Shown here one piece after another: positions 1-64,000 of a stretch of 64,000 nucleotides of DNA; within the stretch, counting starts at the first letter, position 1, and each line of letters begins with the position of its first letter. The stretch spans positions 62,001-126,000 of the forward strand of contig NZ_CP049056.1 of NCBI RefSeq assembly GCF_011044155.1, given 5' to 3'. The position numbers and the translations under genes were made by a program. The notes under the pieces were generated by a model. The model worked only from the letters and a program-made list of their open reading frames with translations, made no database searches and was not told where the DNA came from. Source of the DNA: Pikeienuella piscinae. Lineage in GTDB: Bacteria; Pseudomonadota; Alphaproteobacteria; Rhodobacterales; Rhodobacteraceae.

Positions 1-100
1 TGAAAGTCACATTCTGAACAGGCCGTCGCCGGCGGCGTCTTGAGCGCCGTGAGTCGATCTGGCGCTTTTCATTCGCGGCGGTCTCGCTAAAGTCCGCGCT

Positions 101-808
101 ATGACAAAGCCTGTAATGGATGCGGCTGAAGCGGTCGCCCCGATCTTCGACGGCGCGACCGTCATGATTTCGGGATTTGGCGGCTCCGGCGCGCCGATCG
201 AACTTGTTCACGCGCTGATCGACCAAGGCGCGAAGGGCCTCACCGTGGTCAACAACAATGCTGGCACGGGTATGGTCGGTCTCGCGGCGCTGATCCGCGA
301 GGGGCGTGTCGACAAGGTGATATGCTCCTATCCGCGCACCTCCGACGCGCGCGCCTTCACCGAGCGCTATCTCGCCGGCGAGATAGCGCTGGAACTGGTC
401 CCTCAGGGCGTGCTGGCGGAGCGTATCCGCGCGGCGGGGGCGGGAATGCCGGCCTTTTACACCCGGACGGCGGCAGGGACCGAACTGGCCGAAGGCAAGG
501 AGCAGCGCGAGATCGACGGCGTGCTCTATGTGATGGAGCGCTGGCTGAAAGCCGATTTCGCGCTGGTGAAGGCGGATTGCGCCGATCTTGCGGGCAATCT
601 CACCTATCGGCTGTCGGCGCGGAATTTCGCGCCGATCATGTGCATGGCGGCCGACACCGCCATAGTCCAGGCGCGTGAGATCGTGCCGATGGGCGGCGTC
701 GACCCAGCTGTCGTCGTGACGCCGGGAATATTCGTCGACCGGCTGGTCAAGGTGGCTGCGCCGGCGCAGGAGGAGTTGCTGGTGAACGCGGGGGCGAGCT
801 ATCCATGA
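101..808 (+). CDS. pcaI: 3-oxoadipate/3-oxoacid CoA-transferase subunit A
   Basis: This 235-residue protein is the alpha subunit of a family I CoA-transferase, which moves CoA from succinyl-CoA to a 3-oxoacid. The N-terminal glycine-rich stretch (ISGFGGSGAP, residues 23-32) is the usual CoA-binding loop, and the later GNLTYRLSARNF and TPGIFVDR segments are characteristic of PcaI/AtoD/ScoA. The pattern NNNAGTG...VICSYPR...AERIRAAG resembles PcaI more than AtoD, suggesting 3-oxoadipate as substrate (beta-ketoadipate pathway, cytoplasm). No other pca genes are visible here, so acetoacetate or another 3-oxoacid remains possible. The start at 101 gives the normal family length; a second ATG lies 15 bases downstream. 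The stop overlaps the start of subunit B by four bases (ATGA), so the subunits are translationally coupled. The 100 bases upstream hold no gene. Confidence 0.88.
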   Translation: MTKPVMDAAEAVAPIFDGATVMISGFGGSGAPIELVHALIDQGAKGLTVVNNNAGTGMVGLAALIREGRVDKVICSYPRTSDARAFTERYLAGEIALELVPQGVLAERIRAAGAGMPAFYTRTAAGTELAEGKEQREIDGVLYVMERWLKADFALVKADCADLAGNLTYRLSARNFAPIMCMAADTAIVQAREIVPMGGVDPAVVVTPGIFVDRLVKVAAPAQEELLVNAGASYP

Positions 809-1494
809 ACGTGACGACCGACCCCGCTCGCCTCAGCCGCGCCCAGATCGCCTGGCGCGCGGCGCAGGACATTCCCGACGGAGCCTATGTCAATCTCGGC
901 ATCGGCATGCCGGTCGCCTGCGCCAATCATCTGCCGGAGGGGCGGGAAGTGATCTTCCAGTCCGAGAACGGCATCCTCGGGGTTGGTCCGGCGCCTTTGA
1001 GCGGCGAGGAGGATTACGACCTCATCAACGCCTCGAAACAGCCGGTCACCCTCTTGCCCGGGGCCGCGATCGTCCATCATGCCGACAGCTTCGCGATGAT
1101 CACCGGTGGGCATATCGACATCGCCGTGCTCGGCGCGTTCGAGGTCGCCTCGAACGGCGATCTCGCGAACTGGTCGACCGGGAAGGGCGGCGTGCCGGGA
1201 GTCGGCGGAGCGATGGACCTCGCCGCCGGGGCGAAGGCGGTCTGGGCGCTGACCACGCATGCGTCGAAGAGCGGCGCGCCGAAGCTGGTGGACCGGCTCA
1301 AGCTGCCGCTGACCGGGGCCGGTGTGGTGAAGCGAGTCTACACCGATCTCGCGGTGATCGAGCTGGATGCGGAGGGATTTCTGCTTCGGGAGATGGTTCC
1401 GGGGCTCGATATCGAGACGCTCCGCGGGCTCACCGGCGCGCCGCTGAGGACAATCGGCGAGCCGCACCCGCTGGAGGCGCCGGGCGGCCTCTGA
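805..1494 (+). CDS. pcaJ: 3-oxoadipate/3-oxoacid CoA-transferase subunit B
   Basis: This 229-residue protein is the catalytic beta subunit paired with the preceding gene. The SENG motif at residues 53-56 carries the glutamate (E54) that forms the covalent glutamyl-CoA intermediate in this family. GAYVNLGIGMP near residue 27, HHADSF, GGHIDIAVLGAF and GGAMDLAAGA are all typical of PcaJ/ScoB. The start lies inside the last codon of subunit A, giving a two-gene operon. Length matches the family and nothing looks damaged. As for subunit A, the sequence pattern leans to 3-oxoadipate, but the exact acid cannot be fixed from sequence. About 285 bases without a gene follow before ugpB. Confidence 0.88.
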   Translation: MNVTTDPARLSRAQIAWRAAQDIPDGAYVNLGIGMPVACANHLPEGREVIFQSENGILGVGPAPLSGEEDYDLINASKQPVTLLPGAAIVHHADSFAMITGGHIDIAVLGAFEVASNGDLANWSTGKGGVPGVGGAMDLAAGAKAVWALTTHASKSGAPKLVDRLKLPLTGAGVVKRVYTDLAVIELDAEGFLLREMVPGLDIETLRGLTGAPLRTIGEPHPLEAPGGL

Positions 1495-1670
1495 GCGCTG
1501 TGCAAGAGGCGCCGAGATGGATGGGCTTTGACCGTATTCATGATTTCGGTCGCAAATGCATTGAAATTGAATGTAGCACCAAGGTTCGCGTGTGCGGCGC
1601 GCCGGTTTCGCCGCCGGAGTCCGCGCCCGCCGTCGGGGCGTTGCGCGGCACGAATTTGTGTGCTGCAAAA

Positions 1671-1688
1671 CTGACATCAATTCGTTAC
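1671..1688 (+). promoter_or_regulatory. candidate Pho box upstream of ugpB
   Basis: CTGACAT at 1671-1677 differs by one base from the PhoB half-site CTGTCAT. The half-site expected 11 bases later (TCGTTAC, 1682-1688) matches poorly, at three of seven positions. ugp operons are phosphate-regulated in enterobacteria, which is why I looked here. The match is weak and could be chance. The rest of 1495-1779 shows no gene. Confidence 0.2.
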
Positions 1689-1779
1689 GCTTGCGCCAAG
1701 GACGGTGCGTAGAACCACGCAATCCGGTCGGCGGCGTGATCGCCGGCTGGCTTTCTCACGGGATTACAAGGGAGCACCC

Positions 1780-3087
1780 ATGAAACATCTGCTGATTGGC
1801 GCCGTCTCGGCCCTCTCCATCGCCGGCGCCGCGCAGGCCGCGCCGAAGGAGATCAACTTCTGGCACGCCATGGGCGGGCAGCTTGGCGAGATCACCGACA
1901 AGTTCGCTGCTGACTTCAACGCCAGCCAGTCGGAGTATCAGATCAACGCGATCTACAAGGGCGATTACACCGAGACGATGACCTCTGCGATCGCCGCCTT
2001 TCGCGCCAAGGAGCAGCCTCATATCGTGCAGGTCTTCGAGGTTGGCACCGCCACGATGATCGCGGCTGAGGGCAAGGGCGCAGTCTATCCGGTCTACAAG
2101 CTGATGGCGGACGCCGGGGTCGAATTCAATCAGGACGATTACCTGCCCGCCGTGGTGTCTTACTACACCGACACCGACAACCGTTTGCTCTCGCTGCCGT
2201 TCAACTCCTCCACGCCGGTGATGTGGTACAACAAGACCAAGTTCGAAGAGCTTGGAATCCCGGTGCCGACGACTTGGGACGAGGTTGAGGAAGCGGCGAA
2301 GAAAGCCAAGGCCGCCGGCGTCGAGGCGCCGCTTTCCTTCGGATGGCAGTCCTGGACCCAGATCGAGACCTATTCGGCCTGGCACGACATCCCGATGGGC
2401 ACCGCGGAGAACGGCTTCGGTGGGCTCGACACCGAGTTCACCTTCAACAATGACGCGGTGGTGAACCATATCCAGCGCATCGCCGACATGGGCAAGGAAG
2501 GCCTGTTCAAATATGGCGGCCGGCGGGGCGATAGCCGCGGCATGTTCGTGAACGGCGAAACGATCATGTGGATCAACTCCTCCGCGTATTATGGCGGGTT
2601 CAAGAAGGACATCACCGACTGGGAATTCGGCCAGGCGATGCTGCCGCTCGACACCGCGGTAGCTGAGAAACCGCAGAATTCGATCATTGGCGGCGCAACG
2701 CTCTGGGTGCTCTCCGGCCACGACCAGGGCGACTACAAGGGCGTCGCGGAGTTCTTCAAGTTCGTTTCCGCGCCCGAGCAGCAGGCCTATTGGCACCAGG
2801 CGACCGGCTATGTGCCGATCACGACGGCGGCCTATGTCCAGAGCCAGGAAGAGGGTTTCTATGACGAGAACCCCGGCACCGATACGGCGATCAAGCAGCT
2901 TTCGCTGAATACGCCGACGGCGAACTCCAAGGGCGTGCGCTTCGGCAATTTCGTCCAGATCCGCGACGTCATCAACGAGGAGCTGGAGGCGGTCTGGTCC
3001 GGCCAGAAGGACGCGAAGCAGGCGATGGACGACGCGGTTTCGCGCGGAAACGATCTGCTGCGGAAATTCCAGTCCGCGAATGAGTGA
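1780..3087 (+). CDS. ugpB: sn-glycerol-3-phosphate ABC transporter, substrate-binding protein
   Basis: This periplasmic protein of 435 residues captures glycerol-3-phosphate or its diesters for the UgpAEC importer. I chose ATG 1780 because it follows an AAGGGAG ribosome site at 1768-1774 and opens a clean signal peptide (MKHLLIGAVSALSIAGAAQA, cleavage near residue 20); an upstream in-frame start at 1705 would add an unlikely extension. Segments such as EINFWHAMGG, YKGDYTETM, VFEVGTATM and LPFNSSTPVMWYNK closely track E. coli UgpB, more so than generic sugar-binding proteins. It is the first gene of a ugpB-A-E-C operon in the classic order. The 187 bases to ugpA contain palindromes that may tune the excess of binding protein over membrane components. 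Confidence 0.9.
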   Translation: MKHLLIGAVSALSIAGAAQAAPKEINFWHAMGGQLGEITDKFAADFNASQSEYQINAIYKGDYTETMTSAIAAFRAKEQPHIVQVFEVGTATMIAAEGKGAVYPVYKLMADAGVEFNQDDYLPAVVSYYTDTDNRLLSLPFNSSTPVMWYNKTKFEELGIPVPTTWDEVEEAAKKAKAAGVEAPLSFGWQSWTQIETYSAWHDIPMGTAENGFGGLDTEFTFNNDAVVNHIQRIADMGKEGLFKYGGRRGDSRGMFVNGETIMWINSSAYYGGFKKDITDWEFGQAMLPLDTAVAEKPQNSIIGGATLWVLSGHDQGDYKGVAEFFKFVSAPEQQAYWHQATGYVPITTAAYVQSQEEGFYDENPGTDTAIKQLSLNTPTANSKGVRFGNFVQIRDVINEELEAVWSGQKDAKQAMDDAVSRGNDLLRKFQSANE

Positions 3088-3134
3088 GTGCGGGGCGGGG
3101 CGGTGTCTTTGAGCGCCGTCCTGCCGCCGATGAT

Positions 3135-3207
3135 GATCCCGGCCCCGAGCCGGGATCCTGGCGAGTTTTGCGATGCGGCGCGAGGTCCCGGCGCGAGGCC
3201 GGAACCT
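3135..3207. repeat. two REP-like palindromes between ugpB and ugpA
   Basis: GATCCCGGC (3135-3143) and GCCGGGATC (3149-3157) form a perfect 9-bp inverted repeat with a 5-base loop. A second one, AGGTCCCGGC (3183-3192) against GCCGGAACCT (3198-3207), has one mismatch. Both share a TCCCGGC core, as in dispersed extragenic palindromes. Their position between binding-protein and permease genes suits an mRNA-stabilising or attenuating role, which is inference. I found no further copies in this window by eye. Confidence 0.6.
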
Positions 3208-3274
3208 TGACGGGTTCCGCGGATCGGGTTCCGGGGCCGGGCCGGCGGAAGATGAGAACGAGACAAGACTTCGC

Positions 3275-4156
3275 ATGATCAAGCGTGTCACCTTTCGTCA
3301 TCGCTGGCTGCCTTACCTTCTGGTGGCGCCGCAGATCGCGATCACGCTGGTCTTCTTCATCTGGCCGGCCTATCGGGCGCTCGAATCCTCCTTCTTCATC
3401 GAGGACGCATTTGGCTTCAGCCGCAAATGGGTCGCGCTGAAGAACTACACCGCTCTCTTCTCGGACCCGATCTATCTGGACTCCTTCCGGATCACGCTGA
3501 TTTTCGGCTTTGCCGTCACGGCGCTCTCCATGTCGATCTCGCTCGGGCTTGCGGTCGCCGCGAACCGGGTGCTGCGGAGCGCGCTCGCCTACCGGACCTC
3601 GCTGATCTGGCCATATGCGGTGGCGCCGGCGGTGGCGGGCGTTCTCTGGTATTTCCTGATGAACCCCTCGCTCGGCATCGTCGCCTATTGGTTGAAGGGG
3701 ATCGGCTATGAGTGGAACCACTACGTCAATGGCGACCAGGCGCTGGTGATGGTGATCGTCGCCGCGGCCTGGAAGCAGATCAGCTATAATTTTCTCTTCT
3801 TTCTCGCCGGCTTGCAGTCGATTCCGAAATCACTGATCGAAGCGGCGGCGATCGACCGTGCGGGACCGGTGCGGCGGTTCTGGAGCATCGTCTTTCCGCT
3901 GCTTTCGCCGACGACGTTCTTTCTTCTGGTCGTCAATCTCGTCTACGCCTTCTTCGACACGTTCTCACTGATCCACGCGACGACGAATGGCGGGCCGGCG
4001 AACGCCACTTCGATCCTCGTCTACAAGGTCTACAACACCGGCTTCGTAGGGCAGGACTATGGCGGCTCCGCCGCGCAGTCGGTGGTGCTGATGGCGATCG
4101 TGGCGGTGATGACGGTGATCCAGTTCCGTTACATCGAGCGGCGGGTGCAATACTGA
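3275..4156 (+). CDS. ugpA: glycerol-3-phosphate ABC transporter, permease UgpA
   Basis: This 293-residue inner-membrane protein is one of two permeases of the Ugp importer. It has about six hydrophobic segments, the first being [20 protein letters not shown] near residue 12. The cytoplasmic EAA loop, [24 protein letters not shown], contacts the ATPase. I placed the start at ATG 3275 ([11 protein letters not shown]) because homologues start there; an in-frame upstream ATG at 3173 would read through the palindromic spacer and add 34 low-complexity residues. It is followed 13 bases later by ugpE. Nothing looks damaged. Confidence 0.88.
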
Positions 4157-4169
4157 TGCGAAGCGCGCA

Positions 4170-5018
4170 ATGATCGAGAATCGCCCATACATGAAGATCC
4201 TCACGCACGTCGTGCTGATCCTCGGCGTGTTCTTCCTGTGCTTCCCGGTCTGGATGGCGCTTGTCGCCTCGACGCACGGGCCAGACGCGTTGTCGCGCTC
4301 GCCGATCCCGCTCTGGTTCGGCGATCAGGGATGGGAGAATTACGCGCAGCTTCTCTCCGGCGGCGTTCCCGAAGCCGGGGGCGTGCCGGTCCTCGGCATG
4401 ATGCTGAACAGTCTGATCATGGCGCTCTCCATCACCATCGGGAAGATCGCGGTCTCCATCATCGCCGCCTACGCCATCGTCTATTTCCGCTTTCCGTTCC
4501 GCATGGGCTTTTTCTGGCTGATCTTCATAACGCTGATGCTGCCGGTGGAGGTGCGCATCCTGCCGACATTCGACGTGATCGTCCGGCTCGACATGCTGAA
4601 CTCCTACGCCGGGCTGTCGATTCCGCTGATCGCGTCGGCGACCGCGACATTCCTTTTCCGACAGTTCTTCATGACAGTGCCGGACGAGTTGGTGGAGGCG
4701 GCGCGGATCGACCGCGCCGGGCCGATCCGGTTCTTCATCGACATATTGATACCGCTTTCGCGCACCAATATCGCCGCGCTCTTCATCATCCTCTTCATCT
4801 TCGGATGGAACCAGTATCTCTGGCCGCTGATAGTCACGACGGACGAGGCGTATTACACCATCGTCATGGGCATTCAGCGGATGACCAATTCCGGCGAGGC
4901 GCTGCCGGTCTGGCATTACATTATGGGGACGGCCGTGCTGGCGATGATCCCGCCGGTGTTCGTGGTTCTCGCGATGCAGAAGCTCTTCGTGAAGGGCCTT
5001 GTCGAGCAGGAGAAATAG
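4170..5018 (+). CDS. ugpE: glycerol-3-phosphate ABC transporter, permease UgpE
   Basis: This 282-residue second permease begins MIENRP, the same opening as E. coli UgpE. It has six predicted membrane helices and an EAA loop (EAARIDRAGPIRFFIDILIP) near residue 180 that docks on the ATPase. The C-terminal KLFVKGLVEQEK matches the end of CUT1-family permeases. It forms the membrane channel with UgpA and imports glycerol-3-phosphate across the inner membrane. Its stop codon directly abuts the ATG of ugpC, so the two are read as one transcript and probably coupled in translation. Confidence 0.88.
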   Translation: MIENRPYMKILTHVVLILGVFFLCFPVWMALVASTHGPDALSRSPIPLWFGDQGWENYAQLLSGGVPEAGGVPVLGMMLNSLIMALSITIGKIAVSIIAAYAIVYFRFPFRMGFFWLIFITLMLPVEVRILPTFDVIVRLDMLNSYAGLSIPLIASATATFLFRQFFMTVPDELVEAARIDRAGPIRFFIDILIPLSRTNIAALFIILFIFGWNQYLWPLIVTTDEAYYTIVMGIQRMTNSGEALPVWHYIMGTAVLAMIPPVFVVLAMQKLFVKGLVEQEK

Positions 5019-6029
5019 ATGGCCGGGCTTTCACTGAGCGGCGTTCAGAAGATCTATCCGGGCGGCGTGACCGCGGTTCACGGCGCCGATATCGAGATCG
5101 AGGATGGCGAGTTCATCGTCCTCGTCGGCCCTTCCGGCTGCGGCAAGTCGACGATTCTCCGCATGGTGGCGGGGCTGGAGGCGACCAGCGCCGGCGAAGT
5201 CCGGATCGACGGCGAGGTGGTGAACGGCAAGGAGCCGGGCGAACGCGACATCGCCATGGTCTTTCAGAATTACGCGCTCTACCCGCATATGTCGGTCCGG
5301 CAGAACATGGCCTACGGGCTTAAGAACGTCGGCATGAAGAAGGCCGAGATCGCGGCGCGGATCGCCGATGCGTCGAGGACGCTCCAGCTCGACGAGTATC
5401 TGGACAGGAAGCCCCGGCAGCTTTCCGGCGGGCAGCGCCAGCGCGTCGCCATGGGCCGGGCGCTGGTGCGGGAGCCGAAGGCGTTCCTGCTGGACGAGCC
5501 GCTCTCCAATCTCGACGCCAAGCTTCGCGGCCACATGCGCGCGGAGCTGAAGGAATTGCACCAACGGCTTGGCGCGACATTCATTTATGTCACGCACGAT
5601 CAGGTGGAGGCGATGAGCCTCGCGGACAGGATCGTGGTGATGAACGCCGGGCGGATCGAGCAGATCGGCCGCCCGCGCGAGATCTACGACGACCCGGCGA
5701 CCCGCTTCGTCGCGGAGTTCATCGGCTCGCCGCAGATGAATTTCCTGCCAGGCGCGCTATTGGGCGAGAAGGCCGCCTTCCTGGGGATCAGGCCGGAGGC
5801 GCTCCTGGTCGGCGAGGGGGGCGGCGAAATTTCGCTCACCGGCAGGGTGCGGCTGGTCGAGGACCTGGGCGCGGATCGCTTCGTCCACGTCGCGCTGACT
5901 GGGGGCGATGTCGTGGCGGTCGCCCGCGCGCCAGGCGGCCTTGTCGCCGAGCCCGGGACGGAGGTGACGCTGAACGCCGACCGCGCCGCGATCGCCCGGT
6001 TCGATGCGGAAGGGTATAGGGTCGACTGA
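5019..6029 (+). CDS. ugpC: glycerol-3-phosphate ABC transporter, ATPase UgpC
   Basis: This 336-residue ATPase powers the Ugp importer. Visible motifs are Walker [10 protein letters not shown] (37-45), Q-loop [11 protein letters not shown], signature LSGGQ (135-139), Walker B FLLDEP (156-161), D-loop SNLDAKLR and the H-loop histidine at 193. The C-terminal third is the regulatory TOBE-like region of the MalK/UgpC type, with [12 protein letters not shown] and GIRPEAL. It starts immediately after the ugpE stop and completes the operon. Related CUT1 ATPases can serve several transporters, but synteny makes the Ugp assignment secure. Confidence 0.9.
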
Positions 6030-6149
6030 TCCGGCGGCCTGCGCGCCGGCGCTCGCGACGCCTGCAAAAACCCCTTGATCGCGCTTCGCGGATGCGTTGA
6101 GACTGACGCCATAAACAAGCGAAGCATGAAGCGACGCAGGGAGACAGAG

Positions 6150-7214
6150 ATGATTCGCAGACCGATCAGCCGCCGTGCTGCGCTCATGGGCATGGGCGCC
6201 GTTGGGCTCAGCTTCACCCTGCCGAAACAGGGCTTCGCGGCCTCCGGCAAGGTCAACTTCTACAACTGGGACACCTATATCGGTGAGACCACGCTTGACG
6301 ATTTCACGGCCGCCACCGGCATTGAGGTGCAATATGACCTCTTCGCCGACAATGACGAGCTGTTCGCCAAGCTGAAGAACGGCAATCCCGGTTACGACCT
6401 GATCGTGCCGACCAATGATTACGTCGAGCGGATGATCGTCGCGGACATGCTGGTTCCGCTCGACCATGCGCTGATCCCGAATATCGCGAATATCGGCGAG
6501 GGATTCCGCGACCCCGCCTTCGATCCGGGCCGGAAATATTCGATGCCTTACATGTGGGGTTCGATCGGCATCGGTTACCGGAAATCGGCGGTCGACAGCC
6601 CGCCGGACAGCTGGGCCGATCTCTACACCTCGGACAAATACGCCGGCCGGCTCTCGATGCTCGCTGACGGGCAGCATGTGTTCGGCATGGCGCTGAAGCT
6701 GATGGGCGAGTCGCTCAACGACTGGTCGCCGGAAAACCTCAAGGCGGCGGAAGAGATGGTGATCGCGCAGAAGGACAGGATCACCGCCTTCGCGCCGGAT
6801 AACGGCCAGGACCTGCTGCTCGCCGGCGAGGTCGATCTCGCGATGGAATGGAACGGCGACATTCTTCAGGTGATGGATGAGGACGACGACATCGGCTACG
6901 TGATCCCGAAGGAGGGCGGCATGATCTGGGAGGATACGCTCTGCATTCCGACCGGCGGGCCGAACCCGGAGGGCGCGCATGCGCTGATCAATTTCCTGCT
7001 CGACGCCGAGGTGGGAAAGGATATCGCGGAGTTCATCTATTTCGCCACGCCGAACGCCGCCGCGCGGGCGCTGACCGAAGAATCCTATCGCGACAATCCG
7101 GCGATCTTCCCGCCGGAGGACGCCGTCGCGAACTCGGAAACCGCTGTCTATCCCGGTCAGGACGCGGTGCAGCGGATCGACGAGGCCTGGACTCGGGTCA
7201 AGGCCGCAGGCTGA
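6150..7214 (+). CDS. potD: spermidine/putrescine-type ABC transporter, Tat-exported binding protein
   Basis: This 354-residue periplasmic binding protein is of the PotD/PotF family. I chose ATG 6150, preceded by GGGAGA at 6139-6144, since it places a twin-arginine signal (MIRRPISRRAALMGMGAVG) at the N-terminus; an upstream ATG at 6075 lacks a ribosome site. The mature protein opens with VNFYNWDTYIGE, the hallmark start of polyamine-binding proteins, followed by FADNDELFAKL, YDLIVPTNDYVERM and the C-terminal NFLLDAEVGKDIAEFIYFATPN. Tat export implies folding before transport. It heads a binding protein-permease-permease-ATPase operon. Polyamines are the likely ligands, but other amines such as opine-like compounds use the same family. 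Confidence 0.85.
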   Translation: MIRRPISRRAALMGMGAVGLSFTLPKQGFAASGKVNFYNWDTYIGETTLDDFTAATGIEVQYDLFADNDELFAKLKNGNPGYDLIVPTNDYVERMIVADMLVPLDHALIPNIANIGEGFRDPAFDPGRKYSMPYMWGSIGIGYRKSAVDSPPDSWADLYTSDKYAGRLSMLADGQHVFGMALKLMGESLNDWSPENLKAAEEMVIAQKDRITAFAPDNGQDLLLAGEVDLAMEWNGDILQVMDEDDDIGYVIPKEGGMIWEDTLCIPTGGPNPEGAHALINFLLDAEVGKDIAEFIYFATPNAAARALTEESYRDNPAIFPPEDAVANSETAVYPGQDAVQRIDEAWTRVKAAG

Positions 7215-7271
7215 GGCGCGGTCCCGTCCAGACGTCATGCCGACGCGGCCGGGGCGCTTTAAGGGGAGATG

Positions 7272-8186
7272 ATGGAAAGCTGGCGCCGCACCCTGCCTGC
7301 GTTTGCGGCCTTCGCCGGTCCGACGACGCTCTGGCTGCTGGTCTTCTTCCTCGTCCCGCTCGGCATCATCTGGGTCTACTCCTTCGGCGAGAACATCTCG
7401 CTGACGGAGATCCGCACGACCTGGACGCTTTCCAACTATGAAAGGATCTTCGAACCGGAGATCGTGACGCTCTTCTGGCGCACGCTCCGGCTCGCCGGGG
7501 CGGCCACGATCATCTGCCTGATCGTCGGCTATCCGGTGGCGTTGGTGATCGCGACGGCGGAGCAGAAATGGAAGCCGTGGCTGCTGCTGATCATCATGCT
7601 GCCGTTCTGGACCAATCTTCTGATCCGGACCTATGCGCTCCTGAACATTCTGGGCGCGCGCGGCCGCGTGAACGGGGTTCTGGAATGGTTCTGGACCCAG
7701 GGCGACGCGCTCGCCGGCCTGCTGGGCATGGCGGGGCTCTTCGGCGAGCGGTTCACGCCCGTGGCCTTTCTCGGCACCGAATCCGGCGTGGTCATCGGAC
7801 TGGTCTATGTCCACCTGCCATTCGCGATCCTGCCGCTCTATTCCGCGCTGGAGCGGCTCGACCGGTCCTATCTCGAAGCGTCGATGGATCTGGGCGCCGG
7901 GCAGGTCAGGACGTTCTTCCTGATCCTCGTGCCGCTGACCTCCGCCGGGCTGATCACCGCCGCGATCATCACCTTCATTCCGGCGCTCGGCTCCTTCCTC
8001 ACGCCCGATCTACTCGGGCGCGGGCAGGTGGACATGATCGCGAACGTGATCGAGCGGCAGTTCAAGAAGGCGAACGACTGGCCCTTCGGTTCGGCGCTGT
8101 CGCTCTTCCTGCTCTACGTCACCTTCATCATTCTCGCGATCCGGGCGCTCATCGACATGCAGGCCGCGAAAGGGAGGCGGGCGTGA
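7272..8186 (+). CDS. potB: polyamine-type ABC transporter permease (PotB-like)
   Basis: This protein of about 304 residues is an inner-membrane permease with six hydrophobic stretches. Its EAA loop, LEASMDLGAGQVRTFFLILVPL, lies near residue 200. Two ATGs stand side by side (7269 and 7272) after AAGGGGAG (7261-7268); I prefer 7272 because it leaves room for the ribosome site. PotB/PotH family features include FWTNLLIRTYALLNILG and the late GRGQVDMIANVIERQF segment. It forms the translocation pore with the next gene. Its stop overlaps the GTG start of that gene. Confidence 0.85.
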   Translation: MESWRRTLPAFAAFAGPTTLWLLVFFLVPLGIIWVYSFGENISLTEIRTTWTLSNYERIFEPEIVTLFWRTLRLAGAATIICLIVGYPVALVIATAEQKWKPWLLLIIMLPFWTNLLIRTYALLNILGARGRVNGVLEWFWTQGDALAGLLGMAGLFGERFTPVAFLGTESGVVIGLVYVHLPFAILPLYSALERLDRSYLEASMDLGAGQVRTFFLILVPLTSAGLITAAIITFIPALGSFLTPDLLGRGQVDMIANVIERQFKKANDWPFGSALSLFLLYVTFIILAIRALIDMQAAKGRRA

Positions 8187-9013
8187 GCGCGGGGCCGTTC
8201 CAATATGCGCGCAAGACCTCGATGCGGGTGATGTTCGCGCTGACATTCGTCTTTCTCTACACGCCGATCATCGTTCTGGTCATCTTCTCGTTCAACAATT
8301 CGCGCCGCGGCGGCAATGTCATCTGGCGCGGCTTTACCACGGATTATTACGCCAAGGCATTCGCCAATGAATCGCTCGTCGAGGCCTTCGTCAATTCGAT
8401 CGCCATCGCGGTCATCTCGACAATCTTCGCGGTGGCGCTCGGGGCGATGACGGCGGTGCTGCTCTGGCGCTGGCGGTTTCCGCTGAAGCCGGTCTATGAG
8501 GGGCTGGTGGCGCTGCCGATCGTGATTCCGGAAATCTGCATGGGCGTCAGCCTCGCGGTGTTCTTCTCGGCCTCCGGCCTCACCGTCCCGCCGGAGGCGC
8601 CCTGGCCGCTCAATCTCGGCAATATCATCGCGGCGCATATCACCTTCTCCTTTCCTTTCGCGGCGATGGTGATCCGGACGCGCTTGCAGAGCTTCAGCCC
8701 GGAGATGGCCGAGGCGGCGCGCGATCTCGGCGCTTCGGAATATCAGGTGTTCCGCGACATCCTGATCCCGCACATGGTTCCGGGGCTGATCGCCGGGGCG
8801 CTGCTGGCCTTCACGCTTAGCCTCGACGATTTCGTCATCACCTTCTTCACCTCCGGGCCGAACACCGTGACCTTCCCGGTCAAGGTCTATTCGATGGTCC
8901 GCTTCTCGGTGACGCCTGAGATCAACGCCGCCTCGACGGTGCTGATCCTGATGACGCTCTGCCTGACCTTCATCGCGATTCGCCTGCAAAAGCCGACGGA
9001 GATGACGCCATGA
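8183..9013 (+). CDS. potC: polyamine-type ABC transporter permease (PotC-like)
   Basis: This 276-residue permease is the partner of the preceding gene. I place the start at GTG 8183, which overlaps the previous stop (GTGA) and follows AGGGAGG at 8171-8177; the reading frame is open further upstream but only as a shadow of potB. The protein has six hydrophobic segments, the PotC signature FSFNNSRRGG near residue 36 and an EAA loop (AEAARDLGASEYQVFRDILIPH). SLDDFVITFFTSGPNTVTFP is typical of PotC/PotI. The stop overlaps the ATPase start by four bases, so the whole operon is tightly coupled. Confidence 0.86.
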   Translation: MSAGPFQYARKTSMRVMFALTFVFLYTPIIVLVIFSFNNSRRGGNVIWRGFTTDYYAKAFANESLVEAFVNSIAIAVISTIFAVALGAMTAVLLWRWRFPLKPVYEGLVALPIVIPEICMGVSLAVFFSASGLTVPPEAPWPLNLGNIIAAHITFSFPFAAMVIRTRLQSFSPEMAEAARDLGASEYQVFRDILIPHMVPGLIAGALLAFTLSLDDFVITFFTSGPNTVTFPVKVYSMVRFSVTPEINAASTVLILMTLCLTFIAIRLQKPTEMTP

Positions 9014-10083
9014 GCGCGCCCATCGTCTCGATCCGCGCCGTCTCCAAGCATTTCGGCGGCTTCGTCGCGGTCGACAATGTCGAACTCGACATCGCGGAGG
9101 GCGAGTTTTTCGCCCTTCTCGGCCCGTCTGGTTGCGGCAAGACCACGCTCCTGCGCATGGTTTCCGGCTTCGAGACGCCGAGCGAGGGGCAGGTCCTGAT
9201 CGGCGGCGCCGACATGACGCATGTGCCGCCGAACCGAAGGCCGGTAAACATGGTGTTCCAGTCATACGCGGTGTTCCCGCACATGACGGTCGCGAAAAAT
9301 GTCGCCTATGGGCTGAAGGTGGACGGGGTGAAAGCGTCCGAGATCGGCCCGCGCGTGAAGGAGGCGCTGGCGCTGGTGCGACTGGCGGAGTTTTCAGAGC
9401 GCAAGCCCGATCAGCTTTCGGGCGGGCAGCGCCAAAGGGTGGCTTTGGCCCGGGCTCTGGTGAAGAAGCCGCGGGTTCTGCTGCTCGACGAGCCGCTCTC
9501 CGCGCTCGACGCGAAGCTTCGCGACGCGATGCGGCTTGAACTGGTGAAACTGCAGAAATCCATCGGCGTCAGCTTCATCATGGTCACCCACGATCAGGAC
9601 GAGGCGATGGCCGTCGCCGACCGGATCGCGGTGTTGCATAACGGCCGGATCAGGCAGATCGCGTCGCCGGAGGCGCTCTACCAGCGTCCGGCCGACGCCT
9701 TCGTCGCAGATTTCATCGGCAAGGCGAATTTCTTCGAGGCGACCGCGGTCAGCCGCGACGGCGCCGGCGCGATGGTGGAGACGGCGGAACTGCCGCCGCT
9801 GAGTTTCGCCGCGGCGCCGCCGGGGGATCTGCGCCTCGCTATCCGGCCGGAAAAGATCCGCCTTGGGCCCGACGCCGCCGGCGAGGTGCGGATCGAGGCG
9901 CGGCTCGGCGATGTGGCGTTTCAGGGCGACAGCTCGAATGTCGAATTGTTGCTGCCTTCGGGGCGCGCGCTGCTCGCCGCGGCGCACGGGCGGAGCGCGG
10001 AGGAGGTCGGTGCGATGGAGGAGGGCGCGCGCATCGCCCTCGCGTGGGATGCGTCCGACATGCTGGTGCTGACAAAGGTCTGA
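9010..10083 (+). CDS. potA: polyamine-type ABC transporter ATPase (PotA-like)
   Basis: This 357-residue ATPase energises the importer. Motifs are Walker A GPSGCGKTT (38-46), Q-loop VFQSYAVFPHMT, signature LSGGQ (136-140), Walker B LLLDEP with D160 and E161, and the MVTHDQDEAM H-loop. The region after residue 230 is a TOBE regulatory domain (DFIGKANFFEA, AIRPEKIRLG). It starts in an ATGA overlap with potC and is the last gene of the operon. A GC-rich hairpin follows the stop. Substrate specificity depends on the binding protein and remains polyamine-type by family. Confidence 0.87.
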   Translation: MSAPIVSIRAVSKHFGGFVAVDNVELDIAEGEFFALLGPSGCGKTTLLRMVSGFETPSEGQVLIGGADMTHVPPNRRPVNMVFQSYAVFPHMTVAKNVAYGLKVDGVKASEIGPRVKEALALVRLAEFSERKPDQLSGGQRQRVALARALVKKPRVLLLDEPLSALDAKLRDAMRLELVKLQKSIGVSFIMVTHDQDEAMAVADRIAVLHNGRIRQIASPEALYQRPADAFVADFIGKANFFEATAVSRDGAGAMVETAELPPLSFAAAPPGDLRLAIRPEKIRLGPDAAGEVRIEARLGDVAFQGDSSNVELLLPSGRALLAAAHGRSAEEVGAMEEGARIALAWDASDMLVLTKV

Positions 10084-10084
10084 A

Positions 10085-10110
10085 CCGGCGGGCGATGAGC
10101 GCCCCGCCGG
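10085..10110 (+). terminator. hairpin after the pot-type operon
   Basis: CCGGCGGG (10085-10092) and CCCGCCGG (10103-10110) can form an 8-bp perfect stem with a 10-base loop directly after the potA stop. There is no T-tract, so it may be a weak terminator or an mRNA 3'-end stabiliser. A smaller hairpin (GCGGG, 10125-10129, with CCCGC, 10134-10138) ends in two Ts. Confidence 0.45.
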
Positions 10111-10165
10111 TGGTGAATGAAGAGGCGGGAACTCCCGCTTGAACGAGACGCAAAAGGAGGCCGAA

Positions 10166-10606
10166 ATGTTTAGCAAGATCGTTGTCGCCTATGACGGCTC
10201 GGACCATGCGAAACGGGCGGTTCGCGCCGCCTGTGACGTCGCACGACGCTATGAGGCGAAGCTCTGGCTCAGCCATACGCCGGAAGGCGGGGCGACGCCG
10301 ATCGCGGTCGATCCGTTCATCGGCGCGATCGGCGCGCCGTTGCCGGCGGAAGAGATCGCAGCCGCCGCGAAACTCGCGATTGAGGAGGCGGAAGAGATCG
10401 TGAAGGCGGAAGGGTGCGTTCTGGAAGGGGCGCGCACCGGCTCCATCTCCCCCGCCGACGATGTCGCCGCGCTGTCCGAGGAGGTCGGCGCCGATCTCAT
10501 CGTTCTCGGACGGCGCGGGCGCGGCGCCTTCGCGGGGCTGCTCTTCGGCTCGGTGACGCAGGAGGTCTCGCGCACCTTGCCGATCGCGGTGCTGACGGTG
10601 CTCTAG
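10166..10606 (+). CDS. universal stress protein (UspA family)
   Basis: This 146-residue cytoplasmic protein is a single-domain Usp. It opens with the family motif KIVVAYDGSDHAKRAV and ends with the nucleotide-binding pattern G-x2-G-x9-GS (GRRGRGAFAGLLFGS), so it is of the ATP-binding class. The start at ATG 10166 is set by a strong AAAAGGAGG site at 10152-10160; an in-frame TTG at 10139 is unlikely. It sits alone after the transporter operon. Its stop codon overlaps that of the convergent hydrolase gene (shared CTAG). Usp proteins respond to starvation, oxidative or redox stress; the specific trigger here is unknown. Confidence 0.87.
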   Translation: MFSKIVVAYDGSDHAKRAVRAACDVARRYEAKLWLSHTPEGGATPIAVDPFIGAIGAPLPAEEIAAAAKLAIEEAEEIVKAEGCVLEGARTGSISPADDVAALSEEVGADLIVLGRRGRGAFAGLLFGSVTQEVSRTLPIAVLTVL

Positions 10607-11427
10607 GCGAGAAGCTCGGCGACGAGATCGCTTTCAGGGTCGGCGAGATCGTCGATCACGTCGAAATGATGCTTGCCAGGCATTTCATGCGCCGCCGTCG
10701 CCGCGCCGAGGCCGGCCCATATGTTCGCGAGAAGCGCCGACTGGCGACGGAACTCCGGTCGTTCATTGCCGCCGACCCAGGTCAGGAGTCGTGCGCCGGG
10801 CGCGGGTGTGCGCAGCGCCGGGCTGGCCGCCGCCGCTTCCTCCGCGTCCAGCCGGAGATCGTCGTTTATCGCGGTTCGGATCAGCGGGCGAAGATCGTGG
10901 ACGCCGGCGATCGAGACCACGCGCGCGATCCGCGCCGACACCGCCGCGGGCAACGGCTGGTCGGCGCAGATCATCCGCGCCGCGAGATGCCCGCCGGCGG
11001 AATGGCCGGTCAGGCGCACCGGGCCTTCGACCTTCCCGGCGGCGGCGGCGATGGCGGCGGCGATCTCGACGGCGATTTCCGCGATCTTCGCGTCCGGAGC
11101 CAGCGTGTAGCTGGGCATGGCGACAGCCCAGTCGCGCGCGAGCGGGCCGGCGGCGAGATGCGACCAGAGGGATTTGTCGAAGGCGCGCCAATAGCCGCCA
11201 TGAATGAACACCACGAGCCCGCGCGCCGCGCCGACGGGCCTGAAGAGATCGAATCGCTGACGCGGCGCGCTCCCATAGGCGATGTCGGTCTCCGCCCTGG
11301 CGCCGTGGTCCGCGCGAAACGCCGCCGCCAGCCGCTGCCAGCGCGGCGGATAATCGGCCGCGCCTTCGATATGCGCGCCGTTCGCATAGGCGTCGTCCCA
11401 GTTTTCGATCCGCGTCTCCACGATCAT
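10603..11427 (-). CDS. alpha/beta hydrolase, kynurenine formamidase/esterase-like
   Basis: This protein of 274 residues is an alpha/beta-hydrolase. HGGYW at 76-80 forms the oxyanion region, and GHSAGG carries the nucleophile S143. Late acidic and histidine residues (HHFDVIDDL near the C-terminus) can complete the triad. The HGGYW-plus-GHSAGG layout and length are those of the BNA7/KynB-like formamidases and related carboxylesterases. I chose ATG 11427 (MIVETRIENWDDAYANG) because homologues begin there; the frame extends to 11520 but would run into the divergent methyltransferase. No tryptophan catabolic genes are adjacent, so the substrate is uncertain. Confidence 0.75.
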   Translation of the reverse strand: MIVETRIENWDDAYANGAHIEGAADYPPRWQRLAAAFRADHGARAETDIAYGSAPRQRFDLFRPVGAARGLVVFIHGGYWRAFDKSLWSHLAAGPLARDWAVAMPSYTLAPDAKIAEIAVEIAAAIAAAAGKVEGPVRLTGHSAGGHLAARMICADQPLPAAVSARIARVVSIAGVHDLRPLIRTAINDDLRLDAEEAAAASPALRTPAPGARLLTWVGGNERPEFRRQSALLANIWAGLGAATAAHEMPGKHHFDVIDDLADPESDLVAELLA

Positions 11428-11513
11428 CGTCCATCTCCATCGCCATCGTTGTTCGGCCAAGCTATGCATGAAAAAAGTTCGGAAGTCGCCGCTAGAGACG
11501 CTGGGAACGGGCA

Positions 11514-12563
11514 ATGACACGCATAGTTTCGCGCATTACGGATTTCTTTTCGCATCGTTCTTCGGATGCGTCGCCGAAGGAGGAGCCAAGTGAGATCGCG
11601 CTGAAAGGGCGCCCGCCGCCGGCGGTCGCCGTCGACAATCTGTCAGCGCTTCTGGCGCGGCCCCGGCTCGCGCCCGACTGGCGGCCGCTTGCGGTCTCGG
11701 TCCATGATCGGCGCTATCGCGAAATGCGCCGCGCGCACCACTACTTCGGCGAGGTGGTGGCGGAGGTGACCGGCGCGCCGCCGGTGCGGATGCTCTGTCA
11801 CGACGACGATATCGTCGCGTATGTCTATTTCTTCTTCGGACAGGATTCCTATGAGCCGCTCAGCCTTCGGCTCTTCGCCGGCTTCGCCGAGGATGGCGGC
11901 GCCGTGCTGGATATCGGGGCCTATACCGGCCTTTTCGGGCTCGTCGCGGCGGCGACCAACCCGGCCGCGACGGTGACCGGGTTCGAGCCCTTTTCGCATG
12001 TCGCCGCCCGCGCCCGGCTGAACATCGCACTGAACGGCCTCTCCAACCTGAAGCTGGAGGGAAAGGCGATCTCGGACCGGAGCGGGAGCGCTGCACTGAC
12101 GCTTTATGGCGGCTCTTCCGCCACGACCGGGGCGTCGCTGGCGAAGAAGGCCCGTTCGGATATCGGCGTGCTTGAGGTGGAGGTCACGCAGGTCGACGAT
12201 GTCGCGTCGGACCTCCCGGCGCCGGTTCGGCTGATGAAGATCGACACCGAGGGCGACGAGCCGGCGGCGATGAAGGGCGCGGCGGAGACGCTGGCGAGTG
12301 CGGGGCCGGTGGTTCTTTCCGAAGTGTTGAGCGACGACGCCGTCCGGGCGCAATGCGCGCAGATGTTCGCGCATGGCTACCGGGCGTGGTTCATCAGCGA
12401 GCGCGCGCGACGTCTGATTCCGGTCGATGAGAATTTCTCGCTCGATGGTCGGGGCTACGGCAACCTGATCTTCCTGCGCGGGGCGGAGGACGCGGCGCGC
12501 GCGGAGGCGCTGACGGCGGAGTTTCGCGAACTCGATTTTGTCGCACCCGCCGCCGGCCGTTGA
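11514..12563 (+). CDS. FkbM-family SAM-dependent methyltransferase
   Basis: This 349-residue protein is an FkbM-type methyltransferase. The SAM-binding motif VLDIGAYTGLFGLVA lies near residue 125, followed by VTGFEPF, which positions the SAM ribose, and by MKIDTEGDEPAAMKGA, the conserved FkbM MKxDxEG element. The first 90 residues are poorly conserved and basic. FkbM enzymes often O-methylate sugars or polyketides. No glycan cluster surrounds this gene, so the acceptor is unknown. It is divergent from the hydrolase and convergent with trpE, with only three bases between the ends, so it is probably transcribed alone. Confidence 0.78.
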   Translation: MTRIVSRITDFFSHRSSDASPKEEPSEIALKGRPPPAVAVDNLSALLARPRLAPDWRPLAVSVHDRRYREMRRAHHYFGEVVAEVTGAPPVRMLCHDDDIVAYVYFFFGQDSYEPLSLRLFAGFAEDGGAVLDIGAYTGLFGLVAAATNPAATVTGFEPFSHVAARARLNIALNGLSNLKLEGKAISDRSGSAALTLYGGSSATTGASLAKKARSDIGVLEVEVTQVDDVASDLPAPVRLMKIDTEGDEPAAMKGAAETLASAGPVVLSEVLSDDAVRAQCAQMFAHGYRAWFISERARRLIPVDENFSLDGRGYGNLIFLRGAEDAARAEALTAEFRELDFVAPAAGR

Positions 12564-12566
12564 CGC

Positions 12567-14075
12567 TCAGCGGTTGCCGCTTCTCGCGAAGCGCGCGGCC
12601 TCCTCGGCGGCGCGCATCACCGCGCGGGCCTTGTGGATGGTTTCCTGACGCTCCATCTCCGGGTCGGAATCCCAGACCACGCCGCCGCCGGCCTGAACGT
12701 AGAGCGCGCCGTCCTTGATGACGGCGGTGCGAAGCGCGATGCACATGTCCATCTCGTCGGCGCAGGAGATATGCCCGACGCCGCCCGCATAGGGGCCGCG
12801 CTTCTCCAGCTCCAGCTCGTCGATGATCTCCATCGCCCGGATCTTCGGCGCCCCCGAGACCGTGCCTGCGGGAAGGCCTGCGAGAAGGGCGGAGAGAGCG
12901 TCATGCTCAGGCGAAAGCTCCCCCTCAACGTTCGAGACGATGTGCATGACGTGGGAATAGCGCTCGACATTGAATTCGGAGGTCGGCGCGACCGTGCCGA
13001 TCTTCGCGACGCGGCCGACATCGTTGCGCCCGAGGTCGAGCAGCATCAGGTGTTCGGCCAACTCCTTCGGATCGGCCATCAGCTCGGCTTCGAGGGCGCG
13101 GTCCTCGGCTTCGGTCGCGCCGCGCGGCCTAGTTCCGGCGATCGGACGAATGGTGACGACGCCGCCCCGCACCTTCACCAGCACCTCGGGCGAGGCGCCG
13201 GCGAGCTGGAAGCCGCCGAAATTGAAAAAGAACATGTAAGGTGAAGGGTTGGTCCGCCGCAGCGCCCGGTAGAAGGAGAAGGGCGGCAACGGAAAGTCCA
13301 TCCGCCAGCGCTGCGAGAGGACGACCTGAAAGATGTCGCCAGCCTCGATATAGTCTTTTCCTTTCGCGACCATCGCCAGATAGTCTTCGATCGGCGTGTT
13401 GGAGACCGGCGCGCCGACCTCGCCATCCTCGCCGAGATCGCGCTCCGCCGGGATCTGCCGATCGAGCGCGGCGACGGCGTCTGAAAGCCGCTCGGCGGCC
13501 TGCGCGTAGGCGGCGCGGGGTGGCAGACCGTCCTTTGTCCAGACCGGCGCGATCAGCGTCACCACGTCCTTCACCGCGTCCATCACCGCGACCACGGTCG
13601 GGCGCATCATCAGGCTGTCGGGCAGGCCGAGCGGGTCCGGGTTCGCCGCGGGCAACCGCTCCGCCAGGCGGACCATGTCGTAGCCGAAAAAGCCGAAAAG
13701 CCCGGCGGCGATGGGGGGCAGTTCCGTCGGCAGGTCGATCCGGCTCTCGGCCTGAAAGGCGCGAAGGCTGTCGAGGGGCGGCAGGGACTCAGGCTCGAAC
13801 GCATCCGGATCGTAGCGGGCGGCGCGGTTGATCGCGGCCTTGTCGCCGATGCAACGCCAGATCACGTCGGGCTTCATTCCCATCGCGGAATAACGGCCCT
13901 TCACCTCGCCGCCGGTGACGCTTTCGAGAAGGAAGGAGTTCTCCGCTGCGCCGGTCAGCTTCAGCATCAGCGAGACGGGCGTGTCGAGATCGGCGGCGAG
14001 CTGGGTCCATAGAACCTGATTCTCGCCGCGCGCATGGGTGGCGGCGAAGTCGTCGAATCCGGGTCGGATCTCCAT
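12567..14075 (-). CDS. trpE: anthranilate synthase component I
   Basis: This 502-residue enzyme makes anthranilate from chorismate with ammonia supplied by TrpG, the first committed step of tryptophan synthesis. The N-terminal LLES element (near residue 46) is the feedback tryptophan-binding site. The catalytic C-terminal half shows GDIFQVVLSQRW, PSPYMFFFNF, IAGTRPRG, the AGTVSGAPKIRAMEIID block and AGGGVVWDSDPE. Start at ATG 14075 (MEIRPGFDDF) lies five bases after the ppiD stop, and the longer open frame upstream overlaps ppiD. The ppiD-trpE order is familiar in Rhodobacterales. TrpG and TrpD are not in this window. Confidence 0.93.
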   Translation of the reverse strand: MEIRPGFDDFAATHARGENQVLWTQLAADLDTPVSLMLKLTGAAENSFLLESVTGGEVKGRYSAMGMKPDVIWRCIGDKAAINRAARYDPDAFEPESLPPLDSLRAFQAESRIDLPTELPPIAAGLFGFFGYDMVRLAERLPAANPDPLGLPDSLMMRPTVVAVMDAVKDVVTLIAPVWTKDGLPPRAAYAQAAERLSDAVAALDRQIPAERDLGEDGEVGAPVSNTPIEDYLAMVAKGKDYIEAGDIFQVVLSQRWRMDFPLPPFSFYRALRRTNPSPYMFFFNFGGFQLAGASPEVLVKVRGGVVTIRPIAGTRPRGATEAEDRALEAELMADPKELAEHLMLLDLGRNDVGRVAKIGTVAPTSEFNVERYSHVMHIVSNVEGELSPEHDALSALLAGLPAGTVSGAPKIRAMEIIDELELEKRGPYAGGVGHISCADEMDMCIALRTAVIKDGALYVQAGGGVVWDSDPEMERQETIHKARAVMRAAEEAARFARSGNR

Positions 14076-14080
14076 CGCTG

Positions 14081-15961
14081 TCAGTGGCCCGAGATCTGGG
14101 TGACCATCGAATCGATGACCTGCTGGTTGACCGAGACGCCGATCTCCCTCTGTTTCGCGGTGAGATAGAGGCCGAGCGCGTCCGCTGTGGCCATCTGGTC
14201 CATCTGTTGCTTCAATGAATCGCGCATCGCGCCGTTCTGGGCGTTGTCCTCGCCCGCGGCGATTTCGGCGACGGCGCCGATGACGACGGTATCGCCCATC
14301 GACGCGAACGCCGCGCCGCCGAGCGGCAGAGCGAACAGCTCTTCGACGAGCGCGGCGGGTGTCGCGCTCCAACCGGCCGCCCGCGTGTTCGGGCCCTCAT
14401 TCGTCAACTCTACGCCAAGTTCGGTCGCGATCGCTTCAATCGTTTCGCCTGCATCGATGCGGTCGACGATCGCCTCGGCGCGGGCTTTCAGCGCCTCGCC
14501 TGTCTCCACCCGCCGCCAACTCGCCACGACATCGTCGCGGATTTCGTCGAGCGGGCGCAGCGCCGCCGGCGTGATCGCCTCGATCTGAAGCACGAAATAG
14601 GAGCCTGCCTCGGTCTCAACCATGTCGCGCTCCTCTCCTTCGGCGGCGGCGAAGAGTTCGGTCAGGAACTCCGGCGATGCGGCGAACCCGAACGCGCCGT
14701 CGCCGTTCGCGGCGACGCCGGTTGCGTGGCCGAGCGGCAGATTCATCTCCGTCGCGATTTCCGCCAGCGTGGCGCCGCCGGCGCGGCGATCCTCGACCTC
14801 TCCGGCCACTTCCGGCGCGCGGTCGAGCGCGTGCTCATAACGCAATTCGGCCACAAGGTCGGGTCTGGCTTCCTCGAAGGTGGTTTTGGCCGCCGGCGTG
14901 ATCTCCGAGACATCGATCAGCGCGAAGCCGAACCCGGTGTCGACCGGCCCGGCGATTCCGGGCGATTCGAGTGCGAAAGCGGCTTCCCCGGTCGCCGGGG
15001 CGAGTTCATCCTCAGTGACTGCGCCGAGCGCGGTGTCGGCGCGGCTCTCGCCCCGCTTCGCGAGCAACTCGTCGAAGGTCGTCTCGCCGGAAGCGACGCG
15101 CGCCACGGCGGCGTCGGCGTCCGCCTTCGTGTCGTAGATGATCTGGTGCAGCGTGCGCCGCTCCGGCTGTTCATAATCGCCGGCGTGGCGCGCATAGGCG
15201 TCGCGGAGCGCATCCTCATCCGGCTCGAACCCTTCGCCGAGCGCTTCGAGCGAGAGATTGAGATAGATCGCGTCCCGCCGTTCGGGCGTGGTGAACTCAT
15301 CCGCGTGCTCGGCGTGATAGGTCTGGAGCGTCTCCTCATCGGGCGCGCCGATCTCACCGGCGAAACTTGCGTCGAGCGTGATCAGGTCGAAACGCCGCGT
15401 TTCGGTCTGGAACGCGTAGATCGTCTCGACGGCGCCCTCCGGCGCGGTGACGCCGCTGGTGAGCGCGAGAATAAGCTGGCGCCGGGCGATGGTGCGGCGC
15501 GCGATGTCTTCATAGCTCTCGACCGTGAAGCCGTTCTGGGCGAGCGCGTAGCGGTACGCCTCCTGATCGAAGGCGCCGTTCGCGCCCTTGAAGCTGGGGT
15601 CGGAGGTGATCACCTCGCTCACCGCGCTGTCGGGCGCGGAGACGCCAAGCTCGTTCATCGCCTCATCGAACGTCGCTTCCTGCGCCAGCCTGCCGAGAAC
15701 CTGTTGCGGCAGGCCGAGCGCGCGGGTCGTTTCCGCGTCGAGCGGCTGCCCGAAACGCTGGGAAGCGGCGCGGACTTCACGGTTCAGGGCGTTCGCGTAG
15801 CGCTCGGCCGGGATTTTCTGCTCGCCCACGGTGGCGACGGAGGAGCCGATGCCGAAATTGAACACATCGCCGATACCCCAGATCGCGAAGCTGACGACAA
15901 GAAGCCCGAACAGCACTTTCGCAACCCAGGTCTTAATGCCGCGGCGCAGAAGATTCAGCAT
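14081..15961 (-). CDS. ppiD: PpiD-type periplasmic peptidyl-prolyl isomerase/chaperone
   Basis: This 626-residue protein is anchored by one N-terminal membrane helix (VLFGLLVVSFAIWGIGDVF, about residues 17-35), with the rest in the periplasm. The region before residue 170 is a SurA/PpiD-like chaperone domain, and a parvulin-like domain follows around 240-370 (RRTLHQIIYDTKADADAAV, then GFGFALIDVSEI). The active-site residues of classic parvulins are not all evident, so chaperone activity may dominate. It helps fold outer-membrane and secreted proteins. It lies directly upstream of trpE on the same strand with a five-base gap. Start is ATG 15961 with MLNLLRRG, as in relatives. Confidence 0.88.
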   Translation of the reverse strand: MLNLLRRGIKTWVAKVLFGLLVVSFAIWGIGDVFNFGIGSSVATVGEQKIPAERYANALNREVRAASQRFGQPLDAETTRALGLPQQVLGRLAQEATFDEAMNELGVSAPDSAVSEVITSDPSFKGANGAFDQEAYRYALAQNGFTVESYEDIARRTIARRQLILALTSGVTAPEGAVETIYAFQTETRRFDLITLDASFAGEIGAPDEETLQTYHAEHADEFTTPERRDAIYLNLSLEALGEGFEPDEDALRDAYARHAGDYEQPERRTLHQIIYDTKADADAAVARVASGETTFDELLAKRGESRADTALGAVTEDELAPATGEAAFALESPGIAGPVDTGFGFALIDVSEITPAAKTTFEEARPDLVAELRYEHALDRAPEVAGEVEDRRAGGATLAEIATEMNLPLGHATGVAANGDGAFGFAASPEFLTELFAAAEGEERDMVETEAGSYFVLQIEAITPAALRPLDEIRDDVVASWRRVETGEALKARAEAIVDRIDAGETIEAIATELGVELTNEGPNTRAAGWSATPAALVEELFALPLGGAAFASMGDTVVIGAVAEIAAGEDNAQNGAMRDSLKQQMDQMATADALGLYLTAKQREIGVSVNQQVIDSMVTQISGH

Positions 15962-16031
15962 CGTATATCCCTGTCTATGGCGAAGCCGCGCGGACCATAT
16001 GCGCGGGCGGGGCGGGGTTCAAGCGAAGGGG

Positions 16032-17216
16032 TCAGGGCGCGAACATACGCAGCCGCCGCGCTGTCTCGCGGATGCCGTCCCGGTCGACATTGGCGAAGGC
16101 GAGGCGCAGCGTGCGGCCCGCCGCCGCGTCTCCGGGCGGCGCGAACATCGTTCCTGGCAGCGCGAGCAGCGATTGCCGCGTAACCAGTTCTTTTGCGACA
16201 TCCTCCGCCGCCATCTCGAAAGGATGCGCGACCCAGGCGAAATAGGCCCCGGCGCCGAGAAGCCGCCAGGCGCCGACGCCGTGTGCGAACTCCGCCTCCA
16301 GCACCTGGCGGCGGGCGAGGAACTCGGCGGCTTGCGCGGCGACGAACGCCGACTGGGTGCGGAGCCCTTCGAGCGCGGCGATCTGGCCGATCCGACTCGG
16401 GCAGATCGTCACCGTGTCGAGGAACTTCTCGATCTGCCCCTGGCGCGCCGGGCCGGCGACGAGCGCCCCGACGCGGTGGCCCGTCAGTCGGTAGGCTTTC
16501 GAAAAGCTGTAGAGCTGGATCAGCGTGTCGCGCCAGCCGTGGTGCTGGAAAAGCCGGTGCGGCGGGCCCTCCGGGCCGAGATAATCGCGATAGGTTTCAT
16601 CGACCACGAGCGCGAGCCCGGCCTCGGCCGCGAGGTCAAAGAACGCATCGAGCAATGCCGGCGGATATTCCGCCCCGGTCGGGTTGTTCGGGGTGACGAG
16701 AGCGATGGCGCGGGTCCGGGGCGTGATCAGCGCTCGGGCCGCCGCCGGGTCCGGCAGGCAGTCCTCGCCGACCGACAGCGGAACGGCTTTCGCGCCGATC
16801 ATGTCGAGCCACATCTTGTGATTGAAATACCACGGGTTTGGCAGGATCACTTCGTCGCCCGCGCCTGCGAGCGAAAGGATCGCGGCGGCGAAACCTTCGT
16901 TGCAGCCCGAGGTGACCGCGACTTCGGCGGCGTCGACCGGAGCGGCGTAGAGCGCAGACCAGCGGCTCGCGATTTCGGCGCGGAGCGCGTCGTCCCCCGG
17001 AACCGGCCCGTAAAGATGCGCCGCGCCCTCGGAAAGCGCGGCCCGCGCCATGGCTTCGCGGAGCGCGAGCGGCGGCGGGCCGAGCGGCGCCGCCTGCGAG
17101 AGGTTGATCAGCGGACGGTCGTCGGGAAAGGTGCGGCCGCGCAACCACCCCTGCGCCGTCATGATCGGCGAGGCGGCGGCGCCGGCGAGGGCGGGGTTGA
17201 ACGGCGCGGCGGGCAT
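16032..17216 (-). CDS. pyridoxal-phosphate aminotransferase class I/II
   Basis: This 394-residue fold-type I aminotransferase carries the PLP lysine at K240 in YSFSKAYRLTGHRVG. N178 in NNPTG and D206 in VVDETY bind the cofactor, and an arginine for the substrate carboxylate is expected near the C-terminus. The pattern matches aspartate/aromatic-type aminotransferases of group I-gamma. The start at ATG 17216 yields normal length; a second ATG (MTAQGW) lies 18 codons in. It stands 70 bases downstream of the ppiD start region on the same strand and is divergent from the ABC-F gene. The exact amino donor cannot be told from sequence. Confidence 0.82.
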   Translation of the reverse strand: MPAAPFNPALAGAAASPIMTAQGWLRGRTFPDDRPLINLSQAAPLGPPPLALREAMARAALSEGAAHLYGPVPGDDALRAEIASRWSALYAAPVDAAEVAVTSGCNEGFAAAILSLAGAGDEVILPNPWYFNHKMWLDMIGAKAVPLSVGEDCLPDPAAARALITPRTRAIALVTPNNPTGAEYPPALLDAFFDLAAEAGLALVVDETYRDYLGPEGPPHRLFQHHGWRDTLIQLYSFSKAYRLTGHRVGALVAGPARQGQIEKFLDTVTICPSRIGQIAALEGLRTQSAFVAAQAAEFLARRQVLEAEFAHGVGAWRLLGAGAYFAWVAHPFEMAAEDVAKELVTRQSLLALPGTMFAPPGDAAAGRTLRLAFANVDRDGIRETARRLRMFAP

Positions 17217-17297
17217 CCAGCGCTTATTGCGCCCGGCGGACAGGCGCGCAAGGGGGCGGGCGTTGACCTGCCGCGCGCCTGCGGATAGGCGGCGGCC

Positions 17298-19127
17298 ATG
17301 GCCCGCCCTCCGCTTCTCACGCTAGATGACGTTTCGCTCGACCTCGGCGGCGCGCCGCTCTTTTCCGGTCTGTCGCTTTCCGTCAGCGCGGGTGAGCGGT
17401 TTTGCCTTGTCGGGCGTAACGGTGCGGGAAAATCGACGCTGCTGAAGCTGATCGCCGGCATGATCGAGCCGGATTCCGGAACCCGCTTCGCCCAGCCCGG
17501 CGCGCGCATCGCCTATCTTCCCCAGGAGCCGGATTTCACCGGTTTCGCGACTTTAGGCGACTACGCCGCCGCCGATCTGGAGGATCACGAGCGCTACAAG
17601 GCGGAAATGGCGATGGAGGGGCTTCAGGTCATGGCCGAGGCGGCGCCCGGCGCGGCCTCTGGCGGCGAGCGGCGGCGCGCGGCGCTGGCGCGGTGCCTCG
17701 CGGGGGCGCCGGATCTCATGTTGCTTGACGAGCCGACCAACCATCTCGACATCAACGCCATCGAATGGCTGGAGACGGAACTGGCCGGAAGCGAAGCCGG
17801 CTTCATCCTGATCAGCCATGACCGGCGATTTCTCACGAAGCTCAGTCGCGCGACGATCTGGCTCGACCGCGGCGAATGCCGACAGATCAGCCGCGGCTTC
17901 GACGGCTTCGAGGACTGGCGCGACAAGCTGCTGGAGGAGGAGCGGGCCGAGCGCCACAAGCTCGACCGGCTCATCAAGGCGGAGGCCCGCTGGGCGGTCG
18001 AGGGTATCTCCGCGCGCCGGACGCGTAACATGGGGCGGGTGCGCCGCCTCGGCGAGTTGCGCGCCGCCCGCGCCGGGCAGATCGCGGAGACCGGGCGGGC
18101 GGCGATGGCGCTTTCCTCGGGCGCCGCCTCCGGCAAGCTGGTGATCGAGGCGAAGGGAATCGCCAAGCGTTATGGCGAGCGGGTCATCCTGTCGCCGTTC
18201 TCGACGAGGATCGCGCGCGGCGATCGGGTGGCGCTGATCGGCCCGAACGGCGCCGGCAAGACGACGCTGCTCAACATGCTGACCGGAACATTGGCGCCGG
18301 ATGAGGGAACGGTGCGGCTCGGCTCCAATCTGGAGATCGCGCGGTTCGACCAGAACCGCGATGCGCTCGATCCGAAAAAATCGCTCTGGGAGACATTGAC
18401 CGATGACAAGGTGCGCGGTCCGAAGGCGCGCTCCGACCAGATCATCGTGCGCGGGCGTCCGCAGCACGTGGTCGGGTATCTGAAGAGCTTCCTCTTTGAT
18501 GAGAGCCAGGCGCGGGGACCGGTTTCGGCCCTCTCAGGGGGTGAGCGGGCGCGGCTCTTGCTGGCGAAGATCATGGCCCGGGAATCCAATCTCCTGGTGC
18601 TGGACGAGCCGACCAACGACCTCGACATCGAGACGCTGGATCTGTTGCAAGAGCTGCTCGCGGATTATGACGGCACTGCGCTGATCGTCAGCCACGACCG
18701 GGATTTCATCGACAGGGTGGCGACTTCGGTGATCGCCGTGGAAGGGAACGGAAGCGCCGTCGAATACGCTGGCGGGTGGTCCGATTCCCGGGCGCAACGC
18801 AGCGCCTCCGGGCTTGAGAGGGAGGCTCGGCCGAGAGCGAAGGCGGGGGCGACGCCTTCGCCCGCGCGGCCGACGCCGAGCGCGCCGAAATTCGGGTTCA
18901 GGGAATCCCATCGCCTCGCGACGCTGCCGGGGGAGATGGAGCGGCTTGCGGCGGAGATCGCGAAGCTGGAGGCTTTCCTTTCCGACCCGGCCCTTTACGT
19001 CAGCGAGCCGAAGAAATTTGCGAAGGCGAGCGAAGCGCTGACGGAGCGCCAGGCGGCGCTCGGCGCGGCCGAAGAGGAGTGGCTGGAACTGGAAGAAATG
19101 CGCGAGGCGGCGGAAGGTCGGCGGTAA
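17298..19127 (+). CDS. uup: ABC-F ATPase (Uup-like)
   Basis: This 609-residue soluble protein has two ABC domains and no membrane segments. Domain 1 has Walker A GRNGAGKST (39-47), signature SGGERRRAALAR and LLDEPTNHLD. Domain 2 has GPNGAGKTT, LSGGERARLLLAK and VLDEPTNDLD. The interdomain linker is rich in charged residues (SARRTRNMGRVRRLGELRAAR). A C-terminal coiled coil (EMERLAAEIAKLEAFL onward, about 540-600) is diagnostic of Uup rather than EttA. ABC-F proteins act at the ribosome, and Uup is also linked to excision of transposons and branched-DNA binding. It is transcribed divergently from the aminotransferase. Confidence 0.86.
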   Translation: MARPPLLTLDDVSLDLGGAPLFSGLSLSVSAGERFCLVGRNGAGKSTLLKLIAGMIEPDSGTRFAQPGARIAYLPQEPDFTGFATLGDYAAADLEDHERYKAEMAMEGLQVMAEAAPGAASGGERRRAALARCLAGAPDLMLLDEPTNHLDINAIEWLETELAGSEAGFILISHDRRFLTKLSRATIWLDRGECRQISRGFDGFEDWRDKLLEEERAERHKLDRLIKAEARWAVEGISARRTRNMGRVRRLGELRAARAGQIAETGRAAMALSSGAASGKLVIEAKGIAKRYGERVILSPFSTRIARGDRVALIGPNGAGKTTLLNMLTGTLAPDEGTVRLGSNLEIARFDQNRDALDPKKSLWETLTDDKVRGPKARSDQIIVRGRPQHVVGYLKSFLFDESQARGPVSALSGGERARLLLAKIMARESNLLVLDEPTNDLDIETLDLLQELLADYDGTALIVSHDRDFIDRVATSVIAVEGNGSAVEYAGGWSDSRAQRSASGLEREARPRAKAGATPSPARPTPSAPKFGFRESHRLATLPGEMERLAAEIAKLEAFLSDPALYVSEPKKFAKASEALTERQAALGAAEEEWLELEEMREAAEGRR

Positions 19128-19331
19128 AGCGTCCGGCGAGCGACCTTCCGGCGGCGTTCCGCCTCTAGCGAAGGATTGACGAGCGTGCGATGGTTCATGT
19201 TCTCGACTTCACCATGATCGGGTAATTTATCGATCTGCTTCAAGCCAAGTGTCGCTCTCTGATCGCCATTCGCGATTCCGGAATATCGGTTGCCGGCCGT
19301 TTCGAAGGGGGCGCGAAAGGAAACTCGAAGA

Positions 19332-20900
19332 ATGACTATCCACAGAATATCGCTCGCCCTCGTCGCCGCCGCGGTCATCGGCGGCGGGCTTTCCGCAGCA
19401 GCCGCCGAGAAAACGCCCGGCTACAACCACAAGATTCCGGACAGCATCATGACCCCGGACAGCGTGGAGACCCGGCTCGGGACGCTCACCTATTTCGACG
19501 GGATGCCCGACAAAAAAACCGTCGATCTGCTTTATGACAATCTCGACATCATGCGCGGTGCGGAAACCTTCCTGAACGGGATTCCCGCCACGTCGATCGA
19601 GGGGCTGCGGCGCGGCCTTCTCGACGTGGGCGCCGACGCCTCCCACAAGATCGTCATCATGGACAAGCTGATGGATTCGGCCCCGCTGTTCCTGACCGGG
19701 AATACCGACACGGTCTACGCGATCGCCATGCTGGACCTGCAAAAGGACGGTGCGACGGTGGTGGAGGTTCCGAAGGGATCGGGCCCCGGCACGGTGGACG
19801 ACGCCTATTTCCGTTTCGTGATCGATATGGGCGCGCCGGGGCCGGACAGGGGGCAGGGCGGCAAATACCTGATCCTGTCACCGGACTACCAGGGTGATCT
19901 CGACCCGCCGGAGGGCGGCATGAAGGCGGAGGTCGACGGTGAGACCTATTTCGTCGCCAGGTCGCCGAGCTATGTGAACCTGTTGATCCTGCGCGGGTTT
20001 CTCGTCGATGGAAAACCCGACGCCGCGACGAAGATGTTCGAGGAGGGGATCAGGGTCTATCCGCTTTCAAAAAAGAACGATCAACCCAAGATGGAGTTCA
20101 TCAGCGGCTCCGGGAAACCGTTCAACACCATCCACGCCAACAATTTCGAGTTCTACAAGGAACTGCACACCGTCGTGGAGCGTGAACCGATCGGCCTCTT
20201 CGATCCGGTAACGCGCGGCGTCTTCGCGTCCATCGGCATCGAGAAGGGGAAGCCTTTCGCCCCGGACGACAGGATGAAGAAGCTGCTGACCGAAGCGGTG
20301 GCGATCGGAAACGGAATGGCGCGGGCGATGGTGTTCCGCTCACGCCTCGACGGCGTCGCCCTTTATCCGGACAGCGCATGGGGTTCGGCTTTCGTCGGCG
20401 GGAATTATCAGTGGCTGAAGGATGCCGGAAAGGGCGGACGCTATCTCGACGCGCGCACGCGGTTTTTCTACCAGGCGACGGTGAACACGCCGGCCATGGT
20501 GGCGGAGATGGTCGGCAAGGGCTCGCAATACGCCGTCGCCACCTTTGACAAGGACGGGAATTATCTCGACGGGGCCAAGACCTACCACCTGCACATTCCC
20601 GCGGACGCGCCCGCCAAGGATTTCTGGTCCGTCGTTATCTACGACCCGCAGACGCGGTCCGAATTGCAGACCGCGCAACCGTTCCCGAGCAAGAACAACA
20701 AGCGCGACAAGCTCGTCAGCAATGATGACGGCTCGGTTGATCTCTATTTCGGACCGAAGGCCCCTGAGGGCAAAGACGCAAACTGGATCCAGACGGTGCC
20801 CGGCAAGGGCTGGTATCCAATTCTTCGGCTCTACGGCCCGCTCAAGCCATGGTTCGACAAGACCTGGCGGCCAAGCGAGGTGGAGCTCGTCGCGCAGTAG
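19332..20900 (+). CDS. exported DUF1254/DUF1214 protein
   Basis: This 522-residue protein carries a signal peptide (MTIHRISLALVAAAVIGGGLSAAAA) and is probably periplasmic. The N-terminal part (about 60-190) is a DUF1254 domain, with PLFLTGNTDTVYA and the VEVPKGSGPGTVDDAYFRFV stretch. The C-terminal part (about 390-500) is DUF1214, with YHLHIPADAPAKDFWSVVIYD and a QTVPGKGWYPILRLYGPL ending. The combination is widespread, and its biochemical role is not established. ATG 19332 is chosen because it begins the signal peptide; an upstream in-frame TTG at 19290 is improbable. The gene is monocistronic, with a strong hairpin after the stop. The 204 bases upstream show no gene. Confidence 0.85.
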   Translation: MTIHRISLALVAAAVIGGGLSAAAAEKTPGYNHKIPDSIMTPDSVETRLGTLTYFDGMPDKKTVDLLYDNLDIMRGAETFLNGIPATSIEGLRRGLLDVGADASHKIVIMDKLMDSAPLFLTGNTDTVYAIAMLDLQKDGATVVEVPKGSGPGTVDDAYFRFVIDMGAPGPDRGQGGKYLILSPDYQGDLDPPEGGMKAEVDGETYFVARSPSYVNLLILRGFLVDGKPDAATKMFEEGIRVYPLSKKNDQPKMEFISGSGKPFNTIHANNFEFYKELHTVVEREPIGLFDPVTRGVFASIGIEKGKPFAPDDRMKKLLTEAVAIGNGMARAMVFRSRLDGVALYPDSAWGSAFVGGNYQWLKDAGKGGRYLDARTRFFYQATVNTPAMVAEMVGKGSQYAVATFDKDGNYLDGAKTYHLHIPADAPAKDFWSVVIYDPQTRSELQTAQPFPSKNNKRDKLVSNDDGSVDLYFGPKAPEGKDANWIQTVPGKGWYPILRLYGPLKPWFDKTWRPSEVELVAQ

Positions 20901-20938
20901 GCGACGTTCGTCGCGCTGACCCGCGCGGCCCGAAAGGA

Positions 20939-20974
20939 AATGAGGCGGAGGGCGTTCACGCCCTCCGCCTCATT
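20939..20974. terminator. strong 16-bp hairpin terminator
   Basis: Bases 20939-20954 pair perfectly with 20959-20974 around a TTCA loop. The stem begins with AAT and ends with ATT, so it can act in both directions. It separates the plus-strand DUF1254 gene from the convergent methyltransferase gene. There is no long T-tract. Confidence 0.75.
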
Positions 20975-21032
20975 GATTGGCGAAAACCACCAGTGGGGCG
21001 GTCTCGCGCACAGGCTGACATTCAGGCGGGAC

Positions 21033-21647
21033 TCAGGGCTTTCGCAGCACGATCACATCGGCGCCGAGGGCGCGCGCGCGAATGTGTTCGCCATGTTCGC
21101 GGCTGACGAGTTCCGCGTCGCCCCGGTCGAGTTGCGCCTTCACCGCCGCGTCATGCGCGCCGTCCGCGAGGGCGACGTCGTTGAGCGAAAAACAGAAATG
21201 GCCGCCCTTCGGCAGAAAGCCGAGGACCTGTCCGATCGCCTCCGGCGGCGCGAGCCCCGGACTGAGGACGCCGGCCGCGACCACGGCGGCGTATGCGCCT
21301 GATGCGGCGGAAAGCGGCAGATCGGGTTCGATCTGGCGCAGAACGCGGTAAGCGTCGCGCCCTTCCGCGCGACGAAGCATTTCGGAAGAGGGGTCCCAGC
21401 CATCGATGATCGAGAATCCTTCGGCGCGAAGCGCGACGCCGGAAAGGCCGGTGCCGCACCCGAGATCGAGCACCGGCAGATTGCGCTCCGGCATAGCGGC
21501 CGCGAGCGCGCGCGCGCAGCGGCGCGGCGTCACGTAGCCGTTCTCGGCTAGCTCTTCATCGTATGTTTCGGCCCAAGCGTCGTAAAACTTCTCGGCCGCT
21601 TCACCCGCGCCGTGGCTGTAAGCGTCGTCAAGAAACTTCTTGACCAT
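21033..21647 (-). CDS. class I SAM-dependent methyltransferase
   Basis: This 204-residue protein is a Rossmann-fold methyltransferase. VLDLGCGTGLSGVAL (about residue 60) is motif I, followed by DGWDPSSEMLRRA (motif II) and YAAVVAAGVLS (motif III). The N-terminal YDAWAETYDEELAENGYVTP stretch is typical of small-molecule methyltransferases of the UbiE-like superfamily. Start ATG 21647 (MVKKFLDDAYSHG) is chosen because the longer open frame overlaps trmFO. It is 64 bases downstream of trmFO on the same strand and could share its transcript. The substrate is unknown. Confidence 0.78.
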   Translation of the reverse strand: MVKKFLDDAYSHGAGEAAEKFYDAWAETYDEELAENGYVTPRRCARALAAAMPERNLPVLDLGCGTGLSGVALRAEGFSIIDGWDPSSEMLRRAEGRDAYRVLRQIEPDLPLSAASGAYAAVVAAGVLSPGLAPPEAIGQVLGFLPKGGHFCFSLNDVALADGAHDAAVKAQLDRGDAELVSREHGEHIRARALGADVIVLRKP

Positions 21648-21711
21648 TGCATCCCCCGAACGCCCCCGCTCACCATAAAATGCACCGGAGCGGCGTTCTG
21701 TCAATCGGTTC

Positions 21712-23055
21712 TCAGCCATCCGTCCACCCGGTGAACGCCTCTTTCGCCCTTGAGGTGTAAAGATTTTTTCGCGCCGCCTTGCCGCGTCGACCGCCTGGCG
21801 CCGGTCCAAGCGGGGGGAACAGGCCGAAGTTCACATTCATCGGTTGAAAGGTCTCCGCCTCCGCCCCGCCGGTGATATGCGCGAGCAGCGCGCCATGCGC
21901 CGTTTCGGCCGGGGGCGCGGACATTTCGCGGCCCAGCCGCTCGGCCGCCGCGAAACGACCGGCGAGACCGCCCATCGCGGCGCTCTCGACATAGCCCTCG
22001 ACGCCGGTGATCTGCCCCGCGAAGCGCAGGCGCGGCGCCGCTCGAAGCCGCATCGCCCGGTCGAGGAGCCGGGGCGAATTGAGGAACGTGTTGCGGTGGA
22101 TGCCGCCGAGCCGGGCGAAGCGCGCGGTCTCCAGGCCGGGTATCAGAGCCAGCGCTTCAGCTTGCGCGGCGTATTTCATCTTGGTCTGAAATCCGACAAT
22201 ATTGTATAGTGTTCCCAGAGCGTTATCGCGGCGAAGCTGAACCACTGCATAAGGTTTTTCGGCGGGCGCGTGCGGGTTGGTCAGGCCGATCGGCTTCATC
22301 GGGCCGAAGCGCAGGGTCTCCGCTCCGCGCGCCGCCATCACCTCGATCGGCAGGCAGCCCTCGAAATAGGGGGTGTCTTTTTCCCAGTCGTGAAACTCGG
22401 CCTGCGGCGCGGCGAGAAGCGCGGCGATGAAAGCGTCATACTGCGCGCGGTTCAGCGGGCAGTTCAGATATGCGGTGCGCTCGGCTTCCGACTCGCCCTT
22501 GTCGTAGCGGGACTGGAACCAAGCTTTCCCCATATCCACGCTGTCCGCGTAGACGATGGGGGCGATGGCGTCGAAAAATGCGAGGCTCTCCTCGCCGGTC
22601 AGGCCGCGGATCGCGTCCGCCAGCGCCGGCGAGGTGAGCGGGCCGGTGGCGATGATCGCTGATGACCAATCCTCCGGCGGCAGGCCGGTGATCTCGCCGC
22701 GCTCCACTGTGATGAGGGGGTGCGATTCGATCCGCTTTGTGACATGGGCGGAGAACCGGCCCCGGTCCACCGCAAGCGCGCCGCCCGCCGGCAGCTTCGC
22801 CTCCGCCGCCGCCTCCATGACCAGCGAGCCGGCGGCGCGCATCTCCCAGTGGAGGAGGCCGACGGCGTTGCTCTCGTCATCGTCGGAGCGAAAGGAGTTC
22901 GAGCAGACCAGCTCCGCCAGGCCGTCAGTTTGATGGGCTTCGGTCCCGCGCTCCGGGCGCATTTCATGCAGGATGACGGGAACGCCGGCGTTCGCCGCCG
23001 CCCAGGCGGCGTCGGAACCCGCCATGCCGCCGCCGATGATGTGGATCGGATCCAT
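21712..23055 (-). CDS. trmFO: folate-dependent tRNA U54 methyltransferase TrmFO
   Basis: This 447-residue flavoprotein makes 5-methyluridine at tRNA position 54 using methylenetetrahydrofolate and FADH2. The N-terminal FAD loop [15 protein letters not shown] (4-18) and VILHEMRP are diagnostic. The catalytic cysteine candidates are C51 in [11 protein letters not shown] and C199 in [11 protein letters not shown]. Length and the C-terminal [12 protein letters not shown] also fit the GidA-like TrmFO family rather than MnmG. Start is ATG 23055. Organisms with TrmFO usually lack TrmA. The lytic transglycosylase gene lies 66 bases upstream on the same strand. Confidence 0.93.
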
Positions 23056-23121
23056 GGTCGCCTCCTCGCGCTTCAGACGCCGCCGCGCATGTAGCGTGTC
23101 CGCGCGCCGAATGCGAGGGGG

Positions 23122-23973
23122 TCAATTTCGCCTGATCGTGCAGGGCGCGCCGGCGCGGCGCAGTCGCAGGCACAGCTTCTGCGCCTCGCTCCGACTTTCT
23201 GCGCCGAGCACCGCCAGATAACGCGGCCCGGTCGCGCGCCGCGCCCGGCGCAGGACGTGAAGCCGCGCCGGGTCGATCTGTCCGCGCGCGCTGCGCTTGG
23301 CCCGCTCGAAGGCGATCAACGCCGCGCCCCGGTTCCGCCCGCCCGCGACGACGACGCCCCAGGGCGGGCGCGGGGCGGCGCGCGTGGCGATGACCGGAAG
23401 CTGAAGACACCCGGCCTCGAAGCTCGCGTCTTTCAGCAGAGGGCGATCTTCAACCTCGCGGTCCTTGCGGCGGAACCAGTCGGCCGGCCGGGCGGTGATC
23501 GTGAGGACGTAGTCATGCGTCTCCGCCGGCAGCCGCGCCCGGTTGGCGAGCCAGCGCGAGACCCGGTCCGGCCCGCCGTTGTAAGCGGCGGCGGCGAGCC
23601 CGAAATTGCCGAAGGCGTCGCGAAGCTCGGCCAGATAGTCGGCCGAAGCCGGGATCGCCTGAGCCGGATCGAACGGGTCCGCGAGGCCGCGCTCCTTCGC
23701 CGTATAGGGCATGAATTGCGCGACTCCCTGCGCGCCCACCGGGCTGACGGCGTGGATGTCGAAGCGGCTCTCCTTCCAGATCAGCCGGGCGAAGAACGCT
23801 TTCGGCAGGGCCCGCCGCTCCGCTTCCGCGCCAATCAGCGCGCAGATCGCCTCCGGGCTCGCGGGGTCGGGGCGGGCGGCGGCCTCTGGCGGGTCCGGCG
23901 GCCGCGCGGTTGCGGGAACGGGCCCAAAGAGGAGCAGGAGGGCGAAGAAAAGCGCGCGGCGCGGCGCAACCAT
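23122..23973 (-). CDS. lytic transglycosylase with SPOR-like C-terminus
   Basis: This 283-residue exported enzyme cleaves peptidoglycan glycan strands. A signal peptide (MVAPRRALFFALLLLFGPVPATA) is followed by an SLT domain at about 40-150. The catalytic glutamate is E68 in WKESRFD, followed by SPVGAQGVAQFMP and AAAAYNGGPDRVSRW, all hallmarks of Slt family 1. The last 45 residues (YLAVLGAESRSEAQKLC onward) resemble a SPOR repeat, which binds denuded glycan at division sites; this part is a weaker call. It may be cotranscribed with trmFO downstream. Confidence 0.86.
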   Translation of the reverse strand: MVAPRRALFFALLLLFGPVPATARPPDPPEAAARPDPASPEAICALIGAEAERRALPKAFFARLIWKESRFDIHAVSPVGAQGVAQFMPYTAKERGLADPFDPAQAIPASADYLAELRDAFGNFGLAAAAYNGGPDRVSRWLANRARLPAETHDYVLTITARPADWFRRKDREVEDRPLLKDASFEAGCLQLPVIATRAAPRPPWGVVVAGGRNRGAALIAFERAKRSARGQIDPARLHVLRRARRATGPRYLAVLGAESRSEAQKLCLRLRRAGAPCTIRRN

Positions 23974-24012
23974 CGTCGGCTCAGGCCCCGCCGCTGGTCA
24001 CGGCGGCGGTTC

Positions 24013-24625
24013 TCACGCCGTTGGGCGACGGGCGGCCGAAAGAAGGTCTCCACATGGGTTTTCCCCCGGAATCGCAAGCCCGCCATATTCGAAGGGCTCG
24101 CCGTATTTATGCTGCGGGACGACGATAGTCGATTCCGCGACTGGCCTCACGACGTAGGCCTCGGCCGGCAACCCATCGCTTTGCGGAAACCGGGCCTCGT
24201 GGACGGCGAGGAATTCCTGCGTCGACGTTTCCGCGAAGAGGGCGCCGCGAGTCCCGAAACCGGCGCCTGTGGCTCGGCCAGCGACGCCCTCGACGATAAC
24301 CGCGCGGACTTCCGCCTCCCGCGACACGGCGGCGCCGGCATGAAGCGCGGCGCGCAGGCCCGCCAGCAGTTGGGATCGCCGCCGAAGAGGAAGAGGGAAT
24401 GAGCGACCCGGTTCTTCCGCTCCCATGTCGAATCTCGCTGGCTGATCTCCTCCCGGAGGTCCTTCGACCCCTCCAACCACCCGCCATGCGGGGTCATGCG
24501 GCCTTTCTCCACGATCGGGACCGAGAGTGTTTCCCGCAGCCCGCGTGTGAAGAAAACGCCCGCGAAACTCGACCCGACGATCACCACGTCCCGACGTCTG
24601 GATGAAGGTCGGTCAGTTCATACAC
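24013..24625 (-). pseudogene. broken GMC-type FAD oxidoreductase
   Basis: Three minus-strand frames carry pieces of one protein. The start region (GTG near 24625) reads YELTDLHPDV. It then shifts frame into DVVIVGSSFAGVFFTRGL, the FAD-binding loop, and on to WERKNRVAHSLFLFGGDPNCW, which is the GMC-family segment before the flavin site. Another shift leads to VRAVIVEGVAGRATGAGFG and ends at 24013 with STIVVPQHKYGEPFEYGGLAIPGENP. An intact GMC enzyme would be more than 450 residues, so the centre is deleted as well. At least two frameshifts and a large deletion make function impossible. It lies between the lytic transglycosylase and gyrA and fills what would be a gene-free stretch of 600 bases. 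Confidence 0.65.
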
Positions 24626-24660
24626 CGCCCGCCCTTCGTCGCGCCCGGCGCCTGCGTAGC

Positions 24661-27408
24661 CTACGCCGGTTCATCTTCGCCGTGGTCCTCGCCGCCCTGC
24701 TCGGCGATGCGGGCGACGGAGACGACCTTTTCGCCCTCGGCGGTGTTGAATACCCTGACGCCCCCGGCATTCCGCGAGCGGAACGAGATGCCGGAAACGG
24801 GGCAGCGGATCGACTGGCCGGAATCGGTCACCAGCATGATCTGGTCGTCGATCTCCACCGGGAAGGCGGCGATCAGCGGCCCGCCGCGCTGCGCCCGGTC
24901 CATCGCGAAGACGCCTTGTCCGCCACGCCCGCGCAAGGGGTAGTCGTGACTGGAGGAGAGCTTTCCGGCGCCCTTCTCGGTGAGCGTCAGGATCAGGTTC
25001 TCCGCCGCCGACATTTCTGCGTAGCGTTCCGGTCCGAGCGGGACATCGGCCACCGCCTCGGCGTCAGGATCGGCTTCCTCCTCCACCCCGTCGGCTTGCC
25101 CGGCGACAGCGCGGCGCATCTTCAGATAGGCGGCGCGTTCTTCGGATGTCGCCTCGAAGTGGCGGATGACCGCCATCGAGACGACATGGTCGCCCTCGGA
25201 GACGAGACGGATGCCCCGGACGCCGGTGGAGCTGCGACCCTCGAATACGCGGACGTCGGTTGTGCGGAAGCGGATCGCCTTCCCCGCGGCGGTGACCAGC
25301 ATCACGTCATCCTCCTCGGAGGAGATGCGGGCGTTCACCAATTGAACGTCATCGGGCAGTTTCATTGCGATCTTGCCGTTGCGCATCACGTTCGTGAAGT
25401 CGGAAAGCCGGTTGCGCCTGACATGGCCGTCGGACGTCGCGAACGTGATCTGGAGATTTTCCCATTCCTCCTCCGGCTTGTCGACCGGCATCATCGCCGC
25501 GATGGAGACGCCCGGCTCGACCGGCAGCACGTTGACGATGGCCTTGCCGCGCGTCGCCCGCCCGCCCTGCGGCAGCTGATAGGTCTTCAGCTTGTAGCAG
25601 ATGCCGCCGGTGGTGAAGAAGAGGATCGACGTGTGGGTGTTCGCGACGAAAAGCGTGGTGACGAAATCGTCATCCTTCGTCGCCATGCCGGAGAGCCCCT
25701 TGCCGCCCCGCGCCTGCGAGCGGTATTCGGCCAGCGGCGTGCGCTTGAGATAGCCGCCATGAGTGATGGTGACGACCATGTCCTCACGCTCGATCAGCGC
25801 CTCATCGTCCACGTCGCCGTCGAATTCGATGATTTCGGAGCGCCGGGGGACGGCGAAATTCTCCTTCACCTCGGTCAACTCCGCCGAGATCATGCCCATG
25901 ATCCGCTCGCGTGAACGCAGGATGTCGAGATAGTCGGCGATCTTCAGGGCGAGCGCCTCCAACTCGTCGGTCACCTCCTTGACGCCGAGCGCCGTGAGGC
26001 GCTGGAGGCGCAGTTCCAGAATGGCGCGCGCCTGCGCGTCGGAGAGGTTGTAGGTGCCGTCGTCGTTGAGCGGGTGCATCGGATCGTCGATCAGCCGCAG
26101 GTATTCGACGATAGCGTCTGCCGGCCAGCGCCGCTCCATCAGCCGGGCGCGAGCGGTCGACGGGTCCGGCGAGGCGCGGATCGTGCGCACCACCTCGTCG
26201 ACATTCTCGACCGCGACCGCGAGGCCGCAGAGAAGATGCGCGCGTTCGCGGGCGCGGCGGAGTTCGAACGCCGTGCGCCGCGTCACCACTTCCTCGCGGA
26301 ACGCGATGAAGGCGGTGAGGAAACCGCGCAGATCGAGTTGCTCGGGCTTGCCGTTGTTCAGCGCCAGCATGTTGCATGGAAACGACTGCTGGAGCGGGGT
26401 GAAGCGAAAAAGCTGGTTCAACACCACCTCGGGCGTCGCGTCGCGCTTCAGCTCGATCACCACGCGCACGCCGTGCCGGTCGCTCTCGTCCTGGACGTGA
26501 TGCAAGCCGTCGACCTTCTTTTCGCGCACCAGTTCGGCGATCTTCTCGATCATCGTCGACTTGTTCACCTGATACGGGATCGCCTCGACGATGATGGCGT
26601 AGCGATCCTTGCGGATCTCCTCGATGCGGGTCTTCGCGCGCATGATCACCGAGCCGCGCCCGTCGTGATAGGCCTTGCGCGCCCCGGAGCGGCCGAGGAT
26701 CAGACAGTCGGTCGGGAAATCGGGGGCGGGGATGAATTCCATCAGGTCGTGGACCTGGAGATCGGGATCGTCGATCAACGCCAGCGTCGCGTCGATCACC
26801 TCGCCGAGATTGTGCGGCGGGATATTCGTCGCCATGCCGACCGCGATGCCGCCGGCGCCGTTGACGAGGATGTTCGGAAACCGCGCCGGCAGAACCGTGG
26901 GTTCACGGTCCTTGCCGTCGTAATTGTCCTGGAAGTCCACCGTTTCCTTCTCGATATCGGCGAGAAGGGCTGCGGCGGGCCGGTCCATTCGAACCTCGGT
27001 GTAGCGCATCGCCGCCGGGCTGTCGCCGTCCATCGAGCCGAAATTGCCCTGCCCGTCAAGCAGCGGCAGGCTCATCGAGAAGTCCTGCGCCATGCGCACA
27101 AGCGCGTCGTAGATCGCGCTGTCGCCATGCGGGTGGTATTTGCCCATCACGTCGCCGACCGGGCGGGCGGATTTGCGATAGGGCTTGTCGTGCGTGTTGC
27201 CGGTCTCGTGCATCGCGTAGAGGATGCGGCGGTGGACCGGCTTCAACCCGTCGCGGACATCCGGAATCGCGCGGCTGACGATGACCGACATCGCGTAATC
27301 GAGATAGCTCCGGCGCATCTCGTCCTCGACGGAGATCGTCGGGCCGGAATGCGTGGGCCGGGCCGGGCCGGCGCCTTCGCGGCCGTCCTCGTCATCATCA
27401 TCGCTCAA
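24661..27408 (-). CDS. gyrA: DNA gyrase subunit A
   Basis: This 915-residue subunit breaks and rejoins DNA in the gyrase A2B2 complex. The catalytic tyrosine is Y136 in AMRYTEVRM. The quinolone-resistance region reads [20 protein letters not shown], with Ser and Asp retained at the equivalents of E. coli S83 and D87 (S97, D101), so no classic resistance substitution is present. The C-terminal third holds the six-blade beta-pinwheel, with a [11 protein letters not shown] sequence corresponding to the GyrA box. The N-terminus has a short acidic tail (MSDDDDEDG). It is transcribed alone on the minus strand. Confidence 0.95.
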
Positions 27409-27527
27409 GGGTTTTTCCTGCTCGCTCGGGGCTTGTCATGTTTACGTGATTTATACGCCGCGCGGCCGGTCGCGTCCACCTCGGACGGGTCCGGCCCGGT
27501 GGCGCCATGAGGGCCTGATTCCCGCGT

Positions 27528-28418
27528 TCAACGGGAGCGCAGCGTCTCCGTCGCGCCGAGCAGCCAGTCGCGAAAGCGCGCCGCCGGGCCGCGTCCGGCC
27601 GCGCCGGGCGGAAGGATGACGTGATAGCCGCCGAAGTCGACGCCAATCTCGCTCAGCCGCACGAGCCGGCCCTCGTCGATGTCCTTCGCGACAAGCTCGG
27701 CGGAGGAGAGCGCGACGCCCTGTCCGGCGAGGGCGGCCTCGATCGCCATCAAGCTGCCGATCCGACCTGTCCGTTCGCGAAGCGCGGGGTTCGAAAGCCC
27801 GGCTGCGGCGAACCAGCGCCGCCAGATCGCGCCGGAATCCTCATGGAGAAGCGCGAGCCCCTGCATGTCCTCCGGCGAGACGGGGAGGTTGAGTCCGGCG
27901 GCGAAACTCCTTGAAGCCACGGGATAGGCCGGATGGTTGCTGATCAGCGTGGCGCCCGGTTCACGCATCTCGGCGCGGGTCCAGCGGATTCCCACGTCGC
28001 ATTCGCCGCCCTTCAGGTCGGCGATGCGCGCGTTCGCGTCGACGACGATCTCGATCTCTGGATGCTGGGCGTGAAAGTCGCTGAGCCGCGGCGCGAGCCA
28101 TTTGAGCGCGAATGTCGGCTCCGCGCTCACGCTCACCCGGCGGCGCGCGCCCTCGGTCAGCCGGTCGGTCGCCGCCTCGATCAGGTCGAGCGCCCTTGAG
28201 GTTTCCGCCAGATAGGCGTCGCCCGCTTCGGTCAGCGCGACGCCGCGCGGCAGGTTGCGGAAAAGTCGCACGCCGAGGCGGGCCTCCAGCCCCCTCACAT
28301 GCCTGCTGACGGCGGCGTGGGAGACGTTCAGCTCCTTCGCCGCGCCGACAAAACTCTGCCGCCGGCCGGCGGCTTCGAAGGCGCGGAGCGCGTTGAGAGG
28401 CGGAAGGCGGCGGGCCAT
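27528..28418 (-). CDS. LysR-family regulator (GcvA-like)
   Basis: This 296-residue transcription factor has an N-terminal winged helix-turn-helix (RAFEAAGRRQSFVGAAKELNVSHAAVSRH, about 10-40) and a periplasmic-binding-like effector domain from about residue 90. PPLNALRAFEAAGR and LFRNLPRGVALTEAG place it in the GcvA-like branch. I prefer ATG 28418, directly before RRLPPLNALRAFE; another in-frame ATG at 28445 would add nine residues. The gene is divergent from the DUF1127 gene, which may be a target, but nothing in the sequence proves it. Its effector is unknown. Confidence 0.82.
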   Translation of the reverse strand: MARRLPPLNALRAFEAAGRRQSFVGAAKELNVSHAAVSRHVRGLEARLGVRLFRNLPRGVALTEAGDAYLAETSRALDLIEAATDRLTEGARRRVSVSAEPTFALKWLAPRLSDFHAQHPEIEIVVDANARIADLKGGECDVGIRWTRAEMREPGATLISNHPAYPVASRSFAAGLNLPVSPEDMQGLALLHEDSGAIWRRWFAAAGLSNPALRERTGRIGSLMAIEAALAGQGVALSSAELVAKDIDEGRLVRLSEIGVDFGGYHVILPPGAAGRGPAARFRDWLLGATETLRSR

Positions 28419-28583
28419 GGCGAATCCGGTGACTTTTCCTGACATCTAGCGCGCCGAAACGGCGTTTGTGAAGTCGCGCGAACGGCTCCATCTGAGCCTC
28501 AACGCGGATTACTGACGCTCCATGACCGGGCGTCGGGGCAATATCCCGCAAGGGCGGCCGAAGAGGGCCGGAAGGAGAAGATC

Positions 28584-28808
28584 ATGGCGATGGTTGAACG
28601 CGTCTCGAACGTATCCGGCGGCCTGCCGAGATTGGATCTCGCGCCGCTTGCGGCCGCGATTGTCGCCCGCTTCCGCGCGCGGCGGGCGGAGCGGCGGATG
28701 CTCCGGCTCAGCGACCGCATGCTGCTGGACATCGGCGTCTCGCGCGCCGACCTGGAGGCGCGCCATCCGCGGCTTCCCTCGATGGAGGCCGATGCGCCGC
28801 GCCTCTGA
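28584..28808 (+). CDS. small DUF1127 protein
   Basis: This 74-residue basic protein ends in the DUF1127 (YjiS-like) pattern RMLRLSDRMLLDIGVSRADLEAR. Small DUF1127 proteins in alphaproteobacteria influence phosphate, carbon and sRNA metabolism in a few studied species. The ribosome site GAAGGAGAAG at 28571-28580 supports ATG 28584. It is divergent from the LysR gene, with 165 bases between the two starts for shared control. Confidence 0.82.
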   Translation: MAMVERVSNVSGGLPRLDLAPLAAAIVARFRARRAERRMLRLSDRMLLDIGVSRADLEARHPRLPSMEADAPRL

Positions 28809-28877
28809 AGCGGCCGCCGCCCGGCGCCGATCATGGCCGGGCGGCGCTGTTCCAGTTCTGTGGTGGCGAGTGGCGGC

Positions 28878-29252
28878 CTATTCCCAACTGGCGCTCGCCT
28901 CTCGGTAGCAGTTGTTGCTGCAGCCGCGCGTTATATTGTAGTGGCCGTCGAAGCCGCCATCCTTCGCGTCGAGGCCGAACTTCATCGATTTCATTCCCCA
29001 GTCCGTCGTCGCTTTGGTCGAGAAGCTGAGGCTCCTTTCCGAAAGCGAGAAGGACGTGACCTCCGAAGCGCCGCCGAAGACCTTCGTGACCGCGCCGCTG
29101 GCGTCGACGGCGATCAATATGTCCTGATTGCCTTTCGTCGGATATTCGACCCGGAGCGCGCCGCCGCCCTCCGGCGTTCCGCTCGACTGCGCCGCGCCGG
29201 AAATCGGCGCCAGCATCAAAAGGAATGCGGCGATAATCGCTTGAATTTTCAT
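28878..29252 (-). CDS. small secreted protein of unknown function
   Basis: This 124-residue protein begins with a clear signal peptide (MKIQAIIAAFLLMLAPISGAAQ). I do not recognise the mature domain. It is polar and predicted beta-rich, with one close pair of cysteines (ITRGCSNNCYRE, four residues apart) near the C-terminus that may form a disulfide or bind a metal. The ATG at 29252 is chosen because it starts the signal peptide; the frame is open to 29312. It is divergent from the thiolase gene and convergent with the DUF1127 gene. Confidence 0.62.
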   Translation of the reverse strand: MKIQAIIAAFLLMLAPISGAAQSSGTPEGGGALRVEYPTKGNQDILIAVDASGAVTKVFGGASEVTSFSLSERSLSFSTKATTDWGMKSMKFGLDAKDGGFDGHYNITRGCSNNCYREASASWE

Positions 29253-29390
29253 CTTGGTCCGTCGGTAGTATATCAATGGGCCGATCCTGATCGGGCGCCC
29301 ACGCGGCGTCAATGAAAAACGCGAGGCGCGCTTGCGCGCCGACGCGGAGGGTCATAGCTGAGGAGTGACCAGAAACCCGAGGAGAGCCCC

Positions 29391-30572
29391 ATGTCCGATC
29401 CAATCGTCATCGTCGGCGCCGCCCGCACGCCGATGGGCGGCTTTCAGGGTGAGCTTGCAGGGGCTTCGGCCTCCGCTCTTGGCGGCGCGGCCATCGGCGC
29501 GGCGCTGGAGCGGGCCGGGGTCGCGGCGGCGGATGTCGACGAATTGCTGATGGGGTGTGTGCTGCCGGCCGGGCAGGGGCAGGCGCCGGCGCGTCAGGCC
29601 GGGTTCAACGCCGGGCTTTCCGAGGCGGTTCCCGCGACGACGCTCAACAAGATGTGCGGCTCCGGCATGAAGGCGGTGATGGTCGCGCATGATCAGCTTC
29701 TGGCCGGCAACGGCGATGTCGTCATCGCCGGCGGCATGGAGTCGATGTCGAACGCGCCCTATCTCCTGCCGAAGATGCGCGGCGGGGCGCGGCTCGGCCA
29801 TGCCGAAGTCAAGGATCACATGTTTCTCGACGGGCTGGAGGACGCCTATGAGCCCGGCCGGTTGATGGGCGACTTCGCGGAGGATTGCGCCGAGAAATTC
29901 CAGTTCACCCGCGAGGCGCAGGATTCCTACGCGCTCGAATCGCTCTCCAATGCGCGCGAGGCGCAGGCGAACGGCGGTTTCGCCAAGGAGATCGTCGCGG
30001 TGAAGATCGCGACCCGCAAGGGCGAGGTGGAGGTGAGCGAGGACGAGCAGCCGAAATCCGCGCGCCCGGAGAAGATCCCGACGCTGAAGCCGGCCTTCCG
30101 GAAGGACGGTACGATCACGCCGGCCAACGCCTCCTCGATCTCGGACGGGGCGGCGGCGCTGGTCCTGATGCGGGAATCGGAGGCGAAGGCGCGGGGGCTG
30201 ACGATCCGCGCCCGCATCCTCGGCCACGCCAGCCACGCGCAGGCCCCCGGCTGGTTCACCACCGCGCCGGTTCCGGCGATGAAAGCCGTGCTGGCGAAGG
30301 CCGGCTGGGGGGGCGGCGATGTGGACCTCTGGGAGGTGAACGAGGCCTTCGCCGTGGTGCCGATGGCGGCGATGGCGGAGATCGGGATCGAGCGCGAGAA
30401 GCTCAACGTGAATGGCGGCGCCTGCGCGCTCGGCCACCCGATTGGGGCGTCGGGCGCACGGATTCTGGTCACGCTTCTTCACGCGCTGGAGGCGCGCGGC
30501 GGCCAGCGCGGCGTTGCTTCGCTCTGCATCGGCGGCGGTGAAGGGACGGCGGTGGCGCTGGAGCTGGCGTAG
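29391..30572 (+). CDS. acetyl-CoA acetyltransferase (thiolase)
   Basis: This 393-residue thiolase condenses or cleaves acetoacetyl-CoA. The nucleophilic cysteine is C89 in NKMCGSGMKA. The catalytic histidine lies in GGACALGHPIGASGARI, and the second cysteine in SLCIGGGEGTA. The N-terminal VGAARTPMG and the tetramer loop fit the biosynthetic (AtoB/PhaA) subgroup. No phaB or other PHB genes follow, so its pathway is not fixed; ketogenesis, PHB or the ethylmalonyl-CoA pathway are all possible in Rhodobacterales. A complex inverted repeat follows immediately after the stop. Confidence 0.88.
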   Translation: MSDPIVIVGAARTPMGGFQGELAGASASALGGAAIGAALERAGVAAADVDELLMGCVLPAGQGQAPARQAGFNAGLSEAVPATTLNKMCGSGMKAVMVAHDQLLAGNGDVVIAGGMESMSNAPYLLPKMRGGARLGHAEVKDHMFLDGLEDAYEPGRLMGDFAEDCAEKFQFTREAQDSYALESLSNAREAQANGGFAKEIVAVKIATRKGEVEVSEDEQPKSARPEKIPTLKPAFRKDGTITPANASSISDGAAALVLMRESEAKARGLTIRARILGHASHAQAPGWFTTAPVPAMKAVLAKAGWGGGDVDLWEVNEAFAVVPMAAMAEIGIEREKLNVNGGACALGHPIGASGARILVTLLHALEARGGQRGVASLCIGGGEGTAVALELA

Positions 30573-30581
30573 GAGCCGGGC

Positions 30582-30679
30582 GACCCCTTATCGCGCGTTA
30601 TCGCACGCGATAAGGGGGTCAAGCCGTTGATATATATCAGCAATCATAAAATGCGTGCGCGATAACGCGCGATAAGGGG
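30582..30679. repeat. nested inverted-repeat element between convergent genes
   Basis: The 21 bases at 30584-30604 reappear as an exact reverse complement at 30659-30679. Inside, CCCCTTATCGCG (30584-30595) also pairs with CGCGATAAGGGG (30606-30617), so two alternative stems compete for the same left arm. Between them lies a 12-bp perfect palindrome, TGATATATATCA (30628-30639), inside an FNR-like TTGAT-N4-ATCAG (30627-30640). The element occupies the space between thiolase and cupin stops, so at minimum it can act as a two-way terminator. The AT-rich centre contrasts with the flanks. Confidence 0.7.
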
Positions 30680-30696
30680 CGGATTTCCGGCCCGAT

Positions 30697-31161
30697 TCAG
30701 GCGAGCGGCGGGCCGACGAATTCCAGCTTGTAGCGCGCGGCGAGTTCGAGGATCCGGGGCATGTCGCGCTCCGGCGACAGCGCTTCGGCGGCGACGTCGC
30801 GAAAGAGGCCCTCGCCCGCGCCCGGCGTCAGCGTGATCAGCGCCCGCGAGGTTCCGGGGCCGAGCCCGCGGAACGTATGCCGCGCCCCGGCGGGGATCAG
30901 GACGGTGAAGCCCGGTCCGGCCTCGACCTCCTCGCCCTCGCAATGGAAGCGGACGCGGCCCTCGGTGACGACGAAGAATTCGCGTGCGTCGTGGTGGATA
31001 TGAAGCGGTGGGCCGGCGCCCTCCGGGATCTCCTCCTCGAAGACCGAGAAGGCGCCGCCGACCGCGGCGGCGGGGATGCGAAACCAGCGGCGGAGGCCGA
31101 AAGCGCGGTTCTCCTCGCCCGCGCCGGGGCCGTGGACGACAGGCGCGAGGCTCACGCTCAT
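30697..31161 (-). CDS. cupin-domain protein
   Basis: This 154-residue protein is a single cupin. Motif 1 reads PLHIHHDAREFFVVTEGRV, with H-x-H and E as metal ligands, and motif 2 is PAGARHTFRGLGPG with another histidine. The C-terminal tail resembles quercetin dioxygenase-like cupins. Start ATG 31161 (MSVSLAPVVHGPG) is chosen over the open frame to 31215. The fold supports many activities, so the substrate cannot be named. It is convergent with the thiolase gene. Confidence 0.8.
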   Translation of the reverse strand: MSVSLAPVVHGPGAGEENRAFGLRRWFRIPAAAVGGAFSVFEEEIPEGAGPPLHIHHDAREFFVVTEGRVRFHCEGEEVEAGPGFTVLIPAGARHTFRGLGPGTSRALITLTPGAGEGLFRDVAAEALSPERDMPRILELAARYKLEFVGPPLA

Positions 31162-31228
31162 TTCAGGTTCCTCCAACCGATGTGAAAGCTTCGGCGCGCG
31201 CCATCGTCCGGTCAAGCGGAGATTTGTT

Positions 31229-31444
31229 TCAGCGCATGAAATGGCATTTCAGAATCGCCTTCTGCGCGGCGGCGGTTTTTGCTGCGTCGAGGATCGCCGG
31301 GGCCGGGTTGTCCCCGGGGGACCATCTCCTCGCCGCCGTCTCTGCGCGACGGGCGGGGAGGCGGGCCGCGCCCGGCATCAGCCGCGCGTCGACCCGAGAG
31401 GGGCGCGCCGGTCGTGGCGGCTTTCACGCGCGCCGGGGCGGGCC
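31229..31444 (-). pseudogene. decayed duplicate of the argF 3' end
   Basis: Read on the minus strand, this stretch encodes a battered copy of the C-terminal 75 or so residues of the ornithine carbamoyltransferase found 1.4 kb upstream. It gives ARESRHDRRAPL (intact gene [12 protein letters not shown]). After a frameshift it reads VDARLMPGAA ([10 protein letters not shown]), then LPARRAE (LPAHRGE), AILDAA (AIFDEA) and QKAILKC (QKAILKW), and ends in a stop at 31229. About seven residues around the carbamoyl-phosphate HCLP motif are deleted. DNA similarity is also visible, e.g. ATTTCAGAATCGCCTTCTGC against ATTTCAGGATCGCCTTCTGC. This remnant explains the otherwise gene-free gap and flanks the cyclase gene. 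Confidence 0.75.
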
Positions 31445-32809
31445 TCAGCCGATCTGCGCGAGAAAGGCCTCGATCTCCCGCGTCGCGTGCGGCCAGGCCT
31501 GATCGTCCGCCGGCATCAGATGGTTGACCGAGTCGAGCACGACGAAGCGCGAATCCGGAATGCCGGCGGCGAGCCGGCGGCCCTGTTCGAGCGGATGCAT
31601 GCGGTCGCCGCCGGCGTGCAGGAGGAGGGCGGGGCAGCGGATCGCGGGGAGGATGGCGGTGACGTCCAGATGGCCGATCACGTCGCGAAAGCGCCCGAAC
31701 GACTCGGCGGTGATCATCTCGCGCATGGCTTCGGCCAGAACGCGGTGGTCCTCGGCGGAGGCGCCGGGCGAGATGATGCGGGCGAAATGGTCGCGGATCG
31801 ACGGGTAGGAATCGTCCCAGCCGGTCCGGGCCATGGCGTCCAGCGCGGCGACGAATTCGGCGTGCCGCGGCTCGCTCCGGACATGGCCGCCCTGGGCGAA
31901 GCCGCCGAGGCAGATCAGCGCCGAGACCCGTTCGGGGTGGCGCGCGGCGAATGCGGCGGCGGTGGCCGCGCCCTGCGAGAGGCCGAAGACCGGCGCGCGC
32001 TCGACCCCGGCGGCGTCGAAGACCGCTTCGAGATCGTCGACGAAGCGCTCGACGCTCAGCTCCGGAACCGTCCGGTCGGAGAGGCCGTTGCCGCGCTGAT
32101 CGAAACGGATCAGCCGGCGGCCGCGGGTCAGCGTCGTGAGAAGGCCGGCGAAAGGCGTTCGCCAGTCGCACTCCAGATGTGAGATCCAGTTCGGGGCCTT
32201 CACCAGCGCCGGGCCGTCGCCGATCGCGGTCCAGGCCAGTCTGGCGCCGTCCCGCGAGGTCGCGAAGCGGATCTGCTGGCTGGCCGCCAGCGCCGAGGCG
32301 GTCTCGTGGCGCTCCGCCGCGTCGAGATCGAGCGCCAGCGCCTCCACCGGCCGGGCGAGGCCCTTGAGGCGGAGCGCGCCCTCGGGGCGGAGCCCGACAC
32401 CGATTCCGCCGCCGGCCATCTCGACCGCCGCGCGGCTGACCAGCGCGCCGCCGGGCCGGGCGGCCTCCTGCAGGCGCGCGGCGATGTTGACGGCGTCGCC
32501 GAAGATGTCATCGCCCTCCACCGTCACGTCGCCGACATGGACGCCGGCGCGGAGCTGCGTCGCCTCGGCGCGCATCGCCTGCTGGATGCTCTGCGTGGCG
32601 CGGATGGCGTCGCCGGCGGCGCCGAACTCCGCCAGCGCGCCGTCGCCCATCAGCTTGACGACGCGCCCGCCGGATTCGCGGATCAGCGGGCGGACGATGG
32701 TCCGCAGGATGCGCTGGAGATCGCGGAGCGTCGCCTCGGCGTCCTCGGCCATGCGGGCGCTGTAGCCGACGACGTCGAGCGACAGGATGGCGGCGATATG
32801 TCGGCTCAT
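31445..32809 (-). CDS. class III adenylate/guanylate cyclase fused to alpha/beta hydrolase
   Basis: This 454-residue soluble protein joins two enzymes. Residues about 5-165 form a class III nucleotidyl cyclase. It has the metal aspartates in LSLDVVGYSARM and KLMGDGALAEFG, and the dimer-site DIFGDAVNIAARLQ. Residues about 190-450 form an alpha/beta hydrolase with nucleophile serine in FGLSQGAATAAAF, an aspartate in LHAGGDRMHP and the histidine in SVNHLMPADD. ATG 32809 (MSRHIAAILSLD) is preferred; an in-frame ATG lies 13 codons upstream. Cyclase-hydrolase fusions are known in rhizobia and relatives, but their signal is not. It follows argF by 69 bases and is bracketed by an argF remnant. Confidence 0.85.
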   Translation of the reverse strand: MSRHIAAILSLDVVGYSARMAEDAEATLRDLQRILRTIVRPLIRESGGRVVKLMGDGALAEFGAAGDAIRATQSIQQAMRAEATQLRAGVHVGDVTVEGDDIFGDAVNIAARLQEAARPGGALVSRAAVEMAGGGIGVGLRPEGALRLKGLARPVEALALDLDAAERHETASALAASQQIRFATSRDGARLAWTAIGDGPALVKAPNWISHLECDWRTPFAGLLTTLTRGRRLIRFDQRGNGLSDRTVPELSVERFVDDLEAVFDAAGVERAPVFGLSQGAATAAAFAARHPERVSALICLGGFAQGGHVRSEPRHAEFVAALDAMARTGWDDSYPSIRDHFARIISPGASAEDHRVLAEAMREMITAESFGRFRDVIGHLDVTAILPAIRCPALLLHAGGDRMHPLEQGRRLAAGIPDSRFVVLDSVNHLMPADDQAWPHATREIEAFLAQIG

Positions 32810-32878
32810 CGGGGGCACCTCATGCGGGCGGATCGGGAGCGGGAGCATACACGCGGCGGCGCCTGCGGTCAGGGGAGA

Positions 32879-33823
32879 TCAGACCGCGAGGCACCATTTC
32901 AGGATCGCCTTCTGCACATGAAGGCGGTTTTCCGCCTCGTCGAAAATCGCCGATTGCGGGCCGTCCATCACCTCCGCCGTCGCTTCTTCGCCGCGATGGG
33001 CGGGGAGGCAGTGGAGAAAGATCGCGTTCTTCGCCGCGCCCTCCATCAGTCGCGCGGTGACCTGATAGGGGGCGAGCTGGTTGTGACGGCTTTCGCGGGC
33101 GGCCGGCTCGTCGCCCATCGAGAACCAGGTGTCGGCGATCACCGCGTCGGCCCCCGCGACGGCGGCCTCGGCGTCGCGCTCGACGCGCACCTTCGCGCCC
33201 GCTTTCGCGGCGAAATCGAGCGCGCGGGGCGAAGGGGAGAGCGGTTCGGGACAGGCGAGGACCAGCTCGAAGCCGAAGAGGGTCGCCGCCTCGATGAAGC
33301 TGGTGGCGACGTTGTTGCCGTCGCCGGTCCAGGTCAGGCGCTTGCCGCCGATCGGGCCGCGACGCTCCTCGAAGGTCATCACGTCGGCGAGGATCTGGCA
33401 GGGGTGGCTGTCATCGGTCAGGCCGTTGATGACCGGGACGGAGGAATTTTGCGCCAGTTCGACCAGGCTGGCGTGCGCGTTCGTCCGCATCATGATCGCG
33501 TCGACATAGCGGGAAAGCACCCGCCCGGTGTCGGCGATGCTTTCGCCGCGGCCGAGCTGCATCTCCTGCGCCGAGAGGATCAGCGCGGAGCCGCCCAGCT
33601 GCCGCATGCCGATGTCGAAGCTGACGCGGGTGCGGGTCGAGGGTTTCTCGAAGATCATCGCCAGCGCGCGGCCGGGGAGGGCGGGCGCCGGGTCGGGCGC
33701 GCCTTTCGGCAGGCCGGCGCGCGCCGCCTTCATCGCCTTCGCGTCCTCGATGATGGCGCGGAGATCGGCCGCGTCGAGATCGCGGATGTCGAGGAAGTGG
33801 CGCGGGGCGGCGCCCCCGCTCAT
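32879..33823 (-). CDS. argF: ornithine carbamoyltransferase
   Basis: This 314-residue enzyme makes citrulline from ornithine and carbamoyl phosphate. STRTR (62-66) binds carbamoyl phosphate, [11 protein letters not shown] follows in the middle, and [10 protein letters not shown] near residue 265 carries the catalytic cysteine for ornithine. The ATG overlaps the argD stop by four bases. Length is standard for the anabolic enzyme. In many relatives the next gene downstream is hslO; here a cyclase fusion occupies that place. Confidence 0.93.
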
Positions 33824-34992
33824 GCCGCGTCCAACGCGGATGCGGCCTGGTCCAGCCGGCTCAGCGCCTCGTCGATCTCGTCTTCGGTGACATTGAGCGG
33901 CGGCATGACGCGGACGATGTTGTCCGCCGCCGGCACGGTCAGGATCCCGGCGTCATAGCCGGCCTGCACAACATCCGTGTTCGGCGCGACGCATTTGAGG
34001 CCGAGCATCAGCCCCTCGCCGCGCGTCGCCGCGAAGACCTTGGGATGCGCATCGACCAGCGCGCCGAGTTTCTGGCGGAGCTTTCCGGCCATGCGGTTGA
34101 CGTGATCGAGAAAGCCGGGCGCCGTGATCTCCTCCAGCACCGCGAGGGCGACCGCGCAGCCCAGCGGATTGCCGCCATAGGTCGAACCGTGGCTGCCGGC
34201 GACCATGCCGGCGGCGGCTTTTTCGGTGGCGAGGCAGGCGCCGATGGGAAAGCCGCCGCCGATGCCCTTGGCGATGGCCATGATGTCCGGCGTCACGCCC
34301 GCCCATTCATGCGCGAAGAGCCGCCCGGTCCGCCCGACGCCGCACTGAATCTCGTCGAAGATCAGGAGGGCGCCGTTCTCGTCCGCGATCTCGCGTAGGG
34401 CGCGCAGGAAATCTCGCTCGATCGGGATGATCCCGCCTTCGCCAAGCACCGGCTCGATGCAGATCGCGGCGGTCTTTTCGCCGACCGCCGCGCGCACCGC
34501 GTCGAGGTCGATGGGGACGCGCTTGAAGCCGGGCAGGAGCGGGCCGAAACCCTTCGCCATCTTCTCGGTTCCCGAAGCGGAGATGCCGGAAAAGGTCCGG
34601 CCGTGGAAATTGCCTTCGAATACGACGATCTCCACCCGCTCCGTCTGGCCGATATGGTGCTGGTGTTTGCGCGCGGTCTTGAAGGCGCATTCCATCGCCT
34701 CGGCGCCTGAATTGGTGAAGAACATCGTGTCGGCGAAGGTCAGTTCGCACAGCCGCGCCGAAAGGGCCTCCTGCCACGGGGCGCGGTAGAGATTGGAGGT
34801 GTGCCAGAGTTTCCCGGCCTGTTCGGTCAGCGCCGCGACGAGTTTCGGATGCGCGTGGCCGAGGCAGTTGACCGCGATTCCGGCGCCGAAATCGAGATGG
34901 CGTCGGCCCGAACCGTCGATCAGCCAGGCGCCTTCGCCCCGCACGAAATCATGGGCGGTGCGCGCATAGGTCGGCATCACGGTCGGGATCAT
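33820..34992 (-). CDS. argD: acetylornithine aminotransferase
   Basis: This 390-residue class III aminotransferase makes N-acetylornithine in arginine synthesis and may also act on succinyldiaminopimelate. The PLP lysine is K242 in [30 protein letters not shown] (93-109), [12 protein letters not shown] and the [13 protein letters not shown] stretch are canonical. Start ATG 34992 ([16 protein letters not shown]) follows GGAAGGAGGG about nine bases upstream; the much longer open frame to 36276 crosses the DUF808 gene and is spurious. It is coupled to argF by an ATGA overlap. Confidence 0.93.
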
Positions 34993-35114
34993 CTGAACGG
35001 CCCTCCTTCCGGGGCTGATGAGAATGGCGCAGCCCCGGCCGCGCCGAGGCGGGCGGGGCGGCTTTCGCGTTATCGTGGAGCGCGCCGGTGCTGTCAATCG
35101 GACGCTGGGCGGCG

Positions 35115-36089
35115 TCAATGCGCCTCGCCGCCGCCGGCGTCGCCGCCGGTGAAGAGCCCGATGAACGGCGCGATCAGCCGCGTCGCAACCGGGATCAGCA
35201 GAACGCCGAGGGCGAGACCGATCACGCCGTCGAGCGTCGCGGTGATCGCCCAGGTGACGAAGCCGGCGCCGCCGGTCGCGGCGGCTCCGTCGATGGCGAC
35301 GTGATGGATGGTTTCGTAAAGCCATGACCAGCCGAGATCGAGCAGCCCGTGGGTGATGATGGCGCCGCCGACCCAGAGCATCGCCGCCGTGCCGATCGTG
35401 GCGATCAGGGTGAGCACCGTCGGCATGGATTTCACGATGCCGGCGCCCAGCGCGCGGACCGCGCCGAAACGGCCGACCCGAATGAGCCTGAGCCCGAAAT
35501 CGTCGGCTTTGACCAGCAGCGCGACCGCGCCGTAGACCGCGACCGTGACGCCGACGGCGACGGCGCCGAGGATCAGGCCGCGGGTGAGCGCGTCGCCGGC
35601 TTCGATTTGCGAGAGGGCGATGGTCATGATCTCCGCCGAGAGGATGAAATCGGTCTTGATCGCCCCTTTCACCCGCTGCGTTTCGAGATGCGCGGCGCTG
35701 AGCGTCTCCGCCTGTTGCGGGCCGTGTTCCTTGTGCGGGAAGAGCGCGTGCCAGACCTTCTCGCCGCCTTCGAAGCAGAGATAGCCGCCGCCGATCATCA
35801 GCAGCGGGGTCAGGAGCCAGGGCAGGAACGCGTCGAGAAGCATCGCGACGGGCAGCAGGACGATGAGCTTGTTGAAGATCGAGCCGCGGGCGATCTTCCA
35901 GACGATGGGGATCTCTCGCGCCGCGGGCAGGCCGGTGACGTATTTGGGAGTGACGGCTGTGTCGTCGATCAGCACGCCGGCGGTCTTGGCGCCGACCTTC
36001 GCCGCTTGCCCCGCGATATCGTCGACTTGCGTGGAGGCGAGCTTCGCGATCGCCGCGACATCGTCCAGCAGCGCCAGCAAACCGCTCAT
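35115..36089 (-). CDS. DUF808 (YedI-like) inner-membrane protein
   Basis: This 324-residue protein belongs to the DUF808 family. The opening MSGLLALLDDVAAIAKLAST and the VLIDDTAVTPKYVTGLPAARE block are diagnostic. Several hydrophobic helices follow (VWKIARGSIFNKLIVLLPVAMLL near residue 75 and further segments to the end), so it lies in the inner membrane. Function is not established. I chose ATG 36089 after CAGGAG; the open frame to 36173 would overlap the TetR gene. It ends about 120 bases before argD begins and may be a separate transcript. Confidence 0.85.
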   Translation of the reverse strand: MSGLLALLDDVAAIAKLASTQVDDIAGQAAKVGAKTAGVLIDDTAVTPKYVTGLPAAREIPIVWKIARGSIFNKLIVLLPVAMLLDAFLPWLLTPLLMIGGGYLCFEGGEKVWHALFPHKEHGPQQAETLSAAHLETQRVKGAIKTDFILSAEIMTIALSQIEAGDALTRGLILGAVAVGVTVAVYGAVALLVKADDFGLRLIRVGRFGAVRALGAGIVKSMPTVLTLIATIGTAAMLWVGGAIITHGLLDLGWSWLYETIHHVAIDGAAATGGAGFVTWAITATLDGVIGLALGVLLIPVATRLIAPFIGLFTGGDAGGGEAH

Positions 36090-36166
36090 CTGCGCATTCT
36101 CCTGCTTCGGGCCCCTCAGCATGCGGAGGTAAGGCAGGTTCGCGCCGATGCCAACAGCGAAGACTC

Positions 36167-36775
36167 CTAGCACGCCGCGCGCGGCCGCGCGCCGTCGAGC
36201 GCGAGGCGCAGCGCCGCCGCGCCGAAGCCCGGCTCCAGCGGCGCGTGCCGCAGCAGCACGCGCAGGAAGAGCGCACCGAAGACCAGGTCGACGGCGAGCC
36301 CGGCGTCGATATCCGCGCCGACGTCGCCGGCCTCTATCGCGGCCTCCAGATGCGCGACGGCGCGGCGGCGGCCGTCGAGCAGGACGCGATTACGAAAGAG
36401 CTTGAAGAGCTCGCCATCCTGTTCCGCGCTCGCAAGCATCAGCGCGGTCTGACGCCCCTCGCGGGAGGTGAGGCGGCGTGCGGTGTCCTCCAGCATGCGC
36501 TCCAGCGCGACGAGCGGCGGGGTCTTGCGCGCATCCCTGGCGCCGCTCGCCTCCCCGGCGGACATCAGCGCCGCCATGGCGAGTTCCTGCGCGTTCGCCC
36601 AGTTGCGGTAGATCGTCGGCTTGCCCACCCCGGCGCGGGCGGCGACCGCCTCGACCGTCAGGCGGTTCGGACCGGCCTCCTCGATGATCGCGCGTGCGGC
36701 CTGAAGCGCGGCGGCGCGTGCGGCGGCGCTTTTGGGGCGGCCAGGTTTGCGGGGCGGTTCTTGGCCTTTACTCAT
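36167..36775 (-). CDS. TetR-family repressor
   Basis: This 202-residue regulator has an N-terminal TetR helix-turn-helix (LTVEAVAARAGVGKPTIYRNWANAQELAMAAL, about 40-70) and an all-alpha ligand domain. The N-terminal RKPGRPKSAAARAA tail is typical. It is divergent from the VOC-family gene, with 48 bases between the starts and an inverted repeat inside, so it probably represses that gene and itself. The ligand is unknown. Confidence 0.83.
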   Translation of the reverse strand: MSKGQEPPRKPGRPKSAAARAAALQAARAIIEEAGPNRLTVEAVAARAGVGKPTIYRNWANAQELAMAALMSAGEASGARDARKTPPLVALERMLEDTARRLTSREGRQTALMLASAEQDGELFKLFRNRVLLDGRRRAVAHLEAAIEAGDVGADIDAGLAVDLVFGALFLRVLLRHAPLEPGFGAAALRLALDGARPRAAC

Positions 36776-36785
36776 ATCGAAACGA

Positions 36786-36796
36786 TACGTAACGTA
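36786..36796. promoter_or_regulatory. candidate TetR operator
   Basis: TACGT-A-ACGTA is an inverted repeat of 5-base arms around one base, embedded in ACGATACGTAACGTAATA. It lies between the divergent TetR and VOC genes, 11 bases upstream of the repressor start and 28 upstream of the VOC start. Position and symmetry suit an operator, but the arms are short. Confidence 0.4.
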
Positions 36797-36823
36797 ATAT
36801 CAGATGACAAGGAGATTCGTCCG

Positions 36824-37270
36824 ATGACCGCCACGCCCAGCCTCACACCCTATATCGTCGTGGATCGGGCGCGGGAGGCGATCGCGTTCTATACCGCCGC
36901 CTTCGGCGCCGAAGTGCTGTTCACGCTGACCGATCCCGACGACGGGCGGATCGGACACGCCGAGTTGAAGCTTGGCGCATCGGTGCTGATGCTGGCCGAC
37001 GAATACCCGGATTTCGGGGCGCTGGCGCCCGGGGCTTACGGCGGATCGCCGGTAAAACTGCATTTCTATGTGGAGGATGTGGACGCGGTCTTCGCTCGCG
37101 CGGTGTCGCTTGGCGCGGCTGAGCTTCGCCCGGTGAAGGCGCAGTTTCATGGCGACAGGAGCGGCATGCTGGCCGATCCTTTCGGCCATATCTGGTTTCT
37201 GGCGACGAAGGGTGAAGAGGTTCCGCCGGAGGAGATGCAGGCGCGTTGGGACGCCTCGATGGCGCGATAG
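36824..37270 (+). CDS. VOC-family protein (PhnB/glyoxalase-like)
   Basis: This 148-residue protein is a vicinal-oxygen-chelate fold member. PYIVVDRAREAIAFYTAAFGAEVLF at the start and GDRSGMLADPFGHIWFLAT near residue 115 match the PhnB-like branch. Relatives are often annotated as glyoxalase, but most lack proven activity. The AAGGAG at 36809-36814 supports ATG 36824; the longer open frame upstream is the antisense of the TetR gene. It probably belongs with that TetR repressor as its target. Confidence 0.82.
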   Translation: MTATPSLTPYIVVDRAREAIAFYTAAFGAEVLFTLTDPDDGRIGHAELKLGASVLMLADEYPDFGALAPGAYGGSPVKLHFYVEDVDAVFARAVSLGAAELRPVKAQFHGDRSGMLADPFGHIWFLATKGEEVPPEEMQARWDASMAR

Positions 37271-37372
37271 AGCGGGTCCCGTCGGGGCTCGCCTTGAAAA
37301 GAACGGCCGCGCGTCTAAAATAGGGGATGCGCGCCAGCGGTCGATGCGCGCAAATTCCAAGCGGAGAATACG

Positions 37373-37957
37373 ATGTCGTGGACTGACGAGCGAGTCGAGC
37401 AGTTGAAGGCCATGTGGACCGAAGGACAGAGCGCGAGCCAAATCGCCAAGTCCCTCGGCGGGGTCACCCGCAACGCGGTGATCGGCAAGGTTCATCGGCT
37501 CGGTCTCTCCAACCGGGCCGCGGCGAAACCCGCCGCGCCCGCGCCGGAGCCGAAAGCCGCGAAGCCGGTGATCGCGCCGGAGCCGGTGGCGGAGCCCGCG
37601 CCTGAGCCCCAGCCGCGAGTCGAGCCCGTCGCGGCGCCGAAGCCGATCCCCTCGCCGACCGCGCGGCGCGAGCCGCCGCCGCCGACCCCGGCGATGGTCG
37701 AGGACGCGCAGCGCACCGCGCAGGCGCTGGCGGCGATGGAGAAGAAGGCGAAGCGGCTGAACCTCCTGGAGTTGACCGAGCGGACCTGCAAATGGCCGAT
37801 CGGCGACCCGGCGACCGACAATTTCTTCTTCTGCGGCCTCGCCTGTCAGCCGGGCAAGCCCTATTGCGAGGCGCATGTCGCGGTGGCCTTCCAGCCGATG
37901 TCGTCGCGGCGCGACCGGGACCGCAACCGCAACCGTTCCGCCGGCGGCTTCCGCTAA
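37373..37957 (+). CDS. gcrA: cell-cycle regulator GcrA
   Basis: This 194-residue protein is the alphaproteobacterial GcrA, which works with sigma-70 and methylated GANTC sites to control cell-cycle genes. The N-terminal DNA-binding part, MSWTDERVEQLKAMW with NAVIGKVHRLGLSNR (1-48), is almost invariant in the family. A proline/alanine linker (about 50-110) leads to the sigma-binding zinc-like end with CKWPIGDP, FFCG and PYCEAH cysteines. A ribosome site AAGCGGAGAA precedes the ATG. It is transcribed alone. Strong marker for Alphaproteobacteria. Confidence 0.95.
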   Translation: MSWTDERVEQLKAMWTEGQSASQIAKSLGGVTRNAVIGKVHRLGLSNRAAAKPAAPAPEPKAAKPVIAPEPVAEPAPEPQPRVEPVAAPKPIPSPTARREPPPPTPAMVEDAQRTAQALAAMEKKAKRLNLLELTERTCKWPIGDPATDNFFFCGLACQPGKPYCEAHVAVAFQPMSSRRDRDRNRNRSAGGFR

Positions 37958-38064
37958 GGTCCGGTCGCGCGCGCGTGCCGAAGGCGGCGCGCCGATCAAA
38001 GCGGACATTGCTTCCGGATCCGTTGCGCCCACTGTGAGCGGCGTGTTCGCCACGGGAGAATGGA

Positions 38065-38484
38065 ATGTCCGCCATGATCTCCCATCGCTCGGTGGTCGAT
38101 CCGGTCGATTGAGACTTTCTCGGCCACATGGACGTTTCGAGTTGCTTCGCCGCCTGTCCGGACGGCGTGTTCGCGATCCAGTCAGAAATGGGTCTTACCG
38201 GCAACGACATGCGAATGGGCCGCCGGTTGTCCTTCGCCGTCGTGCACGTTGAGAGCGACTTCGAGGCCGAATTCGTCGCGGGAGACACGATACGGCTTGA
38301 GACTTCGGTTGCAGCGGTCGGTGCGAAGTCGATGACGTTCAGGCATCGGCTGATCCGGTGCGAGGGCGACGCGCTGGCGTTCGAGACGGTGTTCAACTGC
38401 GCGATGCTGAGCCTGGACGCCTGCCAGGCCGCGGCGATACCCGATGATGCGCGCGAAAGGGCGACGACCTGGCTGGAGACCTGA
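38065..38484 (+). pseudogene. hotdog-fold thioesterase with in-frame TGA
   Basis: The frame opens at ATG 38065, preceded by GGGAGA, and reads RSVVDPVD-stop-DFLGHMDVSS, then on to 38484 without another stop. In 4HBT thioesterases of this type the block is usually VxPxDCDxxGHMN, so the TGA at 38110-38112 replaces a normally conserved Cys. The downstream part (FVAGDTIRLETSVAAVGAKSMTFRHRL and the end) is an intact hotdog domain. Either this is a recent nonsense mutation, the product starts at ATG 38128, or TGA is read through as selenocysteine. I favour the first because I see no convincing SECIS hairpin just after the TGA. Confidence 0.65.
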
Positions 38485-38571
38485 TCCGCCGAGGCGGGCC
38501 GTCAGTCGGTTCGCGTGATTGAAATGCGGAGGGGCGCCCCGCGTTTGCGTTGAACCGCGCGTCGCCCGCCC

Positions 38572-38870
38572 TCAGGGCCGCGCCGCGGGCGCCCAATAGC
38601 ACCGCCGGACGCCGAGTTGGGCCAGCGCGAGACCGGCGAGGATCAGCGCCAGCGCCGACCTGACGAGCGGCGGCAGGCTCTCTCCCAGAAAGACGACGCC
38701 GAGCACCGTCGGTCAGGGCGACGCCTGATCGTTGACCGAGGGGATCGACCTGCCCGGCGCGCACGAGCGCGACGCCATTCAGAGCATGGCGCCGAGACAG
38801 GCGGTGAGGCGAACGAAGGCCCGGAGGCCAGGCGCGCCCGCGCTCAAGGCGCGGACCCGAGCGCGGATGC
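38572..38870 (-). pseudogene. remnant of an EamA/DMT-family transporter
   Basis: Minus-strand reading gives VALVRAGQVDPL, then a frameshift into VNDQASP, a stop and VLGVVFLGESLPPLVRSALALILAGLALAQLG, ending at a stop at 38572. This is the last two helices of an EamA metabolite exporter, including the FLGE motif that begins the final pair. Only about the last 90 residues remain, with at least one frameshift and one nonsense codon. The N-terminal part is missing and its place is taken by the end of the class V aminotransferase gene. Confidence 0.65.
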
Positions 38871-38872
38871 GC

Positions 38873-40012
38873 TCAAAGTTCGCTCGCGAGCGCCTCGACC
38901 AGTCGGTCGCAATCCTCTTCGTCGTTCCAGAGATGCGGCGTGACGCGGAGCGCGCCGCCGCGTTCGGAAAGATAGACCTGCTTCGCCGCCAGACGGGCGA
39001 GCAGATCCTTTGGCGCGCCGACGGGCAGGCCGGCGGAGAGATAATGCGGCCCGCGCGCCACGTCAGGCGTCGGGGAGAGCCCGAGCGCGGCGATGCGTTT
39101 CGAAAGCCCGGCTGCGCGGGCGGCGAGCGTCTCCTCGATATTGGCGACGCCCCAGGCCGTCAGTTGCTCCAGAGCGGCGATCAGGCCGGGAAGGAGAGCG
39201 AAATTCGCGCGTTCCCCCATGTCGAAGCGCAGCGCGCCAGGCTCGTATTCGTCAGTGTATTCCACCAGGCCGGCGAAATTCCGGCTGTCCTTGCGCGTGA
39301 TCCAGCCTTCCTCCAGCGGTGCGCCGTCGCGCCGCTCGGGGGCGACGTAGAGAAACCCTGTCGCATAGGGGCCGAGCAGCCACTTGTAAGCGGCGGCGGT
39401 CGCGAAATCCGGCCGGATGGCGGCGAAATCCGTCACCATCGCCCCGGCCGACTGCGTGAGGTCGAGAACCAGCGCGGCGCCGGTTTCGTCGCAGCGCCTG
39501 CGGACCGCGGCGAGATCGATGCGCGCGCCCGTGGTCCAGAGGACATTGGGGAGCGCGGCGACGGCGCAGCGCTCGTCGATAGCGGTGAGAACCGCCGCCG
39601 TCGCGTCTTCGCCCGGCGGCGCGGCGACGGCGAACACTTCGGCGCCGGTTTCCACCGCCCTGCGACGCCAAGGGTAGACGTGGCTCGGGAACTGGTCCTT
39701 CAGCAGGACGACGCGGCGGCCGGGGGCGAGGGGGATGTTTCGCGCCGCGCTCTCGATCCCATAGCTCGCCGAGGGCGCAAGCGCGACGCCGGCGGCGTCC
39801 GCGTTCACCAGACCGGCGAAGAGCGCGCGGGCGCGGTCCGGCGCGTCGTAGAAGTCGGGAATCGTCAGATCCCACGGCCGGGCCTTCATCCGTGCGCCGC
39901 GGTCGATCGCGGCCACGGCTGCGTGGCTTAGCGGCGACATGTACGCGGTGTTGAGATAGGCGACGTCGCGCGGAATATCGAATAGCGCGCGCTGGCAGGG
40001 GATAATCGACAT
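38873..40012 (-). CDS. PLP-dependent class V aminotransferase
   Basis: This 379-residue enzyme belongs to the fold-type I, class V group (cysteine desulfurase/isopenicillin epimerase-like). YLNTAYMSPLS starts it, and LVLDLTQSAGAMVTD supplies the PLP-binding aspartate. AAYKWLLGPYATGFLYV carries the Schiff-base lysine, and WITRKDSRNFAGL with ALRFDMGERANFALL follows. No cysteine loop of the desulfurase type is visible, so a desulfurase role is unlikely. Neighbours give no pathway. Start ATG 40012 gives family length. Confidence 0.8.
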   Translation of the reverse strand: MSIIPCQRALFDIPRDVAYLNTAYMSPLSHAAVAAIDRGARMKARPWDLTIPDFYDAPDRARALFAGLVNADAAGVALAPSASYGIESAARNIPLAPGRRVVLLKDQFPSHVYPWRRRAVETGAEVFAVAAPPGEDATAAVLTAIDERCAVAALPNVLWTTGARIDLAAVRRRCDETGAALVLDLTQSAGAMVTDFAAIRPDFATAAAYKWLLGPYATGFLYVAPERRDGAPLEEGWITRKDSRNFAGLVEYTDEYEPGALRFDMGERANFALLPGLIAALEQLTAWGVANIEETLAARAAGLSKRIAALGLSPTPDVARGPHYLSAGLPVGAPKDLLARLAAKQVYLSERGGALRVTPHLWNDEEDCDRLVEALASEL

Positions 40013-40066
40013 GCGGGGCTCCTTCGCCCCTTCGCTAACGGCTTATTCCACCGCGATCAATCGCCT

Positions 40067-40531
40067 TCAGACCGGGTCGCAGAAGCTCAGGCCGTCGGCC
40101 TCGGCCGGGGTCCAGTTCTCGGATTTGCCGAGCAGAGGAACGCCGAGATAGCCGCGCGCCTTGAGCCCGTCATCGGTGCGCGCAAGATCGAAGTCGAACC
40201 GCTCGCCGGTTTTCGGATCGTAGACCTCGCCGCCGGACCAACGACCGTCCTCGTCAGGACGAAGGCCGGTGATCACCTCGATGCCGCACCAGGGGCGGTC
40301 CCTGAGCGCGGTGTCGGGGTTTTTCGAGTCGAGACGCGGCGTCCCGTCCTTCCAGTTCGGCTTCTTCAGCCAGACCGTGCGGCCGCAGAGCGCGCCGTCG
40401 TCGCATTCATAGAGCCGGACGACGACGCCCTCCTTCTCCGTCAGCCAAAGCCCGGTCGGGGGATCGGCGCGCGCCTCCAGCACTGCCGGGAGCGTCGCGA
40501 GGAGGAGGGCGGCGAAGAATAGGCGGATCAT
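40067..40531 (-). CDS. exported DUF2147 protein
   Basis: This 154-residue protein has a signal peptide (MIRLFFAALLLATLPAVLEARA) and a DUF2147 domain. The domain is recognised by GLWLTEKEGVVVRLYEC, LCGRTVWLKKP and GGEVYDPKTGERFDFDL. It is periplasmic or secreted with four cysteines in the mature part, probably paired. Family function is unknown. ATG 40531 begins the signal peptide; the open frame runs to 40576. It may share a transcript with the aminotransferase 54 bases downstream. Confidence 0.84.
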   Translation of the reverse strand: MIRLFFAALLLATLPAVLEARADPPTGLWLTEKEGVVVRLYECDDGALCGRTVWLKKPNWKDGTPRLDSKNPDTALRDRPWCGIEVITGLRPDEDGRWSGGEVYDPKTGERFDFDLARTDDGLKARGYLGVPLLGKSENWTPAEADGLSFCDPV

Positions 40532-40816
40532 TCTGCGGTTCTTTCGTTCGGCGTTCTTCGTCTCACGTATGAACACACCCGGTCCGTCGCAAAGCGCAAA
40601 AGATCACGTTGCGTTTCGGCGTCGACATGGCGGCGGGGCGGATCGGCGGCGCCAGTTTCCGATCGGCGCCAGGAGGCGACGGATTCCCCTCCGAAGACGA
40701 CATTTCGCCCATTGACGCCATCCCGCTTGCGCGCCTATCCCGGCTGCGGGCAGGTCGTCGGGTATGGGCGAGCGGCGGCAGGCTCAGCAATTTCGCCCTG
40801 ACGATGGAGCGCGTCG

Positions 40817-41998
40817 ATGACGTTCCCGCAAAAGCCGCACGGTAAACCCGTGCGCCCTGAATTCTCTTCCGGTCCCTGTCCGAAACATCCCGAATGGTCC
40901 GCCGAGGCGGTGGCCGCGAAAGCCTGGCTCGGCCGTTCGCACCGCGCCGCCCTGCCGAAGGCGCAGCTGAAGAGCGCCGTCGACAGGACCGCGGCGATGC
41001 TCGGCGCGCCCGAGGGCTATCGCGTCGGGATCGTGCCGGCCTCGGACACCGGGGCGGTGGAGATGGCGCTCTGGTCCATGCTCGGCCCGCGCCCCGTCGA
41101 CGTGCTGGTCTGGGAAAGCTTCGGCGCCGGTTGGGCGACCGATATCCAGAAGCAGCTGAAGCTCGACGACGTGAACGTGCTGAAGGTGGAATATGGCGCG
41201 CTGCCCGATCTTTCGGCGGTGCGGCCGGAGGCGGATGTCGTTTTCACCTGGAACGGCACGACCTCCGGCGCGCGGGTTCCGAACGCCGACTGGATCGATG
41301 CGGATCGCGGCGGGCTGACGATCTGCGACGCGACCTCCGCCGCCTTCGCGCAGCCGCTCGACTGGCCGAAGCTCGATGTCGTCACCTTCTCCTGGCAGAA
41401 GGTGCTGGGCGGGGAGGGGGCGCATGGCGTGATCGTGCTGTCGCCGCGCGCGGTGCGGCGGCTGGAGACATACGAGGCGCCCCGGCCGCTGCCGAAGATC
41501 TTCCGGCTGACCAAGGGCGGCGCGCTCATGGAGGGGGTGTTCAGGGGCGAGACGATCAACACGCCCTCGATGCTGGCGGTCGCGGATTATACTGATGCGC
41601 TGGACTGGGCCGAACGAGTCGGCGGGCTGGCGGGACTCCACGCCCGGGCGGACGCGAATTTCGCCGCCTTGCAGAAATGGGTGGACCGGACGGGCTGGAT
41701 CGAGAACCTGGTCGCCGAACCCGCCTATCGCTCCAACACCTCGGTCTGTCTCCGGGTTGTCGACCCGGCGGTCGCCGCGCTCGACGACGCGGCGCAGCGG
41801 GCGTTCTGCAAGCGGATGGCGGCGCTGCTGGAGAGCGAGGAAGCCGCCTTCGATATCGGCGGCTATCGCGATGCGCCCGCCGGGCTGCGCATCTGGTGCG
41901 GCGCGACAGTGGAGACGGCGGATATCGAGGCGCTGACGCCCTGGCTCGACTGGGCCTTCGCGGCCGCCATGTCCGAACTCTCGGCCGCGGCCGCCTGA
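40817..41998 (+). CDS. serC: phosphoserine aminotransferase
   Basis: This 393-residue PLP enzyme converts 3-phosphohydroxypyruvate to phosphoserine. It opens [17 protein letters not shown] and has the PLP lysine K195 in [14 protein letters not shown], typical of the Methanosarcina/alphaproteobacterial SerC branch. Motifs [20 protein letters not shown] and [13 protein letters not shown] bind phosphate and cofactor. It precedes serA by 99 bases on the same strand, and the two catalyse consecutive steps. A hairpin lies in that gap. The 285 bases between it and the DUF2147 gene contain no gene that I can support. Confidence 0.92.
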
Positions 41999-42010
41999 GA
42001 CGTCTCTCCT

Positions 42011-42030
42011 TTCCCCGCCCAGGCGGGGAA
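42011..42030 (+). terminator. hairpin in the serC-serA gap
   Basis: TTCCCCGCC (42011-42019) and GGCGGGGAA (42022-42030) are perfectly complementary; with a realistic four-base loop the stem is eight base pairs. No T-tract follows. It could be a partial terminator or attenuator that lowers serA expression relative to serC, or an RNA stabiliser. Confidence 0.45.
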
Positions 42031-42097
42031 GGGGCCGCTCATCGCCAGCACATCAACAGGGTCGGGCCGCGACGCCTGACAGACAAGGTCATCGAAC

Positions 42098-43690
42098 ATG
42101 CCCAAAGTACTCATTTCAGACAGCCTTTCCGAAGCAGCCGTACAGATCTTCAGGGATCGCGGCGTCGATGTGGATTTCCAGCCGACGCTCGGCAAGGAGC
42201 CCGAGAAACTGAAAGCGATCATCGCCGATTATGACGGGCTCGCGGTGCGCTCCGCCACCAAGGCGACGGCGGAGATCATCGCCGCCGCCGACAGACTGAA
42301 GGTGATCGGCCGCGCCGGGATCGGCGTCGACAATATCGACATCGCCGCCGCCTCGGCCAGGGGGATCGTGGTGATGAACACGCCCTTCGGAAACTCGATC
42401 ACCACGGCCGAGCACGCCATCGCGATGATGTTCGCGGTCGCGCGGCAGATTCCGGCCGCGAACGCCTCCACCCAGGCCGGGAAATGGGAGAAGGCGCGCT
42501 TTCTCGGCTCAGAGATCACCGGCAAGACTCTCGGCCTGATCGGCTGCGGCAATATCGGCTCGGTCGTCGCGGCGCGGGCGATCGGGCTGCGGATGAAGGT
42601 GATCGCGTACGATCCGTTTCTCTCCGTCGACCGGGCGCGGGAGTTGGGAGTCGAGAAGATCGAGGAGGTCGACGCGCTGCTGGCGCGGGCCGACTTCGTC
42701 TCGCTGCATCTGCCGAAGACCGAGAAGTCGGTGAATATCCTCTCCGCCGAACGGATCGCGAAGATGAAGCCGGGCGCGCGGCTGATCAATTGCGCGCGGG
42801 GCGGACTCGTCGATGAGGCGGCGGTCGCCGCGGCGCTGAAATCCGGCGCGCTGGCCGGGGCCGGGTTCGATGTCTTCTCCGTCGAGCCCGCGACGTCGAA
42901 CCCGCTTTTCGGATGTCCGAATTTCGTCGCGACGCCGCATCTCGGCGCGGCGACGCGCGAGGCGCAGGAGAACGTCGCGCTGCAGGTCGCCGAGCAGATG
43001 GCGGAATACCTGATGCATGGCGCGATCTCCAACGCCATCAACGCGCCTTCGGTGACGGCGGAGGAGGCGCCGATTCTCAAACCGTGGATCGGGCTCTGCG
43101 AGGCGGTGGGTGGTTTCGCCGGGCAGGTCACGGAGAATGCGATCAAGGAGATCGAGATCGAATATGTCGGCGAGGTCGGGGAACTGAACCTGCGGCCGCT
43201 GACCGCCGCGCTGGTCGCCGCGTTGCTAACGCCGCTGGTCGGCGAAGGCTCGGTCAACATGGTCTCGGCGCCGCTGGTCGCGCGCGAGAGGGGCGTGAAA
43301 ATCTCGGAGACGCGCAAGGACGCCCAAGGCGCGTATGGCTCCTACGTGCGGCTGATCGTGACCACGGAGGCGCAGACCCGTTCGATCGCGGGGACGGTGT
43401 TTTCGGACGGCAAGCCGCGGATCGTCCAGATCAAGGGCATCGGGCTGGAGAGCGAGCCCTCGAAACACATGCTCTATACGACCAACAGCGATACGCCCGG
43501 TTATATCGGCGCGCTCGGCCAGAAGCTTGGCGCGCTCGACGTGAACATCGCGACATTCGCGCTCGGCCGGGCCGACAAGGGCGGAGAGGCGATCGCGCTA
43601 ATTGGCGTCGATGAGCCGATCGGGCCGGAAATGCTGGCGGAGATCGTCGCGCTGCCGCAAGTGATTCAGGCCAAGGCGCTGAAATTCTGA
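42098..43690 (+). CDS. serA: D-3-phosphoglycerate dehydrogenase
   Basis: This 530-residue enzyme catalyses the first step of serine synthesis from 3-phosphoglycerate. NAD-binding loop TLGLIGCGNIGSVVAARA lies near residue 148. INCARGGLVDEAAV and TPHLGAATREAQ follow, the latter with the catalytic histidine. An intervening domain (about 320-450) and a C-terminal ACT domain (VQIKGIGLESEPS, then NTPGYIGALGQKLG-like DTPGYIGALG) make it the long, type I form. Serine feedback through the ACT domain is likely but depends on the lineage. It forms a serC-serA unit and ends before a strong terminator. Confidence 0.93.
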   Translation: MPKVLISDSLSEAAVQIFRDRGVDVDFQPTLGKEPEKLKAIIADYDGLAVRSATKATAEIIAAADRLKVIGRAGIGVDNIDIAAASARGIVVMNTPFGNSITTAEHAIAMMFAVARQIPAANASTQAGKWEKARFLGSEITGKTLGLIGCGNIGSVVAARAIGLRMKVIAYDPFLSVDRARELGVEKIEEVDALLARADFVSLHLPKTEKSVNILSAERIAKMKPGARLINCARGGLVDEAAVAAALKSGALAGAGFDVFSVEPATSNPLFGCPNFVATPHLGAATREAQENVALQVAEQMAEYLMHGAISNAINAPSVTAEEAPILKPWIGLCEAVGGFAGQVTENAIKEIEIEYVGEVGELNLRPLTAALVAALLTPLVGEGSVNMVSAPLVARERGVKISETRKDAQGAYGSYVRLIVTTEAQTRSIAGTVFSDGKPRIVQIKGIGLESEPSKHMLYTTNSDTPGYIGALGQKLGALDVNIATFALGRADKGGEAIALIGVDEPIGPEMLAEIVALPQVIQAKALKF

Positions 43691-43714
43691 ACCGCGCTGC
43701 AGCGCGGAACGGAT

Positions 43715-43739
43715 GCGCCCCGCCCGGCGGGCGGGGCGC
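43715..43739. terminator. bidirectional hairpin between serA and FecR gene
   Basis: GCGCCCCGCC (43715-43724) pairs perfectly with GGCGGGGCGC (43730-43739) around CGGCG. It lies between two convergent genes. A second perfect palindrome, CCGCGCTGCAGCGCGG, sits at 43692-43707. Very GC-rich stems without T-runs fit rho-independent-like signals in high-GC genomes. Confidence 0.65.
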
Positions 43740-43744
43740 GAGAC

Positions 43745-45052
43745 TCAGTCGGCCGGGCCGCGCGGGATCGGGAAGTTCGGCCCCTGTCCGCCGGAGCGGA
43801 GCGTGCCCCGTTGAGTGCGGGTCGTCCGGCCGTTGTCGCCGGTGGCGTTGAGCGTGTAGTCGGTCGCGCCGTTGCCGCGGATGCTGAACGCGTCGACGAA
43901 GAACACGTAGGTGCCCCGCGGCACGCTCTCGCCGTTCACGACGATGTTCTCGACGCGCTTGTTCGGCGCCACGTTGATGACCCCGCCGAGATTGTCCGCG
44001 TCAAGCGTCGCAACCGCCCGGCCGTCGTTGAAGGTGATTGACCGGTTGGCGAAGAACACCTCTCCGGCGTCGTTGGGCAGAATGAGATGCAGGTCGAGAT
44101 CGGAGTCGTCGGCCCAGGTCAACTGGCCCCGAACGACGCCCGCGCCGCCGACATCCACGAAATCCATGTTGTCGGCCAGGTCGTTGAGCGTATCCATGTC
44201 CGAGAACATCGTGCCCTGGGCGATCTCGTTGACCGTGGTGACGTTGAAATCGTCGTCCAGCGCCCGCGCCGAGTCGAGGAAGAGCCCCGTGGTGGACGCG
44301 GCGGCGCGGGAGATCCCGTCCGGCGTAAGCGAGTTGACTTCGGCCAGACGGCCCGCCGAGGCGGCGGTGCGCGCCGGCGGGGCGCCGCCGCCGCCGGGCG
44401 TGATGAAGAGCCCGGCGATTTCGGCCGCCGTCGCGCTGTCGAGCAGGCCGCCATAGGCGACGTCGCCGCCGGCGCCGACGCGGGCGTAGCCGCCGGGACG
44501 CGAGATATAGACCTCGTCCGCCCCGGCGGAGACCCGCGCGTATTCGCCGCCGAGGAGCGTCACGCGCTCCGCGCCGCCGTCCATGCTCTCCACCGTCGCC
44601 GCGCCGCCGCGAATGCCGATCGTCGCCGTTGCGGTGCGGATCGTCGCCTCATTGGTCTTGGTGATGCGCCCGCCGATCATCCGGACAGCGCCGCGCAGCA
44701 GGCTGACCTGGACATCGCCGGTCTGGGTTCCCGGGTCGTAAACATATTTGTCGAGCCGGATGCGGGAGTTGGGGGCGATCGTCAGCGAGGTCTGATCGAG
44801 GAACATCGCGAAGCCGAGCCCGTCCGGGCCGGAGACGATGTCGTCGTCGCTGAAGACCGCGTCGCCGGTCAGAAGCGGGCGGGGCTGGGCGCTCGGCGCG
44901 GTGCCGGTCAGGTCCGGATTGGCCGCGCCCATCACGCCGATCTCCTGCGCGTCGGCGAACGGCGCCGAGAGCAGGAAAAGCGAGACAAGGCTAGCGGAAC
45001 CGGAGATCACCCGGAACGTGCGGAGCGGGGAGTGGGCGCCGAAAAGGTTCAT
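43745..45052 (-). CDS. exported FecR-domain protein with C-terminal YfaP-like domain
   Basis: This 435-residue protein has a signal peptide (about 1-35). A FecR domain lies at about 55-190, with LLTGDAVFSDDDIVSGPDG, TSLTIAPNSRIRLDKYVYDP, GAVRMIGGRI and TATATIGIRGG. FecR domains with this TIGIRGG ending are usually periplasmic, not anti-sigma factors. After a low-complexity linker comes a beta-rich domain (LTWADDSDLDLHLILPNDAGEVFF ... RGTYVFFVDAF) like DUF2135/YfaP. It lies ten bases downstream of the TPR-barrel gene on the same strand, so the two form an operon. Similar FecR proteins often sit beside CHASE2 cyclases, and one is found 2.8 kb away. Confidence 0.8.
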   Translation of the reverse strand: MNLFGAHSPLRTFRVISGSASLVSLFLLSAPFADAQEIGVMGAANPDLTGTAPSAQPRPLLTGDAVFSDDDIVSGPDGLGFAMFLDQTSLTIAPNSRIRLDKYVYDPGTQTGDVQVSLLRGAVRMIGGRITKTNEATIRTATATIGIRGGAATVESMDGGAERVTLLGGEYARVSAGADEVYISRPGGYARVGAGGDVAYGGLLDSATAAEIAGLFITPGGGGAPPARTAASAGRLAEVNSLTPDGISRAAASTTGLFLDSARALDDDFNVTTVNEIAQGTMFSDMDTLNDLADNMDFVDVGGAGVVRGQLTWADDSDLDLHLILPNDAGEVFFANRSITFNDGRAVATLDADNLGGVINVAPNKRVENIVVNGESVPRGTYVFFVDAFSIRGNGATDYTLNATGDNGRTTRTQRGTLRSGGQGPNFPIPRGPAD

Positions 45053-45062
45053 CGCGCTTCTC

Positions 45063-46373
45063 CTAGAATTCGTACACGACCGAGAGCGCCCCGGTCAGGT
45101 TGTCGAAGTCGAAATTGGGGATGTCGGAGTTTCGGTTGAAGTAATCCGCGTCGAGCCGGATGCCGAACCCTTCCTGGATGCGGAAGAGATGCGCGGCGCC
45201 GATGTTGAACTCCGTATCGTCGCGGCTGCGGGTCGGATCAACCACGGGGTCGGGATCGTCATAGTAGCGCTTGGTCACGCGGGCGTGGCCGGACAGCGTC
45301 CATAGCCCGTCCACCATGTCGATTCCCGGCGCATAGGAATAGTCGGCGGCGGCGCGAAGGCCGATTTCCTGATTGTCGTAGTCATTGCTGTCGGTGAATT
45401 CCGCGGCTGCGAAAAGGCCGCCGCTGACCTGCACTCCGGGCGCCGCGCGCAACGTCCCGCCCAGCTCCGCGCCGAGGACGAAACTGTCGAAATCGCTGAG
45501 GCCGTTGTGAAATTCGCGCCGGTCGACGCCGAGTCGGCCGAACGCGGCGAAGGTGTCGTTGACCGGCAGCCCGCCGTCGACGCCGACGCCGAACTCGCTG
45601 TAGAGCGCGTCGTTCGAGACGCGCGAGTGGCCAAGCCTGATGAACGGTCGGGCTTTCGGCCCATAGGCGCTGTTGTCGAGCGAGAGCCGCGGCCCGGTGG
45701 TGAAGGCCACGACATCCACGTCGCCGTCCGTCTCGTCGAAATAGTGCAGCGAATACGCGCCGAACTCGGTGATCAGCGCGTCGGTGTTCGAGCCGCCGAG
45801 ATCGTAGGTATGACGAAGGCCCAGCGTCGCACGCACGCCGAAATCGGGCTGCGAGGTCGCGGAGCTCGGAATCAGCGCCGGCAACCCGAGGAAGGAGATC
45901 AGCTCATCCTTCGGTCCGAGATTGGCGTTGGTGGAGTAGGCGAGGCCGAATCCGGCGACGCCGGTGAGCCGGGACGTCTGGGTCCGCGCCTCGATCTCCT
46001 CGAGATAGAGCGCGGCGCGCGAGTCGAGATCGGGCGGCAGCCCGCCGGCGCGCGCAGCGCCGAAATGATATTCCGCGATCTTGTAGGAGCCGATGCGGAA
46101 ATAGGCGACGCCGAGTTCGAGATGCGTCAGCGGCTCGTCCGGCTCGTAGATCAGCGCCCGCTCCAGCGTTGCGATCGCGGCTTCGTAATCCTCGAGTTCG
46201 ACGGAGGTTCGCGCATAGGCGACCATCAGCTCCGGATCGGAAGGCTGAGCCAGCATCTGCTGATAGAGTTCCGCCTGTTGCGCGCGCAGCTGTTCGCTCT
46301 CATCCGCCATGGCCGCGCTTGCGACCGCGCATGAGGCGACACCCAAGAAAAAGTAAGAAACAACCCCCCGCAT
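45063..46373 (-). CDS. TPR-plus-beta-barrel outer-membrane protein
   Basis: This protein of about 436 residues has a signal peptide (MRGVVSYFFLGVASCAVASAAMA). Two or three TPR units follow (ELMVAYARTSVELEDYEAAIATLERALIYEPDEPLTHLELGVAYFRIG, about 35-110). From about residue 135 there is an outer-membrane barrel that ends in an aromatic residue (SVVYEF), the usual barrel terminus. The layout resembles surface lipoprotein assembly modifiers (SLAM) and porin-like TPR proteins. Start choice is uncertain: ATGs at 46373 and 46385 are both possible. It is the first gene of an operon with the FecR protein. Confidence 0.75.
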   Translation of the reverse strand: MRGVVSYFFLGVASCAVASAAMADESEQLRAQQAELYQQMLAQPSDPELMVAYARTSVELEDYEAAIATLERALIYEPDEPLTHLELGVAYFRIGSYKIAEYHFGAARAGGLPPDLDSRAALYLEEIEARTQTSRLTGVAGFGLAYSTNANLGPKDELISFLGLPALIPSSATSQPDFGVRATLGLRHTYDLGGSNTDALITEFGAYSLHYFDETDGDVDVVAFTTGPRLSLDNSAYGPKARPFIRLGHSRVSNDALYSEFGVGVDGGLPVNDTFAAFGRLGVDRREFHNGLSDFDSFVLGAELGGTLRAAPGVQVSGGLFAAAEFTDSNDYDNQEIGLRAAADYSYAPGIDMVDGLWTLSGHARVTKRYYDDPDPVVDPTRSRDDTEFNIGAAHLFRIQEGFGIRLDADYFNRNSDIPNFDFDNLTGALSVVYEF

Positions 46374-46417
46374 GGTCCCCACCATTGCTGCCAAATCACG
46401 CTACACCTAGCGAACGG

Positions 46418-46434
46418 ATTGACGCCGCGTCAAT
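46418..46434. promoter_or_regulatory. perfect inverted repeat between divergent genes
   Basis: ATTGACG-CCG-CGTCAAT is a perfect 7-bp inverted repeat with a three-base centre. It sits between the TPR-barrel gene (minus strand) and ppk2 (plus strand), 45 bases upstream of the barrel start. This is a good place for a regulator shared by the two. I cannot assign the protein that binds it. Confidence 0.5.
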
Positions 46435-46530
46435 GAAAATTCCCGGCTCCGCTATAAATTGCGGCGTGGCGCGTTACAAAAGCGTCGTCATTTTGTGGTT
46501 TGTTCCGCCGATGCCGTGAGAGGAGTGAAG

Positions 46531-47448
46531 ATGGACGAAATCGATGGCAAGGGGGCGATGGACTGGCTGCGCGCCGAACTCGCCGACACGCGCGACGAGG
46601 ATTACGAGATAGAGCTCGAGGATGTCGTGCTCAGCCGCCGGGTCAGACGCATATACGAAAAGGCGCATCCGCCCTCGCTGGAGCGGCGGGACTATTTCCA
46701 CGAGCTCCTTCGTCTCCAGTCCGAACTGATCAAGCTTCAGGACTGGGTCGCGCACGAGAAGAAGAAGGTGGTCGTGCTCTTCGAGGGCAGGGATGCGGCC
46801 GGCAAGGGCGGCGTCATCAAGCGGATCACTCAACGGCTCAATCCGCGCGTCTGCCGCGTCGTCGCGCTGCCGGCGCCGACCGAGCGCGAAAGCTCGCAAT
46901 GGTACTTCCAGCGCTACGTTCCGCACCTGCCGGCCGGGGGCGAGATCACGCTGTTCGACCGCTCCTGGTACAACCGCGCCGGCGTCGAGCGGGTGATGGG
47001 CTTCGCCACCGAAGCCGAGGTCGAGCAGTTCTTTCACGACGTGCCGGAGTTCGAGCGGATGCTGGTGCGCTCCGGCGTCATCCTGGTGAAATACTGGTTC
47101 TCGATCACCGACGAGGAGCAGCAGTTGCGGTTCCTGATCCGCATTCACGATCCGATGAAGCAATGGAAGCTTTCGCCCATGGATCTCCAGGCCCGCGTGC
47201 GCTGGGAGCAATACACTAAGGCGAAGGAGGAGATGCTGATCCGGACGAGCATCCCCGAAGCGCCATGGCATATCGTCGAGGGCAACGACAAGAAGCGCGC
47301 CCGGCTGAACTGCATCGACCATCTGCTGACGCAGGTGCCTTACGGCCCGATCGCGCAGGAGGAGGTCACGCTTCCGGAGCGGGTGCATAACCCCGAATAC
47401 GAGCGCCGCGTGTTGCCTGACGAACTCTATGTGCCGAAGAAATATTGA
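46531..47448 (+). CDS. ppk2: polyphosphate kinase 2 family protein
   Basis: This 305-residue enzyme is a PPK2-family kinase that moves phosphate between polyphosphate and nucleotides. Walker A is GRDAAGKGG (86-94); LFDRSWYNRAGVE supplies the lid and Walker B aspartate. ERESSQWYFQRYVPHLPAGGE and FLIRIHDPMKQWKLSPMD are family landmarks. One PPK2 domain of this size fits the one-domain class acting on nucleoside diphosphates. ATG 46531 follows AGAGGAG at 46519-46525. It is divergent from the barrel gene, with the CDGSH gene next on the same strand. Confidence 0.9.
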   Translation: MDEIDGKGAMDWLRAELADTRDEDYEIELEDVVLSRRVRRIYEKAHPPSLERRDYFHELLRLQSELIKLQDWVAHEKKKVVVLFEGRDAAGKGGVIKRITQRLNPRVCRVVALPAPTERESSQWYFQRYVPHLPAGGEITLFDRSWYNRAGVERVMGFATEAEVEQFFHDVPEFERMLVRSGVILVKYWFSITDEEQQLRFLIRIHDPMKQWKLSPMDLQARVRWEQYTKAKEEMLIRTSIPEAPWHIVEGNDKKRARLNCIDHLLTQVPYGPIAQEEVTLPERVHNPEYERRVLPDELYVPKKY

Positions 47449-47507
47449 GGGCTGGCGGCGCGCCGCCGGCGCGCTATGATTCACGGCGAGCCAGCAGGGA
47501 GCCAGCC

Positions 47508-47750
47508 ATGCCAGAACCGTCCGTTGTCGCCCGGAAGGGACCGTTTCCCGTCGAAGTCGAGGCCGGAAAGTCCTATTTCTGGTGCGCGTGCGGGCGGTCG
47601 GCGAAGCAACCCTTTTGCGACGGAAGCCACAAGGACACCGGGCTGGTCCCGGTGAAGTTCACGGCGGAGGACTCCGGCAAGGTGTTCTTCTGCGGCTGCA
47701 AGCAGACCGGAAACGGCGTTCTCTGCGACGGGACGCACGCGAAGCTCTGA
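47508..47750 (+). CDS. CDGSH-type iron-sulfur protein
   Basis: This 80-residue protein has two CDGSH motifs, CACGRSAKQPFCDGSH and CGCKQTGNGVLCDGTH. Each would bind a [2Fe-2S] cluster through three Cys and one His. The family acts in electron or cluster transfer, with poorly known partners. ATG 47508 is preceded by GCAGGGAG; an open frame to 47445 is unlikely. It lies 59 bases after ppk2, possibly in the same transcript. 150 bases without a gene follow. Confidence 0.87.
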   Translation: MPEPSVVARKGPFPVEVEAGKSYFWCACGRSAKQPFCDGSHKDTGLVPVKFTAEDSGKVFFCGCKQTGNGVLCDGTHAKL

Positions 47751-47900
47751 GCCGCCGAGGCTGGCGCCGTGGGGCGTTGGCGCGGCTGGCGGAACACCGC
47801 GAAGCGCGAACCGGGGGATGACATTCGTGGGAAAAACCCAATAGAATAAAGGGTAGGCCGCGTTCGGCGGCGACGAGGGGGGCGCCGGCTCCATGGCCTG

Positions 47901-49919
47901 GTGAGCGCGAACACCGCCGATGACGGGCCGCGCCGGCCGCGGTCCGGCGCGGGGCTGCGGGGGCTGCTGGAGCGGGCGCTATGGGCGGTCGCCGCGGCGG
48001 CGCTTTCTTCGGCGATCGTGCTCTTCGCGTTCCGCTCCATCCCGCCCCTCATCGCGCTCGAAACCCAACTCAACGACATCCAGCGGGTGCTCATCGCCCC
48101 GCGCGAGGCGGCGCAGGACCCACGCGTCACCATCGTCGCGCTTACGGAAGAGACCCTGGTCCGCTTTCCCTATCGCTCGCCCGTCGATCGCGGCTATCTC
48201 GCCCGGTTGATGCGGGCGCTGGCCGAGGCGGGGGTGCGCGCTGTTGTCCTCGACATCCTTTTCGACCAGCCTTCGGAGCCGGCCAAGGACCGGGCGCTGA
48301 TTTCGGCGATCCGCGATTTTCCCGGCCCGGTAATCGCCGCCTGGGGCGACCAGCGGTCCGGGCTGATTGAAGCGCAGCGCGAATATCTGAGCTGGTTCGC
48401 CGCGGAGAGCGGGCTGGTTCTCGGCTTCGCGAACGTCATCACCGACGATGACGGGGTGGTCCGGCGATTCGCCACGCGGCTGCCGGGGATCGACCGGGCG
48501 TCGCTGTCGGGCGCGGCGGCGCTGGCCATCGGCGGCGGGGAGCCGATGCGGGAGGGCGTGATCGACTGGCGCGCGCCGAAGACCGCGAACGCGACGCTCT
48601 TTCAGCAGTTGCCCTCGCTTCGCGTCACCGATCCGCCCAGCGAGGCGGTGCGCGATATTCTCTACCGGACGCTCGAGGGTCGGGTGGTGTTCGTCGGCGC
48701 CGATCTGGAGCAGACGGACCGTCACCAGACGCCGCTCGGGGTCGATCCGGCGAACCGGCGCACAATACCTGGCGTGGCGATCCAGGCGACGGTGTTCACG
48801 CAGCTTCTCGACGGGCGCGCGCCGCCGAACGCGCCACCCTGGCTCGTGGCGACGATCGTCGCCGCGCTCGCGATGGTCGGCGCCGGGTTCGGCCTCGCAC
48901 GTTGGGATCTGGTCTGGAAGGCGGCCGCGACGCTGGCCGTGCTAGTCGGCTATCTCGCGCTCGTCTACGGGCTGGCGCTCCGGGGCGCTCAGTTCCTGCC
49001 GACAGCGCCGGCGGTCGCCGCGGTGTTTCTCAGTTCGCTCCTCGCGATCAGCCTCGACAGCGTGCTGACCCAGCGCAAGCAGCGGCTGATCCGGCGCGCC
49101 TTCTCGCATTACCTCGCGCCGGCGATGGTCGATCAGCTTGCGGAGGATCCGGAGGCGTTGCGGCTCGGCGGCGACAGGCGCGAGATTTCGCTCATATTCA
49201 CGGATATCGAGGGATTCACGACGATGAGCGAGGAGCTGCCGCCCGATCAGCTCACCCGGCTTCTGAACGACTATTTCAATGCGATGAGCGAGGTGATCAT
49301 GCGCCATGGCGGCGCTATCGACAAGTTCATCGGCGACGCCGTGGTCGCGCATTTCGGTTCCCCGAGGCCGTTGGCCGATCACGCGCTGAAGGCGCTGCTC
49401 TGCGCCGAAGAACTTGATCGCGTGGCGGAGGCGTTTCGGCGGCAAAACGCCCATCTCGGGCTCGGCGTCACCCGGATCGGGGTGCATACCGGCGTCGCGA
49501 CGGTGGGTAATTTCGGCGGCCGCGCGCGGTTTGACTACACCGCGATGGGCGATGCGGTGAACACCGCTTCGCGGCTCGAGGACGCGAACAAACGCTATGG
49601 CACGCGCGTCGCGATCAGCCGCGAGACCGTCGACGCCGCCGCAGCGGGCGGCGCCCCCCTGCCGCTCCTTCTCTCGATCGGGCAGATCCGGCTGAAGGGA
49701 AAATCGCAGCCGGTCACCGTCTTCGCGCTCGACGCGGAGGCGGATGCGGATTTCGTCGCGGCCTACGAGGCCGCCTTCGCGTTGATCGAGACCGACCCGC
49801 CAAAGGCGCGGACGGCCTTCGAGGAGATGCTGCGCGCGCGGCCGGGCGCCGCGCTGCCGCGCTGGCATCTCGGCCGGCTACGGCAGGGCGAGACCGGCGT
49901 GCTGATCGACGACCTCTGA
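47901..49919 (+). CDS. CHASE2-domain adenylate cyclase
   Basis: This 672-residue membrane sensor has an N-terminal helix (about 28-46) and an extracytoplasmic CHASE2 domain (about 60-300, with VLDILFDQPS and VFVGADLEQTDRHQTPLG). Three more helices (about 310-380) lead to a cytoplasmic class III cyclase. FTDIEGFTTMSEEL and KFIGDAVVAHFG carry the two metal aspartates, and RFDYTAMGDAVNTASRLE supplies the adenine-binding aspartate and the dimer Asn/Arg. It likely makes cAMP in response to an external cue. The start at GTG 47901 is the only one that fits; the neighbouring ATG is followed by a stop. CHASE2 cyclases often sit beside FecR-domain proteins. Confidence 0.87.
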   Translation: MSANTADDGPRRPRSGAGLRGLLERALWAVAAAALSSAIVLFAFRSIPPLIALETQLNDIQRVLIAPREAAQDPRVTIVALTEETLVRFPYRSPVDRGYLARLMRALAEAGVRAVVLDILFDQPSEPAKDRALISAIRDFPGPVIAAWGDQRSGLIEAQREYLSWFAAESGLVLGFANVITDDDGVVRRFATRLPGIDRASLSGAAALAIGGGEPMREGVIDWRAPKTANATLFQQLPSLRVTDPPSEAVRDILYRTLEGRVVFVGADLEQTDRHQTPLGVDPANRRTIPGVAIQATVFTQLLDGRAPPNAPPWLVATIVAALAMVGAGFGLARWDLVWKAAATLAVLVGYLALVYGLALRGAQFLPTAPAVAAVFLSSLLAISLDSVLTQRKQRLIRRAFSHYLAPAMVDQLAEDPEALRLGGDRREISLIFTDIEGFTTMSEELPPDQLTRLLNDYFNAMSEVIMRHGGAIDKFIGDAVVAHFGSPRPLADHALKALLCAEELDRVAEAFRRQNAHLGLGVTRIGVHTGVATVGNFGGRARFDYTAMGDAVNTASRLEDANKRYGTRVAISRETVDAAAAGGAPLPLLLSIGQIRLKGKSQPVTVFALDAEADADFVAAYEAAFALIETDPPKARTAFEEMLRARPGAALPRWHLGRLRQGETGVLIDDL

Positions 49920-50114
49920 CACCGCCGGCCGGGCGCGCCCGCGCTGGCCACCGGTCGCCGATTGCGCTAGGGTTTCACCGAATTGAAGTGTTTGGCGTCC
50001 GGCGTTTTTTCGCAGCGTGTATTTCTTCATTTTTCAGTGCCGTCGCGGCGCCTACATGAATAGTGCGAAGCCGTCTCTTAAGCGAGGCGGTCGAAAGCGG
50101 GGAGGGGCCGAACC

Positions 50115-50456
50115 ATGGATCGTCGAATGCGATGCTTGGGAACGATCGCGGTTTTGGCGCTGGCAGGCGCGTCCGCCATGGCCGCGGACGTGGTGATCCT
50201 TGATAGTTCCGTCGGCGCACTGGGCGCGGGCGCGGTCGTCGACGAGGCGCAGCCGGTTTCGATCCCGGCGGGCGCCAGCGTGACGATGATCATGGCAAAT
50301 GGCGAGACACGGCTTGTCGAGGGGCCGTATAGCGGGCCGCTCGCCGCGGCGACAGGCCGGTCCGGCGGCGCGGCCTCGGCGTTGACCGCGAGCCGGGGCG
50401 GCGAGACTCGCGTGCTCGGCGCTGTTCGCGCGCCGAAATGGGAACTCACTGAATAA
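50115..50456 (+). CDS. small exported FecR-like protein ahead of the TPS genes
   Basis: This 113-residue protein has a signal peptide (MDRRMRCLGTIAVLALAGASAMA) and a short beta-rich mature part. SIPAGASVTMIMANGETRLVEGPYSGPL resembles the repeated strands of FecR-like domains. I do not recognise a named family. It is 221 bases upstream of the TpsB start, on the same strand, and may be a periplasmic accessory of that system. The 195 bases before it are comparatively AT-rich and probably hold its promoter. Confidence 0.6.
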   Translation: MDRRMRCLGTIAVLALAGASAMAADVVILDSSVGALGAGAVVDEAQPVSIPAGASVTMIMANGETRLVEGPYSGPLAAATGRSGGAASALTASRGGETRVLGAVRAPKWELTE

Positions 50457-50677
50457 ATTTTGCTCGATCGGCGGTCTGCTCTTCAATCGCTGCAAGTGAT
50501 TGGGCGTGGGCGACTGCGCGCATTCTCGGGAATGCTTGAAGAAATATCGACTTTGATAAGAGTTCTTGTTAACTTATCGCCGTGCCGTGGGATGCGGCGC
50601 AGCGATATTCTGCGGTATTGCGCCGCGTCGCCGCCGGGGGGTGGCCGTTGTCCGATGGGGTTGGGACGAGGACGGCG

Positions 50678-52405
50678 ATGCTCGGAGTCGCGCTCTGGGC
50701 CGGCTTCGCACACCCGGCGTTCGCCCAGACGGCGGTTCAGGAAATTATGGCGCGGCGAAACGCGGATCGCAGAGACGAGCCGTCGCCACTGACCGAGCCG
50801 CGGGTGAAATTCACCTCGCAGCGTGCGCCCTCTAACGCCGAGGACATCCTGTTCGTACTGAACGCGGTCGAGCTCCACGGCGCCACTGCTTTCGATTTCG
50901 ATGCGCTTGCAGCGCTTTACGGCGAAGAAATCGGGCGGAGGGTGACGCTGACGCAGGTTTTCGAAATCGCCGCCCGGATACAGGACCTCTACCGTGAGTC
51001 CGGCTTCATCTTCACGCGCGTTCTTGTTCCTGCGCAGGCGATTGAGGGCGGGGCGGTTCGGCTCGAAATCATCGAAGCGCGAATTGACGGCGTTCAGATC
51101 GAGGAGCCGGAAGGCCCCGTGGGGCCGGCGCGGAAGCTGGTCGAGCGCATGATCGCGCCGCTGGTCGGGGTTCTGAACCCGACCGACGCGTTGCTGGAGC
51201 GGACGATTCTGAACGTGAACGAGTTGCCGGGCGTGACGCGTGCGACGGTCGTTCCGCAGCCGTCAGGCCCGGAATCGCGGGGCGGACTGGTGCTGCATGT
51301 CAATGTCGAACGCGACCCGTTCGAAGGTGTTTTCTACGCCGACAACAGGCAGAGCCCGGCGATCGGGCGGGGCGTCATCGGCGGAACGATCGGGTTCAAC
51401 TCGTACAGCGAATGGGCGGATACGACCTCCATCTCGATCTTCAACTCGTTCGATGTGTTGTCAGACAAGATTCCGGAAACCGGCGAAACCGACGCGGGCG
51501 GCGATTTCGACGAGCGTACGACCGTGCTGGTCGCTCACCAGCGGGCGGTCGGGACCGACGGTTTGACGCTTCAGGCCACGGCGCTCTACAGCCGCACAAG
51601 GCCCGGCGACGAGATAAAGAAGATCGGCATCCAGGGGCGGCAGGTCCAGGCGACGATCGGGCTTACCTATCCTCTCGTCCGCTCGCGGGCGTTCGAGTTG
51701 AACGGCGGGCTCGGCCTCGAATATCTCGATTCGCAGACCGATATCTCCAATGGCGTGTTCCGGGTGTCGGACGACCGGCAGCGCGTCGGCGTGGCGCGCA
51801 TTGACGGGGTCTACCGCGATCCGCTCGGCTACACGACATTCGCGGCCTCGCTTCGGCAGGGGTTCGATGTTCTGAACGCAACCGCGCCCGACGATCTTGA
51901 GCGAAGCCGTTTCGATGGCCGGAGCGTGTTCACGCTGGCGCGCGCCGAGGCCGAACGGCTTCTGATCGTGAATGACGATCTCAATGCCTATTTTCAGATC
52001 GGCGGGCAGTATTCCCTGACGCCGCTTCTCGCGGCGGAGGAATTCGCGATTGGCGGCATCACTTTCGGGCGTGGGTACGACCCGTCGGAGTTCACCGGCG
52101 ACAACGGCGTCGGCGTAACCGGCGAGCTGCGTTACGTGAGCGACCTGAACCTTTACGACGTTGCATTCACGATGGAGACCTACGGCTTCGGCGATTACGG
52201 CGTGGTCTGGAATCTCGGCAACGGCGAGCCGCGAATGCAGCGCCTGATTTCGGCCGGCGGCGGGGTGCGGCTCTACCTCCCCGAGCAGGTGTTCGTGGAG
52301 GCGGAGCTGGCGTTCCCGGCCAACCAGCCGCTGACGAGGGTCGGCCCGGACGGCGAGCAGATCACCGGCCCGCGTTTCTTCCTGACCCTGTCGAAGCGGT
52401 TCTAG
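50678..52405 (+). CDS. TpsB two-partner secretion outer-membrane transporter
   Basis: This 575-residue protein exports the adjacent TpsA across the outer membrane. A signal peptide (MLGVALWAGFAHPAFAQ) leads to POTRA-type repeats (about 54-210), including LTQVFEIAARIQDLYRESGFIFTRVLVPAQ. A 16-strand barrel then follows, with the conserved L6 motif FGRGY (R465) needed for secretion in FhaC-type transporters and a terminal phenylalanine (LTLSKRF). I prefer ATG 50678 because it begins the signal peptide; an in-frame GTG at 50582 could add an extended signal. It lies four bases ahead of tpsA. Confidence 0.9.
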   Translation: MLGVALWAGFAHPAFAQTAVQEIMARRNADRRDEPSPLTEPRVKFTSQRAPSNAEDILFVLNAVELHGATAFDFDALAALYGEEIGRRVTLTQVFEIAARIQDLYRESGFIFTRVLVPAQAIEGGAVRLEIIEARIDGVQIEEPEGPVGPARKLVERMIAPLVGVLNPTDALLERTILNVNELPGVTRATVVPQPSGPESRGGLVLHVNVERDPFEGVFYADNRQSPAIGRGVIGGTIGFNSYSEWADTTSISIFNSFDVLSDKIPETGETDAGGDFDERTTVLVAHQRAVGTDGLTLQATALYSRTRPGDEIKKIGIQGRQVQATIGLTYPLVRSRAFELNGGLGLEYLDSQTDISNGVFRVSDDRQRVGVARIDGVYRDPLGYTTFAASLRQGFDVLNATAPDDLERSRFDGRSVFTLARAEAERLLIVNDDLNAYFQIGGQYSLTPLLAAEEFAIGGITFGRGYDPSEFTGDNGVGVTGELRYVSDLNLYDVAFTMETYGFGDYGVVWNLGNGEPRMQRLISAGGGVRLYLPEQVFVEAELAFPANQPLTRVGPDGEQITGPRFFLTLSKRF

Positions 52406-52409
52406 GGCG

Positions 52410-55400
52410 ATGACGGCGCGGCGAGACGCGATGAGGGCGACCCGCCGCGCCACGCTCCTCCTGGCGCTCGCACTCGGGTTCCCCGGCGATGCGCCGGCCG
52501 GGCCGAAGGGTGGCGTGGTCGCGGCCGGCGACGCGCGGATCGCGACCAGGGGCGCGCGCACCACGATCACCCAGGGCTCCGACAAGGTGGTGATCGACTG
52601 GCGGAGCTTCGATATCGACGCGGGCGAAGCGGTGAAATTCCTGCAACCGGGCAAAGGCTCCATCGCGCTGAATCGCGTTCTCGACGTGCTGCCCACGAAT
52701 ATTCGCGGCCAGTTGCTCGCGAACGGATCGGTATGGATCGTGAACCGGAACGGCGTCACCTTTCACGCCGGCGCGATGGCCGATGTCGGCGGGTTGCTCG
52801 CGACCACCGCGGATATCTCCAATGCGGATTTCATGGCCGGCGACTACCGTTTCGACCGGCCGGGCGCGCCCGATGCGAAGATCGTCAATGAGGGGGAGAT
52901 CACCTTCGCCGAAGGGGGAGTCGCGGCCTTCGTCGCGCCGGGCGCCGAGAACCGCGGCGTCATCGCCGGCAAGGTCGGCAAGGTCGTGATCGCGGGCGCC
53001 GAGACCTTCGCTGTCGATCTCGCCGGAGACGGGTTCTACGCCTTCGCGCTGGAGGACGGCGCGGGCCGCGCTGGCAACACCGGCCGCATTCACAATCCCG
53101 GCGGTTACGTCCTGATCACGGCGACCTCCGCGAGCGGACTGGTCGACAGCCAGATCTCCGTCGGCGGCGTCGTCGAGGCGCAGACGGCGGAGAAGCGAGG
53201 CGGGCGGATCGTGCTCTCCGGCGATGGCGGCGTCGAGGTTTCCGGCGTTCTCGACGCCACGGGGGCCGCGCGGCGGGCGGCGGGCGGCGCTGTGGAGGTC
53301 GCGGGCGACAGGGTCCGGGTGGCGGAGAGCGCTTCCATCGACGTGACGGGCGCGGCGGGCGGCGGAGCGGTCGGCGTCGACGGCGCGCGCGTCCTTGTCG
53401 CGAAAGGCGCGACGATCCTGGCGAATGGTTCCGATGTGGGCGATGGCGGCGCGATCACGGTATGGTCGCGCGAGGCGACGGCCTTCTCGGGCCGGGTCGA
53501 GGCGCGCGGCGGCGCGGGCGGCGGCGATGGCGGGTTCGTGGAAATTTCTTCGGCGGGGCTTTTGCGGTTCGACGGCGCAGCGGATCTCTCCGCGCCGAAG
53601 GGCGCGCGCGGAGAGTTGCTTCTCGACCCCGTGAACATCGTGATCGGGGCGGCCGGCGCTGACGACGCGGAACTTGACGATAATGAAATCCTCTTTGGCG
53701 ACCTCGATGGCGAGATCGCGGATCTCACGCTGAGCGCGGCGGCTTTGAGCGCCGCGACCGCCGATGTGACCTTGCAGGCGACGAACGACATCACTGTGGA
53801 CGCCGCCGTATCCACCGGGTTCGGTCTGAGCCTTGAGGCGGGGCGCGACATCGTTCTCAACGCGGATATCGCCGCGGCGGCGCTGACGCTGAGGGCGGAC
53901 GCGGACTTCACCGTGACCGGCGGGCCGGCGGCTGACGGCGCGGGAACGATCCGGTTCAACGGCGGCGGGCTATCCGGGGCCGATGTGGCGCTTTTCGCGG
54001 GCGAGGCGCTTACGCTCGGGCGGATCGCGGCGACGGGCGAATTCGCGGTCGCGACCGCCGCGGGAGGGATCGCCCAGGGCGCGGGAACGGCGCTTTCCAT
54101 CGGCGGCGCGAGCGTGATCGACGCGCCCGGCCAGGCGGTGACGCTCGATGCGGCGGGAAACGATTTCGGCGGCGCCGTGGCGCTGAACGCCGGCGGCGTC
54201 GCGCTGGTCGATATGAACGAGGTGAACATCGGCGTCTCGGATGTCGCCAGCCTCGATGTCGGGGCGGGCGGCGCGATCGGCCAGAGCGGCGCGTTGACGG
54301 TCGCCGGGAATGCGGCGTTCGCGGCGACGGACGGGGCGGGGAATTTCGACATCACGCTCGCCCTCGCCAATGATTTCGGCGGGCGGGTGGACGCGGCCGG
54401 CGCCGCCGTGACGCTGAACGACATTTCGGCGCTTCGACTAGGCGCTATCTCGGCGCTGACGCTCGATGTCGCTGCGAGCGGCGCGCTGACCGATACGGCG
54501 GGCGCGGCGATTTCGGTCGCCGGAGCCGCCTCCTTCGCGGCGACGGGCGGCGGTGTTTTCGATCTGACGCTCGACAATGACGATTCTTCCGACCGCCACG
54601 GATTTGGCGGTGCGCTTTCGGCCGCCGGACGGGACGTGACGCTGATCGGCGCGGGCGGGATCCAGCTCGGCTCGGTTTCCACCGTCGCCTCGGGCGGCGG
54701 CGGGTCGCTCCTCGTCGGCGCGCGGGCGGGTTCGATCACCGATGGCGACGCCGGCGCGCTGCGCGTGGAGGGCGACGCCGCCTTCGAGGCGACCGGCGCC
54801 ATCCTTCTCGACAACGCCGGGCATGATTTCGACAGCGACGGGGCGGATGACGGGGCGGATGACGGGGCGCCGGGGCGGGATTTCGTGACATTCCTCGCGG
54901 GCGGCGCCGCCACGATCGTGGATTCGAGCGGGCTTTTCGTCTTCGACAGCGCAGCCATGGGCGACCTGACGCTCACCGCTGCGACGGGCGACCTGTCCCT
55001 CGCCGAAGTGACGGGGGCGGCGCTGGTCGGAACGGCCGAGGGGGGAATATCGGCCGTCGACATTAGCGCGTCCGGCGCAACGTTCGGCGGTGCGGGATCG
55101 GTCGCCGGCGCCGCCGTCGCCGGAGCGGGGGCCGTCGCGTTGGAGCGGGCGATCATCGGGCCTGGCGGCCTCGGCGCGGCCAGCGCGCGCGAGGTCGCGC
55201 TCAACGATGTCTTCGCCGATGGCGCGATCACGGTGCGCGCGCCGGTCCAGCGCTACGTCTATCTCCGCTCGGCCGGACTCGCCGCCGGGACGCCGGGCGA
55301 TTTCAACGAGGGGATCGCCGGGGCCGCCGGGGATATCGACTTGCTGACCCTCGACCGGATGCGTTTCGGCGGCGATATCGCCATCGCGGCGGGGGAGGTC

Positions 55401-58400
55401 CGTTTCGGCTTCCTCGACGCGGGCGGCGACCTGACGCTAAACGCCGTGGCCGGCGACGCCGCAAAGTTCACCGACGCCGAGATAGACTACACCGGCGCGG
55501 GAATGAGCGGCACCACCATCGCGCTTGGCCGTTCGGCGGCGACGATGCAGGCGGCGGACGCCAACGGCGCCTTCACCGAACTGGTCAGCATCGCGGGCGA
55601 CGCCAGCCTCTCCGCCACGGGCGCTATCGTCCTGACCCGCGGATTCGACGCCGATGGCGGCGCCTTCCAGGCGCATATCGATGGCGCTCTGGCTCTCACC
55701 GGCGCCAGCGCCGCGGTCGAGGATTCACGCGGCCTCATGCTCGGCGATCTCGACGTGGCCGGCGACTTGGCGCTTCGGTTCAACGCCGATGAAAGCGCGG
55801 GCGCAGGCGAGGCGCTGAGCCAAATCGCGGGAGGCGCGGTGCGCGTCGGCGGGACGTTGAGCGCCATCGCGGGCGTTCATGGCGGACCGCTCGATACAGC
55901 GGAGCTTGGCGATATCATCCTCGACAACGCGGCGAACGCGTTCAGCGACGTGAAACTGATCGGCCGGGACGCAAGACTGCGGGATGCCGACGGGTTCGCC
56001 GTCACCGGCGGCGCGCTCGGCGGCGACCTGCGGATTGGCGCCCCGGAGGCGGCGCAGGCGGGCGATCTTGTCATCGCCGAACTCTCGGCTGGCGGGATGC
56101 TCGGCTTCTCCGCAACGGGGGCCGTCGCGCTCGATCGCCTGTCGCTCGGCGGCGCCGGACCGTTCGCGCTGGATGGCGCGGCGGATGGGGGCGTCGCGGC
56201 GACGGATATTCAGGCGGCTGGCGGCGCGCGGCTCGCGTCTGCGCGCGGCGCGATCTCTGTCGCGCGCTTCGATCTCGGTGATTTCGACATCGTCTCCGGC
56301 GGCGCCCTCGCGTTGAGCGAAGGCGACCTTGGCGCGGGGCGCGCTATCGCGGGGGCGGGCGCGGCGCTTTCCAATGTGAGCCTGGCGACCGGCGCGATTG
56401 AGGCGTCGGGAACACTGTCGGCCGATGCGGTGCGCGCGGCGGGCGAACTGGACCTCACCGGCGTGGATGTGCGGATCGGCGCCCTCGATATCGGTGGCGC
56501 GCTGGGCGCAACGGCGACGAGCGGCGCGATTGCGCTGGCGACTGCGCGGACCAACGCGCCGGCGGATGTGGAGATCGCGGGTCCGGGCGCGCCGGAGCTT
56601 GGGATCGGAACCGTCGGGGCGGGGGATCTGCGTGTGAACGACAATATCGACGCCGGGGCCGGGACGTCGATTTCGCGTGATGATTTCGACCGTCGCGTCG
56701 AAGTCGTCGGGCCTGCGACGCTCTTCGCGACCGGGGACATCATGCTGCCGCGCGAAGGCGCGGGGCTCGACGGGCTCCACAACCGCTTCGTTGGCGCCGT
56801 GGCGCTGAACGCGGGCGGCGATGCTACGCTCGCCACGGTCGATGCGCTGACTCTGGCGGCTGGCGCGGTCGGCGGGGCGCTGACGGTTCTGACCAACAGC
56901 GATAACGCCGGCGCCGCCAACGGGCTCGGTCAGGGCGGCGCGCTCGCGGTCGGCGGCGCGCTCTCGATCTCCACCGGCGATCATGGCGGCGCGCCGATCG
57001 CGTCGGCGGGGCGGCTGGGAGATGTCGCGCTGACAGATGCGGGCAACCGGTTCGGTGGGGCGGTGTCTGTGGTGGCCGATGACGCGGCGCTGGTCGCGGC
57101 GGAGGGATTCGCGCTGAGGGATAGCCGGCTCGGCGGGGCGTTGAGCGCGCGCGTCGCGTCGAATTCCACCTCCGCCGGGCTGAGCGTGACCGACATGGCG
57201 GCGGGCGGTCCGGTTACGCTGAACACGGCCGGCGCGGTCGATCTGGCGAGGCTGGCGGTCGGCGGGTCCCTGACGGCGGAGAGCCGGGGCGCCCGTCTCG
57301 ACGCCAGAGACATCAGCGCCGGAGCGACGGCGCTCCGGGCGGCGGGGGCGGTCGCCCTCGACGACATGACGCTTGGCGCGACGGAAATCGCGGCTGGCGG
57401 CGCGGTCAGCGCGACGGACATTCGCGCCGGGACGGTGAAGATCGACGCCGCGCGCGCCACGCTCTCCCGCGCGGTGACCGGGGCGACGGCGCTGAAGGTC
57501 GCGGGGGTGGCGAATGTCGACCGGTTGATAGCCGACGCGACAGTGATCGAGTCCGAGGGGGCGCGCGTGACGAACGCCCGGATCGCGGGGGCGTTGACGC
57601 TCGACGCCGGCGGCGGCGCGGCCACGCTAAGGGATCTTTCGGTCTCCGGCGCGGCGCGGATCGAGGCGGCTTCGATCGGCTTTGGCGGCGACGCCGGCGC
57701 GCGCGTTCATGTCGGCGGCCGGATGACCGCGCTCGCCGATGGCGGGATCGACCTTTCCGATCTCTCGGTGGGTGGGGCGACGCGGATGGTCGCCGACGGG
57801 CGCGCGACGCTCGATGATTTCGATATCGGCGATTTGACCCTGACAGTGGGCGCGAGCGCCGATCTCGGCGACGGGCGCCTCGGCGCGCTGGTTCTGCGCG
57901 CCGGCGGCGCGGCGGCGCTCGACAATCTCCGGCTCGGGCGGCTGGACGCGCGGGCGGCGACCGGGATGCGGCTCGACGGGCTGTCAGCGGGTGGCGCGGC
58001 GACGCTCTTCAGCGCCGGCGGCGATATCGGTCTCGGCGCGGTCGCCGTGGCCGGACGGCTTCGCGCTTCGGCGCCGGAGGGCGATATCTTCACTCTCGAC
58101 AGCGATTTCGCACTCGGCCGGGTCGCAATCGATGGGCCGGGCGAAGCCAGGGTTCCGGAGGCGGTGGCGGAGGGGCCGGACGCCGATGCGCCGCTCCCGC
58201 TCCGCGTCGCTCCCGCGGGCCAGACGATCGTTCTCGGCGCCGAGCGGACTGCGGGTCTGCTTCACGTCGCCGGCGACACCTATCTCTCCGCCGGCGGCGA
58301 TGTCGCGCTGGTCGATGATGTGCGAGGCGTGACGGGCGACAATGATTTCGGCGGCGGTGTCTCCGTCCTCGCCGCGCGGAACGTCATGCTGAACGACGCC

Positions 58401-60050
58401 AACGACATTGCGCTCGGCGCGCCGACCGGTGTTGCGCTCCCCGGCGGCGGGCGGGCGACGCGGAGCGGGATTTTCGCCGCCGGATCGCTCCGCGTCGAGG
58501 CGGGTGGAAAGATCAGCGACGCCGCGCCGCCGCGCGCGCGCCTCGAAATCGGCGCCGACGCGCTCTTCCTCGCCGGCGAGGATATCCGGTTGAACAATGG
58601 CGGACATGCGATCGCCGGCGCGGTTGGCGCTCAAGGGCGCGACGTCATCCTGACCGAGGCCGGCTCGATCGACCTCGGGCCGATCCGGGCCGGGCGCGAT
58701 CTGCGCATCGTGGCGGGGGCCGCCGGCGCGACCGGCGATGCGGCGATCCGGCAGGTCGGTGTTGTCGATGTCGTCGATATGGCGGCGGCGGCGCCTTCGG
58801 CGCTCGCCGCCGCGCCTGGCGCGGCTGCGGCGCGGCGCCGGGGCGCCATCCGCGTCTCCGGCGACGCGGATTTCTCGACCGGGCTCGACCCGGCGCGCGG
58901 ATTCGGGATCGTCGCCGCCGGGGCGGAGCGCGATCTCGTTCTGGGCAACGCCGGGAACATCTTCAACGGCGTGATCTCGCTCCGCCGGATCGCCGGCGAT
59001 GCGGTGCTGACCGAGGAAAGCGCTGCGCGCTCCGCCGGCGGCGTCGCGACGGCGCAGCGCCTCGCGAATTGGGAGGTTGGCGGCTCAACCCTTCTGACGA
59101 CAACGGACGACGTTGTCTTTCTGGGGCGACTTACCGCGCTCGAGGACGGTGCGGGGCCGCCGCCGCGGCTCGCTCGACCGAACGCGGCGGCTCCGCGCCA
59201 GCAGGGCGAGGCGGCGTTGCCGGAGAACCTTCTGCGGCTCTATCTCAATTCGGGCGAAGAGTTCCGGATCGACACGACCGGCGGCGGCTTCGCCCCGCGC
59301 GGCGGTTTCGTGCGCTTCGATCGGCCGGTCGACGGGCTGAACGATGCGCCGCCGGTCGGCTCCGCCGCCATTGCGACGGAGCGCGGCGGGCTTGGTTCGC
59401 TCTCCATCGCCGCCGGGCGCGGCGCGGTGCGTTTTCGCGATTTCGTCGGCGCGGCGAACCCGATCGGCGCGCTCGATATCAAGGGCGGCGCCTTTTTCGC
59501 AGGGTTCACTTTCGCGGAAAGGACGCCCGGCGGTAACGCCGTGCGGACGCGGTTCCTCTTCGATCCGGCTTTCCCGGACGATTACTTCTTCAGCGGACCG
59601 ATCCGCATCAACGTCTCGGGTCCGCTTCTTGCGGCGCCGCCGCCGGGGCAGGTGGACGCTTTCGTCTCTTCCGACAGCTATTTCGGGATCAATACGCCGG
59701 CTTTCACCTTCGGCGACCTGATCGCGCCAAGCTCGGCCGAAGCCTATGGCTTCATCGTCAACACCCGTCAGCGCGCCGGGGGACTCTTTCCTGTGCCTCC
59801 CAGCCGCTCGCGGGAGTTTCAGTTCAACGACTGCGTCATCGGCGATGTCGCGGATTGCACGAACGTGCCGACGCCGAATGTCGTCAACCAGGTGCTGATC
59901 GTCGCGCCGCCGGTTCTCGACATCGACGACCAGGAGTTGCTCGAGTTGTTCGGCAGCTTCGGCAACGAGGAGCTTTGGGGCGTGCCGCAGAGCTTCTTCT
60001 CGGATTTCGTGAACACCGCCGCGCCATGCGAAGAGGGAAGCACATGCTGA
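52410..60050 (+). CDS. TpsA giant filamentous-haemagglutinin-type exoprotein
   Basis: This 2,546-residue exoprotein has a signal peptide (about 1-31). An N-terminal TPS domain follows (about 35-290), recognised by SIALNRVLDVLPTNIRGQLLANG (83-105) and by NRNG (112-115) in place of the usual NPNG. The next roughly 2,000 residues are Gly/Ala-rich beta-helix repeats such as VALNAGG, ALTLAAG and GDLRI. A non-repetitive C-terminal region starts near residue 2,220. The only four cysteines are C2475, C2483, C2540 and C2546, the last residue. There is no VENN motif, toxin domain or immunity gene. ATG 52410 lies four bases after tpsB; ATG 52431 is an alternative. It probably forms a secreted or surface fibre for adhesion. 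Confidence 0.88.
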   Translation: MTARRDAMRATRRATLLLALALGFPGDAPAGPKGGVVAAGDARIATRGARTTITQGSDKVVIDWRSFDIDAGEAVKFLQPGKGSIALNRVLDVLPTNIRGQLLANGSVWIVNRNGVTFHAGAMADVGGLLATTADISNADFMAGDYRFDRPGAPDAKIVNEGEITFAEGGVAAFVAPGAENRGVIAGKVGKVVIAGAETFAVDLAGDGFYAFALEDGAGRAGNTGRIHNPGGYVLITATSASGLVDSQISVGGVVEAQTAEKRGGRIVLSGDGGVEVSGVLDATGAARRAAGGAVEVAGDRVRVAESASIDVTGAAGGGAVGVDGARVLVAKGATILANGSDVGDGGAITVWSREATAFSGRVEARGGAGGGDGGFVEISSAGLLRFDGAADLSAPKGARGELLLDPVNIVIGAAGADDAELDDNEILFGDLDGEIADLTLSAAALSAATADVTLQATNDITVDAAVSTGFGLSLEAGRDIVLNADIAAAALTLRADADFTVTGGPAADGAGTIRFNGGGLSGADVALFAGEALTLGRIAATGEFAVATAAGGIAQGAGTALSIGGASVIDAPGQAVTLDAAGNDFGGAVALNAGGVALVDMNEVNIGVSDVASLDVGAGGAIGQSGALTVAGNAAFAATDGAGNFDITLALANDFGGRVDAAGAAVTLNDISALRLGAISALTLDVAASGALTDTAGAAISVAGAASFAATGGGVFDLTLDNDDSSDRHGFGGALSAAGRDVTLIGAGGIQLGSVSTVASGGGGSLLVGARAGSITDGDAGALRVEGDAAFEATGAILLDNAGHDFDSDGADDGADDGAPGRDFVTFLAGGAATIVDSSGLFVFDSAAMGDLTLTAATGDLSLAEVTGAALVGTAEGGISAVDISASGATFGGAGSVAGAAVAGAGAVALERAIIGPGGLGAASAREVALNDVFADGAITVRAPVQRYVYLRSAGLAAGTPGDFNEGIAGAAGDIDLLTLDRMRFGGDIAIAAGEVRFGFLDAGGDLTLNAVAGDAAKFTDAEIDYTGAGMSGTTIALGRSAATMQAADANGAFTELVSIAGDASLSATGAIVLTRGFDADGGAFQAHIDGALALTGASAAVEDSRGLMLGDLDVAGDLALRFNADESAGAGEALSQIAGGAVRVGGTLSAIAGVHGGPLDTAELGDIILDNAANAFSDVKLIGRDARLRDADGFAVTGGALGGDLRIGAPEAAQAGDLVIAELSAGGMLGFSATGAVALDRLSLGGAGPFALDGAADGGVAATDIQAAGGARLASARGAISVARFDLGDFDIVSGGALALSEGDLGAGRAIAGAGAALSNVSLATGAIEASGTLSADAVRAAGELDLTGVDVRIGALDIGGALGATATSGAIALATARTNAPADVEIAGPGAPELGIGTVGAGDLRVNDNIDAGAGTSISRDDFDRRVEVVGPATLFATGDIMLPREGAGLDGLHNRFVGAVALNAGGDATLATVDALTLAAGAVGGALTVLTNSDNAGAANGLGQGGALAVGGALSISTGDHGGAPIASAGRLGDVALTDAGNRFGGAVSVVADDAALVAAEGFALRDSRLGGALSARVASNSTSAGLSVTDMAAGGPVTLNTAGAVDLARLAVGGSLTAESRGARLDARDISAGATALRAAGAVALDDMTLGATEIAAGGAVSATDIRAGTVKIDAARATLSRAVTGATALKVAGVANVDRLIADATVIESEGARVTNARIAGALTLDAGGGAATLRDLSVSGAARIEAASIGFGGDAGARVHVGGRMTALADGGIDLSDLSVGGATRMVADGRATLDDFDIGDLTLTVGASADLGDGRLGALVLRAGGAAALDNLRLGRLDARAATGMRLDGLSAGGAATLFSAGGDIGLGAVAVAGRLRASAPEGDIFTLDSDFALGRVAIDGPGEARVPEAVAEGPDADAPLPLRVAPAGQTIVLGAERTAGLLHVAGDTYLSAGGDVALVDDVRGVTGDNDFGGGVSVLAARNVMLNDANDIALGAPTGVALPGGGRATRSGIFAAGSLRVEAGGKISDAAPPRARLEIGADALFLAGEDIRLNNGGHAIAGAVGAQGRDVILTEAGSIDLGPIRAGRDLRIVAGAAGATGDAAIRQVGVVDVVDMAAAAPSALAAAPGAAAARRRGAIRVSGDADFSTGLDPARGFGIVAAGAERDLVLGNAGNIFNGVISLRRIAGDAVLTEESAARSAGGVATAQRLANWEVGGSTLLTTTDDVVFLGRLTALEDGAGPPPRLARPNAAAPRQQGEAALPENLLRLYLNSGEEFRIDTTGGGFAPRGGFVRFDRPVDGLNDAPPVGSAAIATERGGLGSLSIAAGRGAVRFRDFVGAANPIGALDIKGGAFFAGFTFAERTPGGNAVRTRFLFDPAFPDDYFFSGPIRINVSGPLLAAPPPGQVDAFVSSDSYFGINTPAFTFGDLIAPSSAEAYGFIVNTRQRAGGLFPVPPSRSREFQFNDCVIGDVADCTNVPTPNVVNQVLIVAPPVLDIDDQELLELFGSFGNEELWGVPQSFFSDFVNTAAPCEEGSTC
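54837..54869 (+). repeat. 12-bp tandem repeat inside tpsA
   Basis: GACGGGGCGGAT is repeated at 54837-54848 and 54849-54860, and a partial third copy starts at 54861. In frame it gives DGADDGADDGA. Repeat length is a multiple of three, so slippage would change the protein in steps of four residues without breaking the frame. Confidence 0.85.
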
Positions 60051-62701
60051 AATATCCTGTTTCGGTTCTCTCTGGGCTGGCGCTGCTCGCGGGGTGCGCG
60101 GCGCAAAAGTCGGACGACGCGGCGACGCCGCTCGCGCTTCTGGCGAACGACGAAGGCGCGCTCTGCGACAGGGTGGACGAATTGCTTCTGAAGGGGCAGC
60201 GCAACAGTTTCGGCCTTCGGTTCGCGGAGGCGGAGAACGCCTTTTCCGAGCTTCTCTCGATCTACAGCCTCGAGCCGGTGAACCAACGCTGCCCGGATCG
60301 GCCCTCGCAGGCCTTCGTCCTGATGAACCAGGCGTTGGCGCATTCCAGTCAGGAGCGCTTCGCGACTGCGGACGGGCTGTTCGCGCGGGCGGAGGGCCTG
60401 CTGCGCGACGGCGCCGAGGTCCCGCCCGAACGGCTGACGCGCGAGCGCACGCTCTACACCGCCTATCGGGCGCAGGATTTGCTGAACCGCTCCGCCGTCA
60501 TCGGCGCGCGCGAATTTGCGGAGGCGGCCGCGAACTCCTTCCCGGAAGAGGGGGTCGGCGCCGCGTTCGGCGCCTCCTTCGACGACCTTCTGATCGGCGG
60601 GTCGGACGAGGCGCGCCGCTCGATCGTCGATGAAGCCTCCAACAGCCACGCGCGGGCGCATATCCTCCTCCTTGAGGGCGATCTGCCGGGCGCGACCGAG
60701 GCGATCAACTACGCGCTCGATCTGGTCAATCTCGTGCCGCGCTCCGCCGCCGTCTATCGCCCGCGCTTTCTCGCCGAACGCGCGCTGATCGATTACGAGA
60801 AACGCGACTACGATGCGGCGCGCGCGGATGCGAGGGAGGCGGCGGACAGTTTCGCCGCGCTCTTGCCACGCTCGCCGCTGGAGGCGCGGGCGCGCACCAG
60901 CCTAGGCCGCGCGCTCGCCGCGCTCGGGCGGATCGACGAGAGCCTGGAGGAATATGAACGCGGCTTTCGCGTCTATGAGGAAACGCCCGTTATCGTCGAG
61001 TTCAAGGCGCTCTGGCCGTTCTTCCGGCTGGGACTGGCCGAGGCGGAGAAGAACCCCGCGCGGCGCGAGGAATACGCCGCGCGGATGTTCCGCGCCGCAC
61101 AGGTCATTCGCCGCTCGATCACCGCGCAGACGGTTTCGGGGGCGGCGGCGCTTCTGGGGCAGGGCGACGACGCCAAGGCCGGCGCAGTCCGCGCCTGGCG
61201 GACGGCTGAGGAGAAATACGCGACGCTGAAGGCGCTGCAGATCATCCAGTTGCAGGACCCGCTGAACCAGAGCGAGCAGACCGAGCGCCTGGCGCGGGAG
61301 GTCGCGGACGCCGGGGCGGAGGTCGAGCGTCTGCGCGCGGCGCGCGACAGGATCGCGCCGGAATACCAGTCCGCCATCGCCTCGCCGGTCTCGCTAGGGG
61401 AGGTGCAGACGGCGCTGAGGCCGGATGAAGCGATGGTGCAGATCGTCTCGGGCGAGCCGCGCTCGATGATCTTCGTCATCTCGAAGACCGGGGTGACGGC
61501 GCGCTCGATCAAGGCGACGGAGGGGCAGTTCGCGGTGCTCGTCGCGTCGCTCCGGCAGGCGGTGACGGTCGGCGCCGGCGGCGTCGCGCCGGTCTTTCGC
61601 GCCGATTTCGCGCATATCCTCTACAAGCTGATCTTCGGCGAGGTGACGGATGAATTGGCGGGTTTCGACAAGCTGGTCGTCTCGACCTCTGGCGCGTTGC
61701 AGAGCTTCCCGCTCGAACTTCTTGTGACGACGGCGCCGGGCTCTGCGAACGCGGCCGACTGGGCTCTCAGAGGCGATTACACCGGGCTTCGATGGCTGAG
61801 CGCGGACAAGGCGATCTCCTATGTGCCGAGCCCGCGCAATCTCGTCGATATCCGCTTGCGCGCGGGGCTCAGCGCGGCGCCGCGGGCTATCGCGGCCTAC
61901 GGGAATTTCGCCCCCGGCGTCGATCCCGAGAAGGTGCTGCGCCTCAATGACCTGCCGCCCAACTGCATCGGTCTGGCGCGTGCGATCGACACGGTGGGGA
62001 GCCTTCCCGGAACAGAGGCGGAGGTCGCGGCGGTCGGGGCCATCTTCGGCGCGGATGGCGAGGTGGCGACCGGGGCCGATTTCACCGAAGAGGCGCTGAA
62101 GGCGGCTTCGGCCGCGGGCCGGCTGGCGGAGTTCAAGGTGCTGCATTTCGCGACGCACGGCATTCTCTGGCCGACGCCGGACTGTTTCACCGATCCGGCG
62201 CTGACCGTCAGCGCGACCGGGGATCCGGATAGCGACGGACTATTGAGCGCGACCGAGATCCGTGCGTTCAATCTCGACGCCCAGCTCATTGTGCTTTCGG
62301 CGTGCAACACGGCCTCGACCTATCTCGCCTCGCTCGGGCGCAACGCCGGCGCGCGCGGCGATGTGGGGACGGGCGGCGCCGGGCCGACCACCGCCGCGCG
62401 GATCATTCGGGAAAGCGGCGCGGGGGGCGAAAGCCTCTCCGGCCTCGCGCGGGCGTTCTTCAGCGCCGGCGCGCGCACCGTGCTGGCGACGCACTGGCCG
62501 GTGGCGGACGCCGAAACGACGCGGCTGATCGCTTTCTTCTTCGAGCGGTTGAAGGGCGGCGGCGTCAGCTTCGCGGAAGCCCTGCGCGAGGCGCAGGCGC
62601 GGCTGCGCGGGGCGCCGGCCACTTCTCACCCGATCTTCTGGGGGCCGTTCGTGCTGATCGGCGACGGCGGGCTGGGGCTGGGCGGCGCCGGGCGGAGTTG
62701 A
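60044..62701 (+). CDS. CHAT-domain peptidase lipoprotein with helical repeats
   Basis: This 885-residue protein starts with a lipoprotein signal (SVLSGLALLAGCAAQ), whose lipobox LAGC predicts a lipid-anchored cysteine near residue 18. Residues about 30-440 are alpha-helical with TPR-like repeats, and about 570-880 form a CHAT (caspase-family) domain. The catalytic dyad candidates are H705 in LHFATHG and C754 in VLSACNT. GARTVLATHWPVADAETTRLI and GGVSFAEALREAQ complete the fold. ATG 60044 lies inside the last codons of tpsA and follows GAGGGAAG, so it is translationally coupled. The likely substrate is TpsA or another surface protein; this is inference from context. Confidence 0.88.
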   Translation: MLKYPVSVLSGLALLAGCAAQKSDDAATPLALLANDEGALCDRVDELLLKGQRNSFGLRFAEAENAFSELLSIYSLEPVNQRCPDRPSQAFVLMNQALAHSSQERFATADGLFARAEGLLRDGAEVPPERLTRERTLYTAYRAQDLLNRSAVIGAREFAEAAANSFPEEGVGAAFGASFDDLLIGGSDEARRSIVDEASNSHARAHILLLEGDLPGATEAINYALDLVNLVPRSAAVYRPRFLAERALIDYEKRDYDAARADAREAADSFAALLPRSPLEARARTSLGRALAALGRIDESLEEYERGFRVYEETPVIVEFKALWPFFRLGLAEAEKNPARREEYAARMFRAAQVIRRSITAQTVSGAAALLGQGDDAKAGAVRAWRTAEEKYATLKALQIIQLQDPLNQSEQTERLAREVADAGAEVERLRAARDRIAPEYQSAIASPVSLGEVQTALRPDEAMVQIVSGEPRSMIFVISKTGVTARSIKATEGQFAVLVASLRQAVTVGAGGVAPVFRADFAHILYKLIFGEVTDELAGFDKLVVSTSGALQSFPLELLVTTAPGSANAADWALRGDYTGLRWLSADKAISYVPSPRNLVDIRLRAGLSAAPRAIAAYGNFAPGVDPEKVLRLNDLPPNCIGLARAIDTVGSLPGTEAEVAAVGAIFGADGEVATGADFTEEALKAASAAGRLAEFKVLHFATHGILWPTPDCFTDPALTVSATGDPDSDGLLSATEIRAFNLDAQLIVLSACNTASTYLASLGRNAGARGDVGTGGAGPTTAARIIRESGAGGESLSGLARAFFSAGARTVLATHWPVADAETTRLIAFFFERLKGGGVSFAEALREAQARLRGAPATSHPIFWGPFVLIGDGGLGLGGAGRS

Positions 62702-62715
62702 AGGGCGCCGGCGGG

Positions 62716-63381
62716 TCAGTTCACCGAGGAGAAGCTCCGGGCGCAGCGGCGGGTCAAGAGGGCGGCGCGCTCGACGTCGAGGTCCTCCATCGCGACGACG
62801 CCGACGCAGGCCTCGACCGCCGCCTCGCCGGCCCCCGGCCGGCGCAGCGGGCTCGCGACGCCGACGGCGCCGGTCTGCAACTCCCCCCTCGTCACGCTGA
62901 ACCCGTCGCGCCGCGCACACCGCACCGCCTCCGGATCGGTCGGCTGTTCCGGCCGCCCGGAAAGGATCGCGATCCCCGCCGCGCCGGCGTGGATGGAATG
63001 GCGCCCGCCCAGCCGATAGCCGACCCGGAACGCGCCATGTTCCGGCTCGGCCACTGCGATCACCACGCATTCGGCGCCTTGCGCCACCGTGAGGAACGAT
63101 GTCGCGCCGGTGTCTTTCGCGAGCGCGGCGAGCCGGGGCTGCGCGACGGCGCGCAATTGCGGCTCGAACCGCGCCGCGAGCGCCGCCACCCCGCCGCCCA
63201 GCCTGACGCGCCCCCCGCTCGGGCGGGCGACGAGGGCCCGCGCCTCCAGCGTCGCGACGATCCGATAGGCGATGGCGCGGTGAACGCCCAGATGCGCGGC
63301 GAGAGCGGCGACGGTCACGCCCTCCGGGTTCCGGCTCACGAATTCGAGCGTCTCCAGCCCGCGATCGAGGGTCTGCAACAT
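62716..63381 (-). CDS. IclR-family regulator
   Basis: This 221-residue regulator has an N-terminal winged HTH (VTVAALAAHLGVHRAIAYRIVATLEARALV, about 22-52) and an IclR effector domain. In that domain AKDTGATSFLTVAQGAECVVIAV and VGYRLGGRHSIHAGAAGIAIL are typical. It is divergent from the P450 gene with 108 bases between starts, so it likely controls that gene. Start ATG 63381 (MLQTLDRG) is normal for the family; the longer open frame reads across the P450. It is convergent with the CHAT gene, 14 bases away. Confidence 0.83.
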   Translation of the reverse strand: MLQTLDRGLETLEFVSRNPEGVTVAALAAHLGVHRAIAYRIVATLEARALVARPSGGRVRLGGGVAALAARFEPQLRAVAQPRLAALAKDTGATSFLTVAQGAECVVIAVAEPEHGAFRVGYRLGGRHSIHAGAAGIAILSGRPEQPTDPEAVRCARRDGFSVTRGELQTGAVGVASPLRRPGAGEAAVEACVGVVAMEDLDVERAALLTRRCARSFSSVN

Positions 63382-63425
63382 GGCTGCGCCATCCTCCGCA
63401 ACACTCGCGCCGGCGTCGCACCGGA

Positions 63426-63454
63426 TTGCGAATGGTTCCGAATATTGATAACAT
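63426..63454 (+). promoter_or_regulatory. candidate sigma-70 promoter of the P450 gene
   Basis: TTGCGA (63426-63431) and TAACAT (63449-63454) are separated by 17 bases, each matching the consensus at four of six positions. It lies 36 bases before the P450 start in the AT-richest part of the IclR-P450 gap. An AAGGA ribosome site stands at 63476-63480. Confidence 0.35.
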
Positions 63455-63489
63455 CTGTGCGATAATAGAGACAATAAGGAATCGCGTTC

Positions 63490-64000
63490 ATGACCGATGC
63501 CAGCATCGGCGTCTGTCCGTTCGACGGCGCGGCGGTTTCGCCCGAGGCCGCCGCCTTCGACGTTTTCGGCGCGCCATACCAGGCCGACCCGGCGGAGGCG
63601 TTGCGTTGGTCCCGTGAGCAGGAGCCTGTCTTTTACAGCCCCAAGTTCGGCTACTGGATCGTCAGCCGCTATGAGGACGTGAAGGCGGTGTTTCGCGACA
63701 ACATCCTTTTCTCGCCCTCCATCGCGCTGGAGAAGATCGCCCCGGCCTCGCCGGAGGCGGGCGCGGTCCTGAAGCGCTACGGTTATGCGCTGAACCGGAC
63801 CATGGTGAACGAGGACGAGCCGGACCACATGGAGCGGCGGCGACTCCTGATGGGCGCATTCCTGCCCGAGAAGCTCGAGAAGCACGCGCCGATGATCCGC
63901 CGCCTGACGACGGCGCGGCTCGACGCCATCATCGACAACGGGCGGGCCGATCTGGTGAAGGAGGTGTTCTGGGATATCCCGGCGACGGTCGCGCTGCATT
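63490..64000 (+). CDS. cytochrome P450, N-terminal part (cut by window edge)
   Basis: Only the first 170 residues are in the window. The frame opens MTDASIGVCPFDG and contains WSREQEPVFYSPKFGYWIVSRYEDVKAVF, NEDEPDHMERRRLLMGAF (the C-helix haem contact) and DIPATVALH. These match bacterial P450s, particularly the CYP116 branch, whose members include self-sufficient enzymes fused to a reductase. The haem cysteine and any fused reductase lie beyond 64000, so the fusion cannot be tested here. The divergent IclR gene suggests induction by a small aromatic or terpenoid substrate, which is inference. Confidence 0.82.
   Translation, partial: MTDASIGVCPFDGAAVSPEAAAFDVFGAPYQADPAEALRWSREQEPVFYSPKFGYWIVSRYEDVKAVFRDNILFSPSIALEKIAPASPEAGAVLKRYGYALNRTMVNEDEPDHMERRRLLMGAFLPEKLEKHAPMIRRLTTARLDAIIDNGRADLVKEVFWDIPATVALH

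Follow-up and report, generated by a model that had tools for sequence, protein, structure and literature searches.

The E. coli RIB and RIP elements (BIME-1) are IHF-binding repeats, which are extragenic and multicopy, consist of a palindrome adjoining an IHF site, are often found behind stop codons and in some copies possess a second inverted half-site. In parS of the P1 plasmid, boxes for the partition protein flank an IHF bend on both sides. The Correia elements of Neisseria (CREE/NEMIS) are short, mostly intergenic and have inverted ends, and IHF sites are known in some of them (PMC2229807, PMC2649163). Many REPs of E. coli have been reported with a stop codon close by (PMC12306157). Furthermore, CGTC-tagged REPs (PMC3733652) are palindromic extragenic repeats that are common in alphaproteobacteria and have no known dedicated transposase. 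The repeat analyzed here is located in a window of 64,000 nt of the Pikeienuella piscinae genome, by which we mean the whole stretch of DNA under study. It probably belongs to a dispersed family of IHF-coupled palindromic sites, strictly extragenic and of the RIB/BIME-1-like kind, with IHF binding being predicted.

The nested inverted repeats, which a sequence-only reading had noted between convergent genes, are present as claimed. The sequence CCCCTTATCGCGCGTTATCGC (30584-30604) has an exact 21-bp inverted copy at 30659-30679, 54 bases apart, and its first 12 bases also pair with a third site at 30606-30617. Likewise, the letters TTGAT-N4-ATCAG occur as TTGATATATATCAG, and the flanking thiolase and cupin-like genes are convergent (Table 1). 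The arms of the window copy reach 26 nt with two mismatches (30584-30609 and 30654-30679, 92%), and this copy is the most elaborate member of its family. At the orthologous locus in the genome G101 of the same genus (L060), the thiolase gene is kept at 83%, but it is followed by different genes and lacks the element.

Table 1. Features of the repeat element and its flanking genes (positions within the window).
Feature	Positions	Strand	Remark
Acetyl-CoA C-acetyltransferase (thiolase) gene, upstream	29391..30572	+	stop codon 25 nt ahead of the head
Extra outer left arm CCCCTTATCGCG	30584..30595	+	peculiar to the window copy
Repeat element by family model R1	30592..30669	+	C1:92592-92669; 74.8 bits, E 1.8e-20, a match expected in itself because the window copy was in the training set of the model
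Palindromic head TTATCGC-AC-GCGATAA	30598..30613		dyad between 30605 and 30606
G-run linking head to IHF-like site	30614..30618	+	GGGG conserved in alignments A1 and A2
Predicted IHF site TATCAACGGCTTG	30620..30632	-	WATCARNNNNTTR 9/9; starts 14 bp from the head dyad
FNR-like TTGATATATATCAG	30627..30640		overlaps the IHF-like site; not conserved in the family
AATCATAAAA, window form of the conserved AATCAGAAA motif	30642..30651	+	A1, A2; kept at shared loci of relatives
Right inverted half-site CGCGATAACGCG	30658..30669	-	at least 9/12 match in 9/26 genomic copies
Extra outer right arm CGCGATAAGGGG	30668..30679	-	peculiar to the window copy
Cupin-like gene, convergent	30697..31161	-	by reading of the sequence; without NCBIfam match

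The suspicion that the repeat recurs in the genome proved right. The sequence CGCGATAAGGGG was found 15 times compared with one match for the reversed control, and the 20-mer TTATCGCACGCGATAAGGGG gave 32 matches at up to 3 mismatches, 11 of them exact, vs 0 for its reversed control; owing to the palindromic core, several places were matched on both strands. With a sequence model, 26 copies having head and tail were identified in the 4.37-Mb genome, among which the window copy scores best. In the family alignment, the 16-bp palindrome TTATCGCACGCGATAA is followed by GGGGG, TCAA-N4-TTGATAT and the AATCAGAAAA motif. The right half-site is found at its threshold of at least 9/12 in 1.4% of shuffles vs the nine of 26 own copies. 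The tails within one genome show an identity of only 0.41-0.47 and are nearly unrelated outside the conserved columns, with spacers close to column-independent; some subfamily structure was detected among the tails of G000 (variance ratio 3.3). A common right-end motif around GTTAACC, found as CCGTTAACCGGATTT in G000 and as TGTTAACCTTT in the genome G296 of the same genus, is shared by the own-genome copies L039, L044, L045 and L166 and by G296 copies, which suggests an older end of the element.

The head lies at a nearly constant distance from the putative IHF site. The minus-strand reading of TCAANNNNTTGATA includes WATCARNNNNTTR, the IHF consensus, and a consensus score of 8-9 of 9 was reached by 19 of the 26 own-genome copies, most of them originally found through the head alone, vs 5.8% of shuffled tails. 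The distance between the dyad and the IHF-like site amounts to 14 bp in 21/26 own-genome copies and to 13-15 bp in 135 of 136 copies when relatives are included, with score ties broken towards 14. Each of the four genus genomes has a gene for IHF-alpha that scored above its curated cut-off. A palindromic unit stands beside a predicted IHF site as in RIB/BIME-1. The interpretation as an FNR/FnrL box is not supported, because TTGAT-N4-ATCAG is not conserved in other copies and its TTGAT half belongs to the conserved match to the IHF consensus; the form TTGAT-N4-ATCAA is absent from other copies as well, and an FNR/FnrL-controlled site was rejected.

Not a single copy, among the about 26 of the own genome and those of relatives, was found inside a predicted gene, with genes being predicted from codon usage by a script for which the window served as the training set. 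A left gene directed at the head has its stop codon within 20 nt in 63/82 cases compared with 9% expected for random intergenic placement, an expectation derived solely from stretches sampled in the own genome, and the counts are not all independent because same-locus copies of G101 and G295 were both included. The excess directly behind stop codons is strong in one orientation, yet about half of the own copies are located 5' of a gene. No recurrent partner family was found among 139 flanking genes, whose functions are unrelated. In a check of the orientation relative to replication, neither an origin nor a terminus could be clearly recognized from the GC skew of 20 stretches sampled.

Related bacteria use the same architecture with different palindromes. 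In G101 and G295, both of the same genus, the tail occurs about 25 times each next to another palindrome, TGCACACAGTGTGCA and close variants. In some of these copies (L113, L128, L133, L139, L142-L144, L146 and L158), the end is formed by a further AT-rich palindrome, CGAAAATTTCGAAATTTT, which follows the AATCAGAAA position. Two weak tail matches in G296 adjoined GGTTTCACGCGTGAAACC-type heads. As a test of the prediction, a search for this head returned 45 matches vs 0 in the control, and nearly all of the 30 copies listed have the IHF-like site at the same offset. The full-element model of the G296 element also matched other genera, and the TTTCACGCGTGAAA palindrome is used by this third same-genus genome and at least four other genera (G296, G283, G091, G356 and G404 were the genomes with such sites). 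A search for the TTTCACGCGTGAAA head with a fixed-spaced IHF core yielded 38, 47, 48 and 23 matches in four other genera, and one match in a fifth; the 394 genomes otherwise gave no match, and the controls were at 0. Because the spacing was part of the query pattern, this search partly dictates the spacing seen in G283, G091, G404 and G356. The heads are unrelated in sequence between species. In other species, the own palindrome was found in only 2 unrelated contigs in a search of 84,980 genomes, and among 295 family genomes it occurs in the own genome alone. Searches of viral contigs and plasmids gave no match. For a swap of the palindrome between sister species at preserved spacing we found no precedent, nor did we find a relevant paper with TTTCACGCGTGAAA or a report of such repeats from Rhodobacteraceae in the openly accessible literature.

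Selection on the individual motifs is supported at shared loci. For 16 same-locus pairs of the sister species G101 and G295, the conservation was 0.93 for the head, 0.92 and 0.88 for the IHF parts and 0.91 for AATCAGAAA, whereas the N4 of the IHF site (0.73), the spacer (0.70) and the downstream bases (0.75) are drifting. The upstream, mostly coding flanks are also conserved (0.92), hence, the argument rests on the contrast with the interleaved and downstream non-coding bases. One palindrome pair covaries at the only freely varying position (permutation p 0.0014, 18 distinct heads). Judged from these comparisons, the sites appear to be kept by selection at present.

Among the described systems, the RIB/RIP elements are the nearest known kind, and an IHF-coupled palindromic repeat comparable to them is the best-supported class. 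Extragenic placement, copy number, the palindrome adjoining a predicted IHF site, the frequent position behind stop codons and the second inverted half-site of some copies are shared with them. The sequence is, however, unrelated, the IHF site is a predicted one here, about 25-50 sites occur per genome, the palindrome, unlike the 14-bp spacing, varies from one sister species to another, and no RAYT-type transposase was found. Membership in the GTAG-tagged, RAYT-associated REP family of E. coli was rejected, since the heads lack the GTAG tag and no Y1_Tnp was found in the four genus genomes. The CGTC-tagged REPs are likewise palindromic and extragenic, but neither a CGTC nor a GTAG tag was seen in the consensus found here, and the accessible part of the source makes no mention of an IHF-like site at a fixed distance (PMC3733652). 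The Correia elements resemble the repeat in their shortness, inverted ends, occasional IHF site and mostly intergenic position; in contrast to them, no conserved long terminal repeats were found across the copies, the spacers are not homologous, no copy was found in genes and the motifs are conserved copy by copy. The TTTCACGCGTGAAA head resembles half-sites of parS, as known from the P1 plasmid and from chromosomes, but it has two additional bases in its center, the copies are dispersed and number in the dozens, and other species use unrelated palindromes.

For the favored reading as a dispersed IHF-coupled site, the following mechanism is probable. A lineage-specific factor would read the palindrome, while IHF would bind 14 bp from the dyad and bend the DNA, as the consensus match and the fixed spacing indicate. 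In copies with a right half-site, the bend would bring this half-site back to the factor bound at the palindrome. The sites probably spread by a duplicative process and would now be held by selection. The likeliest role is that of a DNA-architectural or insulating site, often directly behind stop codons. The preserved spacing at other palindromes in related bacteria suggests a system of DNA-protein sites distributed over the chromosome that has not been described so far. It is possible, although rather less likely than not, that this is a two-protein system of patchy distribution in the family, in which a fast-changing factor reads the palindrome and IHF docks at the rigid 14-bp spacing, so that the palindrome is replaced between sister species while the spacing, the IHF-like site and the extragenic placement stay. 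If true, this would be an IHF-coupled repeat whose recognition palindrome swaps between close species with the geometry held. It would provide a natural experiment for addressing the question, unanswered since the E. coli RIB/BIME elements, of why such repeats are retained behind genes in bacteria, and would predict a co-evolving DNA-binding protein that is so far unknown.

It is rather unlikely that the repeats are Correia-like MITEs or REPINs, i.e. non-autonomous mobile elements with palindromic ends recognized by a transposase, IHF aiding transposition and effects on the host being incidental. Dozens of copies in few genomes and none in most, the right half-site, which a third of the own copies possess, and the IHF sites of the Neisseria elements mentioned above are in line with this explanation. 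Moreover, copies of different palindrome types are, save one possible pair, not shared by position, a pattern more typical of mobile elements than of fixed landmarks of the chromosome. On the other hand, spacers within one genome are near column-independent, each motif is conserved on its own at shared loci, no Y1 transposase was found in the four genus genomes, and no transposase family is among the 25 commonest families of the 139 flanking genes. The control search detects Y1_Tnp in E. coli; with no Y1_Tnp found in the genus, RAYT/REP mobilization was rejected. Similarly, neither terminal inverted repeats at both ends of most copies (9/26 with the right half-site) nor a homologous interior, with conservation restricted to columns, was found. 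Hence, the earlier proposal of a MITE-like repeat stands as far as a multicopy extragenic family with inverted ends is concerned, but not in the sense of a simple MITE.

A palindromic operator that together with IHF governs a regulon would agree with the conserved palindrome at fixed IHF spacing and with the copies located 5' of a gene, but it is very improbable given the many copies between convergent genes or directly behind stop codons, the functionally unrelated flanking genes and the lack of loci common to the palindrome types within one genus. Least probable is an RNA-level element, such as a REP-like 3' hairpin causing ribosome stalling or protecting mRNA ends, a small RNA or a terminator, because the close stop codons, comparable to those at E. 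coli REPs (PMC12306157), and the very stable fold of the window copy are opposed by weak folds of other copies, by the missing T-run and promoter at the window copy and by the fixed spacing to the IHF-like site, which is a DNA-level feature. In the favored reading, the function common to the sites involves no RNA folding, FNR control or termination.

Among the copies folded, a strong RNA structure is a trait of the window copy alone. The region 30560-30700 folds with a z of -7.25, with 0/200 shuffles being as stable, and a tighter region reached -7.61, whereas five other own-genome copies gave values of 0.57 to -1.98 and four copies of relatives -1.64 to -2.85. An intrinsic terminator was rejected, because a GC-rich hairpin followed by a T-run was not found at the window copy; a conditional terminator and a small RNA are not supported either, with no promoter-like site found at the window copy. 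Rfam searches of the window gave no match at the gathering score; a long hairpin produced matches of the microRNA type, all of them sub-threshold. Elsewhere in the window, one predicted gene of about 7.6 kb extends over 52431-60050 (+). A protein predicted at 31445-32848 (-) matches alpha/beta hydrolases with its C-terminal part, its best NCBIfam match being the bifunctional lipase/adenylate cyclase LipJ far under the cut-off, while its N-terminus, by reading of the sequence, resembles a class III nucleotide cyclase.

Follow-up and report, generated by a model that had tools for sequence, protein, structure and literature searches.

In bacterial selenoproteins that have Cys homologues, TGA takes the place of a Cys codon and is decoded as selenocysteine (Sec) via SelA, SelB, tRNA-Sec and a SECIS hairpin. 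In bacterial point-nonsense pseudogenes, a single stop interrupts a frame that once was open. Both invite comparison with a reading frame of Pikeienuella piscinae, found in a 64,000-nucleotide stretch of contig NZ_CP049056.1 (positions 62,001 to 126,000; hereafter, the window), in which a TGA stands at the position of a conserved Cys of a hotdog-fold thioesterase. The closest described proteins are those of a 4HBT_2 (PF13279) subfamily of Roseobacteraceae (Ruegeria, Roseovarius, Shimia and Sulfitobacter) and some other Proteobacteria, which the window frame resembles in sequence and length. These relatives carry a D-C-D-F-L-G-H-M-N stretch, which we take to have an active-site role in hotdog enzymes, whereas the window frame has a stop at the Cys and GHMD in place of GHMN.

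The frame shares with bacterial selenoproteins the exchange of a Cys codon for TGA; unlike them, it lies in a genome in which SelA, SelB and tRNA-Sec were not found, and neither Rfam nor plain folding revealed a SECIS hairpin at the TGA. With bacterial point-nonsense pseudogenes, it has in common the single in-frame stop, the changed conserved residues and a decayed neighbour, and no difference from them was seen. We conclude that the frame is very probably a nonsense pseudogene of an accessory hotdog thioesterase, which supports the reading that the original prediction had favoured.

The interrupted frame and its relatives

The thioesterase-like frame (38065–38484, plus strand), delimited by ORF translation, Pfam and homologue alignment, begins with an ATG at 38065, immediately 5′ of which lies the purine-rich GGGAGAATGGA, and ends with a terminal TGA at 38482–38484. 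If read through, it would give 139 residues, and its sole internal stop is the TGA at codon 16 (38110–38112, plus strand). The read-through product matches Pfam 4HBT_2 with 42.5 bits against a curated cut-off of 25.5, and its two NCBIfam matches each fall below their own cut-off. The original prediction had described the frame as intact on either side of the TGA; this is borne out by the 39 distinct relatives that are 50% or more identical, all of which align on both sides of the stop, showing that the homologous frame runs on past it.

The identity of codon 16 was then compared across the family. Sixty-seven thioesterase loci were collected (L001, L002 and L019–L083), of which 65 aligned over codon 16 at an E-value of 1e-4 (all except L002 and L080); 58 of these are distinct, including the window's own. 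Among the 57 distinct relatives, codon 16 is TGC in 36, TGT in 16, CAC in two, and CAT, AGC and ATC in one each, so that the residue is Cys in 52, as had been expected for homologues at this place, and His (three), Ser (one) or Ile (one) in the others. The 39 relatives of at least 50% identity have TGC (24), TGT (14) or AGC (1). TGA occurs at codon 16 in none of the 57, and thus, judging from these alignments, it most likely arose within the window lineage. A single base separates TGC, and also TGT, from TGA. Cys codons are therefore among the few that permit a one-step change to TGA, and it is not much of a coincidence when a stop falls on a Cys.

Single nonsense codons recur in this thioesterase family, as two of the 57 relatives have one in-frame TAA, namely L027 (5001–5414, a Halieaceae metagenome assembly) at position 112 and L037 (5001–5405, Shimia abyssi) at position 47. 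Among 68 weaker matches, stops inside the match were seen in two (one with a TAG, the other with two TGA), neither of which spans codon 16. In a Ruegeria arenilitoris locus (L054, 5001–5410), the tblastn match falls into two pieces, residues 1–54 and 54–137, which may reflect a frameshift.

The distribution of the gene is patchy. Its nearest relatives, with up to 75% identity, are found in Roseobacteraceae, other Alphaproteobacteria and the one Halieaceae metagenome assembly, and 13 of the 393 further family genomes carry a match with 50% identity or more. The genus is represented by three other genomes, of which two lack a match and the third, which is 66% complete, has one of 29% identity at best. 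A tblastn search of plasmids returned six records, every one at 27–32% identity. The thioesterase thus appears to be accessory, either gained by the Pikeienuella piscinae lineage or lost from its sister lineages.

Conserved residues, selection and the neighbourhood

Near-invariant positions were defined as those with 95% or higher conservation among the 39 closer relatives, which gave 43 positions. The window departs at seven of them, i.e., at the TGA itself and through N23D, Y27C, S32P, K111N, V113A and R120C. Among the 39 relatives, 22 show no departure, ten show one, four show two, and one, the TAA-bearing L027, shows four; the remaining two, L065 and L066, show five departures each at conserved sites and are both free of a stop. 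In a tree with 36 relatives, the end branch of the window measures 0.45, the median for end branches being 0.11; two other rows have longer branches than the window, and the placement of the window is poorly supported.

Rates of change were compared with 15 relatives; this comparison and the tree both rest on 47 of the 65 loci, excluding minus-strand matches. The pairwise medians of the window are 0.169 for pN and 0.734 for pS, and at the level of sequence divergence this low pN relative to pS shows past purifying selection on the window thioesterase. Its median pN is only mildly raised over the 0.131 found among the 15 relatives and is not an outlier, with L030 above it at 0.183 and L029 at 0.160. 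A frame that is otherwise intact and bears the mark of past purifying selection suggests that any decay would be young, or else that a partial product may be made. The original prediction had called the nonsense mutation recent, and this wording holds only insofar as the frame has neither an indel nor a second stop.

The surroundings of the frame also show change. Downstream, at 38602–38779 on the minus strand, lies what is probably left of an EamA transporter gene, corresponding to its C-terminal portion, interrupted by a stop and a frame change, and recognised from a DNA match together with a weak protein match. As DNA, the match covers 38617–38744 (71.9% identity over 128 bases, E 2e-14); as protein, it is weak (E 0.05–0.07) and contains a stop. 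Beyond it lies a class-V aminotransferase gene (38873–40012). In the two more complete of the other genomes of the genus, G002 and G003, the same aminotransferase gene is followed directly by a complete EamA gene (Pfam EamA), and the thioesterase was not found in the stretches of these genomes that were read. Upstream of the thioesterase, the window has gcrA. In G002, gcrA lies well within a different contig from the aminotransferase gene and has another gene after it, which shows that they do not adjoin each other in that genome; the gcrA of G003 lies 2.4 kb from the end of its contig. With EamA reduced here, and gcrA and the aminotransferase gene apart in G002, the gene order indicates that the site of the thioesterase has undergone rearrangement between these species of the genus.

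Taken together, the TGA, the Cys of the relatives, the lack of Sec machinery (see below), the departures at conserved residues and the decayed neighbour lead us to read the frame as a nonsense pseudogene. The TGA at a near-universal Cys codon would stop translation at 15 residues, and the window frame would yield no active thioesterase. For annotation, 38065–38484 should be marked as a pseudogene, and the finding has little significance beyond that.

Two rival explanations leave selenocysteine aside. A single-base sequencing or assembly error, with the gene intact in the living strain, would be consistent with the single-base difference between TGA and the codons found in most relatives, and with the intact remainder of the frame. 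However, the assembly consists of a single contig (4,373,045 bases) with a stated completeness of 100%, and the six further changes at near-invariant residues are in keeping with a gene that was already losing function, so that we consider such an error very improbable. A product made in spite of the stop, either by a restart at the ATG at 38128 or through a leaky stop, is more doubtful still. An open frame of 118 amino acids does run from that ATG, codon 22 of the read-through frame, to the terminator (38128–38484, plus strand), and low levels of thioesterase, either working or truncated, would then be made. However, the restart product would be missing the N-terminal strand together with the greater part of the D-C-D-F-L-G-H-M-N stretch, and the only purine run 5′ of 38128 is GAGA at a distance of 13 bases, as against the purine-rich run directly 5′ of 38065.

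Selenocysteine machinery and SECIS search

The preference for a nonsense mutation over selenocysteine rests on the machinery of the genome as well as on the Cys codons of the relatives, and here the original prediction, which had named selA, selB and selC as the genes to look for, was followed up in the complete genome. No profile match to SelA was found. The SelA model scored over its cut-off in three of 120 family genomes and gave six more weak matches, which indicates that the search is capable of finding SelA; among 14 control genomes, four match, including E. coli, and one is over the cut-off. SelB gave nine matches in the genome, none over the cut-off and all within model positions 1–268 of 581, the two best of which read, by eye, as EF-Tu. 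The C-terminal domain of SelB (PF09107, SelB-wing_3) has no match in this genome, and E. coli is the only control that matches it. The single SelD match, inside an open frame of 778 residues, scores 31.5 bits against a cut-off of 125.

For tRNA-Sec (UCA anticodon), scoring covered 150 of the 680 first-look candidates, and all 14 reported matches lie below the gathering score; ARAGORN assigns these 14 to ordinary tRNAs for Ser, Leu, Tyr, Gly, Cys, Lys, Trp, Glu, Asn or Arg. Neither selA nor selB, nor selC among the candidates scored, was thus found in the genome, which counts against selenocysteine. In a recent paper on selenoprotein prediction (PMC12013277), an organism is taken to use Sec if it has SelB, or SelA together with SelD; by this rule, the genome of Pikeienuella piscinae is not a Sec-using one.

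The search for a SECIS element agrees with the original prediction, in which no clear hairpin had been seen. Rfam gave no match in the whole window at the gathering score, nor in 38065–38300 up to an E-value of 10. The hairpin predicted for the 66 bases 38105–38170 folds no better than chance, with 132 of 200 shuffled sequences folding equally well or better (z 0.44). This assessment consists of Rfam and plain folding, a whole-genome SECIS_1 search having been set aside since it was positive in no control genome.

Although the TGA falls exactly at the Cys position and homologous sequence flanks it, its decoding as selenocysteine is rejected as hardly credible, since every test of the machinery speaks against it, since none of the 57 relatives has TGA at this codon, and since the replacement of Cys by Ser, Ile or His in five of them does not suggest a redox-active Cys. 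Both observations that the original prediction had named as telling against selenocysteine, a genome without the machinery and relatives that have a Cys codon where this strain alone has TGA, were thus made. The locus is in this respect a clean example of a Cys-to-TGA coincidence that resembles a selenoprotein and is resolved once the machinery and the relatives are examined.

We also note that a genome-wide reassignment of TGA is not proposed here, because the thioesterase gene itself terminates at a TGA near the stops of its relatives; in the six relatives whose nearby ends were looked at, the stop is TGA in four and TAG in two.
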